DNA from: Ignavibacteria bacterium RIFOXYB12_FULL_35_14
GTDB taxonomy: Bacteria > Bacteroidota > Ignavibacteria > Ignavibacteriales > Ignavibacteriaceae
Length of the DNA stretch: 64,000 nucleotides
Assembly (NCBI GenBank): GCA_001803045.1
Contig: MHAR01000071.1
Location: 1 to 64,000 of the forward strand
Direction: 5' to 3'
Positions 1-64,000 of this stretch are shown here, piece by piece; positions within the stretch are counted from its first letter, which is position 1, and each line of letters opens with the position of its first letter. Below the pieces are notes generated by a model. The model was not told the DNA's origin and ran no database searches. It was given only the letters and a program-made list of their open reading frames with translations. The position numbers were made by a program, and so were the translations under genes.

Positions 1-80
1 ACGAGGAATATCTCCGCTTAAAAATTCTCACTTGTATGCTCAAGAAGATATAAAATGACCCACTCGATTACGCGAAGACC

Positions 81-1280
81 CTATTTTTTAAAGAACTGTT
101 CGGTCCTATTTAACTTTTTTATTTCTGCTTTGGTACCTATCCAGAGAGTTCCCGATCTTTCACCGAAAACACAATTTGCATCAGAATTGTAGTGTGTAAA
201 CTTTTTAGTTTTTTTATCAAATGAATAAAGTCCATCAAAAGTAGCAAGCCAAACAATGCCCGAATTAACATCATGACAGATTGAGGTAATGATATTCAGT
301 CTAGCAGTAGGATTATAGAGATAAGTCCTGTACCTATTCTCTTTTGGATTAAATTCAACTAATCCTCCCTCTGTTCCCAACCACAAAATTATATTTTCAT
401 CTTCAAAAATTGAATTTATTCGTTGATTTGCCCCGCTTGTAACCGGCTTAAACCGGTTAACTGAGTAGTTCCAATATTTCGGGCGATTTGATTGGTCGAC
501 ATTATTAATATCTTGTTTAGGCGATGTAATTCCATCAATTGATTCAAAACGATCAGTTTTTGAATCGAACTTACATAAACCCAGTTTGCCTCCGATCCAA
601 ATTGCTCCTTCATTATCTCCGTAAATTACTTGTATCGAATTATGGAACTTGCTTTCTCTATCGTCAATAGAAGATTGTAAAACACTAAACTTCTTGGTGA
701 TTTTATCAAACTTATACAAACCATCCCCGCTGCCAACCCATAGCTCTCCTTTCGTATCTTCACAAATTGCATAGATTTGATTGCTTTCGTTATCTCCTGT
801 ATCTACCGGGTTTGGTGTATAATGGATGAAAGTTTCAGATTTCTGATCGAACCTTTCAAGCCCAAGCCGCGAACCAATCCAGAAAATTCCGTCCTTATCC
901 TCGAAAATTGTCGATAGAGTGTTGTCGAATAGACTTGTGGTATCTTCAATATCGTTCTTATAAGATGTAAAGTTATATCCATCAAACTTATAAAGCCCGC
1001 TCCATGTAGCAAACCATAAATAACCTATTTTATCTTGATAGATATACTGAATACTTGTTGGTGTGCCTTCTTCAATGGGAATAACTTCGAAAGGAAGTTC
1101 TGCTTGCTGGGGATTAACACAAGGAGAAAAAATTAGAAAAACTAAAACATGTAATAAAATATTTCGAAACGAATGATGAAAGGTCAACTGCAGCGAGGAA
1201 AATCGAGAGGTTAGTTCAGTTCCCGATCTATTGTCAAGATCATCGGTGATTTCAGAGTTACCAATTTTAGTCCCGATCAC
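81..1280 (-). CDS. Two-component-regulator-type beta-propeller protein (short, possibly truncated)
   Basis: The 399-residue product carries about seven propeller blades with the repeated signature W-(I/L/V)-G-x-x-x-G-L-x-K-F-D (for example WVGSGDGLYKFD and WIGGKLGLCKFD). This is the Reg_prop repeat of periplasmic sensor domains in hybrid two-component systems. A hydrophobic stretch near residues 42-54 looks like a signal peptide. An in-frame TTG at 1187 would place it at the N-terminus and may be the true start. Family sensors usually have about 14 blades, then Y_Y_Y, transmembrane, kinase and receiver domains. None is present before the stop at 81, and no frame of the remaining 80 bases looks like a continuation. 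It is either a stand-alone sensor propeller or a remnant. Confidence 0.6.
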   Translation of the reverse strand: MIGTKIGNSEITDDLDNRSGTELTSRFSSLQLTFHHSFRNILLHVLVFLIFSPCVNPQQAELPFEVIPIEEGTPTSIQYIYQDKIGYLWFATWSGLYKFDGYNFTSYKNDIEDTTSLFDNTLSTIFEDKDGIFWIGSRLGLERFDQKSETFIHYTPNPVDTGDNESNQIYAICEDTKGELWVGSGDGLYKFDKITKKFSVLQSSIDDRESKFHNSIQVIYGDNEGAIWIGGKLGLCKFDSKTDRFESIDGITSPKQDINNVDQSNRPKYWNYSVNRFKPVTSGANQRINSIFEDENIILWLGTEGGLVEFNPKENRYRTYLYNPTARLNIITSICHDVNSGIVWLATFDGLYSFDKKTKKFTHYNSDANCVFGERSGTLWIGTKAEIKKLNRTEQFFKK

Positions 1281-1558
1281 GCTTCTCCCTACTTTTAATT
1301 ATTAGTTAAATAAGTAGTTAGCAGGAAGACAAATTAAGCTGGATACAGTATTAACTACTTCTCTATAAAAAATTTAGGAAGAAAAATTTGAAAAAGCAAT
1401 ATTAGATGAGTCGTATAAATACAGCAGGTAATTTTTAAGCTTTAGAAAATATTCGAAATTTAACTCATAACTCACCTTACGTAAATTGTGGCTAAAGCCA
1501 TATACCTTGATGATCTGTTAACCCCAGCCTTAAGAACGTGTTGCATAACTCTGGAAGT
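1281..1558. other. Intergenic stretch with degenerate palindromic repeat pieces
   Basis: No gene is visible. Around 1490-1550 there is half of a REP-like motif (AACCCCAGCCTTAAG) beside GGCTAAAGCC. A copy of GTTGCATAACT at 1540-1550 repeats the sequence at 1588-1598 inside the end of the neighbouring restriction-modification gene, exactly 48 bases away. Confidence 0.5.
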
Positions 1559-3904
1559 TCATCTCTTTGCAGTTGACTTCAGAAGATGTTGCATAACTTC
1601 TTGGCGACCCCAATCTACCATCTTCTCTGAATAATAGATATATCTTATATCAAAAGGACGATAGTATATTTCTGAAAAATACGAACTCCAATTTTCATCT
1701 TTTGATAACGACTTCCTTGATTCACTTAGCTTCCAACCTCTAGTATCTTTCAAGTTATATCTTTCTCTTATAGTAGAATCGCTAAGAAGTAAACTTCTAA
1801 AGTCTATTATTCGTCTTCGTAATAACTCCTTATCAATATCGATTACAAATCTATCTCTTGCTGTTACAATTCCAGTTACATTTGTCGGAAATATCTCATC
1901 GACTGGGATAAAACCATCGTAACATTTTCGATTTTTTTCATCTCTTTTTACAAAAAAGTAATGAGGACTATTCGGTTCGAGCTTATACCATTTTACATTT
2001 TCAATGCTGTGATTATTTAGCCAATCGTATTTCACTTCTCTTAATCCAAATAGTTCAAAGTGAGATACTGATTTCCTTTTCTTAGCTTTATGTTTTATAA
2101 AGAAAACAATTGCAACGCCTTGCATTATATCAAAAACATTTTCGTCTTTACTTCCATCTGGTGCCTTCTCTTTTTTTAGACTATTTCCGTGAAGATCTAG
2201 AATATAAATTTCATCAAAACTATTCATTAGTGATTGACGCATTCCTCTGAATGTTGGATTATCCAAATAGCTGTGATTAGTTATGAATGCTAAAATACCT
2301 TCGCTAAGTTGATCTATCTTCCATTGCCCAAAACGAATAAACTTGACGTAATCATCCTGTAACCAATGCTTTTTTTCTTTAAAGTGCTCACCATCTACAT
2401 ATTTATAGTTTTCAATTTGATCTGTTATCCATTCTCCTTTGTTAGTTGATATTGAAGAATAGGGCGGGTTGCCATGCACAACTAGTATCGGAACAATCTT
2501 CTTTACTTTACCAGCTTCGTGGCTTTCGTGGGATAGTGATGACATTCCTGGAAGTTTTGTTTCTTCAAGTTCTTTCATCTCAAGAGTGTTTGTAAGGTAA
2601 AACTTAGCCCTTTCTTCATCATTCATTACATAGCCAAGCTCTTCAAGCAGAAACGATAACTTCATGTGACCTATTGCATAAGGAGCCATCATTAGTTCAA
2701 AAGCATAAAAGTTTTCAAGAATATGCCCTTTTATAAATTTCTTTTTTCCACCTTCACCATACTTGCTTACAAATTCATCAATAGCAATTTGTATCGCTTT
2801 AGCATTAAAACTAAGAGTTCCACCAGCAGGATCGAGCAGTGTAACATTTTTATCGGCTAATCCTAATGGTTTGTCAAACTTCTCTTTTAGAATAATATGA
2901 AGGGAGCGAACTATAAAGGAAACTGCGGGATCAGGTGTGTAATAAACTCCTCGCTTCTCTCTTGTTTCAGGATCATATTCGGCGAGAAATGTTTCATAAA
3001 AATGCAGAATCGGATCACTTCCTTTACCTTCACGGTAATACTGGTCTAATATCTTCTTTGCATCCGCAGCAGCGAGCACAGCAGAAATATCATCCACAAT
3101 TGTTTCCATCTGCAACGGCAGATCAGCACCGGATATAAAACGAAATACATCTCTAAGAATTCCTATTGTTTTAGGAATGTATTTAATTGCTTCCCGTCTG
3201 TTAAAGTTCTTACCTGCTCTGAGTCTTGCGGCAAATAATCCATAAGTAATTGTTTGAGAATAAAGATCAGCGAATTCTTTTTCGCTTAATCCACCAATAA
3301 GATATTCTTTAAATGCTTCATAGAATCCAACTATCTCCTCATTCTCAGCATCAATTTCAGAAGTTACAATTTCATCTTTTAGGAATCGAGTTCTTTTAGC
3401 AAGTTCAACAGCAAGAGTTTTTGCCGTAAAGGTTCTAGGGAGTGAAAACGAAAAAAACTTATTCAACAACTCAAAGAATTTTTCTTCATTATGCAGAACA
3501 GGTGCTGTATGAAGTTTAGTTATTTCCTTATGATAAGCAATGAAGGCTTTGTCAATTTCCTTTCCATCGCGGTATAAGCGGAACTCAGTGAAGTTTGTAA
3601 GAATAACATTAGGAAAAGTTTTAAGATAGCGTTTAAGCTGTTCTGTATCTTCAACAGTATCTAAATCCTTACCGACGTCCTTTGCTTCGATATAACCGAC
3701 AACATCCTGCTTACCATCCCAAATTCTAAAGTCAGGATTGCCAGCTTCAGTAGCCTTGGGCAGAGTCGTTATATCAATTTTCTTTTTACGATGTTGCTCA
3801 GAATAGTTTTTCAGAAGTGTTTCAAGGGTGCTGTAGTAAGATTCCTCTCTTGCATCGCCCTTATTATACTTCTTGGAAAGTTCTTTGAGATATTCGGAAA
3901 TCAT
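1559..3904 (-). CDS. Type IIG/ISP-like restriction-modification enzyme, C-terminally truncated (probable pseudogene)
   Basis: The product resembles single-chain restriction enzymes with an N-terminal PD-(D/E)XK nuclease and an N6-adenine methylase. Nuclease motifs are visible as NPDFRIWD and YIEAKD near residues 56-76. The SAM-binding motif is LDPAGGTLSF (about residue 358) and the catalytic motif is NPPYS (about residue 481). The chain stops at residue 781, shortly after the YRPFDIRYIYY segment. Related enzymes continue there for a further stretch that includes the target-recognition region. No specificity subunit or separate methylase lies nearby. The missing C-terminus suggests loss of specific DNA recognition. 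The methylase domain may still fold. Confidence 0.8.
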   Translation of the reverse strand: MISEYLKELSKKYNKGDAREESYYSTLETLLKNYSEQHRKKKIDITTLPKATEAGNPDFRIWDGKQDVVGYIEAKDVGKDLDTVEDTEQLKRYLKTFPNVILTNFTEFRLYRDGKEIDKAFIAYHKEITKLHTAPVLHNEEKFFELLNKFFSFSLPRTFTAKTLAVELAKRTRFLKDEIVTSEIDAENEEIVGFYEAFKEYLIGGLSEKEFADLYSQTITYGLFAARLRAGKNFNRREAIKYIPKTIGILRDVFRFISGADLPLQMETIVDDISAVLAAADAKKILDQYYREGKGSDPILHFYETFLAEYDPETREKRGVYYTPDPAVSFIVRSLHIILKEKFDKPLGLADKNVTLLDPAGGTLSFNAKAIQIAIDEFVSKYGEGGKKKFIKGHILENFYAFELMMAPYAIGHMKLSFLLEELGYVMNDEERAKFYLTNTLEMKELEETKLPGMSSLSHESHEAGKVKKIVPILVVHGNPPYSSISTNKGEWITDQIENYKYVDGEHFKEKKHWLQDDYVKFIRFGQWKIDQLSEGILAFITNHSYLDNPTFRGMRQSLMNSFDEIYILDLHGNSLKKEKAPDGSKDENVFDIMQGVAIVFFIKHKAKKRKSVSHFELFGLREVKYDWLNNHSIENVKWYKLEPNSPHYFFVKRDEKNRKCYDGFIPVDEIFPTNVTGIVTARDRFVIDIDKELLRRRIIDFRSLLLSDSTIRERYNLKDTRGWKLSESRKSLSKDENWSSYFSEIYYRPFDIRYIYYSEKMVDWGRQEVMQHLLKSTAKR

Positions 3905-4025
3905 TACTTAATCGCCTGATGATTAGTAAAAAGAATTAAGTTTTAACAATTAATATATCGCAAATTAACGAATGATTCGGATATTCTCAATTATAAAGGT
4001 ATGTAAAATAATAAAAGGAGATAAG
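3905..4025. other. Short AT-rich intergenic gap
   Basis: It separates the start of the restriction-modification gene from the end of the thioredoxin-fold gene. Nothing specific is recognised. It presumably contains the promoter of the restriction-modification gene. Confidence 0.4.
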
Positions 4026-4319
4026 TCAGGGCTCCAAAATTCTTGATTTTATTTGGTCAACCGTTGGCAATCCCTCCAGATAATATCTGCAGGCAAGAGC
4101 AGGATTGTCTGGTTCCGGTTGATTTTCAAAATCTTCACCATTGATTAAAAGAGTTGGTGATCCTCTGAATTTTAGCTTTTTAGCTTTCTCATTTGAATCA
4201 ACGATAACCTCATGGTATGTGATGTTACCAAGGTCCTTTATTGCTTTTTTAACACTCTCAATCAAAATTGGAGAATTAGGGCAACCAATAAAATGCTGGA
4301 GTTCAATTTGTATTTTCAC
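4026..4319 (-). CDS. Small thioredoxin-fold protein
   Basis: This 97-residue protein has the beta-alpha-beta start of a thioredoxin fold (KIQIELQHFIGCPNSP) with a single cysteine followed by P-N-S. A later segment, FRGSPTLLINGEDF, matches the cis-proline loop region. It resembles small thioredoxin-like or DUF2703-type proteins found near metal or redox regulators. The redox motif has one cysteine only (C-P-N-S), so a disulfide reductase role is unlikely without a partner. It follows another thioredoxin-like gene and a Crp/Fnr regulator on the same strand, suggesting one redox-related transcription unit. The exact function is unknown. Confidence 0.6.
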   Translation of the reverse strand: MKIQIELQHFIGCPNSPILIESVKKAIKDLGNITYHEVIVDSNEKAKKLKFRGSPTLLINGEDFENQPEPDNPALACRYYLEGLPTVDQIKSRILEP

Positions 4320-4363
4320 AGTAACGATTATCTTCCTTTTCGTTCAGTTAATCCACGGATTTA

Positions 4364-4606
4364 CTAACTGGTATTTTGACCTGACGCTATTTTTTTATTT
4401 AATCTCATTTCATCAATATCGCCATAGCAAAACAATTTATTGTTTATTAATAATGCTGGGGTAATTGAAATCCTCCTGTCATTGTAAGCATCAATATGGA
4501 TTATCTCAGCAGCTATGTCGGCAAAATCTAAGTGAATTTTACTAAGAACCATTTTAGCTCTATCACAAGCTTCACAATTATCGGATATAATTAAAGTCAG
4601 AGTCAT
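4364..4606 (-). CDS. Small glutaredoxin/thioredoxin-like protein with CEAC motif
   Basis: The product begins with a beta strand leading into NCEACDRAK, a CxxC redox site at the N-terminus of the first helix. ITPALLINNKLF supplies the cis-Pro loop. This is a minimal thioredoxin fold of about 80 residues. I prefer the ATG at 4606 over an upstream in-frame TTG at 4633, because the fold begins immediately after the ATG. It lies between the Crp/Fnr-type regulator and the single-cysteine thioredoxin-fold gene on the same strand. The two small proteins may work as a pair; this is inference. Confidence 0.6.
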   Translation of the reverse strand: MTLTLIISDNCEACDRAKMVLSKIHLDFADIAAEIIHIDAYNDRRISITPALLINNKLFCYGDIDEMRLNKKIASGQNTS

Positions 4607-4670
4607 GGTAAAATTTTTAGGTAAATTTAACAACGCTCCTCAGTAAGCACTGTCAAGAATCAGACATTAC

Positions 4671-5360
4671 TTAAGAAATGATTTTTTTTATTTCATCAGG
4701 CTTATTGATGATGAGTTTATTTCGGTCAAAATCTATAATTCCTTTGCTGCGCAAGTCTGTCAAAATATAATTCACAGTCTGGCGGGAACAAGCTGTAAGC
4801 TCGCCAATATTTTGATGTTTCAGAAATGGTTTAACAAATATTTGATCGCCTACTTTTCTGCCATTTTTATCAGCATATCTTAAGATAAAAGATGCGACAC
4901 GTTGATGAGCATCTTTGAAAATAAGATCTTCTATTCTTTCGGAAAAGCTTCGGAGTTTAAGTCCTAAAATTCTCGTGAGCTTAAGATTTAGTTCGGGGTT
5001 TTTTTCAATAAACGCGGCAAGATCATTTTTATTGATTGCGCAAATCATAGAAGATTCAACCGTTACTGCATAATCAGTTCTTTGGGTTTCATCCAGGTAA
5101 GCCATTTCGCCAAATATTTCTCCGGGATTAATGATGGCAATTATTTTTTCACTTCCGTCAGCAAGGTATTTGGTGATTTTCACTCTGCCAGTCTTAAGAA
5201 AATAGATGGTTTTTGACGGCTCATTTGCAAAATAAATCGGTTGTTCGCCTTCCACCGTACGGTCGGAAATCAAACGATTTAATTCCATCATTCGGTCCTT
5301 ATTTAGACTACTGAAAAGATTAAAATTTTCCAGGTACCAAAGTTTTGATTTTTCTGTCAT
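4671..5360 (-). CDS. Crp/Fnr family transcriptional regulator
   Basis: The 229-residue protein has an N-terminal cyclic-nucleotide-binding-type beta barrel (GRVKITKYLADGSEKIIAII, then GEIFGEMAYLDE) and a long dimerisation helix. The C-terminal winged helix-turn-helix is around IGELTACSRQTVNYILTDL. FNR-type N-terminal iron-sulfur cysteines are absent; the few cysteines are scattered, so oxygen sensing through a 4Fe-4S cluster is not supported. Genes downstream on the same strand encode two thioredoxin-fold proteins, which are plausible targets. A second Crp-family gene lies at 60568-61251. Confidence 0.85.
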   Translation of the reverse strand: MTEKSKLWYLENFNLFSSLNKDRMMELNRLISDRTVEGEQPIYFANEPSKTIYFLKTGRVKITKYLADGSEKIIAIINPGEIFGEMAYLDETQRTDYAVTVESSMICAINKNDLAAFIEKNPELNLKLTRILGLKLRSFSERIEDLIFKDAHQRVASFILRYADKNGRKVGDQIFVKPFLKHQNIGELTACSRQTVNYILTDLRSKGIIDFDRNKLIINKPDEIKKIIS

Positions 5361-5389
5361 CTTACAACTTAGTTTTATTTTAGTAATGA

Positions 5390-6181
5390 TTAACTAAATA
5401 GCTGTTTACTCTCATTCCAATATTTATCCATCTCCGCTAAAGTAGATTCGTTAAGTGATTTCCCACTTGCTATGATTTTCTTCTCCACAAATTTGAATCG
5501 TTCAATAAATTTCCGATTCGTTTTCCTTAACGCATTTTCAGGATTTATTCCTAAAAACCTGGCATAATTAACTAAAGCAAAAAAAACATCTCCAACTTCA
5601 CTTTCCAGCATTTCATTTATCTTACTTTTGACATTTGACATTTGACTTTTGACCTGCTCAATTTCATGCATTTCCTCAATTTCCTCGATAACTTTTTTCC
5701 ACACATCGCTTTTTTTCTCCCAATCGAAACCAACTTTAGCAGCTTTTTCCTGAAGACGATGTGCTTTTTGAAGTGCCGGTAAATTCTCAGGCACACCTTC
5801 TAAAACTGAATCTCTGCCTTCCTGTAATTTTATTGTTTCCCAGTTTTTCTTAACATGTTCTGCATCAGTAACTTTCTCGTTTCCAAAAACATGCGGATGT
5901 CTTCGTATTAATTTTTCGGTAATGCTATCAATCACTTCATCGAGAGTAAATTTTCCACTGCCTTCGGCTATTACAGTGTGAAATACAACGTGAAGCAGGA
6001 GATCGCCTAATTCTTTCTTCAATTCATCGTCATCACTATTATCTATTGCCTCAACAACTTCATGAGCTTCTTCAAGAGTTGCATGTTTAATTGAGTCATT
6101 AGTTTGTTCGCGGTCCCATGGGCATTCGTTTCTTAATCTTTTAACAATGTCCACAAATTCATTAAATTTAGTTGAGGTCAT
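5390..6181 (-). CDS. mazG: Nucleoside triphosphate pyrophosphohydrolase MazG
   Basis: The 263-residue protein matches full-length MazG with two tandem MazG domains. The first contains LRNECPWDREQTNDS, then EEAHEVVEAID and the metal-binding ELGDLLLHVVFH. The second contains EVGDVFFALVNYARFLGINPENALRKTNRKF. It hydrolyses noncanonical and excess NTPs to NMPs and pyrophosphate. Between the domains, near residues 177-190, lies a low-complexity VKSQMSNVKSK insert. It is encoded by an imperfect heptanucleotide repeat (TTTGACA/T) at about 5624-5656. The insert keeps the frame and sits in the linker, so activity is probably retained. Confidence 0.92.
   Translation of the reverse strand: MTSTKFNEFVDIVKRLRNECPWDREQTNDSIKHATLEEAHEVVEAIDNSDDDELKKELGDLLLHVVFHTVIAEGSGKFTLDEVIDSITEKLIRRHPHVFGNEKVTDAEHVKKNWETIKLQEGRDSVLEGVPENLPALQKAHRLQEKAAKVGFDWEKKSDVWKKVIEEIEEMHEIEQVKSQMSNVKSKINEMLESEVGDVFFALVNYARFLGINPENALRKTNRKFIERFKFVEKKIIASGKSLNESTLAEMDKYWNESKQLFS
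5624..5656. repeat. Imperfect TTTGACA/T heptamer repeat inside mazG
   Basis: Four tandem heptamers of the type TTTGACA/TTTGACT/TTTGACC lie in the interdomain linker of mazG and encode the VKSQMSNVKS stretch. The bases are read in frame. Confidence 0.75.
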
Positions 6182-6273
6182 TCAGATTTCTTTCAAAAAA
6201 TAATTTGTTTTTGCTGTATTGATTTTCAATTTAAACTTAATAAAAACTATAGCCCAAAAGAAAAGGATTTAAA

Positions 6274-6732
6274 ATGATTGAAGAAAAAATAAATCAGCTT
6301 GGGTTCATTCTTCCCGATGCGCCTAAACCATTGGCGTCCTATGTCCCTGCAATTAAAACCGGTAATTTAGTTTTTACGGCTGGACAGCTTCCTATTAAAG
6401 AGGGTAGTTTAGTTTTCAAAGGTAAACTTGGAAAAGATTTAAGTGAAGATGAAGGAAAAAAAGCAGCACAAGTTTGTGCCTTAAACTGTTTGAGTGTGAT
6501 AAAAAATGAGATTGGAAACTTAGACAACATTGAGAAAATTATTAAGCTGACAGTATTCGTCAGCAGTGCTGAGGGATTCATCAATCACCCGCAGGTAGCA
6601 AATGGTGCCTCGGATTTGCTTAGGGATGTTTTTGGAGAGAATGGAAAGCACGTACGAAGTGCGGTTGGTGTTGCAGCACTTCCCCTAAATGCACCGGTTG
6701 AAATTGAGATGATTTGTAAACTCAAAGAGTAA
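6274..6732 (+). CDS. RidA/YjgF family enamine/imine deaminase-like protein
   Basis: The 152-residue protein has the trimeric RidA fold signature: an N-terminal LVFTAGQLP strand, the [10 protein letters not shown] segment, and a C-terminal [23 protein letters not shown]. In canonical RidA the R-x-x-x-x-V-x-x-L-P arginine binds the carboxylate of reactive 2-aminoacrylate-type enamines. The [10 protein letters not shown] form here keeps that arginine. The length is slightly above classical RidA, closer to the YjgH-like branch. AAAGGA lies a few bases upstream of the ATG. It converges on trpA, with a 32-base gap. Confidence 0.88.
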
Positions 6733-6764
6733 TATGAGTTGTTTTCTCAATTTCAATTATAATG

Positions 6765-7553
6765 TTAATAGTTTAATGCCTTCTTCAATTCTCTAACAAG
6801 CTTTAGAGAATTCTTGTACTCACTACTATCATTCATTAGTGATTTTATTATAGCACTACCTACAATTACTCCGCTGCAATATGGAGAAAATAATTTTACA
6901 TCTTCCGGAGATGAAATTCCAAAACCAACTATAAGTGGATTTTTTTTAAGTAAAGCTGAAACATTTTTAAGTTGGTTAAGAGTTTCATCTTTATGGAGTA
7001 TTTTTTCCCCTGTTGTTCCTGTCATGCTCACGTAATACAAAAATCCTTGACTAAGCTCATCAATTATTTTTATTCTCTCTTCAGAAGTAGTTGGAGTCGC
7101 CAATAAAATTACTTCCAATCCATTAAATGAATGGCAGAAAAAACTATCATATTCATCAATAGGCACATCGGGGATTATGACTCCATTTACCCCACAGTTT
7201 ATGGCATCTGCAGTAAATTTATTCGCACCATAACTTAAAACCGGATTCGCATATCCCATCAATATAATCGGTTTCTCAGTTTCCTTTCTGATAGCTTCGA
7301 CAAACGAAAATGTTTTTTCGATATTAATACCGTTTTGTAATGCTAAATAAGAAGAGTGTTGAATCGTCGGTCCATCAACTAATGGATCGCTAAAAGGAAA
7401 ACCTATTTCGAGAATATCTGCTCCAGCATCCAGGACAATCAAAGCCAGTTTAGTAAAATTGTTTTTATTTGGAAATCCACTTGTGAGAAATATTGAAAGA
7501 ATTTTCTCCCCACGAGCATTTTTATTTTTAATATAATCTGAGATTAATGACAA
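6765..7553 (-). CDS. trpA: Tryptophan synthase alpha chain
   Basis: This is the last gene of trpEGDCFBA. The 262-residue TIM barrel cleaves indole-3-glycerol phosphate to indole and glyceraldehyde-3-phosphate. The catalytic Glu lies in DILEIGFPFSDPLVDGPTIQ (E at about 47), and the catalytic Asp lies in the same segment (DPLVDGP). The phosphate-binding loop includes VGFGISSPEDV. It follows trpB with a 50-base gap. Indole is channelled to TrpB in the alpha2-beta2 complex. Confidence 0.97.
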   Translation of the reverse strand: MSLISDYIKNKNARGEKILSIFLTSGFPNKNNFTKLALIVLDAGADILEIGFPFSDPLVDGPTIQHSSYLALQNGINIEKTFSFVEAIRKETEKPIILMGYANPVLSYGANKFTADAINCGVNGVIIPDVPIDEYDSFFCHSFNGLEVILLATPTTSEERIKIIDELSQGFLYYVSMTGTTGEKILHKDETLNQLKNVSALLKKNPLIVGFGISSPEDVKLFSPYCSGVIVGSAIIKSLMNDSSEYKNSLKLVRELKKALNY

Positions 7554-7603
7554 ATTTTACACTTAAGTTTTATTAAGGATAAATGTAAACATCAAAGTAT
7601 GAT

Positions 7604-8809
7604 TTACATATTCTCATTCAGTTTCTCTCTAATAGTAGTTAAATCCTTATCGCCTCTGCCGCTAATATTAACGACAATCAAATCCTCAACTTTAGTTTTC
7701 GGCATAAGATATTCCAGGTAAGCAACAGCATGTGCTGTTTCAAGAGCAGGTATTATACCCTCATATGTAGATAATAGCTTTGTTGCTCTAATTGCTTCGT
7801 CATCAGTAACGGACGCGTAATTAACTATTGACTCATCTTTAAGGTGACTGTGTTCTGGACCAACTCCCGGATAATCAAGCCCGGCAGAGATTGAATGAAC
7901 AGGTGATACTTGTCCATTTTCATCCTGAAGTAAATAGGTTTTCATTCCATGAAAAATTCCTTCTTTGCCTAAAGAGAGAGTAGCGCTATGATGATTTGTA
8001 TGAAGACCTAATCCGGCGGCCTCGATTCCAATTAGTTTTACACCATGATTAATAAAAGGATAAAAAATTCCAATGGCGTTGCTACCTCCTCCAACACAGG
8101 CAAGGATGTAATTTGGCAATCTATTCTCTTGAGCAAAGATTTGTTCTTTTGTTTCTATTCCAATTATTGATTGAAAATCCCTAACCATCATGGGATATGG
8201 ATGGGGACCGACAACTGAACCTATGATGTAATGCGTATCTTTAACATTTGTAACCCAATCTCGAATTGCTTCATTCGTGGCATCCTTTAAAGTTTTACTC
8301 CCGGATGTTACTGGTATTATTTTTGCTCCAAGAAGATTCATTCTAAAAACATTTAAACTCTGCCGCTCCATATCAACTTCACCCATATAGACCACGCACT
8401 GAAGACCAAATTTAGCACATACAGTTGCGGCTGCAACTCCATGTTGTCCGGCGCCGGTTTCAGCAATAATTCTTTTCTTCCCTAATTTTTTGGCAAGAAG
8501 TATTTGTCCAAGAGTATTATTGATTTTGTGTGCGCCAGTATGACAAAGATCTTCTCTTTTCAAATAAATTTTGCCTTTTCCATAAAACTTGGTAAGGTTC
8601 TCTGCAAATGTTAATGGAGTCGGTCTGCCCGAATAATTTTTGTGGAGAAGATTTAATTCATTGTTAAAATCTTTGTCATCCTTTAGTGCTAAATAGACTT
8701 CTTCTAACTCTTGAAGAGGCGTAATTAAAGTTTCAGGAACAAATTTGCCCCCGTACTTCCCGAACTTTCCTCTTTCATCCGGTAAATTGTATTTAGTTGA
8801 TGTGGTCAT
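7604..8809 (-). CDS. trpB: Tryptophan synthase beta chain
   Basis: This 401-residue PLP enzyme condenses indole with serine. The PLP lysine is in [13 protein letters not shown] (about residue 90), and the phosphate-binding loop is [10 protein letters not shown]. The C-terminal monovalent-cation/serine region is GRGDKDLTT. The N-terminal [16 protein letters not shown] is typical of TrpB1. It is transcribed with trpF (13-base gap) upstream and trpA downstream. Confidence 0.97.
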
Positions 8810-8822
8810 ACAATCCTAATGA

Positions 8823-9440
8823 TCATAATTTATGCTTTAAATAATTAATCTTATTAAAAAACTCATTCAATTTATTCTTATCTTTTTTCCCCGGCACAAT
8901 TTCAACCGAAGATGAAAGATCTACGGCTTTAGGTTTGATCTGAGTAAATATGTATTCTATATTTTCTGACGAAACCCCACCAGATAAAATTATTTTATGT
9001 CGTAGTGAAATTGGTATTTTTTCCCAATCGAATTTTTTCCCTGTCCCTCCATATTCATTTACGGAATACGAATCAAGCAAGTATGAGACATCTTTATATT
9101 TAGATAGTGTTGAGTAATCAAAACTTTCATCTATTCTAAAACTTTTAATGACTGGAAAATCAACATTTTTTAATGTGTTTGGCTTTTCATCCCCATGAAG
9201 CTGAACTGCATTCAATCTAACTGTTGAAGCTATCTCGTTAATATTTTTAGCGGATTCATTTACAAATACACCGACTTTAACAGTAAAAGGAGATAATTTT
9301 TCAATTATCTTTCTTACAGCTATAGGCTCAATGTACCTCTTGCTTTTTGCATAAAAGATAAAACCCAAAGCATCTGCACCCAAATTTTCACATAGTGAGG
9401 CATCATCAATGTTTGTAATACCGCAAATTTTAACTTTCAA
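8823..9440 (-). CDS. trpF: Phosphoribosylanthranilate isomerase
   Basis: This 205-residue TIM barrel performs the Amadori rearrangement of phosphoribosylanthranilate. The N-terminal VKICGITNIDDA carries the catalytic Cys, and the catalytic Asp is in the LLDSYSVNEYGGTGKKFDW segment. The phosphate-binding end is LSGGVSSENI, followed by AVDLSSSVE. It overlaps the 3' end of trpC by 11 bases, which suggests translational coupling. It is a separate gene, not fused to trpC as in enterobacteria. Confidence 0.96.
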   Translation of the reverse strand: MKVKICGITNIDDASLCENLGADALGFIFYAKSKRYIEPIAVRKIIEKLSPFTVKVGVFVNESAKNINEIASTVRLNAVQLHGDEKPNTLKNVDFPVIKSFRIDESFDYSTLSKYKDVSYLLDSYSVNEYGGTGKKFDWEKIPISLRHKIILSGGVSSENIEYIFTQIKPKAVDLSSSVEIVPGKKDKNKLNEFFNKINYLKHKL

Positions 9441-10224
9441 TTTGACACCATTCTTTAAGCTCTTTTAATTGTGCTTTGATGTCCTCTGCTTTCATCAAGT
9501 ATTCACCTACAAGGATTGCATTTGTCCGTGCATTCTTTAAGCGTTTTACATCAGATTGACTATTTATGCCGCTCTCGGAAACAACGTAAACTATGTTAGG
9601 TATCTTTTGAGATATTTCTATAGTGGTTTCGAGATCAGCTGAGAAATTCTCCAGGTTTCGATTATTAATTCCAATTAACTTATTAACATCAAAACTTATT
9701 TTTTCCAATTGAGCTTCTGAATGTAGCTCGAGTAATACTTCCAAACCACATTCATAGGCTGCATGAGTGAGTTCATTAATTTGATTTTTGGTTAATGCCT
9801 CAGAAATTAGAAGAATAATATCTGCACCAAATGATTTAGACTCAAAAACCTGATAAATGTCAATTATAAAATCCTTGCGTAGCAATGGAGCTCGTTTATC
9901 TTTGGCTATATCTGATAAGTATTGCAAATCTCCTTGGAAGAAATTTTTATCAGTCAGGATTGATACAGCTTCAACACCTTCATCGAAGTAGATGTCGGCA
10001 ATTTTTTTATGATTAAAATCTTCCCGGATTATTCCCTTTGATGGACTAGCTTTTTTTATTTCGGCAATGATAGAAATGGTTTTGCTTTCTTTAAGTGAGT
10101 CTATCAAGCTTAAATGTTTTGTATTGAAGAATTCCATTTCTTTAAAGGAATTCAGAGTGTAGAATTTCTTGAGCCTAGAAACCTCTTCTTTTTTAACTTC
10201 AAGTATTTGATTCAAAATATTCAT
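9430..10224 (-). CDS. trpC: Indole-3-glycerol phosphate synthase
   Basis: This 264-residue TIM barrel closes the indole ring. The signature IIAEIKKASPSKGII contains the catalytic lysine and phosphate-binding residues. LLRKDFIIDIYQ and IGINNRNLENF follow, and VSESGINSQSDV and ILVGEYLMKA form the phosphate site. Its ATG overlaps the last base of trpD's stop and its end overlaps trpF, so D-C-F are tightly coupled. Confidence 0.97.
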   Translation of the reverse strand: MNILNQILEVKKEEVSRLKKFYTLNSFKEMEFFNTKHLSLIDSLKESKTISIIAEIKKASPSKGIIREDFNHKKIADIYFDEGVEAVSILTDKNFFQGDLQYLSDIAKDKRAPLLRKDFIIDIYQVFESKSFGADIILLISEALTKNQINELTHAAYECGLEVLLELHSEAQLEKISFDVNKLIGINNRNLENFSADLETTIEISQKIPNIVYVVSESGINSQSDVKRLKNARTNAILVGEYLMKAEDIKAQLKELKEWCQIES

Positions 10225-11237
10225 TATTTATTGCTGTAGGCCTTAAGTTCATTTAACTTTCTTAGCGCTGCACCGCTGAGTATTGATTCCTCCGCGATTT
10301 CTGTACATTCGTCTAGGTTATCTGATTTACCGGCACAATACAAAGCAAGAGCTGTATTAGCAGCAATTGTATGAAATGCACCGTTGCGTGTTTTATTCTC
10401 AAATACATCAAAAATTAACTTTGCATTTATTTCAGATGTATCACCTTTGATTTGGGATTCATCTACTAAAGGATAATTAAAAGTGGCATTTGAGATCACG
10501 TAGTTTTTTACTTTTGATCCTTTATTGTATTCGTAAATTGTTGTTGAATCGCCAAGATTTATTTCATCATATTTGTCGTTGCTGCATAAGAAACAGACCT
10601 TCTCCAAATCTAAGTACTTTGCAGCTTCCGACATGGTTTTTGCAGCAGATGAACTGAATGTCCCTATTATTTGCCTTTTAACTCCAGCCGGATTAGTGAG
10701 GGGACCCAGCATATTGAATACAGTTTTGATACCCAATTCTTTTCGGACAGGTGCAGCATACTTCATTGCCGGATGATAAAGAGGTGCAAATAGGAATGCA
10801 ATTCCGATTGTGTTCAATGCTTCTTCAGATTGTTCCGGCAACAGATTTACATTTATTCCAAGTTCCTGAAGAACATCCGCACTTCCACATTTGCTGGATA
10901 TGGAGCGGTTTCCATGTTTAGCTACTTTAACTCCCGCACCAGCAGCTGCGAAAGCTGTAGCAGTTGAAATATTAAATGATCCTGAATTATCGCCCCCGGT
11001 TCCGCACACGTCAATTACATTATTATCACTGCAATTTATTTTAATACTTTTATCTCTCATAGCTTGTACAGATCCGGCAATTTCTTCCGCTGTTTCACCT
11101 TTTGATTTTAAGGCGATTAAAAATGCAGCTAAATGCGAGTTGTTTACATTTCCGTTCATTATTTTTGTCATTGCTGCATAGGATTCTTCAAAAGTTAAAT
11201 CCTCTCCGGCAATTATTTTTTCTAAATATTCTTTCAT
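10224..11237 (-). CDS. trpD: Anthranilate phosphoribosyltransferase
   Basis: The 337-residue protein transfers phosphoribose from PRPP to anthranilate. The PRPP/Mg loop is CGTGGDNSGSFNIST (about residues 79-93), followed by KHGNRSISSKCGSADVLQELG. The second substrate region is FNMLGPLTNPAG. It stands alone and is not fused to trpG, which ends 27 bases upstream on the same transcript. Confidence 0.97.
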   Translation of the reverse strand: MKEYLEKIIAGEDLTFEESYAAMTKIMNGNVNNSHLAAFLIALKSKGETAEEIAGSVQAMRDKSIKINCSDNNVIDVCGTGGDNSGSFNISTATAFAAAGAGVKVAKHGNRSISSKCGSADVLQELGINVNLLPEQSEEALNTIGIAFLFAPLYHPAMKYAAPVRKELGIKTVFNMLGPLTNPAGVKRQIIGTFSSSAAKTMSEAAKYLDLEKVCFLCSNDKYDEINLGDSTTIYEYNKGSKVKNYVISNATFNYPLVDESQIKGDTSEINAKLIFDVFENKTRNGAFHTIAANTALALYCAGKSDNLDECTEIAEESILSGAALRKLNELKAYSNK

Positions 11238-11264
11238 TTTATAGATTCAGTTATTTTGAAAACT

Positions 11265-11834
11265 CTAACTTTCCAACCAATTTTTAATTATGTTCTTTCC
11301 TTCATTAGTTAAAATGGATTCAGGATGAAATTGGATTCCCTCAACAGGATAATATTTATGCCTTACTCCCATGATGATTCCATCATCTGCTTCTGCAGTT
11401 ACTTCAAGAACATCCGGTAAAGTTTCCTTCTCGATAATTAAAGAATGATATCTTGTCGCTTCAAATCTTTGAGGGATATTTTTATAAATTGTTTTTTCAT
11501 CGTGATTAATTAACGAAGTTTTACCATGCATCAATACCGGGGCTTTAACTACTTTCCCGCTGTAAGCAATGCCTACCGCTTGATGACCTAAACATACTCC
11601 AAGAATAGGAATTGATTTACCAATCTGCTGAATTAAAGTCAGCGAAATTTTCGAATCTTCGGGTTTACCCGGACCGGGAGAAATTAAAATTTTATCCGGA
11701 CTGAGTTCAGTTATTCCGGTTTCATCAATTTCATCATTCCTTTTAACAACAAGTTGATTCTCGAAATTTCCCACAAGCTGAACAAGGTTGTATGTAAATG
11801 AATCGTAATTATCTATCACTAGGATTTTCATCAA
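11265..11834 (-). CDS. trpG: Anthranilate synthase component II (glutamine amidotransferase)
   Basis: This 189-residue class I amidotransferase supplies ammonia to TrpE. The N-terminal DNYDSFTYNLVQ, the oxyanion/nucleophile motif PILGVCLGHQAVG (catalytic Cys) and the GIQFHPES His-Glu pair complete the triad. The start lies 26 bases inside trpE, so translation is probably coupled to give matched subunits. The same domain can serve folate synthesis (PabA), but its position in the trp operon argues for TrpG. Confidence 0.96.
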   Translation of the reverse strand: MMKILVIDNYDSFTYNLVQLVGNFENQLVVKRNDEIDETGITELSPDKILISPGPGKPEDSKISLTLIQQIGKSIPILGVCLGHQAVGIAYSGKVVKAPVLMHGKTSLINHDEKTIYKNIPQRFEATRYHSLIIEKETLPDVLEVTAEADDGIIMGVRHKYYPVEGIQFHPESILTNEGKNIIKNWLES

Positions 11835-13305
11835 TTACCTCCGCATATTTCAATGCATTAACCATGGCTGCCGATTTATTTTTGATTTCCTTTGCTTCAA
11901 GCTCGGGCTTACTGTCTGCAACAATACCGGCTCCTGCTTGCCAATAAACATCATCACCTTTCGCGAATAATGTTCTTATTGTAATGCACATATCTAAGTC
12001 GCCCGAAAAATCAAAATAGCCAACTGCACCTGCATAGATATTTCTAGCTTTTTTCTCGTACCGATCAATCAGTTGTATTGCTCTTATTTTTGGTGCACCG
12101 GTAACAGTTCCGGCAGGGAAGCATGACATCAAAGCATCAATTGAGTCTTTATCATCGGCTAATTCACCCTCAACTTTTGAAACAATATGCATCACATGAG
12201 AGTATCTTTGAACTTTCATATGCTCTGTTACTTCCACTGAACCAAATTTGCAAACCCGACCAAGATCATTCCTGCCGAGATCTACAAGCATTGTATGCTC
12301 TGCTCTTTCTTTTGGATCATTAATTAGATTTTCTTCAAGGCTCTCATCATCCTCACTGGTTTTTCCTCTCTTTCTGGTTCCAGCGATTGGAAGCACTTGT
12401 GCTTTTCCATTTTTAACTTTTAAAAGATCTTCTGGAGATGTTCCAAGAATTGTTAAATCATTTTCAAATTCGAGGTAATACATGTAAGGTGACGGGTTTA
12501 TAATTCGCAGTGCTCGATATACATTCAACAGATCGCCTTTATACTTTGTTGAAAATCGTTTTGAAAGCACTATCTGAAAAATATCGCCTTCAATAATATT
12601 CAGCTTACCAGCCTCAACCATCTTATAAAATTCATTGGGATTAAATTCTTCATTAATTTCTCCGAGCGCTGAAAAATCCGTTAAGTATTCAATTGGTCTT
12701 TTTAGATCAAGTCGAAGTTTAAGTAATTCACTTTTTGCTGAATAGAATGCGGTCTCCAAGTTTGTTTGTTCGTCAACAAATACATTTGAAATTAGAATTA
12801 TCTGATGTTTGTGATGATCAAAAGCAAGGATTGTTTTATAAATTCCAAATATCGAATCGGGATTATCAAAAACTTCATCTTTAGCTTGTTTATGAGAGTC
12901 AAACTCTATTACTCTTTCAATCAATGAAATGTTTTCGTAGCCTAAAAAACCTACAATTCCACCAGTAAAATCCGGTAATCCATCAATTTTAGGTTGTCTG
13001 TATTTTTTTATTTCTGCTCTTATATATTCAAAAATAGATTTATCATAAACGTCAGTACTTCCATTTGTTTGCTCAGTTATGCTATATGCTTTATTACTAA
13101 AAATTTTTATAGGGTTTTGACCAATGAAAGAGTATCTAGCCATGTTAGCGGATTTTTCAACTGATTCAAGCAGGAAATTCTGTTTACCTTTTTCTCTTAT
13201 CTTCAAATAAGCTAAAACCGGAGTAAGGAGATCTGCCGTAATAACTTCATAAACCGGAATTAAGCTGTATTCTTTTGCATATTCTTTGAATTGTTGGAGA
13301 TTCAT
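11809..13305 (-). CDS. trpE: Anthranilate synthase component I
   Basis: The 498-residue chorismate-utilising enzyme makes anthranilate with TrpG. The N-terminal domain includes FLLESVEKSANMARYSFIG, in which LLES-type residues form the tryptophan feedback site. The catalytic domain shows FQIVLSKRF, LPIAGTRKRGK, LVDLGRNDLGRV and CFPAGTVTGAPKIRA. It is the first structural gene of the operon. A Trp-codon-rich leader and a terminator lie immediately upstream, so both attenuation and feedback inhibition are likely controls. Confidence 0.97.
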   Translation of the reverse strand: MNLQQFKEYAKEYSLIPVYEVITADLLTPVLAYLKIREKGKQNFLLESVEKSANMARYSFIGQNPIKIFSNKAYSITEQTNGSTDVYDKSIFEYIRAEIKKYRQPKIDGLPDFTGGIVGFLGYENISLIERVIEFDSHKQAKDEVFDNPDSIFGIYKTILAFDHHKHQIILISNVFVDEQTNLETAFYSAKSELLKLRLDLKRPIEYLTDFSALGEINEEFNPNEFYKMVEAGKLNIIEGDIFQIVLSKRFSTKYKGDLLNVYRALRIINPSPYMYYLEFENDLTILGTSPEDLLKVKNGKAQVLPIAGTRKRGKTSEDDESLEENLINDPKERAEHTMLVDLGRNDLGRVCKFGSVEVTEHMKVQRYSHVMHIVSKVEGELADDKDSIDALMSCFPAGTVTGAPKIRAIQLIDRYEKKARNIYAGAVGYFDFSGDLDMCITIRTLFAKGDDVYWQAGAGIVADSKPELEAKEIKNKSAAMVNALKYAEVIDENPSDR

Positions 13306-13374
13306 TTCTTTGTTTCCATAATCAGTAAAATAATTTTAATAAATGATTTTTGACTTTTAACTGAAATTTAAAGC

Positions 13375-13410
13375 AAAAAACCCCTCCCAGCTGACTGAGA
13401 AGGGTTTTTA
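13375..13410 (-). terminator. Intrinsic terminator of the trp attenuator
   Basis: On the minus-strand transcript, CCCUUCUCAG pairs with CUGGGAGGGG (with G-U pairs) across a four-base loop, extended by flanking A/U pairs and ending in a U run. It lies 20 bases after the leader peptide stop and before trpE. GAGAA after the leader stop could pair with UUCUC of the terminator's 5' arm as an antiterminator. Confidence 0.88.
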
Positions 13411-13430
13411 ATTGTAATATTTCTCTAGGG

Positions 13431-13526
13431 TTACTGGGTCATATTAATATGCTTACAGTGCCACCACCAAGAATTCTCAATGGTTTGATTTTTTAAATGA
13501 TAATATGATTCAGTGATATTTTTCAT
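13431..13526 (-). CDS. trpL: trp operon leader peptide with three consecutive Trp codons
   Basis: A 31-residue ORF (starting MKNITESYYH and ending HINMTQ) contains Trp-Trp-Trp at residues 20-22, followed by His-Cys. It lies just upstream of a strong intrinsic terminator and then trpE, the exact architecture of ribosome-mediated attenuation. When charged tRNA-Trp is scarce, a ribosome stalled on the Trp codons would favour an antiterminator. When Trp is plentiful, the ribosome reaches the stop and the terminator forms. It was found by reading the leader directly and is too short for usual gene calls. An AGAAG sequence lies a few bases before the ATG. Confidence 0.88.
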   Translation of the reverse strand: MKNITESYYHLKNQTIENSWWWHCKHINMTQ

Positions 13527-13537
13527 AATTACTTCTG

Positions 13538-13567
13538 CAAATATAGAACACTTTATTTGTTTGTCAA
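13538..13567 (-). promoter_or_regulatory. Putative trp operon promoter
   Basis: Reading the minus strand, TTGACA (13567-13562) is followed after 16 bases by TATATTTG (13545-13538). The second element matches both a sigma-70 -10 box and the Bacteroidota TAnnTTTG element. Transcription would begin only about 5-10 bases before the trpL ATG, so the leader mRNA has a very short 5' end. Confidence 0.6.
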
Positions 13568-13605
13568 GATATCAATTAGACAATTTTTAGGCATAATGAC
13601 TGAAA

Positions 13606-14145
13606 TCAAATCTCCCACGCAAAAATAAACCCTAATCTTAACATGTTCTTGAAAATAAATGTTTTGCGTTTAGGAGGATATTCATAAATCGAATTGCTGT
13701 ACCCAATTACTTTGGATGAAGTTGGTACATAAAAACCCAATTCAAGTGATAAAAATTGAATTAACCTAAAACCAGCTGAAGCATTTAACATGAGGATGGA
13801 GGCATATTCAGTTCCCCAGCTATTTGAACCACTTCCCCCTGTGTTTGAATGGTACAACATTCCAACAATGATGTAAAAAGGGTCATGAAATATATACTTA
13901 GTGGAAAGCCCGACTTCTAAGCCAGTAAAACTAACCATGGCTGTACTTCCAACCTTAATTTGTAAAGCTAAAGGATTTAATGGGATATAGGCAGCATTCA
14001 AATGATAGGAAATAGGTGACCCCTCACCACCCATTAGTCCGCTTTACAGTCTAACCCAATTTGCCTCAAGATCAAACCCAAGTTTGAAGCTTTGAGCATT
14101 GACTATTGTAGAACAAACTAGAACGAATATTTTTAACAGTTTCAT
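13606..14145 (-). pseudogene. Outer-membrane beta-barrel-like protein interrupted by an in-frame stop
   Basis: An ATG at 14145 opens a typical signal peptide (MKLLKIFVLVCSTIVNAQ) and mature start. Codon 34 is TAA (14044-14046), and the same frame then continues without further stops for 142 more codons (MGGEGSPISY onward). The downstream part alternates hydrophobic and polar residues like an outer-membrane barrel and ends near an aromatic-rich FIFAWEI terminus. Total length would be 179 residues. A single base substitution explains the stop. A sequencing error or stop-codon readthrough are the alternatives. No close family was recognised. Confidence 0.7.
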
Positions 14146-14353
14146 GTATAGCCCCCAAATATTAATCAAACAAAGGAAAATTAAATAATTTTCGAACAGA
14201 GTAAAATTTAATTTTTAATTGATGATAAGTAAATATTAGTGTAATTATTGATATAAATTTGTTAAACTTTTAATGAAATTTTAGTCTATATTGTCTAATG
14301 TATTGATTTTGTTGATTGATTTGTTAAAATTTGAGCAGCTAAAGAGGTAGAAA
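14146..14353. other. Divergent intergenic region between two secreted-protein genes
   Basis: This AT-rich stretch probably holds back-to-back promoters for the broken barrel gene and the secreted protein at 14354. No specific operator could be identified. Confidence 0.4.
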
Positions 14354-14851
14354 ATGAAAAAAGTGGTAATATTATTTGCAGCAATCATGTCATTGAATTC
14401 TTATGCTCAGTTCAAAGAATCCGGGATACCAACAACAAACATACGTGATGGAATTGTTAATCACAGCGTTGGGTCATTGTTCGGATTTTTGAATTCTGAT
14501 AATTTTACAATGAGGCACTCCTTCAACATGTCTTATTCTGCTTTTGGAAATCAGGGATTAGCTTTGGGAGTTTACACCAACAGCATGATGCTTAAATTAG
14601 CAGAGGACATGAATTTTCAAGTTGATGCAAGCATCGTTCAATCCCCATATTCAACTTTTGGTAAAGATTTTCAAAACCAGATGAGCGGGTTTTATATTAC
14701 TCGTGCTGCATTTAATTATAAACCATGGGATGATGTGTTTATTTCAATCCAATATAGAAATTTGCCGCTATCATACCACTACTCTGACTATGGTTTTTAT
14801 AATAATAGATTTTATAATCCTTTTTTTAGCGACGGTTTTTTTGAGAGATAA
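14354..14851 (+). CDS. Secreted protein of unknown function
   Basis: The 165-residue product begins with a signal peptide (MKKVVILFAAIMSLNSYAQ) and has no further membrane helix. The mature part has amphipathic strands such as GLALGVYTNSMMLKL and VFISIQYRNLPLSY. It ends in a tyrosine/phenylalanine-rich tail (YSDYGFYNNRFYNPFF). This suggests a periplasmic or outer-membrane-associated beta-rich protein, but I recognise no family. GAGGTAG precedes the ATG. Confidence 0.65.
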   Translation: MKKVVILFAAIMSLNSYAQFKESGIPTTNIRDGIVNHSVGSLFGFLNSDNFTMRHSFNMSYSAFGNQGLALGVYTNSMMLKLAEDMNFQVDASIVQSPYSTFGKDFQNQMSGFYITRAAFNYKPWDDVFISIQYRNLPLSYHYSDYGFYNNRFYNPFFSDGFFER

Positions 14852-14904
14852 ACTTAATAAATTATAAAAATATTTTTATCAGTGATTTTGTTGAGCATAA
14901 GTTA

Positions 14905-15390
14905 GTGAAAGGGAATATTTCTTCGAACACAAATCATAAATTGCCCCGAAAATCCTCATCATTTTCGAATGCTGTCCTTATTCTCCTGATCATTATTCTA
15001 GCCATTGTTGTAATGTTTCTTTCCTATTCATTGTATATAAAGATTCAGAACATCTCTTCTGAAGAGGATAAATCCAATCGGGAAATTGCTTCCGCAATAA
15101 TTCAAATTGAAGTTATGAACGGATGCGGGGTTGACGGTGTTGCAGCTAAGTTCACAAGTTATCTGCGAGAAAAAAATTTTGATGTCGTTCAAATAGGGAA
15201 TTACATCTCCAACAACATTGATGAGACTATTATAATTGACAGAATTGGCAACAGAGCAAATGCAGAAAAACTTGCAGACGTTTTAGGTGTTAATAAAAAG
15301 AATATTATTCAACAGTTAAATAAAGATTATCTTCTCGATGCTACACTTGTAATTGGGAAAGACTATAATAAATTAGAACCATTAAAATGA
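14905..15390 (+). CDS. Membrane-anchored LytR_C domain protein
   Basis: The 161-residue protein has one transmembrane helix near residues 24-48 and then a periplasmic LytR C-terminal-type domain. IEVMNGCGVDGVAAKFTSYLREKNFDVVQIGNY shows the typical V-x-N-G-x-G-x-x-G-x-A motif, and DATLVIGKDY is typical of its end. Such domains accompany cell-envelope proteins; a specific ligand is not established. The start is GTG at 14905. It sits 7 bases upstream of rsfS, so the two are probably cotranscribed, as is common for this pair. Confidence 0.8.
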   Translation: MKGNISSNTNHKLPRKSSSFSNAVLILLIIILAIVVMFLSYSLYIKIQNISSEEDKSNREIASAIIQIEVMNGCGVDGVAAKFTSYLREKNFDVVQIGNYISNNIDETIIIDRIGNRANAEKLADVLGVNKKNIIQQLNKDYLLDATLVIGKDYNKLEPLK

Positions 15391-15397
15391 GGAAAAC

Positions 15398-15814
15398 TTG
15401 AATTCATCTCTACTGGCAAATAAAATAACCGATTTAATTTTTAATAAAAAAGGATATGATGTTAAGATTATAGATTTACGAAAACTGACGACGATTACAG
15501 ATTATTTTGTGATTTGTACCGGCGACTCCGATACACAAGTTAAAGCAATTGCTGATGAAGTTGATAAGCAGCTCCGTGATGAAGGAATAAAATCCTGGCA
15601 CATAGAAGGATATCAAGGACTAAATTGGGTCCTTATTGACTTTGTCGATGTAGTGGTACATGTATTCAAAAAAGAAACTCGTGAATTTTATAATCTTGAA
15701 AAACTTTGGGGCGATGCGCCATCAGTTGATGTAGTTGATCCAATTTTGAAAAAAGAAAGTGAGATTTCGAAATCGGAAAAGAACATCCGAAGAAGGGTCA
15801 CTAAAAGGAAATAA
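15398..15814 (+). CDS. rsfS: Ribosomal silencing factor RsfS
   Basis: The 138-residue protein belongs to the RsfS/Iojap family. TDYFVICTGDSDTQVKAIADEV, the EGYQGLNWVLIDFVDVVVHVF segment and REFYNLEKLWGDA are diagnostic. It binds ribosomal protein L14 and prevents 30S-50S joining, reducing translation in starvation. Translation starts at TTG 15398, five bases after GAGG. The lysine-rich C-terminal tail is longer than usual. Confidence 0.93.
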   Translation: MNSSLLANKITDLIFNKKGYDVKIIDLRKLTTITDYFVICTGDSDTQVKAIADEVDKQLRDEGIKSWHIEGYQGLNWVLIDFVDVVVHVFKKETREFYNLEKLWGDAPSVDVVDPILKKESEISKSEKNIRRRVTKRK

Positions 15815-15837
15815 TTTCTCATACACAATTTTAAGCC

Positions 15838-15955
15838 AATCAACCACAAAGAGCTCTAAGAAGTCACAAGAACACGAAGATTGTGTTTGTTGTTTTAACT
15901 TTGTGCACTTTGCGCAAACCTTTGCGAACTTTGCGGTAAAGTTATTGATTGGTTT
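15838..15955. repeat. Palindromic CACAAAG/CTTTGCG-type intergenic repeat
   Basis: The sequence between rsfS and argS consists of AACCACAAAG and CACGAAG elements on one side. The other side has a string of CTTTGCG, CCTTTGCG and CTTTGCGGT elements, flanked by AATCAA and TTGATT. It forms an imperfect palindrome. A related piece lies at 36608-36715. Confidence 0.65.
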
Positions 15956-15986
15956 GTTTGTATCATAAAACTTCTAGCTTACTTAA

Positions 15987-17615
15987 TTGAAAAATTATCT
16001 CGCTGAAATATTTAACGAAGCTTCTAACAAGTTAGCTTACCTTAAGAACATTAAAATCACGTTTGATATTCCCAAGAATGAATCGCAAGGCGATCTATCT
16101 TCGAATGCAGCTCTCCTTCTTTCAAAACAGTTAAAGAAACCACCACGAAAAATTGCCGAAGAAATTCTTTCATCACTTGTTTTTGATAAAGACATTATCA
16201 AAAATACAGAAATAGCTGGTCCGGGTTTTATCAATTTTTATTTTACACCAATCTTTATCGCACAAATAATAAAACCTATTTTAACTAATCCGCGATCCTA
16301 CGGTAAATCAGTTAAATATAACGGTAAAAAGGCTAATGTTGAATTTGTTTCTGCAAATCCCACTGGTCCGCTGACGGTGGGTCACGGGCGAAATGCAGTA
16401 GTTGGCGACACGATAGCTAATCTTTTAGGATGGGTTGGGTATGAAGTTGATCGCGAGTATTATTTTAACAATGCCGGAAGGCAGATGAGAATACTCGGTG
16501 ATTCTGTAAGAATTAGGTACTTAGAATTATTAGGTAATAAAGTTGATTTTCCCGAAGATTATTATCAGGGTGAATACATAACAGAAATCGCAAGGAAACT
16601 GGTTAGTGATTATGGCGATAAATTGCTTGAAGAAAAGCCGGAAGGAATTTTTAAGGATAAAGCTGAACAAGAAATTTTTGTTGAAATAAAAAACACATTG
16701 CAGCGGCTTGGAATAATTCACAAAATCTTTTTTAATGAAAACTCGCTTTATGAGGAAGGAAAAATTGTAGAGGTCCTCGATGAGTTTAAGAATAAAGATT
16801 TATCTTATGAAAAAGATAGTGCTGTTTGGTTAAAGCTTGCACAACTTGGAAATGATCAAGATAAGGTAATAGTCAAAGCAACAGGGGAACCGACATACAG
16901 GTTGCCTGATATTGCATATCATATAACAAAGTTCAAGCGTAATTACGATTTAATGATTGATATTTTCGGCTCAGATCATAATGCAACCTATCCTGATGTT
17001 CTTGCCGGACTGAAAGCTTTGAGTTATGATGACAGCAAAGTAAAAGTGCTTATTCACCAATTTGTTACGATTACAGAAAATGGTGAAATTGTTAAGATGT
17101 CCACACGCAAAGCCAATTACGTCACACTCGATCAATTGGTGGATGACGTTGGTGCCGATGTTGTGAGATATTTTTTCAATATGCGGAACATTTCTTCTCA
17201 CATGAACTTTGATCTTACGCTTGCCAGGAAACAATCCGAAGAAAACCCGGTGTTCTATTTGCAGTATGCACATGCGAGGATAAGTTCGATAATCAAGATG
17301 GTTGAGAATGAAAAATTGCAGCCTTCAACGGATAATCTAAATCTACTGACGGCTAATGAAGAACAGCTCTTATTAAAGAAGCTCCACCAATTTGAAAATG
17401 AAGTGCTGCTGAGCGCTGAGTTTTACGAAACGCATAGGATATGCGTTTATCTTGAAGAATTAGCTGCAGCATTCCATAAGTTTTATACTTTTTGCAGAAT
17501 AATTGGGTCGGAGAAGAACTTAGCTGAAGCGCGATTAGCATTGGCTGTTTCAACTCGTGCGGTTATTAAGAATGGATTAATGATTTTGGGTGTATCTGCG
17601 CCGGAGAAGATGTAG
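15987..17615 (+). CDS. argS: Arginyl-tRNA synthetase
   Basis: This 542-residue class I synthetase charges tRNA-Arg. The HIGH-type motif is in SANPTGPLTVGHGRNAVVGD (about residues 118-137), and the KMSKS-type loop is KMSTRKANYVTLDQL. The C-terminal all-alpha anticodon-binding domain ends in the ...ILGVSAPEKM tail. The start is TTG at 15987 without an obvious Shine-Dalgarno sequence, directly after the repeat at 15838-15955. Its 3' end is the left border of the accessory island; degraded copies of that end recur at 18614-18703 and near 21800. Confidence 0.95.
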   Translation: MKNYLAEIFNEASNKLAYLKNIKITFDIPKNESQGDLSSNAALLLSKQLKKPPRKIAEEILSSLVFDKDIIKNTEIAGPGFINFYFTPIFIAQIIKPILTNPRSYGKSVKYNGKKANVEFVSANPTGPLTVGHGRNAVVGDTIANLLGWVGYEVDREYYFNNAGRQMRILGDSVRIRYLELLGNKVDFPEDYYQGEYITEIARKLVSDYGDKLLEEKPEGIFKDKAEQEIFVEIKNTLQRLGIIHKIFFNENSLYEEGKIVEVLDEFKNKDLSYEKDSAVWLKLAQLGNDQDKVIVKATGEPTYRLPDIAYHITKFKRNYDLMIDIFGSDHNATYPDVLAGLKALSYDDSKVKVLIHQFVTITENGEIVKMSTRKANYVTLDQLVDDVGADVVRYFFNMRNISSHMNFDLTLARKQSEENPVFYLQYAHARISSIIKMVENEKLQPSTDNLNLLTANEEQLLLKKLHQFENEVLLSAEFYETHRICVYLEELAAAFHKFYTFCRIIGSEKNLAEARLALAVSTRAVIKNGLMILGVSAPEKM

Positions 17616-17737
17616 TCGGGAATAAGATTAATGCAATAATAAAAACCCAACAATGTAAACAAACATTTTAAGGAACACTTTCGAAATTTAAACTCAATTA
17701 AGAATTCACTATATTTTTTTCAAAGAAAGGGAACACT

Positions 17738-17869
17738 ATGAACAAAACAAAATATTCATTGGCTAAAGCTCAAAAAGCAGTTGAAATTTCCTCGAAGATT
17801 GAAGGACATAATTTTACGCGGAAGAAATCAAATAATTCTAATAAAGCTAAAGTTAAAGCTAAAAGTTAA
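17738..17869 (+). CDS. Small Fic antitoxin with SxxxEG inhibitory motif
   Basis: A 43-residue ORF, below usual calling limits, ends in TAATG so that its stop overlaps the Fic start by one base. Residues 18-23 read SSKIEG, which fits the [S/T]xxxE[G/N] inhibitory helix motif by which class I Fic antitoxins block ATP binding in the Fic active site. The tail (KKSNNSNKAKVKAKS) is strongly basic. AAAGAAAGGG precedes the ATG. Size, position, overlap and motif together make an antitoxin role likely. It is comparable to the YhfG/VbhA type, though overall similarity cannot be tested here. Confidence 0.8.
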   Translation: MNKTKYSLAKAQKAVEISSKIEGHNFTRKKSNNSNKAKVKAKS

Positions 17870-18495
17870 TGTCAAAATACACGCAAGATAAGAACTACAT
17901 TTATTACAAGAACACAGATATTCCTAAAAATAAGCTTAACATTAGAAACCAAATGATTCTTGAAGCGAAGGAAAGGAAGTTATTATTAGGCGGTTACGAA
18001 TACTTTCACAACAACTTATCTGAATCCACTATTTTTGATGAAAAATATTTTAAAGAACTACATAGAAAAACATTTGGTAAACTTTATGATTTTGCCGGTA
18101 AATATAGAACAGTAAATATTTCAAAAGGTTACATTACATTTTGTCAAGTTCGATTTCTTGAACAAACATCGAAAGACATATTCAAAAAACTTGAGCAAGA
18201 TGGCTATTTGAAATATTATTTCTCAAAACCAAAAGAAGAATTTGCTGCTAAAATATCTTTTTATATGTGTGAGCTAATTGCTCTTCATCCATTCTTTGAG
18301 TTCAATGGCAGAATAACCCGATTGTTCTTTGATATGATTGCTGCTTATAATGGTTACGAATATATTGATTATGAGGATACCTTAAAAATGGTAGGTGGCG
18401 ACAATAAATTTATAAAAGCATCAATTGATTGTATGGCAGGAAATGAGAATGCTATGTATCGAATAATTCTAAAAGGGTTAAAAAAGGCGGAATGA
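17869..18495 (+). CDS. fic: Fic family AMP-transferase toxin
   Basis: The 208-residue protein has the Fic fold: flap FAGKYRTVNISKGYITFCQ (residues about 75-93) and core motif HPFFEFNGRITR (140-151), with catalytic His140 and the NGR anion-binding part. The canonical sequence is HxFx(D/E)GNGRxxR; here the Gly after Glu is Phe145, an unusual substitution beside the phosphate-binding nest. Fic enzymes usually transfer AMP from ATP to hydroxyls of targets such as DNA gyrase. The antitoxin-like ORF directly upstream makes this a class I toxin-antitoxin pair. It lies in the argS-comF island. Confidence 0.9.
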   Translation: MSKYTQDKNYIYYKNTDIPKNKLNIRNQMILEAKERKLLLGGYEYFHNNLSESTIFDEKYFKELHRKTFGKLYDFAGKYRTVNISKGYITFCQVRFLEQTSKDIFKKLEQDGYLKYYFSKPKEEFAAKISFYMCELIALHPFFEFNGRITRLFFDMIAAYNGYEYIDYEDTLKMVGGDNKFIKASIDCMAGNENAMYRIILKGLKKAE

Positions 18496-18613
18496 CTTTT
18501 TTCATTCGGTTTATCAAAGTACAATTTTTGTTTGATTGGATGCTTTCCCTTTCAGTTGCCGAGATAGATTTTAAATAATAACTTCTTTCCTAATTGAATG
18601 CCTGCACCAGAAA

Positions 18614-18703
18614 AAATTAGCCGAAGCATTAGCTGTTGCAACTCGAACGGTTATTAAAAATGGACTGACAATTTTGGGTGTTTCCGCACCTGAGAAAATG
18701 TAA
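18614..18703 (+). pseudogene. Remnant of the 3' end of argS
   Basis: Thirty codons read KLAEALAVATRTVIKNGL, then TILGVSAPEKM and stop. They match the end of the intact argS (NLAEARLALAVSTRAVIKNGL, then MILGVSAPEKM) apart from a three-codon deletion and a few substitutions. The intact gene ends at 17615, so this is a duplicated, isolated 3' fragment. Confidence 0.85.
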
Positions 18704-18715
18704 AAAAATAAACTA

Positions 18716-18790
18716 AAAATCAGCTAGCTCGATTGTTCAGAATAAGTCCTAGTTGTGCCGGTTTCCAGCAATACTTTTTCACAAACTCAT
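18716..18790 (-). pseudogene. Remnant of the 3' end of comF
   Basis: On the minus strand this reads VLLETGTTRTY, comparable to VLLEAGANQVY at the end of the intact ComF (21843 onward). The DNA segment TTCCAGCAATACT is identical in both. It is placed convergently to the argS remnant exactly as the intact genes would be. Confidence 0.7.
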
Positions 18791-18880
18791 AAAAATATTC
18801 CTGCCTTAAAAAATTCAATATTTTAATCAGTTAGTAAAAAAAGTTATGTTTGCATATCGAACAAACAATCAGAGTTCAAA

Positions 18881-20200
18881 ATGAGGAACAATATTCTTCT
18901 ATTCAAAATAATTCTCTACTTATTCGTCATTCTATTCTTTTACTCATCTGATATTTACAATCAAACTTTAACGGCAGAACAGATATATAAAAAAGTTACT
19001 GATGCTGTGGTAGTTATTCACGCTTATGATGAAAATAATGAATTAGTAAAACAAGGTAGTGGTGTTGTTCTAAACGATAAGGGTTACGTTGTTACAAATT
19101 ATCACGTTCTTGAAGGTTGTGATAGGCTTGAAATATTACACAATAAAGAAATTGTTCCTTATGTTGATATAATTGGAATTGATGTAGAAAAGGATATTTT
19201 AATACTAAAAATTAAAGCTAAAAAATTTCCCGCTATTAAAATAGGTGATTCAAAAAAAATAAATATCGGTCAAAGAGTATATGCTATCGGTAGTCCTTTA
19301 GGATTTGAAAACACGATTTCAGAAGGTATAATTAGTGGATTAAGAAGCTATGAAGAATATGAGAAGAGTTTTATTCAGATAACAGCAAGTATTTCGTCTG
19401 GAAGCAGTGGAGGTGCTATTGTAAATGATAAGGGAGAATTAATAGGAATAAGCACTCTTACATCAAAGGAAGGACAAAATTTAAACTTTGCTATTCCTAT
19501 TGGTGATGTTTTGATTGTTGAAATTAGTTCGTACTCAAAAGGTGATGCTTATAAAGATTTTGAATGGTTTGCTAAAGGATTTCGTGCTCTTGAAAAACGT
19601 AATTATCACCAAGCTATAAAATATTACTCAAGCTTTATCGAAGTATATTCAATATATGCAGCCGCATATTATAATCGTGGTATTGCAAAATATAATGTAG
19701 AAGATTACAGCGGTGCAATTCAAGATTTCAACAAAGCGATTGAGATTGATCCTAAGGATGCGGCCGCATATTACAATCGTGGTAATGCGAAAAAAAAATT
19801 TGAAGATTACTGGGGAGCGATTCAAGATTGCAATAAAGCTATTGAACTAGATGTGGAACATATAAACGCATATATCATTCGTGGAAATTCAAAAGCAAAC
19901 TTAAAAGACTATCGAGGGGCAATTCAAGATTACAACAAAGCGATTGAAATTAATCCGAAGGATGCAGCCGCATATTATAATCGTGGTACTGCAAAATCTA
20001 ATATAGAAGATTACAGCGGTGCAATTCAAGATTACAACAAAGCGATTGAGATTAATCCGTATTATGAAGATGCATATTTTAATCGTGGTTTGACAAAATA
20101 TAATCTAGGAGACAAATACGGTGCTTGTTTGGATTGGAGTAAAGCGGGTGAACTGGGTAATTACAAGGCTTATGATTTTATAAAGCAGTATTGCAACTGA
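18881..20200 (+). CDS. HtrA-like trypsin-family protease fused to TPR repeats
   Basis: The 439-residue protein has an N-terminal hydrophobic signal or anchor (residues 6-23) and an S1C protease domain with His75 (TNYHVLEG), Asp105 (EKDILIL) and Ser176 (SGSSGGAIV). No PDZ domain follows. Instead there are about six TPR units of 34 residues (YYNRG..K....DY.GAIQD.NKAIEI.P). The protease probably acts in the periplasm or at the inner membrane, with the TPR arm choosing partners. It opens a probable operon with two membrane-protein genes and lies in the accessory island. The substrate is unknown. Confidence 0.85.
   Translation: MRNNILLFKIILYLFVILFFYSSDIYNQTLTAEQIYKKVTDAVVVIHAYDENNELVKQGSGVVLNDKGYVVTNYHVLEGCDRLEILHNKEIVPYVDIIGIDVEKDILILKIKAKKFPAIKIGDSKKINIGQRVYAIGSPLGFENTISEGIISGLRSYEEYEKSFIQITASISSGSSGGAIVNDKGELIGISTLTSKEGQNLNFAIPIGDVLIVEISSYSKGDAYKDFEWFAKGFRALEKRNYHQAIKYYSSFIEVYSIYAAAYYNRGIAKYNVEDYSGAIQDFNKAIEIDPKDAAAYYNRGNAKKKFEDYWGAIQDCNKAIELDVEHINAYIIRGNSKANLKDYRGAIQDYNKAIEINPKDAAAYYNRGTAKSNIEDYSGAIQDYNKAIEINPYYEDAYFNRGLTKYNLGDKYGACLDWSKAGELGNYKAYDFIKQYCN
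19658..20167 (+). repeat. Five tandem 102-bp repeats encoding TPR units
   Basis: Units begin at 19658, 19760, 19862, 19964 and 20066, each 102 bases long. Several share long nearly identical stretches, for example GCAATTCAAGATTACAACAA. Such DNA-level similarity points to recent expansion or gene conversion within the TPR array. Confidence 0.85.
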
Positions 20201-20276
20201 TAGTTTTACATTCAAAACGGCAACTAAAAAACTTGATGCCGAAGAAGAATATCAAAATATATTTAAGGAGTAAAGC

Positions 20277-20741
20277 ATGATAGAAAAATATAAACCAGCA
20301 ATAATCTTTTTTTGTGTGATTGCTATAATAATGATTTTATTTCCTCCAATATATGAAGGTGGTGAGTATAATTCAGATGAGGGATATAGTTTTATATTTA
20401 ATATAAGATTTGACTACATGTTGAACGTATCAAAGTTACTTATTCAGCTATTCATGGTTTTTTTATGCTCAATCCTCTTTTATTTTATGTATGCTCGTTT
20501 TAAGTATTTTAAACAAGCATTCACTTTTTTTTATATAATCGTTATTGCAATGGTGTTATTTCCGCCCGTTCAAGACTATTCCTTTTTAGGATATGACTTT
20601 ATTTTATTGATGAAAGCGCATGATGTTGAATTAGATTTATCCATGCTATCATTGCAAATATTTGGAGCAGCTTTATTAACGATACCATTTTATTTTATTT
20701 ATAAGCGATATAAAAACAAAAAGGATTCTATGGAAAACTAA
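20277..20741 (+). CDS. Small membrane protein with an internal duplication
   Basis: The 154-residue protein has four predicted transmembrane helices arranged as two similar halves. Each half has an FFxIxxIAMxLFPP helix, a polar loop containing GYxFI, and a second helix ending in FYFxYxRxK. The LFPP motif occurs in both halves. No known family is recognised. It starts 76 bases after the protease-TPR gene and is followed directly by the next gene (TAA then ATG), so the three are probably cotranscribed. Confidence 0.65.
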   Translation: MIEKYKPAIIFFCVIAIIMILFPPIYEGGEYNSDEGYSFIFNIRFDYMLNVSKLLIQLFMVFLCSILFYFMYARFKYFKQAFTFFYIIVIAMVLFPPVQDYSFLGYDFILLMKAHDVELDLSMLSLQIFGAALLTIPFYFIYKRYKNKKDSMEN

Positions 20742-21608
20742 ATGAAACTTACATTTATCATATCATTACTTATTTCTCTCTCGATTTTCGCACAGAACGA
20801 AAAACGCACTGTAACTTTTGATAAGAACACTCAAGGCGGGTTCAATATTTACAGCAATTCTGGTGAGTTATTATATGCATACAATAAAAAGAATTGTGAT
20901 TCTACAACACTTGAAACGCTGAATGATATTTTCTTTAAGGGTGATAGCAAAAATAAAAGCGAAGTTGCTGTTATCAATTTGGAAGAAAAAGGGTTTGATT
21001 GGAGTAATATTATTATAGCATGTGCTACATTCATTGGCACGTTAGGTGGATTATTATTGGGCAATAGATTGAGTAAAATTACTCAATTGGATTATTATCG
21101 AAGAACCTTGGAAGTAGAGAGAAGAAAAGAATGGATAGCACATCTTGGAAATTACGTTGCTGAATACATTGGATTAACCAACGAAATTTATTATCAGATT
21201 CAAACAATGGCTCTATATAATGAATCTCCTTTAAAATCACAATTCCATGAGGTTATTTGTGATTCAATAAAAAGCTGTTCTATAACTTACAAAGAATTAC
21301 AAGTATTATTTATAAAAATCAATTTGCTCCTGAATAGTGAAAACAAAAAACATGATGAATTGTATGGTGTCTTAAAAAAAGCCGATAAGGTAATTATGAA
21401 GCTTTATGAATCAATGGTTATGGGAATAAAATCTGGAATATATAGTACAGATAAATTTATTGATTATGACGAGTTCTTAAAATCTTTAAGCAATCTGATT
21501 AAAATAGTTATAGAAGAAGCTGAAAAAGAAATCAGAAACATTCAATTAGCAAAATCTGCAAATTTCTTTTCTAAACTATTCAATAATAAAAAGTATAAAT
21601 ATATTTAG
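20742..21608 (+). CDS. Membrane-anchored protein of unknown function with long helical C-terminus
   Basis: The 288-residue protein begins with a signal peptide (MKLTFIISLLISLSIFAQ), then a short extracytoplasmic region of about 65 residues. A second hydrophobic helix (WSNIIIACATFIGTLGGLLLGNRL, near residues 86-110) follows, and then a mainly helical, charged domain of about 170 residues that would be cytoplasmic. Its ATG touches the stop of the preceding membrane protein gene. I do not recognise the family. The topology would suit linking an outside signal to an inside response, which is speculation. Confidence 0.6.
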   Translation: MKLTFIISLLISLSIFAQNEKRTVTFDKNTQGGFNIYSNSGELLYAYNKKNCDSTTLETLNDIFFKGDSKNKSEVAVINLEEKGFDWSNIIIACATFIGTLGGLLLGNRLSKITQLDYYRRTLEVERRKEWIAHLGNYVAEYIGLTNEIYYQIQTMALYNESPLKSQFHEVICDSIKSCSITYKELQVLFIKINLLLNSENKKHDELYGVLKKADKVIMKLYESMVMGIKSGIYSTDKFIDYDEFLKSLSNLIKIVIEEAEKEIRNIQLAKSANFFSKLFNNKKYKYI

Positions 21609-21842
21609 ATCTTAAACACCAAGTTAAGTTGCAGTGTTTATTGAGAGTTCAAAAATTTTCTAAAAGCATTACTGAATATTCACCATAAAATTTAAGTACT
21701 CCGAAAAATTTTTATCAGGTACACACTTCAATTCTATCTTTTAATGAAATAATTCACACAACATTCTTTTATTTCTCGCACCATACATAATAAAATCTTG
21801 GTTCAAGAGTTTTGGCACCCGAGAAAATGCGAGAGAATTAAA
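21609..21842. other. Right border of the accessory island, with a third argS-tail-like piece
   Basis: This is a non-coding stretch. Near 21805-21826 the plus strand reads GCACCCGAGAAAATG, matching the APEKM codons at the argS end. It is followed by TTAAACTAAAAATC, which continues into the 3' end of comF. The same TAAACTAAAAATC sequence follows the argS remnant at 18701-18721. Confidence 0.6.
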
Positions 21843-22535
21843 CTAAAAATCCGCAAGCGCAACCGTAGCAGCATAAACTTGGTTTGCACCAGCTTCCAGC
21901 AATACTCTTCCACATTCGTTAATTGTTGCCCCTGTTGTCATCACATCATCAACAAGCAAAACGTTTTTCCCTTTCACATTTTCCGTCTTCCGAACTTTAA
22001 AAGCGCCTTCAACATTTTCTTCTCTCTCTTTAAGTGTCATTGTTGTCTGAGATTGAGTAAAACGCATTCTTTTTATGGCATTGGCTTTAACAGCGATAGA
22101 AGTCTGAGAGGAGATGCCTTTTGCAATGTAATAAGATTGATTAAAACCCCGCTCGGCTTTCTTTAAATGATGCAAAGGAATTGGAATGACCATGTTTATG
22201 TTCCAGCTTTGAAACTGAGATTTGAAATGCTTTCCCAAACTTTTACCGAGAAAAATTCCAATGTGGAATTTCTTGTCATATTTAAGTGCATGAATTATGT
22301 GCTGCAGCTCTTTATCTTTTTCAAAAATGTATTGAGATACGAAACTAGAAATAATTCGCTTACTCTCGTATTTTCTTTGATACTCTGATTTGATGAACTC
22401 GGGATCGGCAAGTTTTATTTTTGAAAGACATGAGTTGCAGACTGTATTTTCAGCAGTTGCTAATTTGTTCCGGCAGGAAGTACAGAATCTCGGAAGAATA
22501 AAATCGAATAATTCGGTAAGATAGTTGTTAAACAT
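21843..22535 (-). CDS. comF: ComF family phosphoribosyltransferase-like protein
   Basis: The 230-residue protein has an N-terminal zinc-ribbon-like four-cysteine site (FCTSC...CNSC) and a type I phosphoribosyltransferase domain with the PRPP loop VLLVDDVMTTGATINE. ComF proteins take part in DNA uptake and handling of incoming single-stranded DNA. I place the start at ATG 22535 (MFNNYL) rather than 22565, because the extra ten codons come from the palindromic repeat at 22561-22631. It converges on argS across the accessory island. Confidence 0.88.
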   Translation of the reverse strand: MFNNYLTELFDFILPRFCTSCRNKLATAENTVCNSCLSKIKLADPEFIKSEYQRKYESKRIISSFVSQYIFEKDKELQHIIHALKYDKKFHIGIFLGKSLGKHFKSQFQSWNINMVIPIPLHHLKKAERGFNQSYYIAKGISSQTSIAVKANAIKRMRFTQSQTTMTLKEREENVEGAFKVRKTENVKGKNVLLVDDVMTTGATINECGRVLLEAGANQVYAATVALADF

Positions 22536-22560
22536 TTTTATTATAGTCCATTTCTGAATT

Positions 22561-22633
22561 GTCATGCTGAATTCATTTCAGCATCTTTTTAAGAATGTAA
22601 TCTGGAGATTCCGAAACAAGTTCGGAATGACAA
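22561..22633. repeat. Double-hairpin palindromic repeat (GTCATGCTGAA...TTCGGAATGAC)
   Basis: ATGCTGAA pairs with TTTCAGCAT and ATTCCGAA pairs with TTCGGAAT, with the outer arms GTCAT/ATGAC enclosing both. It lies between comF and the VWA protein gene on the same transcript strand and looks like a REP/BIME-type intergenic repeat. Confidence 0.7.
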
Positions 22634-22644
22634 TTAATAATGAG

Positions 22645-24795
22645 TTACAGCATTCCCTCGCGTTTTCGTATGAACCATTCAATCCCAAATAACAAAATTA
22701 TTGCAATCATTAAAAATTCATTCGACCAGAGTGAATATTCTTTTGTATCAATTTTCTCTTTTGATGATTTAAGATTTAGCTCGCTTAGAAGTTTGAAAAG
22801 AGATTTTGATTGATCAACATTAAAAAACTTTCCTCCCGAAACATTCGCCAATGAGTTTAAAAATTCATAATCCATTTTAGTATCCATCATCTCAATATCA
22901 ACCTCACCAACATTGAATAAACCCTTATCCGACCCAAGTAATTTGTTGTTGAGTTTAGCTTCGCCAACGAACGAATAATTTCCCGCTTTATTTGTCTGAA
23001 GAACACCTTCGTACAAGCCATTACCAAGCGAATTAAGATTCAATTCAAATTTATCGTTATCATTTTTCAATCTTACTTTTACCTCGGCGTCCGAAATTGG
23101 ATTGAATGTATCGTCATAAACCTGGGCAGTAAATTCAACTTCTTCACCGAGGGCAAAGAGCTTTTTTAAAGTCCTGATCTGAACTCGCTTTTTATCTTCG
23201 GGACTGTTAAGCCACTTTATGCTATTCAAAATAAATCTATCAAATACATCCTGATCTTTCATCGCTGTCTGAAGTTTCCATTTCCAAATATCTTTTGCCA
23301 AAACTGCAATCGAACGTTGATTTCCAAGTCTACGAGTTAGAATAAGCGGTTTGTTAGTCGGAACATTATTCACCTTAGTCCTTGCAGCTATTTCACTTTC
23401 TGGTTTCGGATTAAACTCTGAAAACAGCTGATAAACCGGCGGCAGATTATTCCACGCTGCAATCGGATCTGCACTGTTATTTTGAAGCAAAGGATTTTTG
23501 GACTGATCGGGAGTAACATTTGGCTGGATTTCTAAATAACTATTTCCAACACCTAATGAAGCAAAAGGCAGAGCTTTTTGAAGCTGAACTAATTTATTGA
23601 AATCTATACTGCCTGATAAAATAAATAAGAAGGAAATATTCTTCTCAGAAATAAATCTTGCAACTTTATTCAGCAATTCAGAGGACGTTTCTTTAGAAGG
23701 AAATCCTATTAAAAGCAAAACCTCAGCGCTGTCCAATAGCTTGTCGCGGTTATTATTTTCTAGAAATTTGTTTACACCAATCTGTGTAATCGAATTAACG
23801 GATAGATTGTCATCCGCGAGAAGAGTATTCTTGATGAACGATAGATCGGGAGATGGACTGCCGGCTAAGAGTAAAATCTTAACTTTATTACTTAATACAT
23901 TTATGTAGAAGACTTTTTTATTATTAGTCCGATTGTATTCACCCTCAAGCGCTGAAAGTACGAGTGTCAACTTTTTCTCACCACTGGATTTGGGAGTAAA
24001 ATCAAATGATATATTTTGAATCCCATCCTGATTGAGAACAATATTTTTTTGTTGGATAAGGACATCGTTTTCGTAAAACGTTAAATTAACAGTTCGATTG
24101 GCAAATCCGTCATTGAGAATTGTTGCAGAGAGAGTCGTGGGATTTTCAGCATAAATAAATTCATTATAAATAACATTTTTAATCTCAATATCTTTTCGCT
24201 TCGTGGTATCTCCGATTCCCAATGTAAAAATAGGAATACCGCTTTTCTCAGCGGAGTTAATTGGATTTGAACCATCCGTAATTACACCATCACTTAAAAT
24301 AACAATTGATGAAATATTCTCATTACTTTCCGACAGCGAACTGAAGATGTTTGCAAAATTTGTTGAACCCTCTTTAAATGTAACATCGTCTAAATTGTCA
24401 ATGTTAATTTCAGAAATTTTAGTTCCGAAAGTTTTTAGCTGAGTATTTTCTGCGAATTCAGTTTGTTTCAATTCGTTTAATACGCCAAGTATCTTTTGAT
24501 TTTTTTCTGAACCATCATCATATAAAATAGATTTTGAGTTATCGACAAAGAACCATGTTGTGGGCTTAAGTATGCTCTTTTTTATGATTGTAAGCGTAGG
24601 TTCAAATATTGCGAGCACCAGCAAAGTTAAAGCTAAAGTTCTTGTAATTATCAGCAGTATCTTTTTAGTGCTTGAGATTTGAGGAACAGTGTAACGATAA
24701 ATAAATACAGTAAAACCAATAAGCAAAAAGACAAAGAGAAAAAATAGGAAAGGACTAAACGAAAAGGAGATTTTAAGATTATCAATTCCGAACAT
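22645..24795 (-). CDS. Membrane-anchored von Willebrand factor A-like protein
   Basis: The 716-residue protein has two N-terminal transmembrane helices (residues about 12-33 and 44-65) and a VWA-type domain. The domain has a modified MIDAS beginning FVDNSKS and a later SSIVILSDGVITDG. Repeated beta-sandwich regions and one C-terminal helix (FLMIAIILLFGIEWFIRKREG) follow. This is the layout of Bacteroidota BatA-like or glutamine-amidotransferase-like membrane proteins of unknown role. It shares one base with the phzF-like gene upstream, so surE, phzF-like and this gene form one transcription unit. Confidence 0.75.
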   Translation of the reverse strand: MFGIDNLKISFSFSPFLFFLFVFLLIGFTVFIYRYTVPQISSTKKILLIITRTLALTLLVLAIFEPTLTIIKKSILKPTTWFFVDNSKSILYDDGSEKNQKILGVLNELKQTEFAENTQLKTFGTKISEINIDNLDDVTFKEGSTNFANIFSSLSESNENISSIVILSDGVITDGSNPINSAEKSGIPIFTLGIGDTTKRKDIEIKNVIYNEFIYAENPTTLSATILNDGFANRTVNLTFYENDVLIQQKNIVLNQDGIQNISFDFTPKSSGEKKLTLVLSALEGEYNRTNNKKVFYINVLSNKVKILLLAGSPSPDLSFIKNTLLADDNLSVNSITQIGVNKFLENNNRDKLLDSAEVLLLIGFPSKETSSELLNKVARFISEKNISFLFILSGSIDFNKLVQLQKALPFASLGVGNSYLEIQPNVTPDQSKNPLLQNNSADPIAAWNNLPPVYQLFSEFNPKPESEIAARTKVNNVPTNKPLILTRRLGNQRSIAVLAKDIWKWKLQTAMKDQDVFDRFILNSIKWLNSPEDKKRVQIRTLKKLFALGEEVEFTAQVYDDTFNPISDAEVKVRLKNDNDKFELNLNSLGNGLYEGVLQTNKAGNYSFVGEAKLNNKLLGSDKGLFNVGEVDIEMMDTKMDYEFLNSLANVSGGKFFNVDQSKSLFKLLSELNLKSSKEKIDTKEYSLWSNEFLMIAIILLFGIEWFIRKREGML

Positions 24796-25664
24796 TAAAA
24801 CGCCAGATTCGCTTTGAATATTGTTACAGCATTGCCTGAAATGTACAATTCATTCACAGCAGAATTAAATGTAACTCCCACCCGTCCATTTCTTCCGATA
24901 ATATCACCTTGCTCGAATTTCACATGGATTTTATCTTTTTGTTCCTTTAGAAGTCCAAGATTACTTAACACACACAGCAAGGGTCCATTTGCAGAACCCG
25001 TAACGGGATCTTCGTTAATTCCATAATACGGAACGAAGCACCGGCTGTGAGCATGATTTATTTTATAGAATGTTTCGAGAGTAAATACAACGATAATTCT
25101 AAATTCTCTTTTCTGCTTTCCGAGCTCTCGTAGCTCATTATAATTTGGTTGAAGATTTTTAAGATCATTTAACGTTTTAACATGAATGTAGCAAAACTCA
25201 CGATTAACAATCATTATGGGTGATGAGCTAACAACCTGTTTCTCTTGTAAACCAAGCACATTAAATAATTCCTTAGTGGAATTTTTGTAAGTTGAAATTT
25301 TTGGAATCGGTATTTCCATGAAATAGCGATTTCTGTTCGAATAACATTTTAAAACTCCAGACAAGGTTTCAAATCTAATCTGCTGACCTTCACTTAATAA
25401 TTTTTTTTCTTTAAGAAAATGTAGAGTGGCGATGGTCGCATGGCCGCACAGCTTAACTTCCGATGTTGGTGTAAACCATTGCAATTTGTAATCAGCAATT
25501 TTTGATTTTGAAATGAAAGCTGTTTCAGATAGATTAATTTCTCTCGCAATCAATTGCTTTTCGGATGTACTTAAACCATCGGCAAAACAAACACCAGCAG
25601 GATTTCCTTTAAAAGGAGAATCGGTGAAAGCATCAATCTGAAAAATTTCAAGCTTCTTTTTCAT
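24795..25664 (-). CDS. PhzF family isomerase
   Basis: The 289-residue protein matches the PhzF fold of two similar halves. The N-terminal IFQIDAFTDSPFKGNPAGVC, the catalytic-region glutamate in NLSETAFI, LCGHATIATLHFL and the second-half EDPVTGSANGPL are characteristic. Family members isomerise small metabolites (DHHA in phenazine-makers), but no phenazine genes are present, so the substrate is unknown. It overlaps the surE 3' end by 17 bases and the VWA gene by one. Confidence 0.9.
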   Translation of the reverse strand: MKKKLEIFQIDAFTDSPFKGNPAGVCFADGLSTSEKQLIAREINLSETAFISKSKIADYKLQWFTPTSEVKLCGHATIATLHFLKEKKLLSEGQQIRFETLSGVLKCYSNRNRYFMEIPIPKISTYKNSTKELFNVLGLQEKQVVSSSPIMIVNREFCYIHVKTLNDLKNLQPNYNELRELGKQKREFRIIVVFTLETFYKINHAHSRCFVPYYGINEDPVTGSANGPLLCVLSNLGLLKEQKDKIHVKFEQGDIIGRNGRVGVTFNSAVNELYISGNAVTIFKANLAF

Positions 25665-26427
25665 TCATCAAATTTTCTATATGCCAGGATTTCATTTTAT
25701 CGAAAGTGTCATAATCAGTTAAGTCAAAATGAATCGGCGTGATGGATACATATTTTTTTTGAATAGCAACTTGATCAATATCGGTGTTGGTATCAACTTC
25801 AAACATTTTGCCGGTTAACCAATAGTAATCTCTGCCGTAAGGATCTTGTCTCTGTTCATAAATATCATCCCATTTTGATTTTCCTTGCTTTGTCAAAATA
25901 ATCCCCGCAAGCTCTTCTTCAGCTACATCAGGTACGTTAACATTCAGCATGGTTCCAAGAGTCAGCTTATTGTTCTTCATTTTCAAAGCAAGCATTTTGG
26001 CTAACTTTGCTGCGTAGTTAAAATTTTTCGTTGCGTGATTCGTAACCGAAATTGCTGCAGCCGGAACTTCCATAATCGCTGCTTCACGTGCTGCTGATAC
26101 AGTTCCAGAATAGATAATATTTATGGCTGTGTTCGATCCATTATTTATTCCTGAAAAAACCAAGTCGGGCGGTTCTTTCATAATATTTCTTATGCCCATT
26201 TTAACGCAGTCGGCTGGTGTTCCGTCAACAGCATACCCAAAGAAATCGCCATTTTTGTAATAAGGCGTTACTCTCAGGGGAATTTTCATAGTGATTGCAT
26301 GACCTACTGCACTCTGCTCATTTTGCGGTGCAACTACTGTTACATCAGCAATTTCTTTTAACGATTTTACTAAGGCGGAAATTCCTGGGGAATCTATTCC
26401 GTCATCGTTTGATACTAAAATTTTCAA
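25648..26427 (-). CDS. surE: 5'/3'-nucleotidase SurE
   Basis: This 259-residue metal-dependent phosphatase removes phosphate from nucleoside monophosphates. The N-terminal MKILVSNDDG carries the Asp8-Asp9 metal ligands, and VVAPQNEQSAVGHAIT, VDGTPADCVKMG and the FSGINNGSN loop complete the active site. The start is TTG at 26427. It is the first gene of the surE-phzF-VWA unit. Confidence 0.95.
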   Translation of the reverse strand: MKILVSNDDGIDSPGISALVKSLKEIADVTVVAPQNEQSAVGHAITMKIPLRVTPYYKNGDFFGYAVDGTPADCVKMGIRNIMKEPPDLVFSGINNGSNTAINIIYSGTVSAAREAAIMEVPAAAISVTNHATKNFNYAAKLAKMLALKMKNNKLTLGTMLNVNVPDVAEEELAGIILTKQGKSKWDDIYEQRQDPYGRDYYWLTGKMFEVDTNTDIDQVAIQKKYVSITPIHFDLTDYDTFDKMKSWHIENLMNEKEA

Positions 26428-26534
26428 GGCGCTCTCTTACTTTTTATATTAAACTTAAGACTATTAAGGACATAAAGAACAATACTAATTTACTCACTTT
26501 TGATTTAATTAATAGATTTACAGGATTAATTCTC

Positions 26535-26589
26535 AATTAACCCAGTTCCTGTGTGATCCATATTTCGTTTGTGAGGAACTGGGTTAATT
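26535..26589. repeat. Perfect 16-bp inverted repeat with 23-base loop
   Basis: AATTAACCCAGTTCCT (26535-26550) is exactly reverse-complemented at 26574-26589. It lies between the divergent genes surE and pgeF, so a terminator role is unlikely for either. It may be a repeat element or a protein-binding site. Confidence 0.8.
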
Positions 26590-26665
26590 AGCATAAAATT
26601 TATTACACAACCGACCAAAATTTAATTAAATTTACCCGTCATTTTTATAGAATAATCAGAATATA

Positions 26666-27406
26666 ATGCTTGTTCTCAAATCAAGTTTGCTTAATCGGTA
26701 CCCGGAAGTCATCTTTGGATTTTCAACTAAAATAGGTTTGAAAAGACACCATCCTTACTTTTTCAATATGTCTTTGTCAGTGCAAGATTCAAGGGAAAAT
26801 GTGCTGCAGAATAGGAGATACTTTTTTAGACGATTGGGATTAACTGAGTCATCGGTTGCAATCCAAAAGCAAATTCATGGGGATAATATTAAATTTATTG
26901 ATGATGGTATTAGCTGCGGTGAGAGTGATGCAATGATTACTGATAAGCCAAATTTGGGTTTAGCAATTAGCAGTGCTGACTGTCCCACAATTTTTTTATT
27001 TGACGTTGAGAAGAAAGTTATAGCAGCAGTTCATTCAGGTTGGCGGGGAACCGATAAGAAAATTCTATTAAAAGTGTTAACAAAGCTCGTACAAGATTTT
27101 AATTCCAAACCAAATAATATTGTAGCTTACATTGCTCCATCTATAAGTCAAAAACATTATGAGGTGGGTGAAGTAGTCGCTTCGCTATTTGATGAGAAAT
27201 ATTCAATTAAAAAAAATCCTAAATATCTTTTGAATCTTCAAAGCATAAATCGAGATATAATGCTTAAATTCGGATTACTAAAAAAGAATATTCAAGCCTC
27301 GTCTTTATGCTCTTATGAAAAGGAGGATATCTTACATTCATATCGAAGAGACGGCATTGTTTCGGGAAGAGCATTTGGAGTTATTGCAATGAAAACTAAA
27401 TCATGA
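26666..27406 (+). CDS. pgeF: PgeF/YfiH family multicopper-oxidase-like (laccase domain) protein
   Basis: The 246-residue protein has the DUF152/YfiH signature: AIQKQIHGDN, ISSADCPTIFLFD (Cys ligand), AAVHSGWRGT (His ligand) and APSISQKHYEVGEVV. Members hydrolyse misincorporated L-Ser-D-Glu from peptidoglycan precursors or act on purine nucleosides; sequence alone does not separate these. Its end overlaps the transporter gene by four bases. Confidence 0.9.
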   Translation: MLVLKSSLLNRYPEVIFGFSTKIGLKRHHPYFFNMSLSVQDSRENVLQNRRYFFRRLGLTESSVAIQKQIHGDNIKFIDDGISCGESDAMITDKPNLGLAISSADCPTIFLFDVEKKVIAAVHSGWRGTDKKILLKVLTKLVQDFNSKPNNIVAYIAPSISQKHYEVGEVVASLFDEKYSIKKNPKYLLNLQSINRDIMLKFGLLKKNIQASSLCSYEKEDILHSYRRDGIVSGRAFGVIAMKTKS

Positions 27407-28332
27407 AAAATGAAAAGCTGACAATATTAATCATCTTTAGCTTACTATGTCTCGCCTGGGGTTCAACATGGGGTGTGATCAGGTTAGGGCTTGAATCGCT
27501 TACTCCATTTATATCAGTCGGTTTAAGATTCACGCTTGCATCTATTTTTATTCTTATTATAATGAAATTTAGGAATGTTCAAATACAAACGGACAAAGTT
27601 TCTCTGTGGCTTTATTTTATTATGTGTTTTGGATCTTTCGTTATTCCTTTTGGCTTAGTTTATTGGGCTGAACAATTTGTGCCTTCAGGATTATCTTCTG
27701 TATTATTTGCAGTTTATCCTTTCTTTGTTGTGGTATTCTCTTATTTAGCAATTCCATCCGAAGTGATCGGGTTTTACAGAATCTTCGGAATTGTTTTCGC
27801 ATTTGCAGGAATCTTAACAATTTTTTATGATGGTTTGAATCTTGATGTTGCATCATACATGTGGGGGATGTCTGCTATTGTTTTAAGTGGAATTATGCAA
27901 GCCGGAAATGCAGTTACTTTAAAAAAGTATGGTTATTATCTCCACCCGCTGTCAATGAATTTTATTCCAATGATTGTAGCTGGAATCTCGTTGGTAATTA
28001 TAGGTTTATTGGTAGAAGATACTTCGAAATTAGTCTTTGATCCAAAGGCATATTTTACGATTATCTATCTCGCTGCAATTGGCACTGTATTGACTTTCAC
28101 ATCATATTACTGGCTGTTAAAGCGTGTGAGTGTTATTTTACTGTCACTTATTGCTTTCATAACTCCAATAATAGCCTTAATAATTGGTTGGATTTTTTTT
28201 GAGGAAAAATTGTCTGATCGTGTTTTGTTTGGAAGCATTCTAGTTTTATTAGGACTCTTGATTGCGAACTTTAGCAGCTTTAAAAAATTGTTGGGATATA
28301 AATTTGTTAGCAGCGGATCAGAATCTATTTAA
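27403..28332 (+). CDS. EamA/DMT family transporter
   Basis: The 309-residue protein contains about ten hydrophobic helices in two EamA repeats. The first has LAWGSTWGVIRLGLESLTPFISVGLRF and the second has SAIVLSGIMQAGNAV, with FITPIIALIIGWIFFEEKL near the end, as in drug/metabolite exporters. It probably exports a small metabolite across the inner membrane; the substrate is unknown. It is translationally coupled to pgeF. Confidence 0.88.
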   Translation: MKNEKLTILIIFSLLCLAWGSTWGVIRLGLESLTPFISVGLRFTLASIFILIIMKFRNVQIQTDKVSLWLYFIMCFGSFVIPFGLVYWAEQFVPSGLSSVLFAVYPFFVVVFSYLAIPSEVIGFYRIFGIVFAFAGILTIFYDGLNLDVASYMWGMSAIVLSGIMQAGNAVTLKKYGYYLHPLSMNFIPMIVAGISLVIIGLLVEDTSKLVFDPKAYFTIIYLAAIGTVLTFTSYYWLLKRVSVILLSLIAFITPIIALIIGWIFFEEKLSDRVLFGSILVLLGLLIANFSSFKKLLGYKFVSSGSESI

Positions 28333-28353
28333 AAAGAATATTGGAATTGAATC

Positions 28354-28728
28354 ATGAATAATATTATTCGAATTAAGAAAGCTACATTTTACGGTTATCA
28401 CGGAGTGCTTTCAGAAGAACAAAGTGTTGGAGGCAAATTCGAGGCAGATGTAGATATTTATACCGACTTCTCCGAAGCTGCTAAGAAAGATAGTCTGAGA
28501 CAAACAATAGATTATAATGCCGTTTATAAATTCCTTTATAAAATGGCTCTCGAACAAAAATATTATTTAATTGAATCGCTTGCATCAAAAATTGCTGATG
28601 AGCTGCTTAAAACTTTTGAAAAAATTCATAAAGTCAATGTGAGAGTTAGAAAGAATAATCCTCCTTTAGGCGGTGTGGTGGATTGTGTTGAGGTTGAAGT
28701 TGAGAAAAGCCGATTCGAATTGCTCTAA
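28354..28728 (+). CDS. folB: Dihydroneopterin aldolase
   Basis: The 124-residue protein has the FolB signature FYGYHGVLSEEQSVGGKFEADVDI at its N-terminus and the catalytic-site region TIDYNAVYKFL. A conserved Lys/Arg-rich VRVRKNNPPLGGVVDCVEVEV ends the fold. It converts 7,8-dihydroneopterin to hydroxymethyldihydropterin in folate synthesis. It overlaps folK downstream, the next pathway enzyme. Confidence 0.95.
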   Translation: MNNIIRIKKATFYGYHGVLSEEQSVGGKFEADVDIYTDFSEAAKKDSLRQTIDYNAVYKFLYKMALEQKYYLIESLASKIADELLKTFEKIHKVNVRVRKNNPPLGGVVDCVEVEVEKSRFELL

Positions 28729-29254
28729 ATCTGTTGCGGAAAAGAAAAAAAGTAACAGTAATTTTGCGTTTATTGCACTTGGCACAAACAAGAGTGATAG
28801 GATAAACTTTTTAAGACAAGCGATTCTTAATTTAAAGACGAATTCTAAAGTTAATTTAGTGGCGAGTTCATCTGTTTATGAGACAAAACCTTATGGCAAT
28901 AAAAATCAATCTGATTTTCTAAATGCGGTTATTGCAGTTAAAACTACATATAGTTTAATTAAATTATTCAATTATCTGAAAAATATTGAAGCGAATCTCG
29001 GTAGAAATGAAACAAAAAAATGGGGTCCAAGAGAAATAGACTTGGATCTCCTTTTCTTTAATGATAGAATTTTCAAGAATAAAAAATTGACAGTTCCTCA
29101 CGCCGGAATTCAGGATAGGGATTTTGTTATGATCCCGCTGAGAGAAATAGCCCCTAGTTTTATTCATCCTGTTTTAAAGAAAAAAATTAGTGATATTTGC
29201 AGTGAAGATATTTCTAATACTATAATTAGAAAAACAAGATATAAACTCAACTGA
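28673..29254 (+). CDS. folK: HPPK, hydroxymethyldihydropterin pyrophosphokinase
   Basis: The product transfers pyrophosphate to hydroxymethyldihydropterin. FIALGTNKSDR, VYETKPYGNKNQSDFLNAV, LGRNETKKWGPREIDLDLLFF and VPHAGIQDRDFVMIPLREIAP are diagnostic. The open frame reaches back to 28673 inside folB. A TTG at 28700, six bases after GAGG, is a better start and would shorten the overlap. It forms a folB-folK pair. Confidence 0.94.
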   Translation: MWWIVLRLKLRKADSNCSKSVAEKKKSNSNFAFIALGTNKSDRINFLRQAILNLKTNSKVNLVASSSVYETKPYGNKNQSDFLNAVIAVKTTYSLIKLFNYLKNIEANLGRNETKKWGPREIDLDLLFFNDRIFKNKKLTVPHAGIQDRDFVMIPLREIAPSFIHPVLKKKISDICSEDISNTIIRKTRYKLN

Positions 29255-29269
29255 TACTAAAGGTAAATT

Positions 29270-29929
29270 TTGGACGTAAACTCTGAAATAAAATACATCG
29301 CAATTGAAGGTGTAATTGGCGCAGGCAAAACTTCCCTGGCAAGAAAGATCAAGGATAAGCTCAGCGCGCAGCTTATCGTTGAACAGTTTGAGACAAATCC
29401 TTTTCTCGAAAATTTTTACATGGACAGGAAGAGATATGCCTTTCAAACACAAATGTTTTTTCTAGTTAATCGCTTTAAGCAGCAGCAGGAGTTGAATCAA
29501 GAAAATTTATTTACTGAACATCTTGTCTGTGATTATCTTTTTGAAAAAGATAAAATTTTTGCATACCTAAATCTTAGCGGGGAAGAGCTTAAGCTTTATG
29601 AATCGCTGTTTCCTCTACTTGCCCGCAGCTTGAGAAAACCGGATTTAGTTGTTTATCTTCAATCTTCTGTTGATAGACTGATGTACAACATCAGAAAGCG
29701 CGGCAGACGAATCGAACGGAACATTACAAGAAGCTACATCGAGGAACTTAGTGATGCATACAATCATTTCTTCTTCAGATACAACTCCACACCCCTGCTG
29801 ATCGTCAATTCAACCGATATTGATTTTGTGAACAGCGAAGAAGATTTTGATGAATTATATCGGCAGATTTTACGTCCCGATAGAACTTTGGTAGAATATT
29901 TTCAGCCAGAAAACAAGAGGATGCAATGA
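29270..29929 (+). CDS. Deoxynucleoside kinase
   Basis: The 219-residue P-loop kinase has Walker A GVIGAGKTS (residues 14-22), VCDYLFEKDKIFAYLNLSG and the arginine-rich lid KRGRRIERNI. It salvages deoxynucleosides, probably deoxyadenosine/deoxyguanosine, by 5' phosphorylation. The start is TTG at 29270, after AAAGG. It overlaps the next small gene by four bases. Confidence 0.92.
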   Translation: MDVNSEIKYIAIEGVIGAGKTSLARKIKDKLSAQLIVEQFETNPFLENFYMDRKRYAFQTQMFFLVNRFKQQQELNQENLFTEHLVCDYLFEKDKIFAYLNLSGEELKLYESLFPLLARSLRKPDLVVYLQSSVDRLMYNIRKRGRRIERNITRSYIEELSDAYNHFFFRYNSTPLLIVNSTDIDFVNSEEDFDELYRQILRPDRTLVEYFQPENKRMQ

Positions 29930-30168
29930 GAGGGTTATTTAATATTATTATTTGGGTAATTTTGTTTTACATAATTTGGAAGTTCATTAGAGTGTTCATG
30001 AAATATCTTAGCTCATCTAAGAAAGAAAATCCGGATATTAAAAACGGCAGAGAGGGAAAGTCAAAGTACAAGAATATTGAGGATGCTAAGTACACCGAGA
30101 TTAAAGATGATGATAAAGCCTGCCCACCGGACAGTACGGGTGCCAGGGATAAAGAAAATAAAAATTGA
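29926..30168 (+). CDS. Small single-pass membrane protein (DUF4834-like)
   Basis: The 80-residue protein has one N-terminal transmembrane helix (residues 5-25, FNIIIWVILFYIIWKFIRVFM) and then a charged, lysine/aspartate-rich disordered tail. This resembles the small DUF4834 proteins of Bacteroidota; the resemblance is by layout only. It is coupled to the deoxynucleoside kinase by overlap and to the glycosyltransferase by a 3-base gap. Confidence 0.6.
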   Translation: MRGLFNIIIWVILFYIIWKFIRVFMKYLSSSKKENPDIKNGREGKSKYKNIEDAKYTEIKDDDKACPPDSTGARDKENKN

Positions 30169-30171
30169 TGA

Positions 30172-31254
30172 ATGTCAGCTAGGAAATTTTACTCAAATCT
30201 AATTCACACAATTCTAAAAAAGTTTCTTGCCTTAAACGAAACTAAAATAGCCGCGCTAGCAAATCCCAAGAATTTTTTAATTGTTCGCCAGCATAACCAG
30301 CTTGGCGATTTACTTGCAGGTGTGTCTCTGCTTCGTGCCATTAAAGAAAAGTACCCGCAAAGTAAAATCACTTTGATTGTGAGTCCGGTTAACTATACCG
30401 GTTTAGTTAAGAACAAGTTTATTGATGATCTTTTCATTTTCGATAAGAAGAAATTATTGCTACCAACATATTTCTTTAAGCTTTACAAAATTCTAAAAAA
30501 GCAATATGATGTTACGATTGTGCCCGTGACTGTCTCAATTTCCTTTACCAGCAATTTGCTCTGCAGATTATCCAATTCTATAACTAGAATCGGTCCAAGA
30601 AGCTTGGACGGAAAGCAAAATGAAAGCGCATACCTATTTGATAAGCTCGTTGATATTGATTGGCGGAAATTTCTGAACTCAAATGTTGCAGACAGGATCT
30701 TAGATATTATACGCCCATTTGGAATTGATACAAATAATTTCCACTCGGAAATTTCCTTCGATGATAAGGATGCTGAAGCCGCAGATAAATTTTTAAAAAC
30801 CTTAAGCTCCGACTCTCAGGATATCATAATCGGTTTTCATTGCGGCGCAGGGAAGAAGCAAAACCGTTGGTCGCTTCAGAAGTATGTAGAGCTAATTAAA
30901 AAGTTGGATCAAGAGTATAAAGCTAAAATGTATCTGACTGGAAGTAACTCTGATAATGAAGAAATAAATTACGTTGTGGAACACGTTCCATTCGAGCTTG
31001 GTTTATTCCTAAACAAATCAATTCCCGAAGTTGCTGCGTTAGTCTCCAAATCAACTCTCTTTATCTCAAACGATACCGGAATTATGCATGTTGCCGGAAC
31101 AACTAATACTCCGCAAATTTCTATTTTTGGTCCAACGAATCCATTAAACTGGGCACCAATTGGAGCAAATAAATTTTATGTTAGAAAATCTGATTTGATT
31201 GATGATGTCGAAATTGAAGACGTCTGCCTTCTAACTACTCAAATCCTTAAGTAA
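30172..31254 (+). CDS. Glycosyltransferase family 9 (heptosyltransferase-like)
   Basis: The 360-residue GT-B enzyme shows an N-terminal QHNQLGDLLAGVSLLRAIKEKYP, the GFHCGAGKKQNRWSLQKYVELI segment opening the second domain, and the donor-site FISNDTGIMHVAGTTNTPQISIFGPTNPLNWAP. Members add heptose or related sugars to lipopolysaccharide core at the inner face of the inner membrane. The acceptor here is unknown. Confidence 0.9.
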   Translation: MSARKFYSNLIHTILKKFLALNETKIAALANPKNFLIVRQHNQLGDLLAGVSLLRAIKEKYPQSKITLIVSPVNYTGLVKNKFIDDLFIFDKKKLLLPTYFFKLYKILKKQYDVTIVPVTVSISFTSNLLCRLSNSITRIGPRSLDGKQNESAYLFDKLVDIDWRKFLNSNVADRILDIIRPFGIDTNNFHSEISFDDKDAEAADKFLKTLSSDSQDIIIGFHCGAGKKQNRWSLQKYVELIKKLDQEYKAKMYLTGSNSDNEEINYVVEHVPFELGLFLNKSIPEVAALVSKSTLFISNDTGIMHVAGTTNTPQISIFGPTNPLNWAPIGANKFYVRKSDLIDDVEIEDVCLLTTQILK

Positions 31255-31404
31255 CATTCCTCTTTCTTTCTGATTTCAAATATTTACCTATAAAGGACAA
31301 TAAATGATCTGAGGATTGATTTTTATATCCAAAAATATCTTGAAAAACATCTTATCTTTATTTAGATTTAATCTTAATAATAAAAAATTTACAAAAAAAT
31401 CATT

Positions 31405-33651
31405 ATGAGAGATCAAGATATGCATACTAACCATATTAGCTCACCGATATTATTCCTATCTACTATTCTAATAATTTCTTGTCACACCAACTCGTTTTCT
31501 AAAACTTATGATAGTTCTAACTATGCAAAATACTTACTCGAGAGCGATTCGCATTTGCCCGATACTTCGGACTTGAAATTCGATTTTCCCCAAATTGATG
31601 TGATAGGAAATAAACCCTCACTATATAATACAATACCGGGTTCCGCTACCCTAATTAATAACCAATTACTAAATAATATGAAGGCATTAACTGGAAATGA
31701 AGTATTCAAAAAAATCCCCGGATTGAATATTGTTGACGAGGAAGGACTGGGTTTAAGAGCAAATATCGGAATTAGAGGATTAGATCCTGATAGAAGTAGA
31801 ACTGTTTTGATGATGGAAGATGGAATCCCTATTGCCTTAGCACCTTATGGAGAGCCGGAGATGTATTATACACCGGCAATAGATCGAATGAGTAAAATCG
31901 AAGTGCTTAAAGGCAGTGGTTCTATTCTTTTTGGTCCACAGACTATTGGCGGCGTTATAAATTATATTACATCAGATCCACCTTTAGATTCAAAAACAAT
32001 TTTGAATTTTCGTTACGGTAATGGAGGTTTTTTTAGTGGGTTGCTTAATTATGGAACAACTATTGGAAATGCTGGTGTTCAAGCTACTTTGCTGCATAAA
32101 CAAGCAGACAATCTCGGAATAACTAACTTCGATGTAAATGATTTTAGCGCAAAAATTAAGTTTGGATTAGGAGAAAGTTCAAGAATCGGTCTCAAGCTCA
32201 GTTATTATGATGAAACCTCCAACTCAACTTACTTAGGAATGACTCAAAACATGTATGACAACAGGGAATATTTTACGGTTATGGCTCCCAATGATAAATT
32301 GGAAATTAGAAGATTTTCTGCGAGCTTGACGCATGATTATTTTATTTCAACTTCGGCTTATATCCGAACTACTGTCTTTGGATATACCACTACTAGAAAT
32401 TGGCTTCGTCAGGATTTTAGCCGATCTAGAAATTCATCAAATTTAACAGGTATCATGTTTGGTGATTCATCAATTGCTAATGGAGCAGTTTTTATGCGTA
32501 ATAGTACCGGCAATAGAGACCGTCAATTTGAGGTGTTTGGAGTAGAACCACGGTTAAACCATTCATATGCCTTTTTAAATTTTCAGAATGAACTAATAGG
32601 CGGGGCGAGATTTCTTTATGAAAAAGCTTTCGAGCAAAGGATTAATGGTAAAAAAGCAAATGCTGTCTCAGGCGATCTTATCGATGATGAAGAACGTATT
32701 GGTTATGCGGGCAGTGCCTTTTTGCAGAACAAATTATTTTTTAGTGACCAATTCTCTTTGACTCCTGGATTGAGGTTTGAATACTTTGAATTTGAAAGAA
32801 GAATTTCAAGAATTGGCTCGAAGGATACTCTTTTAGTCGGTAAGAGTTATACCACTTCTTTAATTCCTGGCATCGGTTTAAATTTTAATTTAAATGATAA
32901 TTATACTTTTTTTGCTGGCGTGCATAGGGGTTATGCTCCTCCTCGCGTTAAAGATGCAATATCAAATTCAGGTCAATCACTCGAATTAGATGCTGAATTC
33001 AGCTGGAACTATGAAATTGGATTAAGGGCTAATTTGTTCTCACTAATTGGAATTGAATTCACCTCCTACCTACTCGACTTTTCGAATCAAATAATACCCG
33101 TTTCAGAATCCTCTGGTGGACTTGGTACTGGTTTGGTAAATGGCGGTGCAACATTTCACAAAGGTTTGGAGTTAGGAGTTGATCTAAGTTTGGATAATCT
33201 TTTTGAAACAAGATACAGCGTTTTTCTAGATTGGAACATCTCATACAATCATGCTAAATATGATTCTGACAGATTTATTACAGTGGGTTCCTCCCAGGTA
33301 AATGTAAAAGAAAATAAACTGCCTTATGCTCCGGAATTTTTATCATCTCTTTTAATAAACTTGCAAACACCATTTAACTTCCAGCTAAACTTTTCTGGAA
33401 CTTTTGTGGGCGAGCAATATACTGATGAATTAAATACTATTATTCCCTCTCCTGATGGACAAATTGGAATGATGAATTCTTACGTTGTCCTTGATTTAAA
33501 TGCAAAATATCATATGGAAAGTCTTGGTAGTTCTATTTTTATTTCAGTTAAAAACCTGACTGATGAAAGATATATAGCCAGCCGGCGACCACAAGGAATT
33601 AAGGTCGGTATTCCTAGAATGATAACTGCTGGGTTAGAATTGAGTTTCTAA
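31405..33651 (+). CDS. TonB-dependent outer-membrane receptor (FecA-like)
   Basis: The 748-residue protein has a signal region and a plug domain with FPQIDVIGNKPSLYNTIPGSATLI (TonB-box/plug start), NIGIRGLDPDRSRTVLMMEDGIP and VLKGSGSILFGPQTIGGVINYIT. The 22-strand-type barrel ends in a strand finishing ITAGLELSF. It imports a ferric siderophore-type ligand such as ferric citrate using TonB energy. No sigma/anti-sigma signalling domain or carboxypeptidase-like domain precedes the plug, and no siderophore genes lie nearby. An inner ATG at 31420 is an alternative start. Confidence 0.9.
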   Translation: MRDQDMHTNHISSPILFLSTILIISCHTNSFSKTYDSSNYAKYLLESDSHLPDTSDLKFDFPQIDVIGNKPSLYNTIPGSATLINNQLLNNMKALTGNEVFKKIPGLNIVDEEGLGLRANIGIRGLDPDRSRTVLMMEDGIPIALAPYGEPEMYYTPAIDRMSKIEVLKGSGSILFGPQTIGGVINYITSDPPLDSKTILNFRYGNGGFFSGLLNYGTTIGNAGVQATLLHKQADNLGITNFDVNDFSAKIKFGLGESSRIGLKLSYYDETSNSTYLGMTQNMYDNREYFTVMAPNDKLEIRRFSASLTHDYFISTSAYIRTTVFGYTTTRNWLRQDFSRSRNSSNLTGIMFGDSSIANGAVFMRNSTGNRDRQFEVFGVEPRLNHSYAFLNFQNELIGGARFLYEKAFEQRINGKKANAVSGDLIDDEERIGYAGSAFLQNKLFFSDQFSLTPGLRFEYFEFERRISRIGSKDTLLVGKSYTTSLIPGIGLNFNLNDNYTFFAGVHRGYAPPRVKDAISNSGQSLELDAEFSWNYEIGLRANLFSLIGIEFTSYLLDFSNQIIPVSESSGGLGTGLVNGGATFHKGLELGVDLSLDNLFETRYSVFLDWNISYNHAKYDSDRFITVGSSQVNVKENKLPYAPEFLSSLLINLQTPFNFQLNFSGTFVGEQYTDELNTIIPSPDGQIGMMNSYVVLDLNAKYHMESLGSSIFISVKNLTDERYIASRRPQGIKVGIPRMITAGLELSF

Positions 33652-33809
33652 ATCTTTGTAGCAGGTAAAGAAGTGCCAGTCAATTTCAAGCAATTTGATT
33701 TGAGGGAATTTTTTTGGGGGTCAGGTGAAATTCACCAAATAAGTAATCTGAGTTTCCTCTCAACAAACCAACTTTCTAAGTATATTTGCCTTATAATTTA
33801 TAAGAACGA

Positions 33810-35603
33810 ATGAATAACATCCGTAATTTTTGCATAATTGCTCACATTGATCATGGCAAGTCAACCATTGCCGACTGTCTTCTCGAAAGAACTGGAGCTG
33901 TTAGTGCTCGCGAAGCGAAATCCCAAGTACTAGATGACCTTGAACTTGAAAGAGAACGCGGGATAACAATAAAATCCCATGCAATTCAAATGCATTATCA
34001 AGCGAAGGATAAAAACACTTACACCTTAAATTTGATTGACACACCTGGACATGTTGACTTTACGTATGAAGTTTCCCGTTCATTAGCGGCTTGCGAAGGT
34101 GCTTTGTTGATTGTTGACGCGGCGCAAGGTGTTGAGGCACAAACAATTAGTAATCTTTTTTTGGCTATTGATGCAGGATTGGAAATAATTCCTGTAATTA
34201 ATAAAATTGATCTTCCAAGTGCCGAAGTTGAAAAAGTTAAAGGACAAATAATTGATTTAATCGGATGTCAGGACAAAGATATTTTATTGGCAAGCGCAAA
34301 AGCTAAAATTGGAATTGATGAAATTCTTGAAACAGTGGTACAAAAAATTCCGGCGCCCAAAGGTGATCCTAATGCACCTTTGCAGGCATTGATATTTGAT
34401 TCCATTTTTGATTCTTACCGCGGAGCAATTGCCTACATCCGTGTTTTTAATGGTACACTTAAAGTAAAAGATAAAATAAAATTCTTCGTAATTCATGGAG
34501 AATTTGAAGCTGAAGAAGTTGGTGTACTTGGTTTGAGCAAAATCAAAACCAATGAGCTTGATGCTGGTAATGTTGGATATCTTATTGCAGGCAGTAAAGA
34601 TGTTCACGATACAAAAGTCGGCGATACTGTTACACACGTAAAAAATGGTGCGGGTGAGCCGTTACCCGGTTACAAAATTGTTAAGCCAATGGTTTACAGC
34701 GGACTCTATCCAACAGATTCCGATGAGTTTGAAAATCTTCGCGATGCCCTTGAAAAATTCCGTTTGAATGATTCTGCTTTAGCTTACCAGCCTGAAACTT
34801 CGGCTGCATTAGGATTTGGTTTTAGATGCGGATTTCTCGGAATGCTTCACATGGAAATTGTGCAGGAAAGACTGTTAAGGGAATATGGGCAGTCAATTAT
34901 TACAACGCTTCCCAATGTTGAGTATCATGTTTATAAGAAAAACGGAGAGAAGGTAATTGTAGATAACCCAGCCGAGATGCCTGCCGTCGGTGATATTGAT
35001 CATGTTCAAGAGCCGTATGTTAAATCGCAAATCGTTTGCCCGAGTGAGTATGTTGGTAACATCATGAAACTTGCGATGGATAAACGGGGTATCTACAAAA
35101 ACACAACTTACATTGATCCAACAAGAGCTGATCTTCAGTATGAGTTTCCTCTTGCCGAAATCATTTTTGATTTTTATGATAAGCTCAAATCAATGTCACG
35201 TGGTTATGCGTCATTGGATTATGAATACATAGATTACAAAGAATCTGAATTGGCAAAGCTTGATATACTTCTGAACGCCGAACCTGTTGATGCTCTCTCG
35301 ATGATAGTTCATAGAGATAAAGCTTATGATTGGGGAAGAAAAGTCTGCAGCAAGCTTAAGGATTTAATCCCACGGCAAATGTTTGAAATAAATGTTCAGG
35401 CTGCCATTGGTTCAAAGGTAATTTCTAAGTCAGTAGTAAAAGCGCTTAGGAAAAATGTTTTAGCAAAATGTTATGGCGGCGATATTACACGTAAACGAAA
35501 GCTTCTCGAAAAGCAAAAAGAGGGTAAGAAGAGAATGAAGCAAGTCGGTAACGTTGAAATACCTCAGGAAGCATTCCTTGCCGTTCTGCAAATTGATGAG
35601 TAG
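33810..35603 (+). CDS. lepA: Elongation factor 4 (LepA) GTPase
   Basis: The 597-residue translational GTPase shows G1 [10 protein letters not shown]3 DTPGHVDF, G4 NKID, and the LepA-specific C-terminal [25 protein letters not shown]. It binds the ribosome and affects back-translocation and assembly. It lies 10 bases upstream of lepB, preserving the lepA-lepB gene order. Confidence 0.97.
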
Positions 35604-35612
35604 GGTGATTTT

Positions 35613-36533
35613 ATGATTTCTCAGGAATCTGAAACGACCGGCAATTTTCAAGAATCCAAAAATACCGGAAAAGTAAAAAAAATATTAGTTCGATTGTTTT
35701 TGGTAATTCTCCTCACTTTTTTCCTGGCGATATTTGTAAAAGCTTTTTTCATTGAAGCATTTAAGATTCCCACCAACTCCATGGCTGAAACAATTCTCTC
35801 CGGTGATTTTGTCCTAGTAAATAAATTTGTTTATTCCATTCAAACCCCTTCTACATTGCCCTTAACGAACATAAAGATTCCAAGATTAAAATTAATTTCC
35901 TTTCGAAAACCGATGAGAAATGAAGTAATCGTTTTCCAATTTCCAGGCAACCAAAATGAAATTCATCCTTCGCAAGATATTACGCTTGTAAAAAGATTAG
36001 TCGGACTTCCAGGGGACAATGTTTGGATTATTGATAAGGAAGTGATAGTGAATAATTCACGTTTCGAAATTCCGCCGAAAGCGATTATTAAGAAAGAAGA
36101 ATCTCAAAATTATGGCGAAGCAGATGATCGTATTTTCCAAAAAGGAAAGAATTGGAACAAAGATTACTTCGGTCCTTTAGTTGTTCCTAAGATTGGAATG
36201 AAGATTGAGATCAATTCTAGAAATATTAATGATTGGGAAACTATAATCAATCGTGAATTCGGAAAGAAAGTCGTAAGCAAAGAAGGCAGCGTTATTATGA
36301 TCAATGGTAAACCTTCACGTCAATACATTTTCACTAAAAATTATTATTTTGTTTTAGGTGATAACAGAGATCATAGCTCAGACAGCCGGTATTGGGGTTT
36401 CATTCGGGAAGATTTGATAATCGGAAGGGCGGAGATTATTTATTGGTCAGTAAAATCCACATTTGATTTTTCAAATCTTGCTGAGATATTTGGCTCCATA
36501 AGATTTAACCGTATTCTTAGAAGAGTGGAATAG
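35613..36533 (+). CDS. lepB: Signal peptidase I
   Basis: The 306-residue protein has one N-terminal transmembrane helix (residues about 25-47) and the type I signal peptidase boxes. The serine box is FKIPTNSMAETILSGDFV (Ser near residue 54), the lysine box is DITLVKRLVGLPGD, and box E is LGDNRDHSSDSRYWG. It cleaves signal peptides on the periplasmic side, such as those of the secreted proteins in this window. An insertion between boxes makes it longer than minimal enzymes. Confidence 0.95.
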   Translation: MISQESETTGNFQESKNTGKVKKILVRLFLVILLTFFLAIFVKAFFIEAFKIPTNSMAETILSGDFVLVNKFVYSIQTPSTLPLTNIKIPRLKLISFRKPMRNEVIVFQFPGNQNEIHPSQDITLVKRLVGLPGDNVWIIDKEVIVNNSRFEIPPKAIIKKEESQNYGEADDRIFQKGKNWNKDYFGPLVVPKIGMKIEINSRNINDWETIINREFGKKVVSKEGSVIMINGKPSRQYIFTKNYYFVLGDNRDHSSDSRYWGFIREDLIIGRAEIIYWSVKSTFDFSNLAEIFGSIRFNRILRRVE

Positions 36534-36594
36534 AATTAAGAATAATATTTAATCATGTTGGATAAAATTTATTTACCTAAATCTTTTCAAATAA

Positions 36595-38715
36595 ATGAAT
36601 CAGACCAAAAAATGCTTTGTGAAACTTTGTGTCTTTAGGTCTTCGTGGCGAGTGCCTAAGAACTATAAGTCAAGCGACATAATTATTTGCCACCAAGCCA
36701 TAAACACTCGAAGAAATATTATTTTAAGGTCAATCTCATTAGGATGGATATTTTTTTTCTTGTTCTTTATTTCATCATCATTCGCACAAAATAAATACTA
36801 CATCTATTTCAAGGATAAAGGAATAACTGCTAATCAATCGTTAAATAAATTTAGTATTAAATATCAGGAAGCACTAGAGAATTTATCTGAGCGAAGCATT
36901 GAGCGCCGTATTAAGAACATGGGCGAAGAAAAGATAATCACTTATGAAGATTTGCCGATTCAACAACACTACATTAATGATCTGATTACTTTGGGAATTA
37001 AGATTGAGAATAGATTAACATGGTTCAACTCCGTTACTGCTTATCTTGATGAATCCCGGGAAAATATTTTACTTACGCTTCCGTTTATTGATAGAATCGA
37101 ACCAGTAAGAGTTTTCAAATTCAAAAAAGAAGAAATTATTCCAACTAATTATTTAGTAAAAGAATCATCGAGCCAGGATCAAATAAATTATGGTTCATCA
37201 TTTACTCACCTAAATCTTTCGAATATTCCACAAGTACATGCAAAAGGAATTAATGGAAACGGAATAATTATCGGCATTCTTGATTCGGGCTTTAAATGGA
37301 AGGAACATGAATCGCTTATTAATGCAAATGTTATTGATGAATATGATTTTATTTTCAAAGATTCGATTACTTCGAACCAGGCCGGCGATCAATCCAACCA
37401 GCATGACCACGGAACAGTTGTGTTTTCGGTAATTGGTGGTTACAAAGATAGTGTTCTAATCGGAGCAGCATTTGGTTCTTCATTTATTTTAGCAAAAACA
37501 GAGGACATGAGAAGTGAAACACATGTCGAGGAAGATAACTATGCGGCTGCACTTATTTGGATGGAATCTCTTGGTGTGGATATTACCACCAGTTCGCTCG
37601 GATATAGTGAATTTGATGACTCGGTTTTTTCGTATAAATATTCCGATATGAATGGAAAAACTACAATTGTTACGAAAGCTGCTGAGTTAGCATTCCAGCG
37701 AGGAGTTGTAACAATAAGTGCTGCGGGTAATGAGGGAAATACTTCTTGGTTTCGGATAGTTGCTCCAGCTGATGGTTTTAATACAATTGGAGTGGGAGCA
37801 GTTAATCAAAATAACATACTCGCAAGTTTTAGTTCAAGAGGTCCGTCTTTTGACGGAAGAACAAAACCGGAAGTTGTTGCACAAGGTGTTTCAGTTTTTT
37901 CAGCATCAGCTTTTAGTTTTAATGCTTATGGTTATGCAAATGGAACTTCTCTCTCAACTCCTATTGCTGCAGGTGTTGCATCGCTTTTACTGTCAGCTCA
38001 CCCCCATTTAAAGAATACCCAGGTGAGAAATATTTTGATAGAGACTGCTGATAATTCATCCTCGCCTAATGATGAAAAGGGATACGGTCTAATTTCTGCA
38101 AAGAAGGCAATTTCCTTTCCGAATCTTGAGGAGATAAATAATCAATATAAAATTCATAAAATATTTTTTAATGATATCGGGGTTGAATCCAACAGTGTTA
38201 AGTTTAATTATTCCACAAATGGAAAGGATTATTCGCCACAAGCCATGACTTTTGATGGATCAATGAAGTTTATAACTGAAATTCCATTGCTTACAAATGG
38301 GCAAATGGTTGATGTATTTTTTACTTACAAAGACAGTGTGGGTAACGAACAGAGAGAACCAAGTAACAATACTACCTACAAGTTTAAATATGGTGAATTA
38401 AATGTTTATCATAATTTGAGCGTTCCTGTACCTTATGATTACGGGATACTGAGTCAGAATTATCCAAATCCTTTCAATAACAAGACCATAATAAAATTTA
38501 AATCAGCATTAGTTGAACCCGCCGAAATAATTATCATTGATGCTATTGGTCAAAAAGTAAAGACACTATTTAAAGGATTAACAAAATCTGGTGAAAACTT
38601 TGTGCAATGGGATGGAATTACTGATTTAGGACCCACAGCGTCGAGCGGAGTATATTTGTACATCTTAAAAATTGGCGGCAAGAAGTACGGGAAAAAGATG
38701 ATCCTCCTGCGATAA
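36595..38715 (+). CDS. Subtilisin-family (S8) protease with T9SS sorting domain
   Basis: The 706-residue precursor has a signal peptide near residues 46-64 (ending SSSFAQ). The S8 catalytic triad is Asp near 229 (GILDSGFK), His near 272 (HDHGT) and Ser near 452 (NGTSLSTP). A beta-rich region and a C-terminal type IX secretion sorting domain follow (SQNYPNPFNNKTIIKF ... GVYLYILKIGGKKYGKKMILLR). It is likely exported through T9SS and anchored or released at the surface. The first 35 or so codons lie in a palindromic repeat, so the start is uncertain. Confidence 0.9.
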   Translation: MNQTKKCFVKLCVFRSSWRVPKNYKSSDIIICHQAINTRRNIILRSISLGWIFFFLFFISSSFAQNKYYIYFKDKGITANQSLNKFSIKYQEALENLSERSIERRIKNMGEEKIITYEDLPIQQHYINDLITLGIKIENRLTWFNSVTAYLDESRENILLTLPFIDRIEPVRVFKFKKEEIIPTNYLVKESSSQDQINYGSSFTHLNLSNIPQVHAKGINGNGIIIGILDSGFKWKEHESLINANVIDEYDFIFKDSITSNQAGDQSNQHDHGTVVFSVIGGYKDSVLIGAAFGSSFILAKTEDMRSETHVEEDNYAAALIWMESLGVDITTSSLGYSEFDDSVFSYKYSDMNGKTTIVTKAAELAFQRGVVTISAAGNEGNTSWFRIVAPADGFNTIGVGAVNQNNILASFSSRGPSFDGRTKPEVVAQGVSVFSASAFSFNAYGYANGTSLSTPIAAGVASLLLSAHPHLKNTQVRNILIETADNSSSPNDEKGYGLISAKKAISFPNLEEINNQYKIHKIFFNDIGVESNSVKFNYSTNGKDYSPQAMTFDGSMKFITEIPLLTNGQMVDVFFTYKDSVGNEQREPSNNTTYKFKYGELNVYHNLSVPVPYDYGILSQNYPNPFNNKTIIKFKSALVEPAEIIIIDAIGQKVKTLFKGLTKSGENFVQWDGITDLGPTASSGVYLYILKIGGKKYGKKMILLR
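36608..36715. repeat. CTTTGTG/CTTCGTGGC palindromic repeat overlapping the protease start
   Basis: CTTTGTGAAACTTTGTGTC and CTTCGTGGCGAG on the left are mirrored by GCCACCAAG and ACACTCGAAG on the right. It is related in word content to the repeat at 15838-15955. It supplies the apparent N-terminal codons of the subtilase. Confidence 0.6.
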
Positions 38716-38773
38716 ATCTCCGGTGGACAGGTTTTGCTTAAATAAGAATTAGAATACCTGTTTCCTAAGATAT

Positions 38774-38813
38774 GCCAGTCCGCATCTGCGGATTAAAATC
38801 TGGCAATTCTTTT
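38774..38813 (+). terminator. Putative hairpin terminator after the subtilase gene
   Basis: GCCAG/CTGGC outer arms enclose the perfect TCCGCA-TC-TGCGGA hairpin, and a T-rich tail follows. It lies about 60 bases after the protease stop. It could equally be an intergenic repeat. Confidence 0.5.
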
Positions 38814-38848
38814 GTATGTTATGGAAAAATTAAATTAATGAGATTTCT

Positions 38849-39490
38849 ATGAACAGAAGTTTATTTCCTTCCCAGAAAAATTACTTGCAAAAATTTAACA
38901 AAGAAGAAGATTCACTTGTGCTCGAAATGGAAAAGTTTGCTGCTGAACATAAAATTCCGATTCTTTATCCCGAAGCTGCGTTATTTCTTGAACAACTTAT
39001 TCTCTTAACACGCCCTAAAAGAGTGCTGGAAATTGGAACTGCCATTGCTTATTCATCAATCAGAATGGCAAGACAGCTTCGGAAGAAGGGAATAATTCAA
39101 ACTATCGAAAAGAGTGAGGATAACATTAAGTTAGCTGCAGAGTATGTGAAGCGGTCAGGTTATGATGATAAGATAGAAATCATCAAGGGAGATGCAATAG
39201 ATCTTCTTCCAGCAATGAATAAAAAATATGATTTGATTTTTTTAGATGCCGACAAAGAAGATTACAAAAGACTTTTTGAGTACTGTATCATTCTGCTAAA
39301 AAAAGGCGGGATTATTTTTATTGATAATCTTCTCTGGCATGGGTATGCCGCTTCAAAGGAAGTTCCCAAGGAATATAAAACATCTACTAAGCTGATTCGA
39401 GAATTCAATAAATTATTCACCTCGCAGGCAAATCTAAAAACATCAGTTCTGCCGATAGGTGATGGAATCGGTTTAGGAATAAAAATTTAG
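38849..39490 (+). CDS. SAM-dependent O-methyltransferase
   Basis: The 213-residue protein matches the catechol-O-methyltransferase-like family. RVLEIGTAIAYSSIRMAR is the SAM loop, IQTIEKSEDNIKLA holds the acidic ribose ligand, and DLIFLDADKEDYKRLF and FIDNLLWHGYA contain the Asp metal ligands. The substrate is unknown; members methylate small phenolics or tRNA hydroxyuridine (TrmR). It is probably cotranscribed with the next gene. Confidence 0.88.
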   Translation: MNRSLFPSQKNYLQKFNKEEDSLVLEMEKFAAEHKIPILYPEAALFLEQLILLTRPKRVLEIGTAIAYSSIRMARQLRKKGIIQTIEKSEDNIKLAAEYVKRSGYDDKIEIIKGDAIDLLPAMNKKYDLIFLDADKEDYKRLFEYCIILLKKGGIIFIDNLLWHGYAASKEVPKEYKTSTKLIREFNKLFTSQANLKTSVLPIGDGIGLGIKI

Positions 39491-39505
39491 ATAATCTGAT
39501 ACCAC

Positions 39506-39946
39506 ATGGACAATAAAATAAATTATAACGCCTCAGAATTTTTTATTGAAGTCGAAAAATTCTCAAAGCAATTATTAAATCGAAAAGCAGAAATGATCGT
39601 AATTTATGATGCTGCGATTGATTCGAATCAAATGAATATTTTTCGCGATTTATGTTTCATTGCAAAATATCTAATTGGAATGATGCGTGTGCTGAAAGAG
39701 GGCGGAAACAATCCCCAGGTAAACAGTCTCGATCATGTTAAGAAAGATTTTTCTTCCAACCTGACTAAGGCCATTAATCAAATACGACAGATTATTGTTG
39801 ATGTAGACGAATCTCAAAAGAAATATTTTGAAGAAGAATTCTTCCTCAGATCATATACCGGGTTAACCAATCTTAACGAACTTTTAGCCGACCTTGAAAG
39901 CGTAAAGTTATATTTGAATTATATTAAAAGAGAAAAGAAAAACTAA
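39506..39946 (+). CDS. Conserved-looking helical protein of unknown function
   Basis: The 146-residue protein is predicted almost wholly helical (FFIEVEKFSKQLLNRKAEMIVIYDAAI, then NLTKAINQIRQIIVDVDESQKKYFEEEFF). It has no signal peptide, membrane helix or cysteine motif. It starts 15 bases after the methyltransferase gene on the same strand. No family is recognised. Confidence 0.6.
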   Translation: MDNKINYNASEFFIEVEKFSKQLLNRKAEMIVIYDAAIDSNQMNIFRDLCFIAKYLIGMMRVLKEGGNNPQVNSLDHVKKDFSSNLTKAINQIRQIIVDVDESQKKYFEEEFFLRSYTGLTNLNELLADLESVKLYLNYIKREKKN

Positions 39947-39971
39947 TTCTTCAGCCGGTTAGCAATAAGAA

Positions 39972-40424
39972 TTACTTAGCTAGCCACTTTTCCATTGCTC
40001 CTAATAGATTTGTCATGGCGTAAATCAGCGGTTTATGCTGAGATAATTCAATATTTTCTAAAAGCTCTTTATGGATATTTACATAAGCATGATCAAGCTT
40101 TTGGACAAGCTGCGCTCCTTTTTTTGAAAGAGTAACATCCATATTTCTTCGATCAGAGGGATTGATTTCTCTTTCTGTATAACCTTTTGCAACTAATCCA
40201 TCAATAATGCGTGTCAATCGGCTGGCGCTTAAATTCATTCTTTTTGCAATGGTCTTATTATTTACAGTCTCCTTTTTCTCGAACAACTTCAAACATCTGA
40301 ACTCAGCTTGAGTTAGACCGTATTGTTCAGCAAGAATGCTCTCTTTTTGCTGGCAGGTTGAGAGTAGTGTGAATGTTAAATTTGCAAGACGACTTGCATC
40401 TTTCTCTATTTCATCTTCTTTCAT
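39972..40424 (-). CDS. MarR family transcriptional regulator
   Basis: The 150-residue winged-helix protein shows the MarR layout: an N-terminal dimerisation helix, LTQAEFRCLKLF, the recognition region NKTIAKRMNLSASRLTRIIDGLVAKGYTEREINPSDRRNMDVTLSKKG (helix and wing with D-R-R), and a C-terminal helix. It probably represses itself or a neighbour in response to a small ligand. No conserved target gene is adjacent. Confidence 0.9.
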   Translation of the reverse strand: MKEDEIEKDASRLANLTFTLLSTCQQKESILAEQYGLTQAEFRCLKLFEKKETVNNKTIAKRMNLSASRLTRIIDGLVAKGYTEREINPSDRRNMDVTLSKKGAQLVQKLDHAYVNIHKELLENIELSQHKPLIYAMTNLLGAMEKWLAK

Positions 40425-40516
40425 ATTATTGTTCTCCTAAATATTGTTGTTTGCTTTTAACAAATATCGGCAGTTCGAACAATTTTAGCAAGCAATATTT
40501 CTTTTGATTTAAAAAA

Positions 40517-41137
40517 TTATTTATAAATTATTTCATCTTTTACAGCAATAACAACTTCACCTTTGAGTATTTCCATCATTTTAGACTTTATTTTCCCTAA
40601 AAGTTCAAAGGGGATTTGAAGTTTAAAGCTTATTTCCGAATTATAAACGGTCTCTACAACTTTTATTTGATTAGAGGCGAGAACACTTTTTAATTTATTA
40701 AAAGAAGCAAGAGGCAGCTTCATTTCTGCTTGAAGAAAAGGTTTTTTAGTTATAATGTTAGATTCAGAGAGTACCTGAAAGGCGACTGAATAGTATGCTT
40801 TCCCAAGCGAACCAATTCCCAATTTAGTTCCGCCAAAATATCTAATTACAACTAACAGGCAGTTCTCAAGTCCAAAATGATTAATGGCATTTAATATTCT
40901 AATACCCGCCGTTCCGGAAGGTTCTCCGGCATCTGAGAATTTTGATTTTCCAGATAATAACCGGTAAGCGTAACAGAGATGAGATGCATCGTAATGTATT
41001 TTTTTCAGGTTGATCAAGATATTAGCAACTTCATCTTTGTTACCAACTGGGTATGCTTTTGCTAGAAAAATTGATTTTTTTTCTTTCAGATCGCTTTTGA
41101 TGTAACTCTTCAGAGTTTTATAAGGTTGAATTTTCAT
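40517..41137 (-). CDS. YigZ/IMPACT family protein
   Basis: The 206-residue protein has the UPF0029 N-terminal domain with KKSIFLAKAYPV, DASHLCYAYRL, FSDAGEPSGTAGIRIL and VVIRYFGGTKLGIGSLGKAY. A ferredoxin-like C-terminal domain follows. IMPACT-type proteins are linked to translation control through interaction with GCN1-like factors in eukaryotes; the bacterial role is unclear. Confidence 0.9.
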   Translation of the reverse strand: MKIQPYKTLKSYIKSDLKEKKSIFLAKAYPVGNKDEVANILINLKKIHYDASHLCYAYRLLSGKSKFSDAGEPSGTAGIRILNAINHFGLENCLLVVIRYFGGTKLGIGSLGKAYYSVAFQVLSESNIITKKPFLQAEMKLPLASFNKLKSVLASNQIKVVETVYNSEISFKLQIPFELLGKIKSKMMEILKGEVVIAVKDEIIYK

Positions 41138-41244
41138 CTAAATGATACAGATTAAACAAAAAAGGTAAATGATGCACGTCAATATAAATTGAATATATGA
41201 ATACCTATAGGTAAAATAACAATTCGAATAAAAATAATTTTGAT

Positions 41245-44070
41245 TTGGAAAAAGAAAAAATAATTATCAGAGGTGCTCGCGAGCATAACCTCAAGAACAT
41301 CGATCTTGAGATCCCACGCAATTCACTTTCTGTAATAACAGGTTTATCCGGTTCCGGGAAATCTTCTTTAGCTTTTGATACTATTTATGCTGAAGGGCAA
41401 AGAAGATATATCGAATCACTTTCGGCGTACGCAAGACAATTTCTTGATATGCTAGAAAAACCAGATGTTGATTTGATTGAAGGATTGAGTCCGGCAATCT
41501 CGATTGAACAAAAAACCACATCGGGGAATCCACGTTCAACAGTTGGTACCATTACAGAAATTTACGACTATCTTCGTCTGCTTTATGCGCGGCTTGGAAT
41601 TCCTAAATGCTACAATTGCGGTAATCCTGTCACAAAGCAAAGTTCAGAACAAATAGTAGGAACAATTCTAACAAATCTTTCCGGCAAGAAAATTGCAATT
41701 TTATCTCCAGTTGTAAGAGGAAGAAAAGGTCACTATCGCGAGCTTTTTGAAGAAATTCTATCGGATGGTTTTTTACGTGTAAGAATTGATAACGAGATTC
41801 AAGAAATTACAAAAGGATTTCATGTTGATAGGTATAAAATTCATAACATAGAAATTGTAATTGATAGGTTATCAGTAAGTGCGGCATCGAGAAGCCGGCT
41901 TTCGGAGTCAGTTGATGTTGCTTTGAATTATGGAAATGGAATAGTCGTAATCAATGATGGCAGTCAAGATTACGTATACAGCAGGCATCTGGCATGCATA
42001 AAATGCGGAATTAGTTATCAGGAATTAGCTCCCAATTCTTTTTCTTTCAATTCACCCTATGGCTCTTGTAAAGATTGCCAGGGTTTAGGTGAAAAGAAAG
42101 AGTTAGATATTAATTTGATAATTCCGGATAGAGATAAAACGATTAACGAAGAGGGATTAGCACCTCTCGGAAAGCCAAGAAACATTTGGTTCTTTAATCA
42201 GCTTTCAGCAGTTTCCCAAACTTTAGGTTTTAACTATGATACAAAACTTAAAGACTTAAGCCCGTATCAGCTTGAATTTTTACTTCACGGCAGTAAAGAA
42301 AAAATGGCTTTCACATATACCTATGGTGGTGGTAAACCTGTTACCTACCTGCATCGATTTTCGGGATTATTCGGATATCTTAAAAATTATTATCAAACCA
42401 CCAGCTCTAATAATATTCGTGAGTGGGTTGAATCCTTCATGAACACAGTTACTTGTCCAATTTGCAATGGTGGACGATTAAAAAAGGAATCTCTTTCTGT
42501 AAATTTTCAAGGAAAGAATATTAGCGAAGTAACATCATTATCAATTTTACAAAGTGAAGAGTTTTTTCGAAAAGTAAAATTAAGCGGCAGAGAATCCATT
42601 GTTGCTAAACCAATTCTAAAGGAGATTACTTCTCGAATAAAATTCTTACTTAATGTTGGTTTAGATTATTTAACCTTAAATAGATCTGCAAGAACACTTT
42701 CCGGCGGTGAATCGCAAAGAATCAGATTAGCTACTCAGATAGGTTCACAGCTTGCAGGTGTTCTTTATGTATTAGATGAGCCGAGCATCGGACTTCATCA
42801 AAGTGATAATGTTAAACTGATTAATTCTTTAAAAGATTTACGGGATTTGGGCAATACCATCATTGTTGTTGAGCATGATCGCGAAACTATTGAAAGCTCA
42901 GATTATATGGTTGACTTAGGCCCGGGTGCTGGTGAACACGGTGGTGAGGTTTGTATTTCAGGTGAAACTAAAAAACTAATTTCTTCAACGAACGGTTTTA
43001 ATTCCTTAACACTATCATATCTTAAAAACAGAAACGAGATTCCTCTGCCTTTAGAAAGAAGAAATGGAACCGGCAGCTTTATAGAATTGATTGGCGCAGC
43101 AGGTAATAATCTCAGAAATATTGATTTGAAAATCCCTCTTGGAACGTTAACGCTTATAACAGGAGTCAGCGGTTCGGGTAAATCCTCTCTTGTGAATGAA
43201 ACGTTAGTGAAAATTTTAATGAACAAACTTTATAAATCCAAGATGGTTCCGCTGCCGTTCAAGACAATTAAAGGTCTTGAAAATATTGACAAGGTAATTG
43301 AAATAGACCAGTCACCGATTGGGCGTACTCCCCGGTCAAATCCCGCAACATACACAGGACTTTTTACTCACATCCGGGATTTATATTCGCAGCTTCCCGA
43401 ATCTAAGATGAGAGGATACTCAACAGGAAGATTCAGCTTTAATGTTCCAAGCGGAAGATGTGAGGAATGTGGGGGAGATGGCTTACGTAAAATCGAGATG
43501 AATTTTTTACCAAATGTTTATGTGACTTGCGAGGTTTGCCGTGGAAAACGATACAACCGCGAAACCCTCGAAGTGTTGTATAAGACTAAATCAATTTCCG
43601 ATGTGTTAGATATGCGTGTTGACGAAGCTCTTGACTTTTTTGAAGACCTTCCACGGATAAAAAGAAAAATAAAAGCAATTCATGATGTTGGTTTGGGCTA
43701 TATTAAATTGGGGCAGCAGGCAACCACACTTTCCGGAGGAGAAGCACAAAGAGTTAAGCTTGCTACCGAACTTAGTAAAATAAGTACCGGAAAAACTCTT
43801 TATGTTCTGGATGAACCTACAACAGGCTTGCACTTTGAAGATGTAAGAATACTATTAGGTGTTTTGGATAAGCTTGTTCAGAAAGGAAATACAGTTGTGG
43901 TTGTTGAGCATAATCTTGATGTAATCAAAACAGCGGATTGGATAATTGATCTTGGTCCCGGAGGCGGCGATAAGGGCGGCTGGATAATTGCTGAAGGAAC
44001 TCCCGAACAAATCTCTAAAAGCCGGAAAAGTCTTACAGGACAATTTATTAGGAAAGTTTTGCATTCTTAA
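41245..44070 (+). CDS. uvrA: Excinuclease ABC subunit A
   Basis: This 941-residue DNA damage sensor of nucleotide excision repair has two ABC ATPase modules. Module one has Walker [10 protein letters not shown], a zinc module with CYNCG and CIKCG...CKDC pairs, and [12 protein letters not shown]. Module two has GVSGSGKSS, the CEECGGDG...[10 protein letters not shown] zinc finger and [12 protein letters not shown]. It loads UvrB onto lesions. The start is TTG at 41245. No LexA-type operator was recognised upstream. Confidence 0.97.
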
Positions 44071-44488
44071 TTACTAAAGCTTCAAATATTGTTTGATTAA
44101 CTACAGTTCAAAACGATTATTAAACGGAAAAACGTTTTTGTAATTAGCTGTACTAAAAGGATTTTAACTATTTCTAAATTCAATCCCTCACTTGCTTAAT
44201 TCTACTTTCCTCCCATTAAAAGAATAATCTTATTGGTATTAGAAAAAATTTTTTAATAATAAGATTGTTTTCGAATTATGAAAATAAGATAATAAGGTTG
44301 AAGGAACTTATCTTATTATGTTACGAAGGTTAATATTTTTAGTCATCTATACAGCAATTGGTGAAATATTTTTCCCAAACCTTAGTAAAACAATTAACCT
44401 AATGAAACAAAACCTTATTTCTCTTGGATGAGGAGTGGGATACAATTTTAAAACAAGAACAACTTGATATTTACTTTGGCAGTTAAAG
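44071..44488. other. Intergenic region holding repeat copy A
   Basis: There is no gene between the convergent uvrA and the Fe-S protein gene. Most of it is the nested palindromic element at 44281-44460; the remainder is featureless AT-rich sequence. Confidence 0.6.
44281..44460. repeat. Nested palindromic element, copy A
   Basis: The outer arms AATAAGGTT (44291-44299) and AACCTTATT (44411-44419) match perfectly. The inner arms GTTACGAAGGTT (44320) and AACCTTAGTAAAAC (44378) are imperfect. The tail after the right arm (CTTGGAT...GGATACAATTTTA) recurs in copy B at 49230-49420. Confidence 0.75.
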
Positions 44489-46054
44489 TTAAAACGGAAA
44501 ATCTTCCTTCAAATCTATCTTCTGTTCCAGTTTCTCGATTTTAGGTTTCTTAGCGACCAGGTGAACTGGATTTCCCTCAACATAAATTGCTTTATATGGT
44601 TTAGTTGGACAGGCATATTCACAGGCTCCACAGCCAATGCAAATATCATTATTCAATTTTGGAGCCTTTAAATTTTTGTGCGGTTCTAACATATCAACAG
44701 CCTTCGTTGGACAATGTTCCGAACAAGCACCACAAGTAGTTTCTTCTGTATAAACTATACAATTATCTTTCACAAAAACTGCTTTACCAAGCTGGCTTAG
44801 TTTCTTAGCTTCGGGTAAAATATTTTTTATGGCACCTGTAGGGCAAACTTCGCTGCAGATTACACAATCATAATTACAAAAGCTTGTGTAATAATCCATT
44901 CGTGGCTGCATCATGCCAAGAAAACCAAATTCTAAAAATGAAGGTTGAAGAACTTGTGTCGGACAAGCGCTGATGCACAAGTGGCAAGCTGTACATGAGC
45001 TTGTGAATTGAGAAATGCTTTGCGAGCCTGGCGGAGATACTGGAAACTTTTTATAAACCGGAACAGTACTTTCTTTCTTAGGGATTATTTTGATTTGAGC
45101 AATTGATAATCCCGATAAGCTGGCAAAATAAACAAGCAATGATTTTATGAATACTCTCCTTCTGTCATCATTATCAGTTTGTTGACCTAAAGTATTTGTT
45201 TTTACAGTATTCACATATACAATTCCATCTGAATGACACGCATTAAAACAATTATAACAGCTTATGCATCTGCTGAAATCGATCACTTTGTTTTTCTTAT
45301 CAATACACCCTGCTTTACATTCTCTTTCACAAAGGTTACAGCTTTTGCACGTGGATTCATCGATTGCAATCTTATAAATCGAAAACCTGGAAAATATACC
45401 AAGTAAAGTTCCAACCGGACAGATCGTGTTGCAAAACAATCTTCCTTTTTTATAAGAGAACGCTACGACTACTATAAGCACAGTTAGGCCAATAGCGACC
45501 GAAATTAAATCAATATTCTTTAGATCAGCAGGGGTTAAAAAAAACAGATTTACGCTTTCTAAAATGCCGGAAATAAAATTCCTTATGTAGAAAACGATGG
45601 GACGGACTAAGTTCGAAATGATTCTTCCGAAATTGCTGAAAGGATCAAGAAGATTTAATAAAAAGAGACTGCCGCTTATCAAGAAAATAATCGTTAAACA
45701 AAGAATGGAATATCGGATAATAGAATAAGGTTTAAGTAAGAAATGATTTTTCTTTCTTGAAATTTTTCTTGATAAGTACGATACAATATCCTGCAGTGTT
45801 CCCAGCGGGCAAATAGATGAACAGTACACTCTTCCCCAAACAAAGGTTACCGCAATAATGAAAACGAATCCGAACGTAGAAAAACCGACAACACTCAAGA
45901 ACTTTACAAGCGATGGCACAAATTGAAGGTACGTAATTACACTGGCGCTCTTAGACGTTAGCCATTCATTGATATTTAAAAAAATAATTAAAGTGGAAAT
46001 AAAAAATAAAATAGATATTAATACTCTTGCTCTCTTTAGATAGAGAAAATTCAT
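44489..46054 (-). CDS. Polytopic 4Fe-4S ferredoxin-type protein (NapH/NosR-like plus NapG-like parts)
   Basis: The 521-residue protein has an N-terminal membrane part of about five helices containing two CxxxCPxG motifs (CSSICPLGT and CNTICPVGT), as in NapH/NosR/RnfH-like electron-transfer proteins. A cluster pair follows (CKSCNLCERECKAGC and CISCYNCFNAC). After an RRRVF-preceded hydrophobic segment comes a NapG/MauM-like domain with several more CxxCxxCxxxCP sites. It looks like a fusion of quinol-side and soluble ferredoxin modules. The DUF362 gene 5 bases upstream on the same strand is a probable partner. The electron acceptor is unknown. Confidence 0.85.
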   Translation of the reverse strand: MNFLYLKRARVLISILFFISTLIIFLNINEWLTSKSASVITYLQFVPSLVKFLSVVGFSTFGFVFIIAVTFVWGRVYCSSICPLGTLQDIVSYLSRKISRKKNHFLLKPYSIIRYSILCLTIIFLISGSLFLLNLLDPFSNFGRIISNLVRPIVFYIRNFISGILESVNLFFLTPADLKNIDLISVAIGLTVLIVVVAFSYKKGRLFCNTICPVGTLLGIFSRFSIYKIAIDESTCKSCNLCERECKAGCIDKKNKVIDFSRCISCYNCFNACHSDGIVYVNTVKTNTLGQQTDNDDRRRVFIKSLLVYFASLSGLSIAQIKIIPKKESTVPVYKKFPVSPPGSQSISQFTSSCTACHLCISACPTQVLQPSFLEFGFLGMMQPRMDYYTSFCNYDCVICSEVCPTGAIKNILPEAKKLSQLGKAVFVKDNCIVYTEETTCGACSEHCPTKAVDMLEPHKNLKAPKLNNDICIGCGACEYACPTKPYKAIYVEGNPVHLVAKKPKIEKLEQKIDLKEDFPF

Positions 46055-46059
46055 AAAGC

Positions 46060-46986
46060 TTAGAGTTTGATTCTATTAATATTCAACTGATTAAGGTCCA
46101 TAATCCCGATTTTCATTTCATTAGCAATTCTGATGTGATCAATATCTTCCGGTGCAGAGCCGAATAATTTTGCTGCTGCGGAATCTGCGGCAACAATATC
46201 GGAAGAGATGATTTGTGATTTCAGAGTTAGAACATCTTCTTTACTAACACCGCGCGGGCCGTTTCTCTTCATAACAAAGTAAGCATCAACAATATTTAGA
46301 TCCGGTTGACGATATGTTGCAAAATCCGCAATACACTGGTGCAGGTTATTTCTATGCCAATACCCACGATCCCACACAATTCCCATAAGGTTTTTCATTG
46401 AGATAGTTAGATCTGCGGAACCGTGATTTTTTAGCACCGGAACATTAATAAACACATCAGATTCTAATATCAATTCATGAACTTTCGCATCAGTAAGCTT
46501 CTTACCTTTTATTATAGTTACTTGTTGATAGTAACCTTCACTTTCACCCGAAACAATTTTTGCTCCTGCTTCTTTAGCAGCACTTTCTATTCCGCTGTTC
46601 GAGTAGCATCGTTTCCAATTATCACAAGTATGATCAAACACATAAACGTCTTTTGCGCCTGCTTCAAAGCAATGCTTTATAATTCTTTTAATCAAAAAAG
46701 GATTTGTATTAGCCGCTCTTTCTGGAGATGTATCCCAGCCGATATTTGGCTTTACGACAACCGTTTGACCTTTCTTAATAAATGCTTTCATCCCTCCGAG
46801 TGATTTAATCCCGGTATCGAACATTACATCGGGTTCACCGCCTTTAATTGCTACTAAATCAAATGGCTTATCAAAAATCGACCTATGGGGATATGCAAAT
46901 AGATGCGAAAAACTTCCAAAGGTGAGAGCTGAACCGGACATGATTCCGGTTGCTAAACTTTTTTTAATGAATTCCCGGCGATTCAT
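46060..46986 (-). CDS. DUF362 domain protein with Tat signal
   Basis: The 308-residue protein begins MNRREFIKKSLATG, a twin-arginine signal, at ATG 46986, with GGAG six bases upstream; an in-frame TTG four codons earlier is less likely. The rest matches DUF362: VKPNIGWDTSPERAANTNP, LKNHGSADLTISMKNLMGIV and ADSAAAKLFG. DUF362 proteins are often paired with ferredoxins and suspected to bind or maturate iron-sulfur centres; function is unproven. Export as a folded protein suggests cofactor loading in the cytoplasm before it meets the downstream Fe-S membrane protein. Confidence 0.88.
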   Translation of the reverse strand: MNRREFIKKSLATGIMSGSALTFGSFSHLFAYPHRSIFDKPFDLVAIKGGEPDVMFDTGIKSLGGMKAFIKKGQTVVVKPNIGWDTSPERAANTNPFLIKRIIKHCFEAGAKDVYVFDHTCDNWKRCYSNSGIESAAKEAGAKIVSGESEGYYQQVTIIKGKKLTDAKVHELILESDVFINVPVLKNHGSADLTISMKNLMGIVWDRGYWHRNNLHQCIADFATYRQPDLNIVDAYFVMKRNGPRGVSKEDVLTLKSQIISSDIVAADSAAAKLFGSAPEDIDHIRIANEMKIGIMDLNQLNINRIKL

Positions 46987-47344
46987 TTTTATCTCCAATT
47001 TTTTATTCTGGGAGAAGATTTAATTATTCTTATATCAAAATAAATAAAAATTTATTAAAGGAAATCATTAAAATTCCATCTCTGAATTATTATCCTGACT
47101 TCAGATATTTTATTCGTTTATGTTATTATTTGATTATAATACTTTGTGTGCAACTGTATGGAATAATTATATCTTGACTTTGCAGCTTCTTCGCCAAGTT
47201 GGGCAATAATTATATTTTAATATTGAAGAGAAACCGATGGAGAGTGGAATAAAAATAAACTTCATAAAAATTATTTTTATTATCTTTCTACCACAAATAG
47301 TTTAACTCTATCATTCTTGTAATCATTATTCACAAGGATTAAAA
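46987..47344. other. Divergent intergenic region with 11-bp direct repeats
   Basis: It separates the DUF362 gene from the AhpD-like gene and presumably holds divergent promoters. AATAATTATAT occurs at 47162-47172 and 47205-47215 in the same orientation. No other structure was recognised. Confidence 0.45.
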
Positions 47345-47704
47345 ATGAAAAAGACTACATCTGAAACCCGTAAGTATCGTTTAGATATGAATGACAAAAT
47401 CTTAAACTCGGGATTCAGAGATTTCAACAAGTTTTTTGCATTAGATAATAAAGCTTATATCGACGGAGCTTTACCTGCAAAGACAAAGGAACTAATGGGA
47501 TTGGTTGGTTCAATGGTTTTACGCTGCAATGCTTGCATTTTCTATCATATTGATAGGTCAATAGCTGAAGGTGCAACTAAAGAAGAACTCATGGAAAGTT
47601 TTAACATTGCCTTGGTGGTTGGAGGATCAATTATCATTCCTCATCTTCGTTATGCATTTGATGTAATGGACGAAATTTATCAAGAGAAGGAAGCTGAAAA
47701 ATAA
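47345..47704 (+). CDS. AhpD-like carboxymuconolactone decarboxylase family protein
   Basis: The 119-residue helical protein has the CxxCxxxH site CNACIFYHIDRSIAEGATKEELME typical of AhpD/CMD-like proteins, with KTKELMGLVGSMVLRC before it. AhpD-type members use the CxxC pair as a peroxidase-linked disulfide reductase. Its stop overlaps the first base of the amidohydrolase gene, so the two are translationally coupled, though a shared pathway is not obvious. Confidence 0.88.
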   Translation: MKKTTSETRKYRLDMNDKILNSGFRDFNKFFALDNKAYIDGALPAKTKELMGLVGSMVLRCNACIFYHIDRSIAEGATKEELMESFNIALVVGGSIIIPHLRYAFDVMDEIYQEKEAEK

Positions 47705-49044
47705 TGGCTCACATTTTAATAATTCCGAAAAGAATAGTGACAGTTGATAAGCAAAGTAGAATTCTAAAAAATTACTGTGTTGAAATTCAAGATGATAAAA
47801 TAAAATCAATTGGAAAGATTTCGAAAAAAACGATTAAGACATTCAAAGGTGAAGTTATACATGCCGAAGATTTAACTCTCATTCCCGGATTCGTGCAAAC
47901 ACATGTTCATCTTTGTCAAACTCTTTTTAGAGGTATGGCAGATGACTTAGAATTACTTGACTGGCTGCAGCTAAAAATATTTCCTTATGAAAATGCACAC
48001 GATAAAAAGTCTCTGGCAGCTTCTGTAAAGTTAGGAATAAACGAACTAACACTGAGTGGAACAACAACAATTCTCGATATGGGAACATTACGTCATCAAG
48101 AAGTAATATTTGATGAGTTAATCTCATCCGGGATCAGAGCATTTGCCGGAAAATGTATGATCGATATGAACGATTTGTTTCCCATGTTCAAATCAAATAC
48201 ACACGATGAGCTGAAGGAATCTTATCTATTATCAAAAGCTTTTCACAACGAAGCCAATGGACGAATAAAATACGGCTTCGCTCCTCGCTTTGCACTTTCA
48301 GCATCGGCGAAACTTATGACTGAAGCAAGAGATATGATGAAAGATATTCCTGGGAGTATTTTTCACACTCATTCCTCCGAGAATACTCATGAGGTAAAAG
48401 CTGTAAGAAAAAAATTCAAGATGAATAATATTGAGTATTTTAATTCATTAAATCTGTTAGATAAAAATTCAGTTTTAGCCCATTGCATTTGTGTTGATAA
48501 AAATGAAATAAATCTGCTTAAGAAAAAGCAAGTTAGAGTTGCACATTGTCCATCATCCAATTTGAAATTAGGTTCTGGCTTTGCCCCAATTCCTCTTTAT
48601 TTAAAGAAAGGAATCTCGGTTTCACTTGGAGCGGATGGAGCACCTTGCAATAATAATCTGAGTATCTTCAATGAAATGCGGCTTGCTTCACTCATTCAAA
48701 AACCAAAATACAGTCCAACAGCAATGGATTCTGAAACAGTTTTTAGATTAGCAACAATTGAAGGTGCTAAAGCTCTGCATTTAGAGAATGAAATTGGAAG
48801 TATCGAAGTCGGTAAAAAAGCTGACATTGTTTTAATAAATCTTGATGGGACAGCTCAATCAGTTTACGATGAGGATGAAAATGTTTATTCGAGATTAGTC
48901 TATTCAGCATCGGGTAATGATGTAAAGTATGTAATGATTGATGGCAAATGGATTGTAAAAAGCGGTAAATCTAAAATCTATGACCAAAAGGAGATTATGT
49001 CCGAAGCAAAAATCGAATTGAAAAAATTGTTAAGCAGAGTTTGA
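47704..49044 (+). CDS. Amidohydrolase, 5'-methylthioadenosine/S-adenosylhomocysteine deaminase-like
   Basis: The 446-residue TIM-barrel metal enzyme has VQTHVHLCQTLFRG (metal-binding HxH), HTHSSENTHE, LAHCICVDKNE, AHCPSSNLKLGSG and SLGADGAPCNNNLS (metal Asp). This set fits the MtaD/ATZ/TRZ deaminase group. It probably deaminates an adenine-type nucleoside such as MTA or SAH; guanine or triazine substrates cannot be excluded. It is coupled to the AhpD-like gene. Confidence 0.88.
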   Translation: MAHILIIPKRIVTVDKQSRILKNYCVEIQDDKIKSIGKISKKTIKTFKGEVIHAEDLTLIPGFVQTHVHLCQTLFRGMADDLELLDWLQLKIFPYENAHDKKSLAASVKLGINELTLSGTTTILDMGTLRHQEVIFDELISSGIRAFAGKCMIDMNDLFPMFKSNTHDELKESYLLSKAFHNEANGRIKYGFAPRFALSASAKLMTEARDMMKDIPGSIFHTHSSENTHEVKAVRKKFKMNNIEYFNSLNLLDKNSVLAHCICVDKNEINLLKKKQVRVAHCPSSNLKLGSGFAPIPLYLKKGISVSLGADGAPCNNNLSIFNEMRLASLIQKPKYSPTAMDSETVFRLATIEGAKALHLENEIGSIEVGKKADIVLINLDGTAQSVYDEDENVYSRLVYSASGNDVKYVMIDGKWIVKSGKSKIYDQKEIMSEAKIELKKLLSRV

Positions 49045-49465
49045 GCGAGAAACCAGTACTGTCCCAAATAAATGTGAAATTAGCAAAAGGTTTTAATGAT
49101 TACTATTAACCAGATATTATTTTGAATTCAGGACCTCTCTTAAATAATTCTTACTGCATGCTTTCTTTAGAAAAATATTATAGTGGTTCGAAAAGATATT
49201 TCAACAGCATCATATGTCTATTTTCATAATTTTTATGGTAAGGTGATAAGGTCAAATGAATTCGTCTTATTTTGTTACTAAGGTTATTGATTTTAGAAGC
49301 TTAATCAGCAAGAGGATTTTTATATTTTAGAAACCTTAGTAACATCATACAACCTAAAGAATAAAACCTTATTATCTTATTTCTTTGGATACAATGTGTC
49401 ATATAATTTTATAAAGAGATAAATCTAAAACTTATTTTGAACAGACATCTCAGAAATAAACAAAT
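49045..49465. other. Intergenic region holding repeat copy B
   Basis: There is no gene. Roughly half of it is the nested palindromic element at 49230-49420; the rest is AT-rich and presumably contains the rdgB promoter. Confidence 0.6.
49230..49420. repeat. Nested palindromic element, copy B
   Basis: Inner arms GTTACTAAGGTT (49274-49285) and AACCTTAGTAAC (49332-49343) are perfect 12-bp complements. The outer arms are GATAAGGT (49245) and ACCTTATT (49366). The order of arms and the right-hand tail (TTTGGATACAAT) match copy A at 44281-44460. Confidence 0.78.
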
Positions 49466-50056
49466 ATGAAGCATAAAATTATTTTCGCTACAAAAAATTA
49501 CGGCAAACTGAAAGAAGTTTGCCACATTTTAGGTGAAAAAGAAATTGAATTGCTTTCACTAAACGATTTTAATAATGTTGCTGAGATTGTAGAAGACGGA
49601 AATACTTTTGAAGAGAATGCTGTTAAGAAAGCTAAGTATGTCTTTGAAAAATATAGTATCCCCGTTTTAGCTGATGATTCCGGTTTAGTTGTTGAACAGC
49701 TCAACGGAGAACCTGGGATTTATTCAGCAAGATATGCCGGCGAAAATGCCACCGATGAAGAGAACAATAAAAAGTTGATATCAAGATTGTTATCATTGCC
49801 ACAGCCGCATAAAGCAAAGTTTGTGTGTTCAGCTGTTTATTTTGATGGTAAAAATATGATGAAAGCGGAAGGTGAAATTGTAGGACAAATAATCCATGAA
49901 CAACACGGGAAAAATGGATTTGGTTATGATCCTTTATTTATGCCTGATGGATATAATCAAACAACTGCTGAACTCAATTTTGATGAGAAGAATAAAATTA
50001 GTCATCGTGCCAAGGCATTTAATTCATTATTAAAATTAATAAAAGAAAGAGGGTAA
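49466..50056 (+). CDS. rdgB: RdgB/HAM1 family non-canonical purine NTP pyrophosphatase
   Basis: The 196-residue protein cleaves ITP, dITP and XTP to monophosphates. The N-terminal FATKNYGKLKEV, VLADDSGLVVEQLNGEPGIYSARYAG, GKNGFGYDPLFMPDG and the C-terminal KNKISHRAKAF are the family signatures. The stop lies one base before the lipoprotein gene. Confidence 0.96.
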   Translation: MKHKIIFATKNYGKLKEVCHILGEKEIELLSLNDFNNVAEIVEDGNTFEENAVKKAKYVFEKYSIPVLADDSGLVVEQLNGEPGIYSARYAGENATDEENNKKLISRLLSLPQPHKAKFVCSAVYFDGKNMMKAEGEIVGQIIHEQHGKNGFGYDPLFMPDGYNQTTAELNFDEKNKISHRAKAFNSLLKLIKERG

Positions 50057-50057
50057 A

Positions 50058-50840
50058 ATGAAAAAGATAATTCTACTTTCTTTAGCTGCAGCACTATCAT
50101 TTGGTTATTTGGGATGCAAGAAAAGCGAATCGGAAGGACCAACATCGCCGGGAACTACAGAAAATTATTTTCCTAATAGCGAGGGAACAAACTACAAATA
50201 TTCTTATTCACGAACGGACTCTTCCGGACAAGTCAATGGAACTCGAACTACTTATTACAAGGGAAGCATAACAATTAAAGGAACATCTTACAAAGTGCAA
50301 ATTGATTCATTAGTTATCTCCTCATCACCCCAAGTTGATTCATCGTATTTTAGAACAACCAGCGCAGGAACTTATTTCTTTATTGATACAACCGGATTTG
50401 CGGCATCAATAACTGATTCATCTCTAATTCTATTAATTCCTTATGTAACAATTGACAATGAACTTTTAGCATACTCCTTTCCGTTACAAGCCGGCAAAAG
50501 CTGGCCAGTGTTCAAAATAACTTTAACTTCTCTCATTGTTGCAACAATTGTTGATGTTTCCGCTTTAGTTGTAGGAACCGAATCAATTGCTTTAAATCTT
50601 CCCAGCGGGTTAACCAATAAAGATGCCGTGAAAATAAAGTTCACATTAACGCTTCGGCTAAACCCTCTTTCTGCAGTCGTTCAGACCTATACTGCTTTTG
50701 TTTGGTTAGTACAAGATATAGGTCCTGCTAAGTGGGAAGGTTGTGGAACGTTGGTTAACGTATTTACTGGTCTAGGAATTGATTTTGCTGATACAACAAC
50801 TGTGGTTAGTCAAAGTCTAATTGACTATAATATCAAATAA
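50058..50840 (+). CDS. Lipoprotein of unknown function
   Basis: The 260-residue protein starts with a lipoprotein signal, LSFGYLGCKKSES, with the acylated Cys at residue 20. A Ser/Thr/Gly-rich linker (KSESEGPTSPGTTENYFP) and a beta-rich domain with FPNSEGTNYKYSYSRTDSSG follow. It is probably attached to the outer membrane, facing the periplasm or surface. No family is recognised beyond the layout. It is cotranscribed with rdgB, with a one-base gap. Confidence 0.8.
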   Translation: MKKIILLSLAAALSFGYLGCKKSESEGPTSPGTTENYFPNSEGTNYKYSYSRTDSSGQVNGTRTTYYKGSITIKGTSYKVQIDSLVISSSPQVDSSYFRTTSAGTYFFIDTTGFAASITDSSLILLIPYVTIDNELLAYSFPLQAGKSWPVFKITLTSLIVATIVDVSALVVGTESIALNLPSGLTNKDAVKIKFTLTLRLNPLSAVVQTYTAFVWLVQDIGPAKWEGCGTLVNVFTGLGIDFADTTTVVSQSLIDYNIK

Positions 50841-50934
50841 ATTAACTCATTTATTCAAGTTGACCTCCTAAAATTAAAAACCGTCTTCCTTAGGTAGATA
50901 AATTAAAACGGTTACTATTTTAGTCCTGTTTTCG

Positions 50935-50964
50935 ATTCTCAACGGGATTAATCCCGTTGAGAAT
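50935..50964. repeat. Perfect 30-bp palindrome
   Basis: ATTCTCAACGGGATT is followed directly by its exact reverse complement. It lies between the convergent lipoprotein and menG genes. It may act as a bidirectional terminator or be a REP-type repeat. Confidence 0.8.
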
Positions 50965-50985
50965 GGGAAAAGTTTAAGATTTATG

Positions 50986-51021
50986 AACCGTTTCTCCAAA
51001 GGAGTCCTTCGGACAACGGTT
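50986..51021. repeat. Second hairpin in the lipoprotein-menG gap
   Basis: AACCGTT (50986-50992) pairs with AACGGTT (51015-51021), and between them TCCAAAGGA and TCCTTCGGA are near-complements. AAAACGGTT and AAAACCG also occur a little upstream (50880-50912). Confidence 0.6.
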
Positions 51022-51055
51022 TACTAAAAGAGGCAGTCAACGTTAGTAAATAAAT

Positions 51056-51739
51056 TTACTTTGTAGCTATAATAACCTGTACAATTCCTAAAGTTAGATT
51101 GCGCGTCTCAACTTTCTTAAATCCAACAGATTTAAGCTGCTGGGACATATTCACTTTCTCATCAAACTCCTCAACTGAATCCGGTAAATATTGGTATGCA
51201 CTTTTATCTCCGGAAATTATTCCTCCTATCAAAGGAAGAATTTTTTTGAAATAGAATTTATACAAATATCTTACAATAGGATTTGAAGGAAGGCGAAATT
51301 CTAGAATTGTTGCTTTCCCATTTTCGTTTAGCACGTCATAAAACGATTGAAATCCCTTTTGAATGTCGTAAAAATTTCTAACGCCGAATGCAACAATGAT
51401 GTTAGTGAATGAGTTGGGTTTGAAAGGTATTTGTTCAGCAACTGTTTGAACCGTTTTACCAATTATCCAATTACTTTTTTTTGAGAATAATTTTAACATC
51501 TTGTGAGAAAAATCGGCCCCGAAAATTTTTCTTACTCCCATATTGTATGCATCAATAGCAAAATCGCCTGTACCGCAAGCAACATCGAGAAGTACCGATT
51601 GATTATTTAGTCCAGTAAGCTTTAACGCTTTCTTCCTCCACCTATAATCGAGACCGAAGCTAAGTAGATGATTCAGTAAATCATACCTTGATGAAATGCC
51701 GTCGAATATTTTTTTAACTGTGCTCTTTTTGTCATTCAT
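51056..51739 (-). CDS. menG: Demethylmenaquinone methyltransferase (UbiE/MenG)
   Basis: The 227-residue class I SAM methyltransferase shows VKKIFDGISSRYDLLNHLLSFGLDYRWRKKAL, the SAM loop LLDVACGTGDFAI, and FTNIIVAFGVRNFYDI, all typical of MenG/UbiE. It methylates demethylmenaquinone, the expected respiratory quinone in this group. It lies in a minus-strand cluster with the PAP2 protein (11-base gap) and rsmA. Confidence 0.94.
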   Translation of the reverse strand: MNDKKSTVKKIFDGISSRYDLLNHLLSFGLDYRWRKKALKLTGLNNQSVLLDVACGTGDFAIDAYNMGVRKIFGADFSHKMLKLFSKKSNWIIGKTVQTVAEQIPFKPNSFTNIIVAFGVRNFYDIQKGFQSFYDVLNENGKATILEFRLPSNPIVRYLYKFYFKKILPLIGGIISGDKSAYQYLPDSVEEFDEKVNMSQQLKSVGFKKVETRNLTLGIVQVIIATK

Positions 51740-51750
51740 AATAACCCAAG

Positions 51751-52692
51751 CTAAAGCTTAAATTCATATCTGTTTGTTCGTTTGCTCCACCAATTAAAAA
51801 TCAACGGGGAAGTGAAAACACAGAAGAGCATAAATACTAATCCGCCGATAAGATCAATTACATAATGATAGCGAAGATAAACAGTTGCAAAAATGAGAAG
51901 CGTGCCGGCAGGGATAAGGAAAAATCGTGAACGGCTTTTTAGTTTTATCGAAAGATAAATTACAACAAGCGTAATCATCGTGTGCCCGCTGGGGAAGACA
52001 TCTCTTTGAACAATGTTCTCCGGATTTAAGGTACCCGGGGGAATCGATTCAACTGTATTCGTAACTTCACGAAGAAAGTTGGTAAGCAATAATCCCGGCA
52101 GTTCGGCATTTTCGTTTTGAAAATCGTGTAATGTAAATCTTGGACCAATCGCGGGTAAGGCAAAATAACCAATGTATGAAAGGAAAAACCCGAAGATTAT
52201 TGTGAAAATCGCAAAGTCAGCTTCTATAAGTCTTCTTTTCTTCAGTAATACTAAGCCAAGAATAATCGGGAGAAAATAAAACATACCATAGATTATTTGC
52301 AAGATTTCAGTTATTACTGGATGAGAAAATTTATAAAGAAAAACAGTCGGATCAACTCCAAACAACCATCTATCAATATTAATAAGAAGCTGGTCGTAGT
52401 CATTTGGACGAAGCGGTCTGATAAGAAAATAAATTTCCTTGAACGTTAACAGAACTAAAGGAATCAAATAGAGGTAATGGATAATTCGTAGAATTTTATA
52501 ACGATATGTCTCAGCAGTATATGCAAGCAGAAAAACAAAAATTATAGTGAGTAAATTAAGAACGATGAATGTTTGCCAATTTTTAATTTGATTGTGAAAT
52601 AATAGATTGAGAATAATTAAAAAAATATTAAAGGATATTACGATGAAGTCGTAAGCTTTTAATCTATTTATTACTTGAAAGTTTTTCGGCAT
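51751..52692 (-). CDS. PAP2 superfamily membrane phosphatase/phosphotransferase
   Basis: The 313-residue protein has about eight hydrophobic helices, with PAP2 motifs FPSGHTMITL (motif 2, His) and RYHYVIDLIGG (motif 3, His and Asp). The motif 1 region is poorly visible. The layout, with DRWLFGVDPTVFLYKFSHP early, resembles the PAP2_3/inositolphosphotransferase-like branch acting on lipid phosphates. The substrate is unknown. Confidence 0.82.
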   Translation of the reverse strand: MPKNFQVINRLKAYDFIVISFNIFLIILNLLFHNQIKNWQTFIVLNLLTIIFVFLLAYTAETYRYKILRIIHYLYLIPLVLLTFKEIYFLIRPLRPNDYDQLLINIDRWLFGVDPTVFLYKFSHPVITEILQIIYGMFYFLPIILGLVLLKKRRLIEADFAIFTIIFGFFLSYIGYFALPAIGPRFTLHDFQNENAELPGLLLTNFLREVTNTVESIPPGTLNPENIVQRDVFPSGHTMITLVVIYLSIKLKSRSRFFLIPAGTLLIFATVYLRYHYVIDLIGGLVFMLFCVFTSPLIFNWWSKRTNRYEFKL

Positions 52693-52712
52693 TAAGTGTA
52701 GAAGTTATTGTG

Positions 52713-53522
52713 TTATTTGGATTGTTCTAAATATCCTTTATCAATTTGCTTGGAAGCAAATTTTGCGAGGGTTCTAAAATCTTCAATTGAAAGTTTTTCG
52801 GCACGCAATGATAAATCAATTCCTGTGCTGTTAAAATTTAAGTGAACAAATATACTATTCTTGAGAGAATTATAAAGCATTTTTCGCCTGTTTCCGAATG
52901 CCGCCTTTACGATCTTAATGAAAATCTCATCATCTTTTATTTCATTGAAATTTTCTTTAAAGAAAAGATGGATGACTGCCGAATAAACTTTAGGCGGCGG
53001 ATAAAACACATTTGGCGATACCTTAAAGCAAAGCTTAACATCGGTAAAATTTTGTGTAATGACAGATAAAATTCCATAATCCTTTCCTCCGGATTTTGCA
53101 GTTATTCTTTGCGCAACTTCGTGTTGAACCATTAGAACCGAATCATGAATTATTTCTTTATTCTCTATCATCTTAAAAATAATCGGAGAAGTAATATTGT
53201 AAGGAATGTTTCCAACAATGCGAAGCTTTTTTCCATACTTTCTAAAAATTGTATTGAGATCTAGTTCTAAAAAATCTCCTGAGATTAAATTTAGCTTAGG
53301 AAATTTTAAGTCAAGTATTTCGACATTTCGCTTATCAATTTCGACAGCGATGAGTTTTTCCGTTTTTTCAAGCAGCTTTGAAGTAAGTGCTCCCTCACCG
53401 GGACCTATTTCAATGATTAAATCATTACTCTTCGGTGAAATCTCAGAAATAATTTTCGCAATAATATTTTCATCTCGAAGATAATTTTGTCCGAATCGTT
53501 TGATAGGAAATTTATGGTTCAT
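52713..53522 (-). CDS. rsmA: 16S rRNA dimethyladenosine transferase RsmA (KsgA)
   Basis: The 269-residue enzyme dimethylates two adenines in helix 45 of 16S rRNA. FGQNYLRDENIIAKI, IEIGPGEGALTSKLL, VGNIPYNITSPI (catalytic NIPY) and VFYPPPKVYSAV are diagnostic. It is the first gene of the rsmA-PAP2-menG cluster. Confidence 0.96.
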   Translation of the reverse strand: MNHKFPIKRFGQNYLRDENIIAKIISEISPKSNDLIIEIGPGEGALTSKLLEKTEKLIAVEIDKRNVEILDLKFPKLNLISGDFLELDLNTIFRKYGKKLRIVGNIPYNITSPIIFKMIENKEIIHDSVLMVQHEVAQRITAKSGGKDYGILSVITQNFTDVKLCFKVSPNVFYPPPKVYSAVIHLFFKENFNEIKDDEIFIKIVKAAFGNRRKMLYNSLKNSIFVHLNFNSTGIDLSLRAEKLSIEDFRTLAKFASKQIDKGYLEQSK

Positions 53523-53921
53523 ATATTAAAAGTACGGATAATGTGAATTAGTTTTAAATTATTAAGTCACCTTACACAAAAAATAAATTGATTATCCACC
53601 TGTGGCAAATGTACCGTATGGTGACAGGCCACGTCCTTCATGGCGTGTTGCACAACATCTATACTGTCATTGCGAATCCCGATTTTTCGGTCGGCAATAC
53701 GGTTTATCGGGATGAAGCAATCTTAAATTAATTATTCGAATTAAATCTGAGATTGCTATGCAATGACTTTTTCTGACCTACGCAACAGCCCCTAAATGAC
53801 GGGGTTAAGCACAAACAGTAAGATACGTAAGTTGAGTTATTAACACTTTGCAAAACATAAGATTTCTTGATAATTTTTCAAACAGACGGAATAAACATTT
53901 AGTTAAACAAAGGAGGTATTT
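53523..53921. other. Intergenic region with REP-like palindromic fragments
   Basis: There is no gene in this divergent gap between rsmA and the ROK kinase. GTCATTGCGAATCCCGA near 53670 and CGGGATGAAGCAATCTT near 53708 form one arm. AGATTGCTATGCAATGAC near 53751 forms the mirror arm. GCCCCTAAATGACGGGGTT follows near 53787. These look like composite, degraded REP repeats. An AGGAGG Shine-Dalgarno sequence lies at 53911-53916. Confidence 0.65.
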
Positions 53922-54896
53922 CTGAATTCAAATTCTATAGTAAGCATCGATATGGGCGGCACGAAAATTTTAGCTGCAGTAATTAATTCTAAAGATGGAA
54001 TTATTGCACGTGCAAAAACGCCAACCAAATCAAATGCCGGGGAGAATAGTTATATTAATAGTCTCGCAGAAATTACCCGCCAGGCAATAGTAAATTCGAG
54101 ATTAAAAGATTCGAGTATTAAAGCCGTGTGTCTTGGTATCCCGGGATCTGTCAATCCGCATAGCGGAGTAATCGGATTGGCACCTAACCTGGGTTTAAAG
54201 AATTTTTACATTACGGAAAAGCTGCAAAAGAAAATTCCATTTCCTATTCTGATTGAAAACGATGTAAACCTTGGTGCCCTGGGTGTTCGAAAATTTGGTG
54301 TTGGAAAAAAAAGCAAAAACATGCTGGCCATTTTCATTGGAACAGGTATTGGCGGTGCATTAATTTTTGATGGAAAGATTTATAGAGGATCGAATTATAT
54401 GGCCGGAGAAATAGGGCATGCAATAATTGAGGATAATGGTCCGCAGTGCGGTTGTGGAAAGAAGGGGTGCTTTGAAGCTGTCGCAAGCAGAACTGCAATC
54501 GTTAGAAATATTACCAATGATAAACGAACAAAAAAGAAAAGTATACTTGGAAAAATTGTTCCCGCAGGCGAAAAGATTAAAAGCAGGGCATTGGCAGAAG
54601 CCGTTAGAAGAAAGGATAAAATAGTACTTGAACATCTATCGAACGCATGCAATGTGATTGGAATGGTTACTGCAAATGCATGTAATCTGCTTAATGTCGA
54701 CACTGTGGTTTTCGGAGGTGGATTAATGGAGGCACTTGGGGATAACATGCTTCCGATGATAAAAAAATCATTTGATAAACACGTTTTCACTGGTTCGGCT
54801 AAAGGAACAAAACTAGTCAACAGTAAGCTTGCCGATGACGCCGCATTGTATGGTGGAATTGCTTTAGCAGAAGAATTTTTAGGTGTGAAAGTTTAA
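53922..54896 (+). CDS. ROK family sugar kinase (glucokinase-like), probable CTG start
   Basis: The protein has the ROK fold: phosphate-1 loop VSIDMGGTKILAAV, IENDVNLGALG, FIGTGIGGALI, the zinc motif CGCGKKGCFE preceded by GEIGH, and VVFGGGLME. It phosphorylates glucose or a related hexose, or acts as a regulator; no DNA-binding domain is present. The only in-frame ATG (53952) would delete the first beta strand. An in-frame CTG at 53922 lies five bases after AGGAGG and restores NSNSIVSIDMGGTK, so I prefer CTG. Its end overlaps the convergent ABC-F gene by four bases. Confidence 0.9.
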   Translation: MNSNSIVSIDMGGTKILAAVINSKDGIIARAKTPTKSNAGENSYINSLAEITRQAIVNSRLKDSSIKAVCLGIPGSVNPHSGVIGLAPNLGLKNFYITEKLQKKIPFPILIENDVNLGALGVRKFGVGKKSKNMLAIFIGTGIGGALIFDGKIYRGSNYMAGEIGHAIIEDNGPQCGCGKKGCFEAVASRTAIVRNITNDKRTKKKSILGKIVPAGEKIKSRALAEAVRRKDKIVLEHLSNACNVIGMVTANACNLLNVDTVVFGGGLMEALGDNMLPMIKKSFDKHVFTGSAKGTKLVNSKLADDAALYGGIALAEEFLGVKV

Positions 54897-56839
54897 GAAA
54901 AGCTTTCTTTGATCTTTTGAATTTCCGCTGATATCTTTTCCCACTCAGCAAGGTATTGCTCAAGTTCAATTCTATTCTTGTTAAGTTCTAAAGTTTTTTC
55001 GTTTGCAAACTTTATGTCCTGATATGTCTCGGCTGAAAATAAAATTCCCTCGAGTTCTTTTTGACTCTTCTCCAACTCCTCTATCTTCATTTCAATTTGT
55101 TTGATTTTCGCCTTCAATTCTTTAGTTGAAGAATAAATTTTCTGCCTCAGCTCAGCTTCCCGTTTCCTCTGTAATTTTTTATTTTCAGAAATGGGATCGT
55201 CAGGACGAGCATCGTTCTCATTAACATCATTTTGATTTATACTTTTCTTATACAGAAAATATTCAATTCCTCCCTCAAAGAAAGAAGCAGTTCTGTTCTT
55301 TATGTCGACTGTCTTATTTACAATCGGTTTAAGAAAATCAATGTCGTGAGAGATAAGAACGATTGATCCCGAAAAATCTATCAAAGCTTTTTGCAGAATT
55401 TCTTTTGAGGTAATATCAAGATGATTTGTGGGTTCATCAAGAATAATAAGATTTGATTTAGTGAGAAGAATTTTAGCGAGAGCAACTCGGCTTTTTTCTC
55501 CACCGGAGAGAACACCGACTTTCTTAAAAACATCATCACCTGTGAAAAGAAATGAACCCAAGAGATTGCGCAAACCTCCAATCGATACCTGATCAGAAAT
55601 GCCCATTAGTGTTTCGAGAATATCTAAACCCGGATTTAATTGATCGGCTACATCCTGTGCATAATGTGCGATTAATGTGTTATGCCCAACAATCCGTTGA
55701 CCGCTGTCAGGAGATAAAAGTCCGGCAATTATTTTGGAGAGAGTTGTTTTACCGGCCCCATTTGGTCCTACAAATGCAATTTTATCTTTACGATTGATTG
55801 TGAAATTGAGCTTATCAAAAATAATTTTTTCACCGAATGATTTGCTGATATCCTTAAGAACAATATTTACTTTGCCGCTTGGCGGTGCTTCGGGAAATCT
55901 TATTCTTATTTCTTTTTTTTCTGATGGAATCTCTAATAGCTCAACTTTTTCCAACTGCTTTATCCGGCTCTGAACCTGTTTTGCTTTTGTCGCTTTGTAC
56001 CTGAACCTCTCGATAAATTTCTCCGTCTCTTTTATTTTTTTCTTTTGCATCTCATATTGATTTTCCAGTAACTCGTTTCTTTCTTCTTTAAAATTTAGAT
56101 AAGCCTCATAGTTTCCTTTAAAGTTGGTAATTTTATTCAGAAAAATTTCCAACGTTCTGTTTGTAACTGAATTGACAAAGTATTTGTCGTGTGAGACAAT
56201 GATCAAAGCGCATTTGGTGCTATTAAGAAAGCTGACGAGCCATTGAAGAGAATCGAGATCTAGGTGATTGGTTGGTTCATCCATCAGAAGAATATCATTT
56301 TGTGAAATGAGAATTTTAGAAAGTGCTATTCTCATCTGCCAGCCCAACGAAAACGTGTCGGTTATCTTTTCAAAATCTTCTTCAAGGAATCCCAACCCCT
56401 TCAATATTTTTTCAACTCTTGATGAGGCGCTGTAGTAGTCTAAATCTTCGAGCAGGTTATGCACGTCACCAAGCTGATAGACTAATTCTTCGCGGTCTTC
56501 ATCATCCAAATCTTGCGAATTCATTTGCGCGAGAATTGATGCTTCCTTTTCTTTCAATAATGTAATGTCGGTTAATGCAGAACTGGCTTCTTCAATTAAC
56601 GATTTACCTTTATGAACAACATTATCCTGAGGAAGATAACCGATTGAAATGCGTTTTTGTTTATAAATTTCTCCCGATTCGGGAAAGATTTCGCCGCTGA
56701 TAATTTTTAATAGAGTTGATTTACCCGAACCATTTGCACCAACCAAACAAATGCGGTCGTTAGAATGAATTTTATAGTTGAAATCTCTAAATAGATGTTT
56801 TCCACCGAACTGAACGGCAATATTTATTAGATCAATCAT
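54893..56839 (-). CDS. ABC-F family ribosome-associated ATPase
   Basis: The 648-residue soluble protein has two ABC domains without membrane segments. The first has Walker A GANGSGKST, a signature read as FSLGWQMRIALSK instead of the usual LSGGW form, and LLMDEPTNHLD. The second has GPNGAGKTT, LSGGEKSRVALAK and ILDEPTNHLD. A charged linker lies between them and a coiled-coil tail lies at the end (about residues 560-645), as in Uup/YdiF. Members act on the ribosomal E site; antibiotic protection cannot be inferred. Confidence 0.93.
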   Translation of the reverse strand: MIDLINIAVQFGGKHLFRDFNYKIHSNDRICLVGANGSGKSTLLKIISGEIFPESGEIYKQKRISIGYLPQDNVVHKGKSLIEEASSALTDITLLKEKEASILAQMNSQDLDDEDREELVYQLGDVHNLLEDLDYYSASSRVEKILKGLGFLEEDFEKITDTFSLGWQMRIALSKILISQNDILLMDEPTNHLDLDSLQWLVSFLNSTKCALIIVSHDKYFVNSVTNRTLEIFLNKITNFKGNYEAYLNFKEERNELLENQYEMQKKKIKETEKFIERFRYKATKAKQVQSRIKQLEKVELLEIPSEKKEIRIRFPEAPPSGKVNIVLKDISKSFGEKIIFDKLNFTINRKDKIAFVGPNGAGKTTLSKIIAGLLSPDSGQRIVGHNTLIAHYAQDVADQLNPGLDILETLMGISDQVSIGGLRNLLGSFLFTGDDVFKKVGVLSGGEKSRVALAKILLTKSNLIILDEPTNHLDITSKEILQKALIDFSGSIVLISHDIDFLKPIVNKTVDIKNRTASFFEGGIEYFLYKKSINQNDVNENDARPDDPISENKKLQRKREAELRQKIYSSTKELKAKIKQIEMKIEELEKSQKELEGILFSAETYQDIKFANEKTLELNKNRIELEQYLAEWEKISAEIQKIKESFS

Positions 56840-56874
56840 TTTTAGCTGGCAGAAAAATGGAGAGAAATGTTAGC

Positions 56875-59115
56875 TCATTTATTTTGCAGCACGGCAACTT
56901 TTGCAGTTGCAACATTATTTCCTTCTTTGTCATAAGCTACAATTATATATATACCGCTGTTAACTGGTTTTCCATCGAGATCTTTTCCATCCCAGTATGC
57001 AACTCTTCCACCTGGAGAAGAAAATTCACTAATGAGCTTACCGCTGATGCTTAAAATTTTTATTTCGGAATCTTTAATTAATCCGTCAATTGTTAAAAGC
57101 TCATTTTTATCTCCCACCAATAAAGGATTTGGAAAAACAAAGAGTTCAGAAAAGCTTTCGAGTGGTTTTACTGATGGAGTCTCAAATGAAGTTAATCCTG
57201 CATCAGTTCCCACATACACTGCTCCTTTATTTTCATCAATAGCAATGCTTCTAATTACATCCGATAGCAGAGGGCTGTTTTTTGAATCGTATGTGGCTAT
57301 CAATCTTGTTCCATCAGAATTTACGAGCAGCAAACCTTGATTGGTTCCTATCCATTTTTGGTTTAGAGGATCAACAGCAATACAATTTATGGTTTGCTGT
57401 CTTAACACAAATACTGAGCTTATTCTAGCTTGAGGAGTACTCGATAAGACAGTGGATGTGTTAGTAATGATATTCACACCTAAACTCGTTCCAATCCACA
57501 AATCTCCTCTGCGATCGGGAACTATGCAATTTACTGTGTTATCATTAAGTCCATTTGTTTTTGTAATATATCCAAAAACATCATCTGTCGCTTCTGAATA
57601 AGTCCCTTTTTCATTGTAATAGAATAGTCCAAGACTTCCCTGATTGGACATCGCATACCATTTTGTATCATATTGATCGATTACAAGATTTTTTACTTCG
57701 CTGAAAGTTAAATGTTGTTCCAAAGGATTTCCAAAAGAATACCAAGCACTATCTGGAGTTAACAAGTACAATGATTTTCTGTCGGCTGCATTTAAGTTTA
57801 GTATCCAAAGGTTGTTTTTTGAATCTTCTGCAAAGCCGGTTATAACTACGAAGTTAAGATCGTCAGCGATTCCAACCATAGGTGTATTTCCAGAATGAAA
57901 TCTTGTGATGACATCGTTTTTTATTTTTGCAAAACCGAATCCCCAATTTCCTGCATAAATTGTATTATCGGAACCACTGAAAACGGAATAGTAATCATTT
58001 TGATAAAGAGTGGGATAACGTGCTACATCGTAAATACTCCATTGAACACCATCATATTTATACAGTCCTTTGCCCGCACCATTTTTTCCGCTCGCAGACC
58101 ATAAATTGCCCTGTCTGTCAGTGGTCATATTTGGAAATTGATTTGCTCCGGGACCATTTGGTATGATAAATTTATAATTGATTCCGTCTTCAATTTTAAT
58201 TACGCCTCTCGAACTTGTAGCGAATAATCCAGCACTTGAGCTGCTGATTTTTCTAATCTCAAATGGGCTTGTAAAAAGTATTGTCAATGAACCTTGGTAG
58301 TACAAACTTACAGTATTTCCATGGGAGATTAACAGAGAATCGTTTGAGACATGAATATCAAAAATATTTACATTGGTGAAGCCTGGTAAAAAATTCTGCC
58401 AAGAAGTTCCGTTGAACATCGATAATCCCTTGTCGGTTGCAGCAATTATTGTATCTCTATATGATCTTACTTTTCGGATTATGTCAGATGGAAGTCCATT
58501 ACTTGTATTGTATACATTCCACGATTCTGGAGCAGATAAATTTGTTGCATCGCTTTTTTGTACAGCAATTCCAAAGTCAGTAGCTGCATAGATTAAATTA
58601 TATTTTGCTGCACTTGATACCCGGATGTTAGAAGAAAGATTTCCGAATTTGTAGTAAGTATCATAAAAAACTAATGATTTTGAATTTATTAGAGATAATC
58701 CAAATTCAGTTGAAATGAAAATAGTATCGCTGGAAACTCTAAGCTCGTTGATCTGTTTGTTTACTCTATCGGAGTTATAGATATCGAGAATGGTTCGAAC
58801 AGAATTATTTGTAGGATCAAAAACATTTAGTGCGCCGGAACTGCTGCCGAACCAAACCTTTCCGTAACCATCGACACACGTAGCGGTAAGTGATGTTGAG
58901 AATAGTCCATCAGTTTTAGTAAGCTTTTGGTGACTATCGATGGAAGTATTATAAAAAAATCCGCCGCCGTCTGTTGCAGCCCAAACTCCATTTTCTAAAG
59001 CTTGAATATAGTTTACCTGCTTCATATCGGTGTGGTTCTTCCACTTGGTTGGCTGTTGGGAATGAAGCTTAATTGAAAAAAATGTTGCGAATAAGAAAAC
59101 CGCGATAATTTTCAT
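56875..59115 (-). CDS. Beta-propeller protein with T9SS sorting domain (PorZ-like layout)
   Basis: The 746-residue protein has a signal peptide (ending KLHSQ) and two runs of regulator-type propeller blades (GVWAATDGGGFFYN, LWIGTSLGVNII, KWIGTNQGLLLV, VYVGTDAGLTSF). It ends with a type IX sorting domain containing VFPNPLLVGDKNE, LSISGKLISEF and SGIYIIVAYDKEG. This is the domain order of PorZ, a surface component of the T9SS attachment complex; orthology is inferred from layout only. Confidence 0.82.
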   Translation of the reverse strand: MKIIAVFLFATFFSIKLHSQQPTKWKNHTDMKQVNYIQALENGVWAATDGGGFFYNTSIDSHQKLTKTDGLFSTSLTATCVDGYGKVWFGSSSGALNVFDPTNNSVRTILDIYNSDRVNKQINELRVSSDTIFISTEFGLSLINSKSLVFYDTYYKFGNLSSNIRVSSAAKYNLIYAATDFGIAVQKSDATNLSAPESWNVYNTSNGLPSDIIRKVRSYRDTIIAATDKGLSMFNGTSWQNFLPGFTNVNIFDIHVSNDSLLISHGNTVSLYYQGSLTILFTSPFEIRKISSSSAGLFATSSRGVIKIEDGINYKFIIPNGPGANQFPNMTTDRQGNLWSASGKNGAGKGLYKYDGVQWSIYDVARYPTLYQNDYYSVFSGSDNTIYAGNWGFGFAKIKNDVITRFHSGNTPMVGIADDLNFVVITGFAEDSKNNLWILNLNAADRKSLYLLTPDSAWYSFGNPLEQHLTFSEVKNLVIDQYDTKWYAMSNQGSLGLFYYNEKGTYSEATDDVFGYITKTNGLNDNTVNCIVPDRRGDLWIGTSLGVNIITNTSTVLSSTPQARISSVFVLRQQTINCIAVDPLNQKWIGTNQGLLLVNSDGTRLIATYDSKNSPLLSDVIRSIAIDENKGAVYVGTDAGLTSFETPSVKPLESFSELFVFPNPLLVGDKNELLTIDGLIKDSEIKILSISGKLISEFSSPGGRVAYWDGKDLDGKPVNSGIYIIVAYDKEGNNVATAKVAVLQNK

Positions 59116-59249
59116 TTTAATTTTAATGATTGTTGTAAATGAAAAGTAGAAAGATCTTATTCGAACCTCGAATTGAAAATTATTTTGTTATTTAAGAACG
59201 GTTTTAATCTAAAAATTTTTATTACAAGCGGAAAGTTCAAAAATTTCGC

Positions 59250-59717
59250 CTAAAGCTTTTGAAACAGATCAGCCATTTCAATAGCGGTTAATGCAGCATC
59301 CCAACCTTTGTTACCGGATTTTGTGCCTGATCTTTCGATTGCCTGCTCAACTGTGTCGGTTGTCAGCACGCCATAAATTACCGGTACGCCATGCTTCAAT
59401 GCCGTTTGAGAAATGCCATTTGACACTGCTGAAGAAATGTATTCGAAATGAGGAGTTGCGCCTCTTATGACAGCACCAAGACAAATTATTGCATCAAATC
59501 TTTTTTGAGTAGCTAACTTATCAGCCGTAACTGAAATCTCAAATGCGCCTGGCACTTTAACGACTGTAATGTTTCGCTCTTCACAATTGTGCCTGCGAAG
59601 ACAATCTAATGCCGCTTCGAGGAGTTTATCTCCAATGAACTCATTAAACCTGCTTTGAACAATTGCAAATTTGTAGTTTGATGCTGAAATTTTTCCTTCG
59701 ATCAAATTCATTTTCAA
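59250..59717 (-). CDS. ribH: 6,7-dimethyl-8-ribityllumazine synthase
   Basis: The 155-residue protein makes the lumazine precursor of riboflavin and usually assembles into 60-mers. [45 protein letters not shown] (catalytic His), [20 protein letters not shown] and [17 protein letters not shown] are typical. It is downstream of the PHP gene by 15 bases and separated from other rib genes. No FMN riboswitch was seen. Confidence 0.96.
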
Positions 59718-59732
59718 CTCGATTAAAAATGT

Positions 59733-60563
59733 TTAAGCTGAATTTTTAATTAGTCTATTTCTCATTGCTTCCAAGACAGCGTTGCTTGTGTAATATTTTC
59801 CAAGATTAGCTTCATCTTCTCTTTTTCCTCCGTGAAAATCCGATCCACCGGATTCTAGTAGAAAATATTCGTTCACAATTCCTTTGTAAAATTTTACTTG
59901 ATGAGCACTATGTGATGGATGAATTACTTCGATGCCGTCAATACCGTCTTCAATTAATTCTTTAAGCAGAGATTCGGGCATATTACCCGGGTGCGCAATA
60001 AATGATAATCCTCCTGCATCGCTAATAATTTTTACCACACTTTGCGGAGAAATATGAACCTTTTTTTCGTAAGCCGGACAATTGTTGCCGATGTATTTAT
60101 TGAAAGCTTCGTAGTAGTTAAATATTAGACCTTTTTCTAACATCGCCTGAGCAATATGTGGTCTGCCGATAGCTGAACTTTTTGCTTGTTCCAGAATATC
60201 CTCAATAGAAATTGTGAATCCAAGCCCCTTAAGTTTATTAACGATTCTGATAGCTCGTTTGAGTCGTTCTTCACGAAAAAATTTTAAATAACGTTCAAGC
60301 TCTCTGTTGTCCGGATCAATAAAATATCCTAGAATGTGAACCTCTCTATCGCCAATGTCAGAACTAACTTCCAATCCCGGTATAACTTCCACTCCGAAAT
60401 CTTTTCCGACGGAAGCTGCTTCATGAATTGCTGATAAATTATCGTGATCGGTTATGCTTATAATATCAAGAGATGCTTTCTTAACCACCTGAATAAGTTC
60501 GATTGGGCTGTAAAATCCATCTGAATGATTAGTATGTGTATGTAAGTCTATTTTGCAGCCCAT
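59733..60563 (-). CDS. PHP domain phosphoesterase (RNase AM/YciV-like)
   Basis: The 276-residue protein has the PHP metal sites KIDLHTHTNHSDGFYSP, SITDHDNLSAI, PGLEVSS, GRPHIAQAM, FIAHPGN and SGGSDFHGG. Members hydrolyse 3',5'-nucleoside bisphosphates and trim 5' ends of rRNA. It follows the Crp-family gene with a four-base gap. Confidence 0.92.
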   Translation of the reverse strand: MGCKIDLHTHTNHSDGFYSPIELIQVVKKASLDIISITDHDNLSAIHEAASVGKDFGVEVIPGLEVSSDIGDREVHILGYFIDPDNRELERYLKFFREERLKRAIRIVNKLKGLGFTISIEDILEQAKSSAIGRPHIAQAMLEKGLIFNYYEAFNKYIGNNCPAYEKKVHISPQSVVKIISDAGGLSFIAHPGNMPESLLKELIEDGIDGIEVIHPSHSAHQVKFYKGIVNEYFLLESGGSDFHGGKREDEANLGKYYTSNAVLEAMRNRLIKNSA

Positions 60564-60567
60564 AAAG

Positions 60568-61251
60568 TTAATGATAGTGTTCCTTAAATTTTTCGTAATT
60601 AATTATTGTTAACCTCGTTCCTTCTAATTCAATCAAACCTCTCTTTGCAAAAGAATGCAGAGTGCGCGAAATAGTTTCTCGTGATACTCCAGCCATATTT
60701 GCTAAATCATGCTGAAAGGGAAGTCTTTCAATTTCAACCTTTCCTTGTTTTATTTTTCCTATGTCATCAGCAAGTTGAAGAATAACGGAAGCGACTTTAC
60801 CTTCAGCATCCCTTAAAGAAAGGGATTTTATTCTAAGATCGGAAGCACGAAGTCGTCTTGTAAGTTCTTGAAGTAGTGCTACTGATATTTCCGGATGCTC
60901 CTGCAAAAGTTTTAAGAAATCAGTTCGTTGAATTATGAATAATTCAGTCTCTTCAATTGCAATAACCCCGGCAGATCGGCTTAATCCATCAAGAATGGCC
61001 ATTTCGCCAAAGAAATCAGATTCATTTAGAATTGTAAGAATGACCTCTTTGCCATCATCGCTTTCTCTTGAAACCTTAACTTTACCCGAAATTATTACAA
61101 AAAGGGCTGAACCGGTCTCATTTTCATGGAGAACCCAAGAATCCTTTTTGAAGAATTTTCTACTCCCAAGAAGAGAGATTTGCCGTAACCGGTCAGCATC
61201 CAATTCTGAAAAAATTGGAATAGATTTTAGAAATTCGCCGTTATCTGCCAT
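60568..61251 (-). CDS. Crp/Fnr family transcriptional regulator
   Basis: The 227-residue protein has a cyclic-nucleotide-binding-type barrel (GSALFVIISGKVKVSRESDDGKEVILTILNESDFFGEMAILDG), a dimer helix, and a C-terminal HTH with DLANMAGVSRETISRTLHSFAKRGLIEL. It keeps the G-E-(M/L)-A-x-x-D type pocket segment. Iron-sulfur cysteines are absent. It is the first gene of a crp-PHP-ribH unit. Confidence 0.92.
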   Translation of the reverse strand: MADNGEFLKSIPIFSELDADRLRQISLLGSRKFFKKDSWVLHENETGSALFVIISGKVKVSRESDDGKEVILTILNESDFFGEMAILDGLSRSAGVIAIEETELFIIQRTDFLKLLQEHPEISVALLQELTRRLRASDLRIKSLSLRDAEGKVASVILQLADDIGKIKQGKVEIERLPFQHDLANMAGVSRETISRTLHSFAKRGLIELEGTRLTIINYEKFKEHYH

Positions 61252-61449
61252 TTTGATCCTTTAAGATTTACCCTTCAAATAATATAAATTTGAGTGTGAT
61301 TAAAGACAAATAAAAGAAACAACGAAAGATAGCATTTTTTTTGTTATTGAGGGAATTTCAATATAAAGTTTGCTGTAAAATTTCATTTATAATTGCCAAT
61401 TGAGTATTTTTTCATTCTAAATTTTTAATAAAACGGAGAATTTTTTGTT

Positions 61450-63537
61450 ATGGGAATGATGGCAAAGATGAGAGGATTAGCTCCTGCCTTCATCATTACC
61501 GTGGGTGCATTATTCGTCTTGTTCATGGTAATTTCCGATTCAAATGTTTTGGAAGCACTGGGCGGAAGAACAAACAATGTGGGTTCGGTAAATGGTGAAG
61601 ATATTTCTTATCAAGAATTTGTTAATGCTGTGGATCAACAAAGAGAAAACCAAAAAAAGCAAACGGGCAAGGAAGTTGACGAACAGGACATGGAGCAATT
61701 GCGTGATCAAGTTTGGGATGCATTGGTAACTCAAAAGCTTCTTGCAGAGCAAATTGACAAGTTTGGAATAACTGTCCCTGACGAAGAAATAAAGGAAATT
61801 ATTTTAGGAGAGAACCCACCCGAATTCCTTAAACAAAATTTTATTGATTCAACGGGAAATTTTAACCGTCAGGTTTATGAACAGGCTCTTTTTGATCCCA
61901 GGAATAAGGAAGCCTTACTTCAAGCTGAAGAGTTTGTAAGACAAAATCGTTTGAATGAGAAATTACAAAGCTTAGTTCTCGCTTCTGTAGTAGTTAGTGA
62001 AGCAGACATTAAAAATAAATTCAACGAACAAAATTTAAAGTTAAAAGTACAATATGCTTTGGTTGATCTTTCGTTATATCCTGATTCAATAATTAAATTC
62101 AATGATAATGATCTAAGAAAATATTACAATGAAAATCTAGACAAATATAAAAATCAAGCACAAAGAAAACTGCAATACGTTTTATTCTCAAACCAGCCGT
62201 CTGCTGATGATTCTGCAACAATTAAACGGAATTTGGAAATTGTAGCAGATAAGTTTAAAAAAGATACTGCAAGCTTTAAATCTTATGTTGAGATTTATTC
62301 AACTGTTCCATACTCAAAAGACACGATGGCGCTAAATGCTTTTACCCCCGAAGTAACTGATTTATTTTCTAAGACAGCTCCTGGTAATGTTATAGGTCCA
62401 GTTGCAACGCCTGAAGGATATGTTATTTATAAACTTGCCGCAATAGTTCCATCAAACGAAACATTAGCTAAAGCATCTCATATTTTAATAAATAATATGG
62501 GAAGCGATGAGAAAAATCTTGAAGAAGCAAATAAAGTTTATGCTCAGCTAATAGCCGGCACAAACTTTGAAAAAATTGCAAGGGAGAAATCTGGCGATCC
62601 GGGAAGTGGAAGCAAAGGCGGGGATCTTGGCTGGTTTGGTAAAGGAGCCATGGTTCCGGAATTTGAAAAAGCAGTTTTTAGAGGAGTTGTTGGAGTTGTA
62701 CAAAGGCCGGTCAAGACAAATTTCGGTTACCACATAATAAAAGTCACTGCAAAATCAAACAGCAAATACGTTATAGAAAAAATTGTAAATCCAGTTCAAA
62801 CCTCTGCATCTACAATTGACGCAAATTATAATTCTGCTCAGGATTTTACTTATGTTTCAGAGAAAAATGGCCTCGAAAAAGAAGCTAAACTTATGAATTA
62901 TAAAGTGCATGAAACCTCACCGTTTGTTAAAGAGACTTATTCCATTCCGGGAATTGGTGTGAACAAAAGATTAGTTGATTTTGCTTTTGAGAACGGGTTG
63001 AATAAAGTCAGCGAGGTTTATAAAGTTACTAACGGTTATGTCGTTTGCAGAATTTCTGAGGTAATTAATGAAGGCGCAAAACCATTTGAGGAAGTTAAGA
63101 GTTTAATTCAACCATTGGTAATTCGCGAAAAGAAATATGTATTGGCTAAGGATTATGCTGCAAAATTAAAAATTCAAGTTGGCAATGATTTATTCAAAGC
63201 AAAGACTTTAAATCAAAAACTAATTGTTGATACAACGGGTCAGTTCAGCCCTAACGGCTCAATTCCTAACATCGGAAGAGATCATGCTTTCATTGATGCC
63301 GCAGTAAAGATCGAATTAAACAAAGTTTCAAACCCGGTTAAAGGATTTAGGGGGCAATTCCTTTTAAAAGTAACTGAAAGATCTTCATTCGATTCTGCCG
63401 CATATTCAATTCAAAGAAATTTGTTAAGAGATCAGCTTTTCCAGGAAAAGAGAAGCATGTATGTTAATCAATGGTTGGAAAAACTTAAAAAAGATGCAGA
63501 CATAGAAGATAAGCGTTACGTCTTTTTTGGTCGCTAA
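61450..63537 (+). CDS. PpiD/SurA-like periplasmic peptidylprolyl isomerase
   Basis: The 695-residue protein has an N-terminal anchor helix (residues 13-29), then a SurA_N-type chaperone region (GSVNGEDISYQEFVNAVDQQREN). A parvulin domain near residues 340-435 contains ASHILI, REKSGDPGSGSKGGDLGWFGKGAMVPEFE and FGYHIIKV. It helps fold exported and outer-membrane proteins, many of which are encoded nearby. A second parvulin-like segment may precede the main one (KDTMALNAFTPEVTDLF). Confidence 0.9.
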   Translation: MGMMAKMRGLAPAFIITVGALFVLFMVISDSNVLEALGGRTNNVGSVNGEDISYQEFVNAVDQQRENQKKQTGKEVDEQDMEQLRDQVWDALVTQKLLAEQIDKFGITVPDEEIKEIILGENPPEFLKQNFIDSTGNFNRQVYEQALFDPRNKEALLQAEEFVRQNRLNEKLQSLVLASVVVSEADIKNKFNEQNLKLKVQYALVDLSLYPDSIIKFNDNDLRKYYNENLDKYKNQAQRKLQYVLFSNQPSADDSATIKRNLEIVADKFKKDTASFKSYVEIYSTVPYSKDTMALNAFTPEVTDLFSKTAPGNVIGPVATPEGYVIYKLAAIVPSNETLAKASHILINNMGSDEKNLEEANKVYAQLIAGTNFEKIAREKSGDPGSGSKGGDLGWFGKGAMVPEFEKAVFRGVVGVVQRPVKTNFGYHIIKVTAKSNSKYVIEKIVNPVQTSASTIDANYNSAQDFTYVSEKNGLEKEAKLMNYKVHETSPFVKETYSIPGIGVNKRLVDFAFENGLNKVSEVYKVTNGYVVCRISEVINEGAKPFEEVKSLIQPLVIREKKYVLAKDYAAKLKIQVGNDLFKAKTLNQKLIVDTTGQFSPNGSIPNIGRDHAFIDAAVKIELNKVSNPVKGFRGQFLLKVTERSSFDSAAYSIQRNLLRDQLFQEKRSMYVNQWLEKLKKDADIEDKRYVFFGR

Positions 63538-63560
63538 TTTTTACACTTCATTTTTGATCA

Positions 63561-63597
63561 CCCCATTCATATTGTAAATAGATGATGGGTTTTTTTA
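63561..63597 (+). terminator. Intrinsic terminator after the isomerase gene
   Basis: CCCATTCAT pairs with ATGATGGG (one bulged T), followed by a run of seven T. It lies 24 bases after the stop. Confidence 0.8.
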
Positions 63598-63653
63598 TTT
63601 TTGTAAGGTAATTCAATTGATTTTTTAATAAGGTAAGCTTTAGCATCCTTCAA

Positions 63654-64000
63654 ATGAAAACAAAAATAGCAGCGATTGCAATTATAATTATTAGTACGAA
63701 TGCATTTGCACAATTCAACAAGACTTTTGGAGTAAGTGTTAATGCTGTTTACAATACAAGTGCAAGCATTTACTTATCTCCAAATTCATCGGATGTCATC
63801 TTAAGAAATAATTCTTTCCTCATAGAAAATATTTTTGATCCTTCTGTTGATTTTAGGCATAAGCTATCAGAGTCCATCATTTTAGGACTTAACGTTGAAT
63901 ATATGACAACCACTTCAATAGGACCAAATCTTACCGTGTTTCTTGGCAGCAGCACAGTTACAATTGATGTTGAGGATGGTTTTCAACTCATTCCATTGGA
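63654..64000 (+). CDS. Secreted, probable outer-membrane protein (partial, runs off the window)
   Basis: An ATG at 63654 opens a frame that stays open to the window end (115 codons). The signal peptide is MKTKIAAIAIIIISTNAFAQ, followed by FNKTFGVSVNAVYNTSASIYLS and later ILGLNVEYMTTTSIGPNLTVFL. The alternating pattern suggests an outer-membrane beta-barrel. The C-terminus is outside the window. Confidence 0.65.
   Translation, partial: MKTKIAAIAIIIISTNAFAQFNKTFGVSVNAVYNTSASIYLSPNSSDVILRNNSFLIENIFDPSVDFRHKLSESIILGLNVEYMTTTSIGPNLTVFLGSSTVTIDVEDGFQLIPL

Follow-up and report, generated by a model that had tools for sequence, protein, structure and literature searches.

This locus raises the question of whether the short stretch before trpE is a complete ribosome-mediated attenuator and, if so, how its parts are arranged. 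The window (the whole 64,000-nucleotide stretch of DNA analysed here) belongs to a contig of 35% G+C in a genome of 4.1 Mb. A sequence-only reading had proposed that a 31-codon ORF with three consecutive Trp codons, having a strong promoter just upstream and an intrinsic terminator just downstream, stands before trpE. All of these features were found at the coordinates listed below, on the minus strand. The operon has the order trpE-G-D-C-F-B-A, with all genes in one direction:

11809..13305, minus strand: trpE, anthranilate synthase component I (TIGR00564, above cut-off)
11265..11834, minus strand: trpG, glutamine amidotransferase of anthranilate synthase (TIGR00566)
10224..11237, minus strand: trpD (TIGR01245)
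9430..10224, minus strand: trpC (NF001377)
8823..9440, minus strand: trpF (NF002298)
7604..8809, minus strand: trpB (TIGR00263)
6765..7553, minus strand: trpA (TIGR00262)

The TIGR00564 match confirms the gene behind the leader as trpE, whose start at 13305 lies 70 nt past the terminator. The elements before it are, in the direction of transcription:

13562..13567, minus strand: TTGACA, -33/-35 element of the trpL promoter; TTGA is kept in most order relatives
13538..13545, minus strand: -7 element TATATTTG, Bacteroidota TAnnTTTG type, last base 11 nt 5' of the trpL ATG
13431..13526, minus strand: trpL leader ORF, 31 codons, MKNITESYYHLKNQTIENSWWWHCKHINMTQ; counterparts at 41/42 trpE loci
13501..13514, minus strand: region 1, ACTGAATCATATTA, leader codons 5-9; pairs with region 2, with covariation
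13461..13469, minus strand: regulatory codons TGGTGGTGG, the WWW of leader codons 20-22
13433..13446, minus strand: region 2, the part pairing with region 1, TAATATGACCCAGT, extending to the leader stop codon
13421..13425, minus strand: downstream part of region 2, GAGAA; with CCCAG (13438-13434) it forms the 5' side of the putative antiterminator
13395..13409, minus strand: region 3, AAAAACCCTTCTCAG, 5' arm of the terminator; TTCTC within it (13401-13397) is the antiterminator partner of GAGAA
13376..13390, minus strand: region 4, CTGGGAGGGGTTTTT, 3' arm of the terminator; its CTGGG pairs with the CCCAG of region 2 in the antiterminator

The frame upstream of trpL (window 13606-14145, minus strand) looks disrupted: a signal-peptide-like start (MKLLKIFVLVCSTIVNAQ...) is followed by an in-frame stop after codon 33 and then by about 145 open codons.

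The leader ORF (13526-13431, minus strand) is the only ORF of 10-45 codons containing WWW on either strand of the window, and no WWW micro-ORF arose by chance in 20,000 shuffles of the upstream region. Conservation of the Trp codons in related leaders had been named as a check. We took TrpE orthologues with their upstream DNA from 41 genomes across genus, family and order. A short ORF with 2-4 tandem or near-tandem Trp codons precedes trpE at 41 of the 42 loci, window included, the leader of L041 being weak or marginal; at L019, a relative with trpE, no leader was found. At L045 the automatic pick took a wrong upstream ORF, the likely leader being MNRLFVNHHSTPNCAGRFSWWWGGYCFDA. The pattern also holds at four additional loci, taken from named genome records. 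The leader peptides of the order (23-34 aa) diverge, but recurrent features are runs of W, TG/ETYY close to the start and MTQ at the C terminus, and the Trp run stays in frame across the order while the surrounding sequence varies. The peptide has no match in Pfam or NCBIfam, and no tandem-Trp leader was found upstream of the two other chorismate-binding genes of the genome, which are trpE paralogues.

The promoter, TTGACA-16-TATATTTG (13567-13538, minus strand), has 11/12 matches to the sigma-70 consensus, in agreement with the strength attributed to it, and its -7 box is also an exact fit to the Bacteroidota type TAnnTTTG. A strict TAnnTTTG ends 2-16 nt 5' of the trpL ATG in 24/45 relatives, against 1.4% in shuffles; when a variant base is allowed, such a box is found 2-13 nt 5' of the ATG in 32 of the 45 leaders. 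In promoters of this type the transcript usually starts 4-8 nt past the box. If this holds in the window, where the box and the ATG are 11 nt apart, the predicted 5' UTR would measure about 3-8 nt and trpL is probably nearly leaderless, so that the earlier suggestion of an almost leaderless trpL is borne out as a sequence pattern. In the whole genome, 33 sites have such a promoter adjoining an ATG, compared with 16 for the reversed control, and among the 30 promoter-ATG sites that we read trpL and hisL are the only short ORFs with a terminator after them.

An ORF starting at, or almost at, the transcript 5' end (predicted in the window) is shared with trpL of Sinorhizobium meliloti, whose trp operon is likewise without repressor control (PMC7298713). 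The differences are that the S. meliloti system is alphaproteobacterial, that its peptide has 14 aa and that its transcript begins at the ATG, while the start in the window is a prediction from the -7 box. Since the products of that leaderless trpL (peTrpL/rnTrpL) act in trans (PMC7298713), and termination would here too set free a small RNA of about 150-160 nt, we also considered a trans role, besides attenuation, for this RNA or for the leader peptide. We judge this improbable: the conserved positions of the peptide are mainly W and those that RNA pairing needs (TG/ETYY, NMTQ), and nothing tested indicates a trans target.

The intrinsic terminator that had been placed just downstream of the ORF lies at 13409-13376 (minus strand). 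It has a 15-bp stem (arms CCCTTCTCAG/CTGGGAAGGG) with a 4-nt loop, runs into T and has a folding energy of -20.3 kcal/mol. A consensus scanner for terminators did not pick it up, the probable reason being that the T run belongs to the stem. The leader RNA folds with z = -2.98. As the upstream frame (13606-14145) is on the same strand, the hairpin could in principle be a plain terminator of that gene, with a chance ORF and no regulation. This is very improbable, given that a strong promoter lies between the upstream gene and the leader, that the ORF exceeds chance expectation and that a helix competing with the terminator covaries, as described next.

Folding of the leader RNA had been proposed as a way to find an antiterminator, and a competing fold indeed exists, is conserved and covaries. 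Region 1, which in a genus mate reads ACTGAGTCATATTA, pairs with region 2 (there TAATATGACTCAGT), which extends to the leader stop codon. In the putative antiterminator, region 2 and the following TTGAGAA pair with TTCTCAG..ACTGGG of the terminator. Covariation was counted on a 21-sequence alignment, with 500 column shuffles and slid registers as controls; L041 was left out of the structure counts, as both its leader and its terminator are unconvincing. The cells changed on both sides numbered 22 for helix 1:2 (8.7 in shuffles), 13 for the antiterminator helix 2:3 (4.4) and 14 for the terminator helix 3:4 (3.0). In no case was any of the 500 shuffles as high, and each helix beats every slid register. 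Column shuffles ignore relatedness, and we therefore ran a second control in which pairing partners were swapped between species. Own partners reached a mean of -15.7 kcal/mol against -10.7 for swapped ones in helix 1:2, and -16.4 against -12.1 kcal/mol in helix 2:3, with 0/20,000 permutations as good for either. At L027, where the leader ACTGAGTCATATCGTTA ends early, region 2 persists past the stop (TAACGATATAACTCAGT), and the same is found in some other species; this suggests that in those species it is the RNA pairing, not the peptide, that is preserved.

The energetics of the antiterminator need a comment. In the window the 2:3 helix is interrupted, consisting of two short helices around internal loops, and its duplex is less stable than the terminator (-15.6 vs -20.3 kcal/mol), so that antitermination would have to be kinetic, as is usual for leader-peptide attenuators. 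Folding the RNA downstream of a ribosome stalled at the Trp codons gave a weak antiterminator of -2.9 kcal/mol; in the comparative view this value is misleadingly weak, because the calculation cut off the start of the terminator 3' arm, which the antiterminator uses. Another GAGAA, at 13478-13474 just 5' of the Trp codons, was tried as the antiterminator element and rejected: it would sit beneath the stalled ribosome, and the conserved copy is instead the downstream one (13425-13421).

A terminator in the leader could serve any sensor of Trp, and another explanation is therefore that TRAP, a T-box, a repressor or a riboswitch drives it, the ORF being incidental. Searches of the genome found no TrpR or TRAP homologue, while the positive controls matched, and at gathering score the window contains no T-box or other curated Rfam family. 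The Trp run kept in frame over the order amid changing sequence also speaks against an incidental ORF, and we consider this explanation to have hardly any probability. With a conserved Trp leader, covarying competing helices and neither a TrpR nor a TRAP gene, it is very likely that the trpEGDCFBA operon is controlled by ribosome-mediated transcription attenuation at this element.

As to how this attenuator would work, the transcript start, the translation of the leader, the ribosome positions and the response to Trp are what we infer from the sequence. Transcription would begin a few bases 5' of the trpL ATG, and ribosomes would translate the leader while it emerges. When Trp is scarce, the ribosome would stall at the UGG codons 20-22, between regions 1 and 2; helix 1:2 would stay open, leaving region 2 free to pair with region 3 plus the first bases of region 4. 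This antiterminator (CCCAG:CTGGG and GAGAA:TTCTC) would pre-empt the terminator, and the operon would be transcribed. When Trp is plentiful, the ribosome would reach the stop codon and cover region 2, 3:4 would form and transcription would stop at the U run; without translation 1:2 would close and 3:4 would form again. The ribosome footprint is assumed to be like that of E. coli. With such a footprint and the Trp codons in the loop, the anatomy suggests that the stalled ribosome parts region 1 from region 2 but leaves the latter uncovered, that a ribosome at the stop codon covers region 2, and that each state would then have the expected outcome.

This arrangement differs from that of the E. 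coli trp attenuator (trpL, RF00513). The two share a tandem-Trp leader peptide, three mutually exclusive helices and a terminator before trpE. However, in E. coli the Trp codons are inside region 1, the peptide has 14 aa compared with the 31 codons of the trpL in the window, and TrpR, not found in the genome studied here, also controls trp. Elf and Ehrenberg likewise place the regulatory codons of a classical attenuator within region I (PMC1183508). The enterobacterial Trp_leader model RF00513 gave no match in the window even at E <= 10. In the window, the two arms of helix 1:2 are formed by the first leader codons and the stop-codon region, and the Trp codons lie in its loop. We must also consider that the same attenuator has the classical layout, with the Trp codons as the 5' arm of 1:2, in which case the long pairing of first codons with stop region would be secondary. 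In other families of the order the Trp stretch does pair partly downstream (4-11 expected bp in many), and the leader of the TrpB-like gene of this genome has the classical layout. Against this, the expected pairs between Trp codons and downstream region are about zero in the window and in nearly all members of its family (0.1 in the window, while the same calculation gives 5.7 for E. coli trpL); the codons before Trp have 14.4 expected pairs in the window, and pairing of the first codons with the stop region amounts to about 14-28 bp and shows covariation. We regard the classical layout as unlikely here and prefer the one with the Trp codons in the loop, which is clearest in the window's own family, since in families f2 and f3 of the order part of the Trp stretch enters the helix.

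The suggestion that a case outside Proteobacteria would be unusual was too strong. Trp leaders of Bacteroidetes have already been described as Rfam RF01692, 'Bacteroid-trp' (Weinberg 2010, PMC2864571), and many other Bacteroidota have Trp-rich leaders before trpE. The window shares with RF01692 that it is a Bacteroidota Trp leader RNA in which a UGG run is followed by alternative helices. At gathering score Rfam has no match in the window, and it took a lax search to reveal the likeness: the window aligns with RF01692 end to end, at 26.3 bits and with mismatched stems, whereas the gathering score is 49. At that score none of 20 order relatives passes, while 4/20 loci from elsewhere in Bacteroidota, taken as positive control, do. 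RF01692 also differs in having its UGG codons in the 5' arm of the modelled stem, where the window has them in the loop of 1:2, and the peptides beside its matches have 18 aa, shorter than those of the order. As judged from sequence, the mechanism is a known one, and the predicted layout is distinct enough from both RF01692 and E. coli to be called a variant.

To survey its distribution we used R1, a covariance model built from the present trp leader. R1 picks up leaders that had been held out, from other families of the order, and matches at E <= 0.001 in 75/116 order genomes, with a single match in 73 of these; genomes without a full trpE (e.g. G002, G003, G007, G016 and G022) have no R1 match. 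The window type of layout appears common to Ignavibacteriales and is not yet in Rfam. In the class outside the order (loci L060-L076 and L095-L106) most trpE genes lack a Trp-rich leader, but many more distant Bacteroidota have one; WWW leaders, of about 16-31 aa, precede many of the trpE genes in the phylum at large. We note in passing that this patchiness across class and phylum may reflect repeated loss or gain. Bacteroidetes/Chlorobi were reportedly named by Vitreschak, in 2004, among the groups with candidate attenuators.

A broader proposal is that Ignavibacteriales own a near-leaderless class of attenuator that is not in Rfam and that has region 1 as the ORF start, region 2 straddling the stop, the codons in the loop and the stalled ribosome as a wedge. 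Its scaffold, or close variants of it, would be reused: before trpE order-wide, before hisG in this genome and, in relatives, before trpB, DAHP synthase (Phe/Tyr/Trp) and cysH (Cys). We consider the chances of this proposal evenly balanced. For an order with few genetic tools, the locus offers a complete, covariation-supported attenuator with a testable layout, and it adds to the evidence that control of trp by leader peptides is a widespread Bacteroidota strategy and not a proteobacterial one. A start codon near the predicted 5' end also bears on the timely loading of the first ribosome, in a group where Shine-Dalgarno sequences are little used.

Leaders of other pathways also came to light. 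Those before DAHP synthase, cysH and trpB were reached via R1, while the hisG and TrpB2 leaders are in this genome; each is a sequence observation in a single genome. The hisG leader MKNILALYHHNHHHYFTSMHR (L135:1197-1262, plus strand; genome contig C50 near 7237) starts 8 nt past TATTTTTG, with the same promoter spacing as trpL, and would be near-leaderless; its first codons form a helix with the stop region, and downstream lies a terminator. It is likely a his attenuator of the same design as trpL. A second Trp leader of the genome, VNLRNQNIANNWWWWRIISPPS (L191:1517-1585, plus strand; genome contig C40 near 26450), has a GTG start a few nt past a TTACTTTG box and is followed by two hairpins with T runs and then by a TrpB-like gene, TrpB2 (TIGR01415). 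Its Trp codons pair downstream, as in the classical layout, and the arrangement suggests that TrpB2 is under Trp control. In an order member, a Trp leader, MKKLLNILSNSLQNWFWWSVPGIV, stands directly before trpB (L186, G301:C73:4732-4875, plus strand). The leader MKTMNSTYYFNFTWSFYGFSRFYICPWILVN (L183, G044:C46:54239-54392, minus strand), before DAHP synthase, has Phe, Tyr and Trp codons on the same scaffold and possibly senses all aromatic amino acids. Two Cys-rich leaders, MKNKNLHINLSGLTAMCCCCMMDSSLWKGTY (CCCC; L182, G288:C12:31780-31934, minus strand) before cysH and MKDIQINMCLCAVGCCKTSAEVFV (L181, G019:C12:18748-18879, plus strand) before the gene of a large secreted protein that has a CGPC motif, are possible Cys attenuators.
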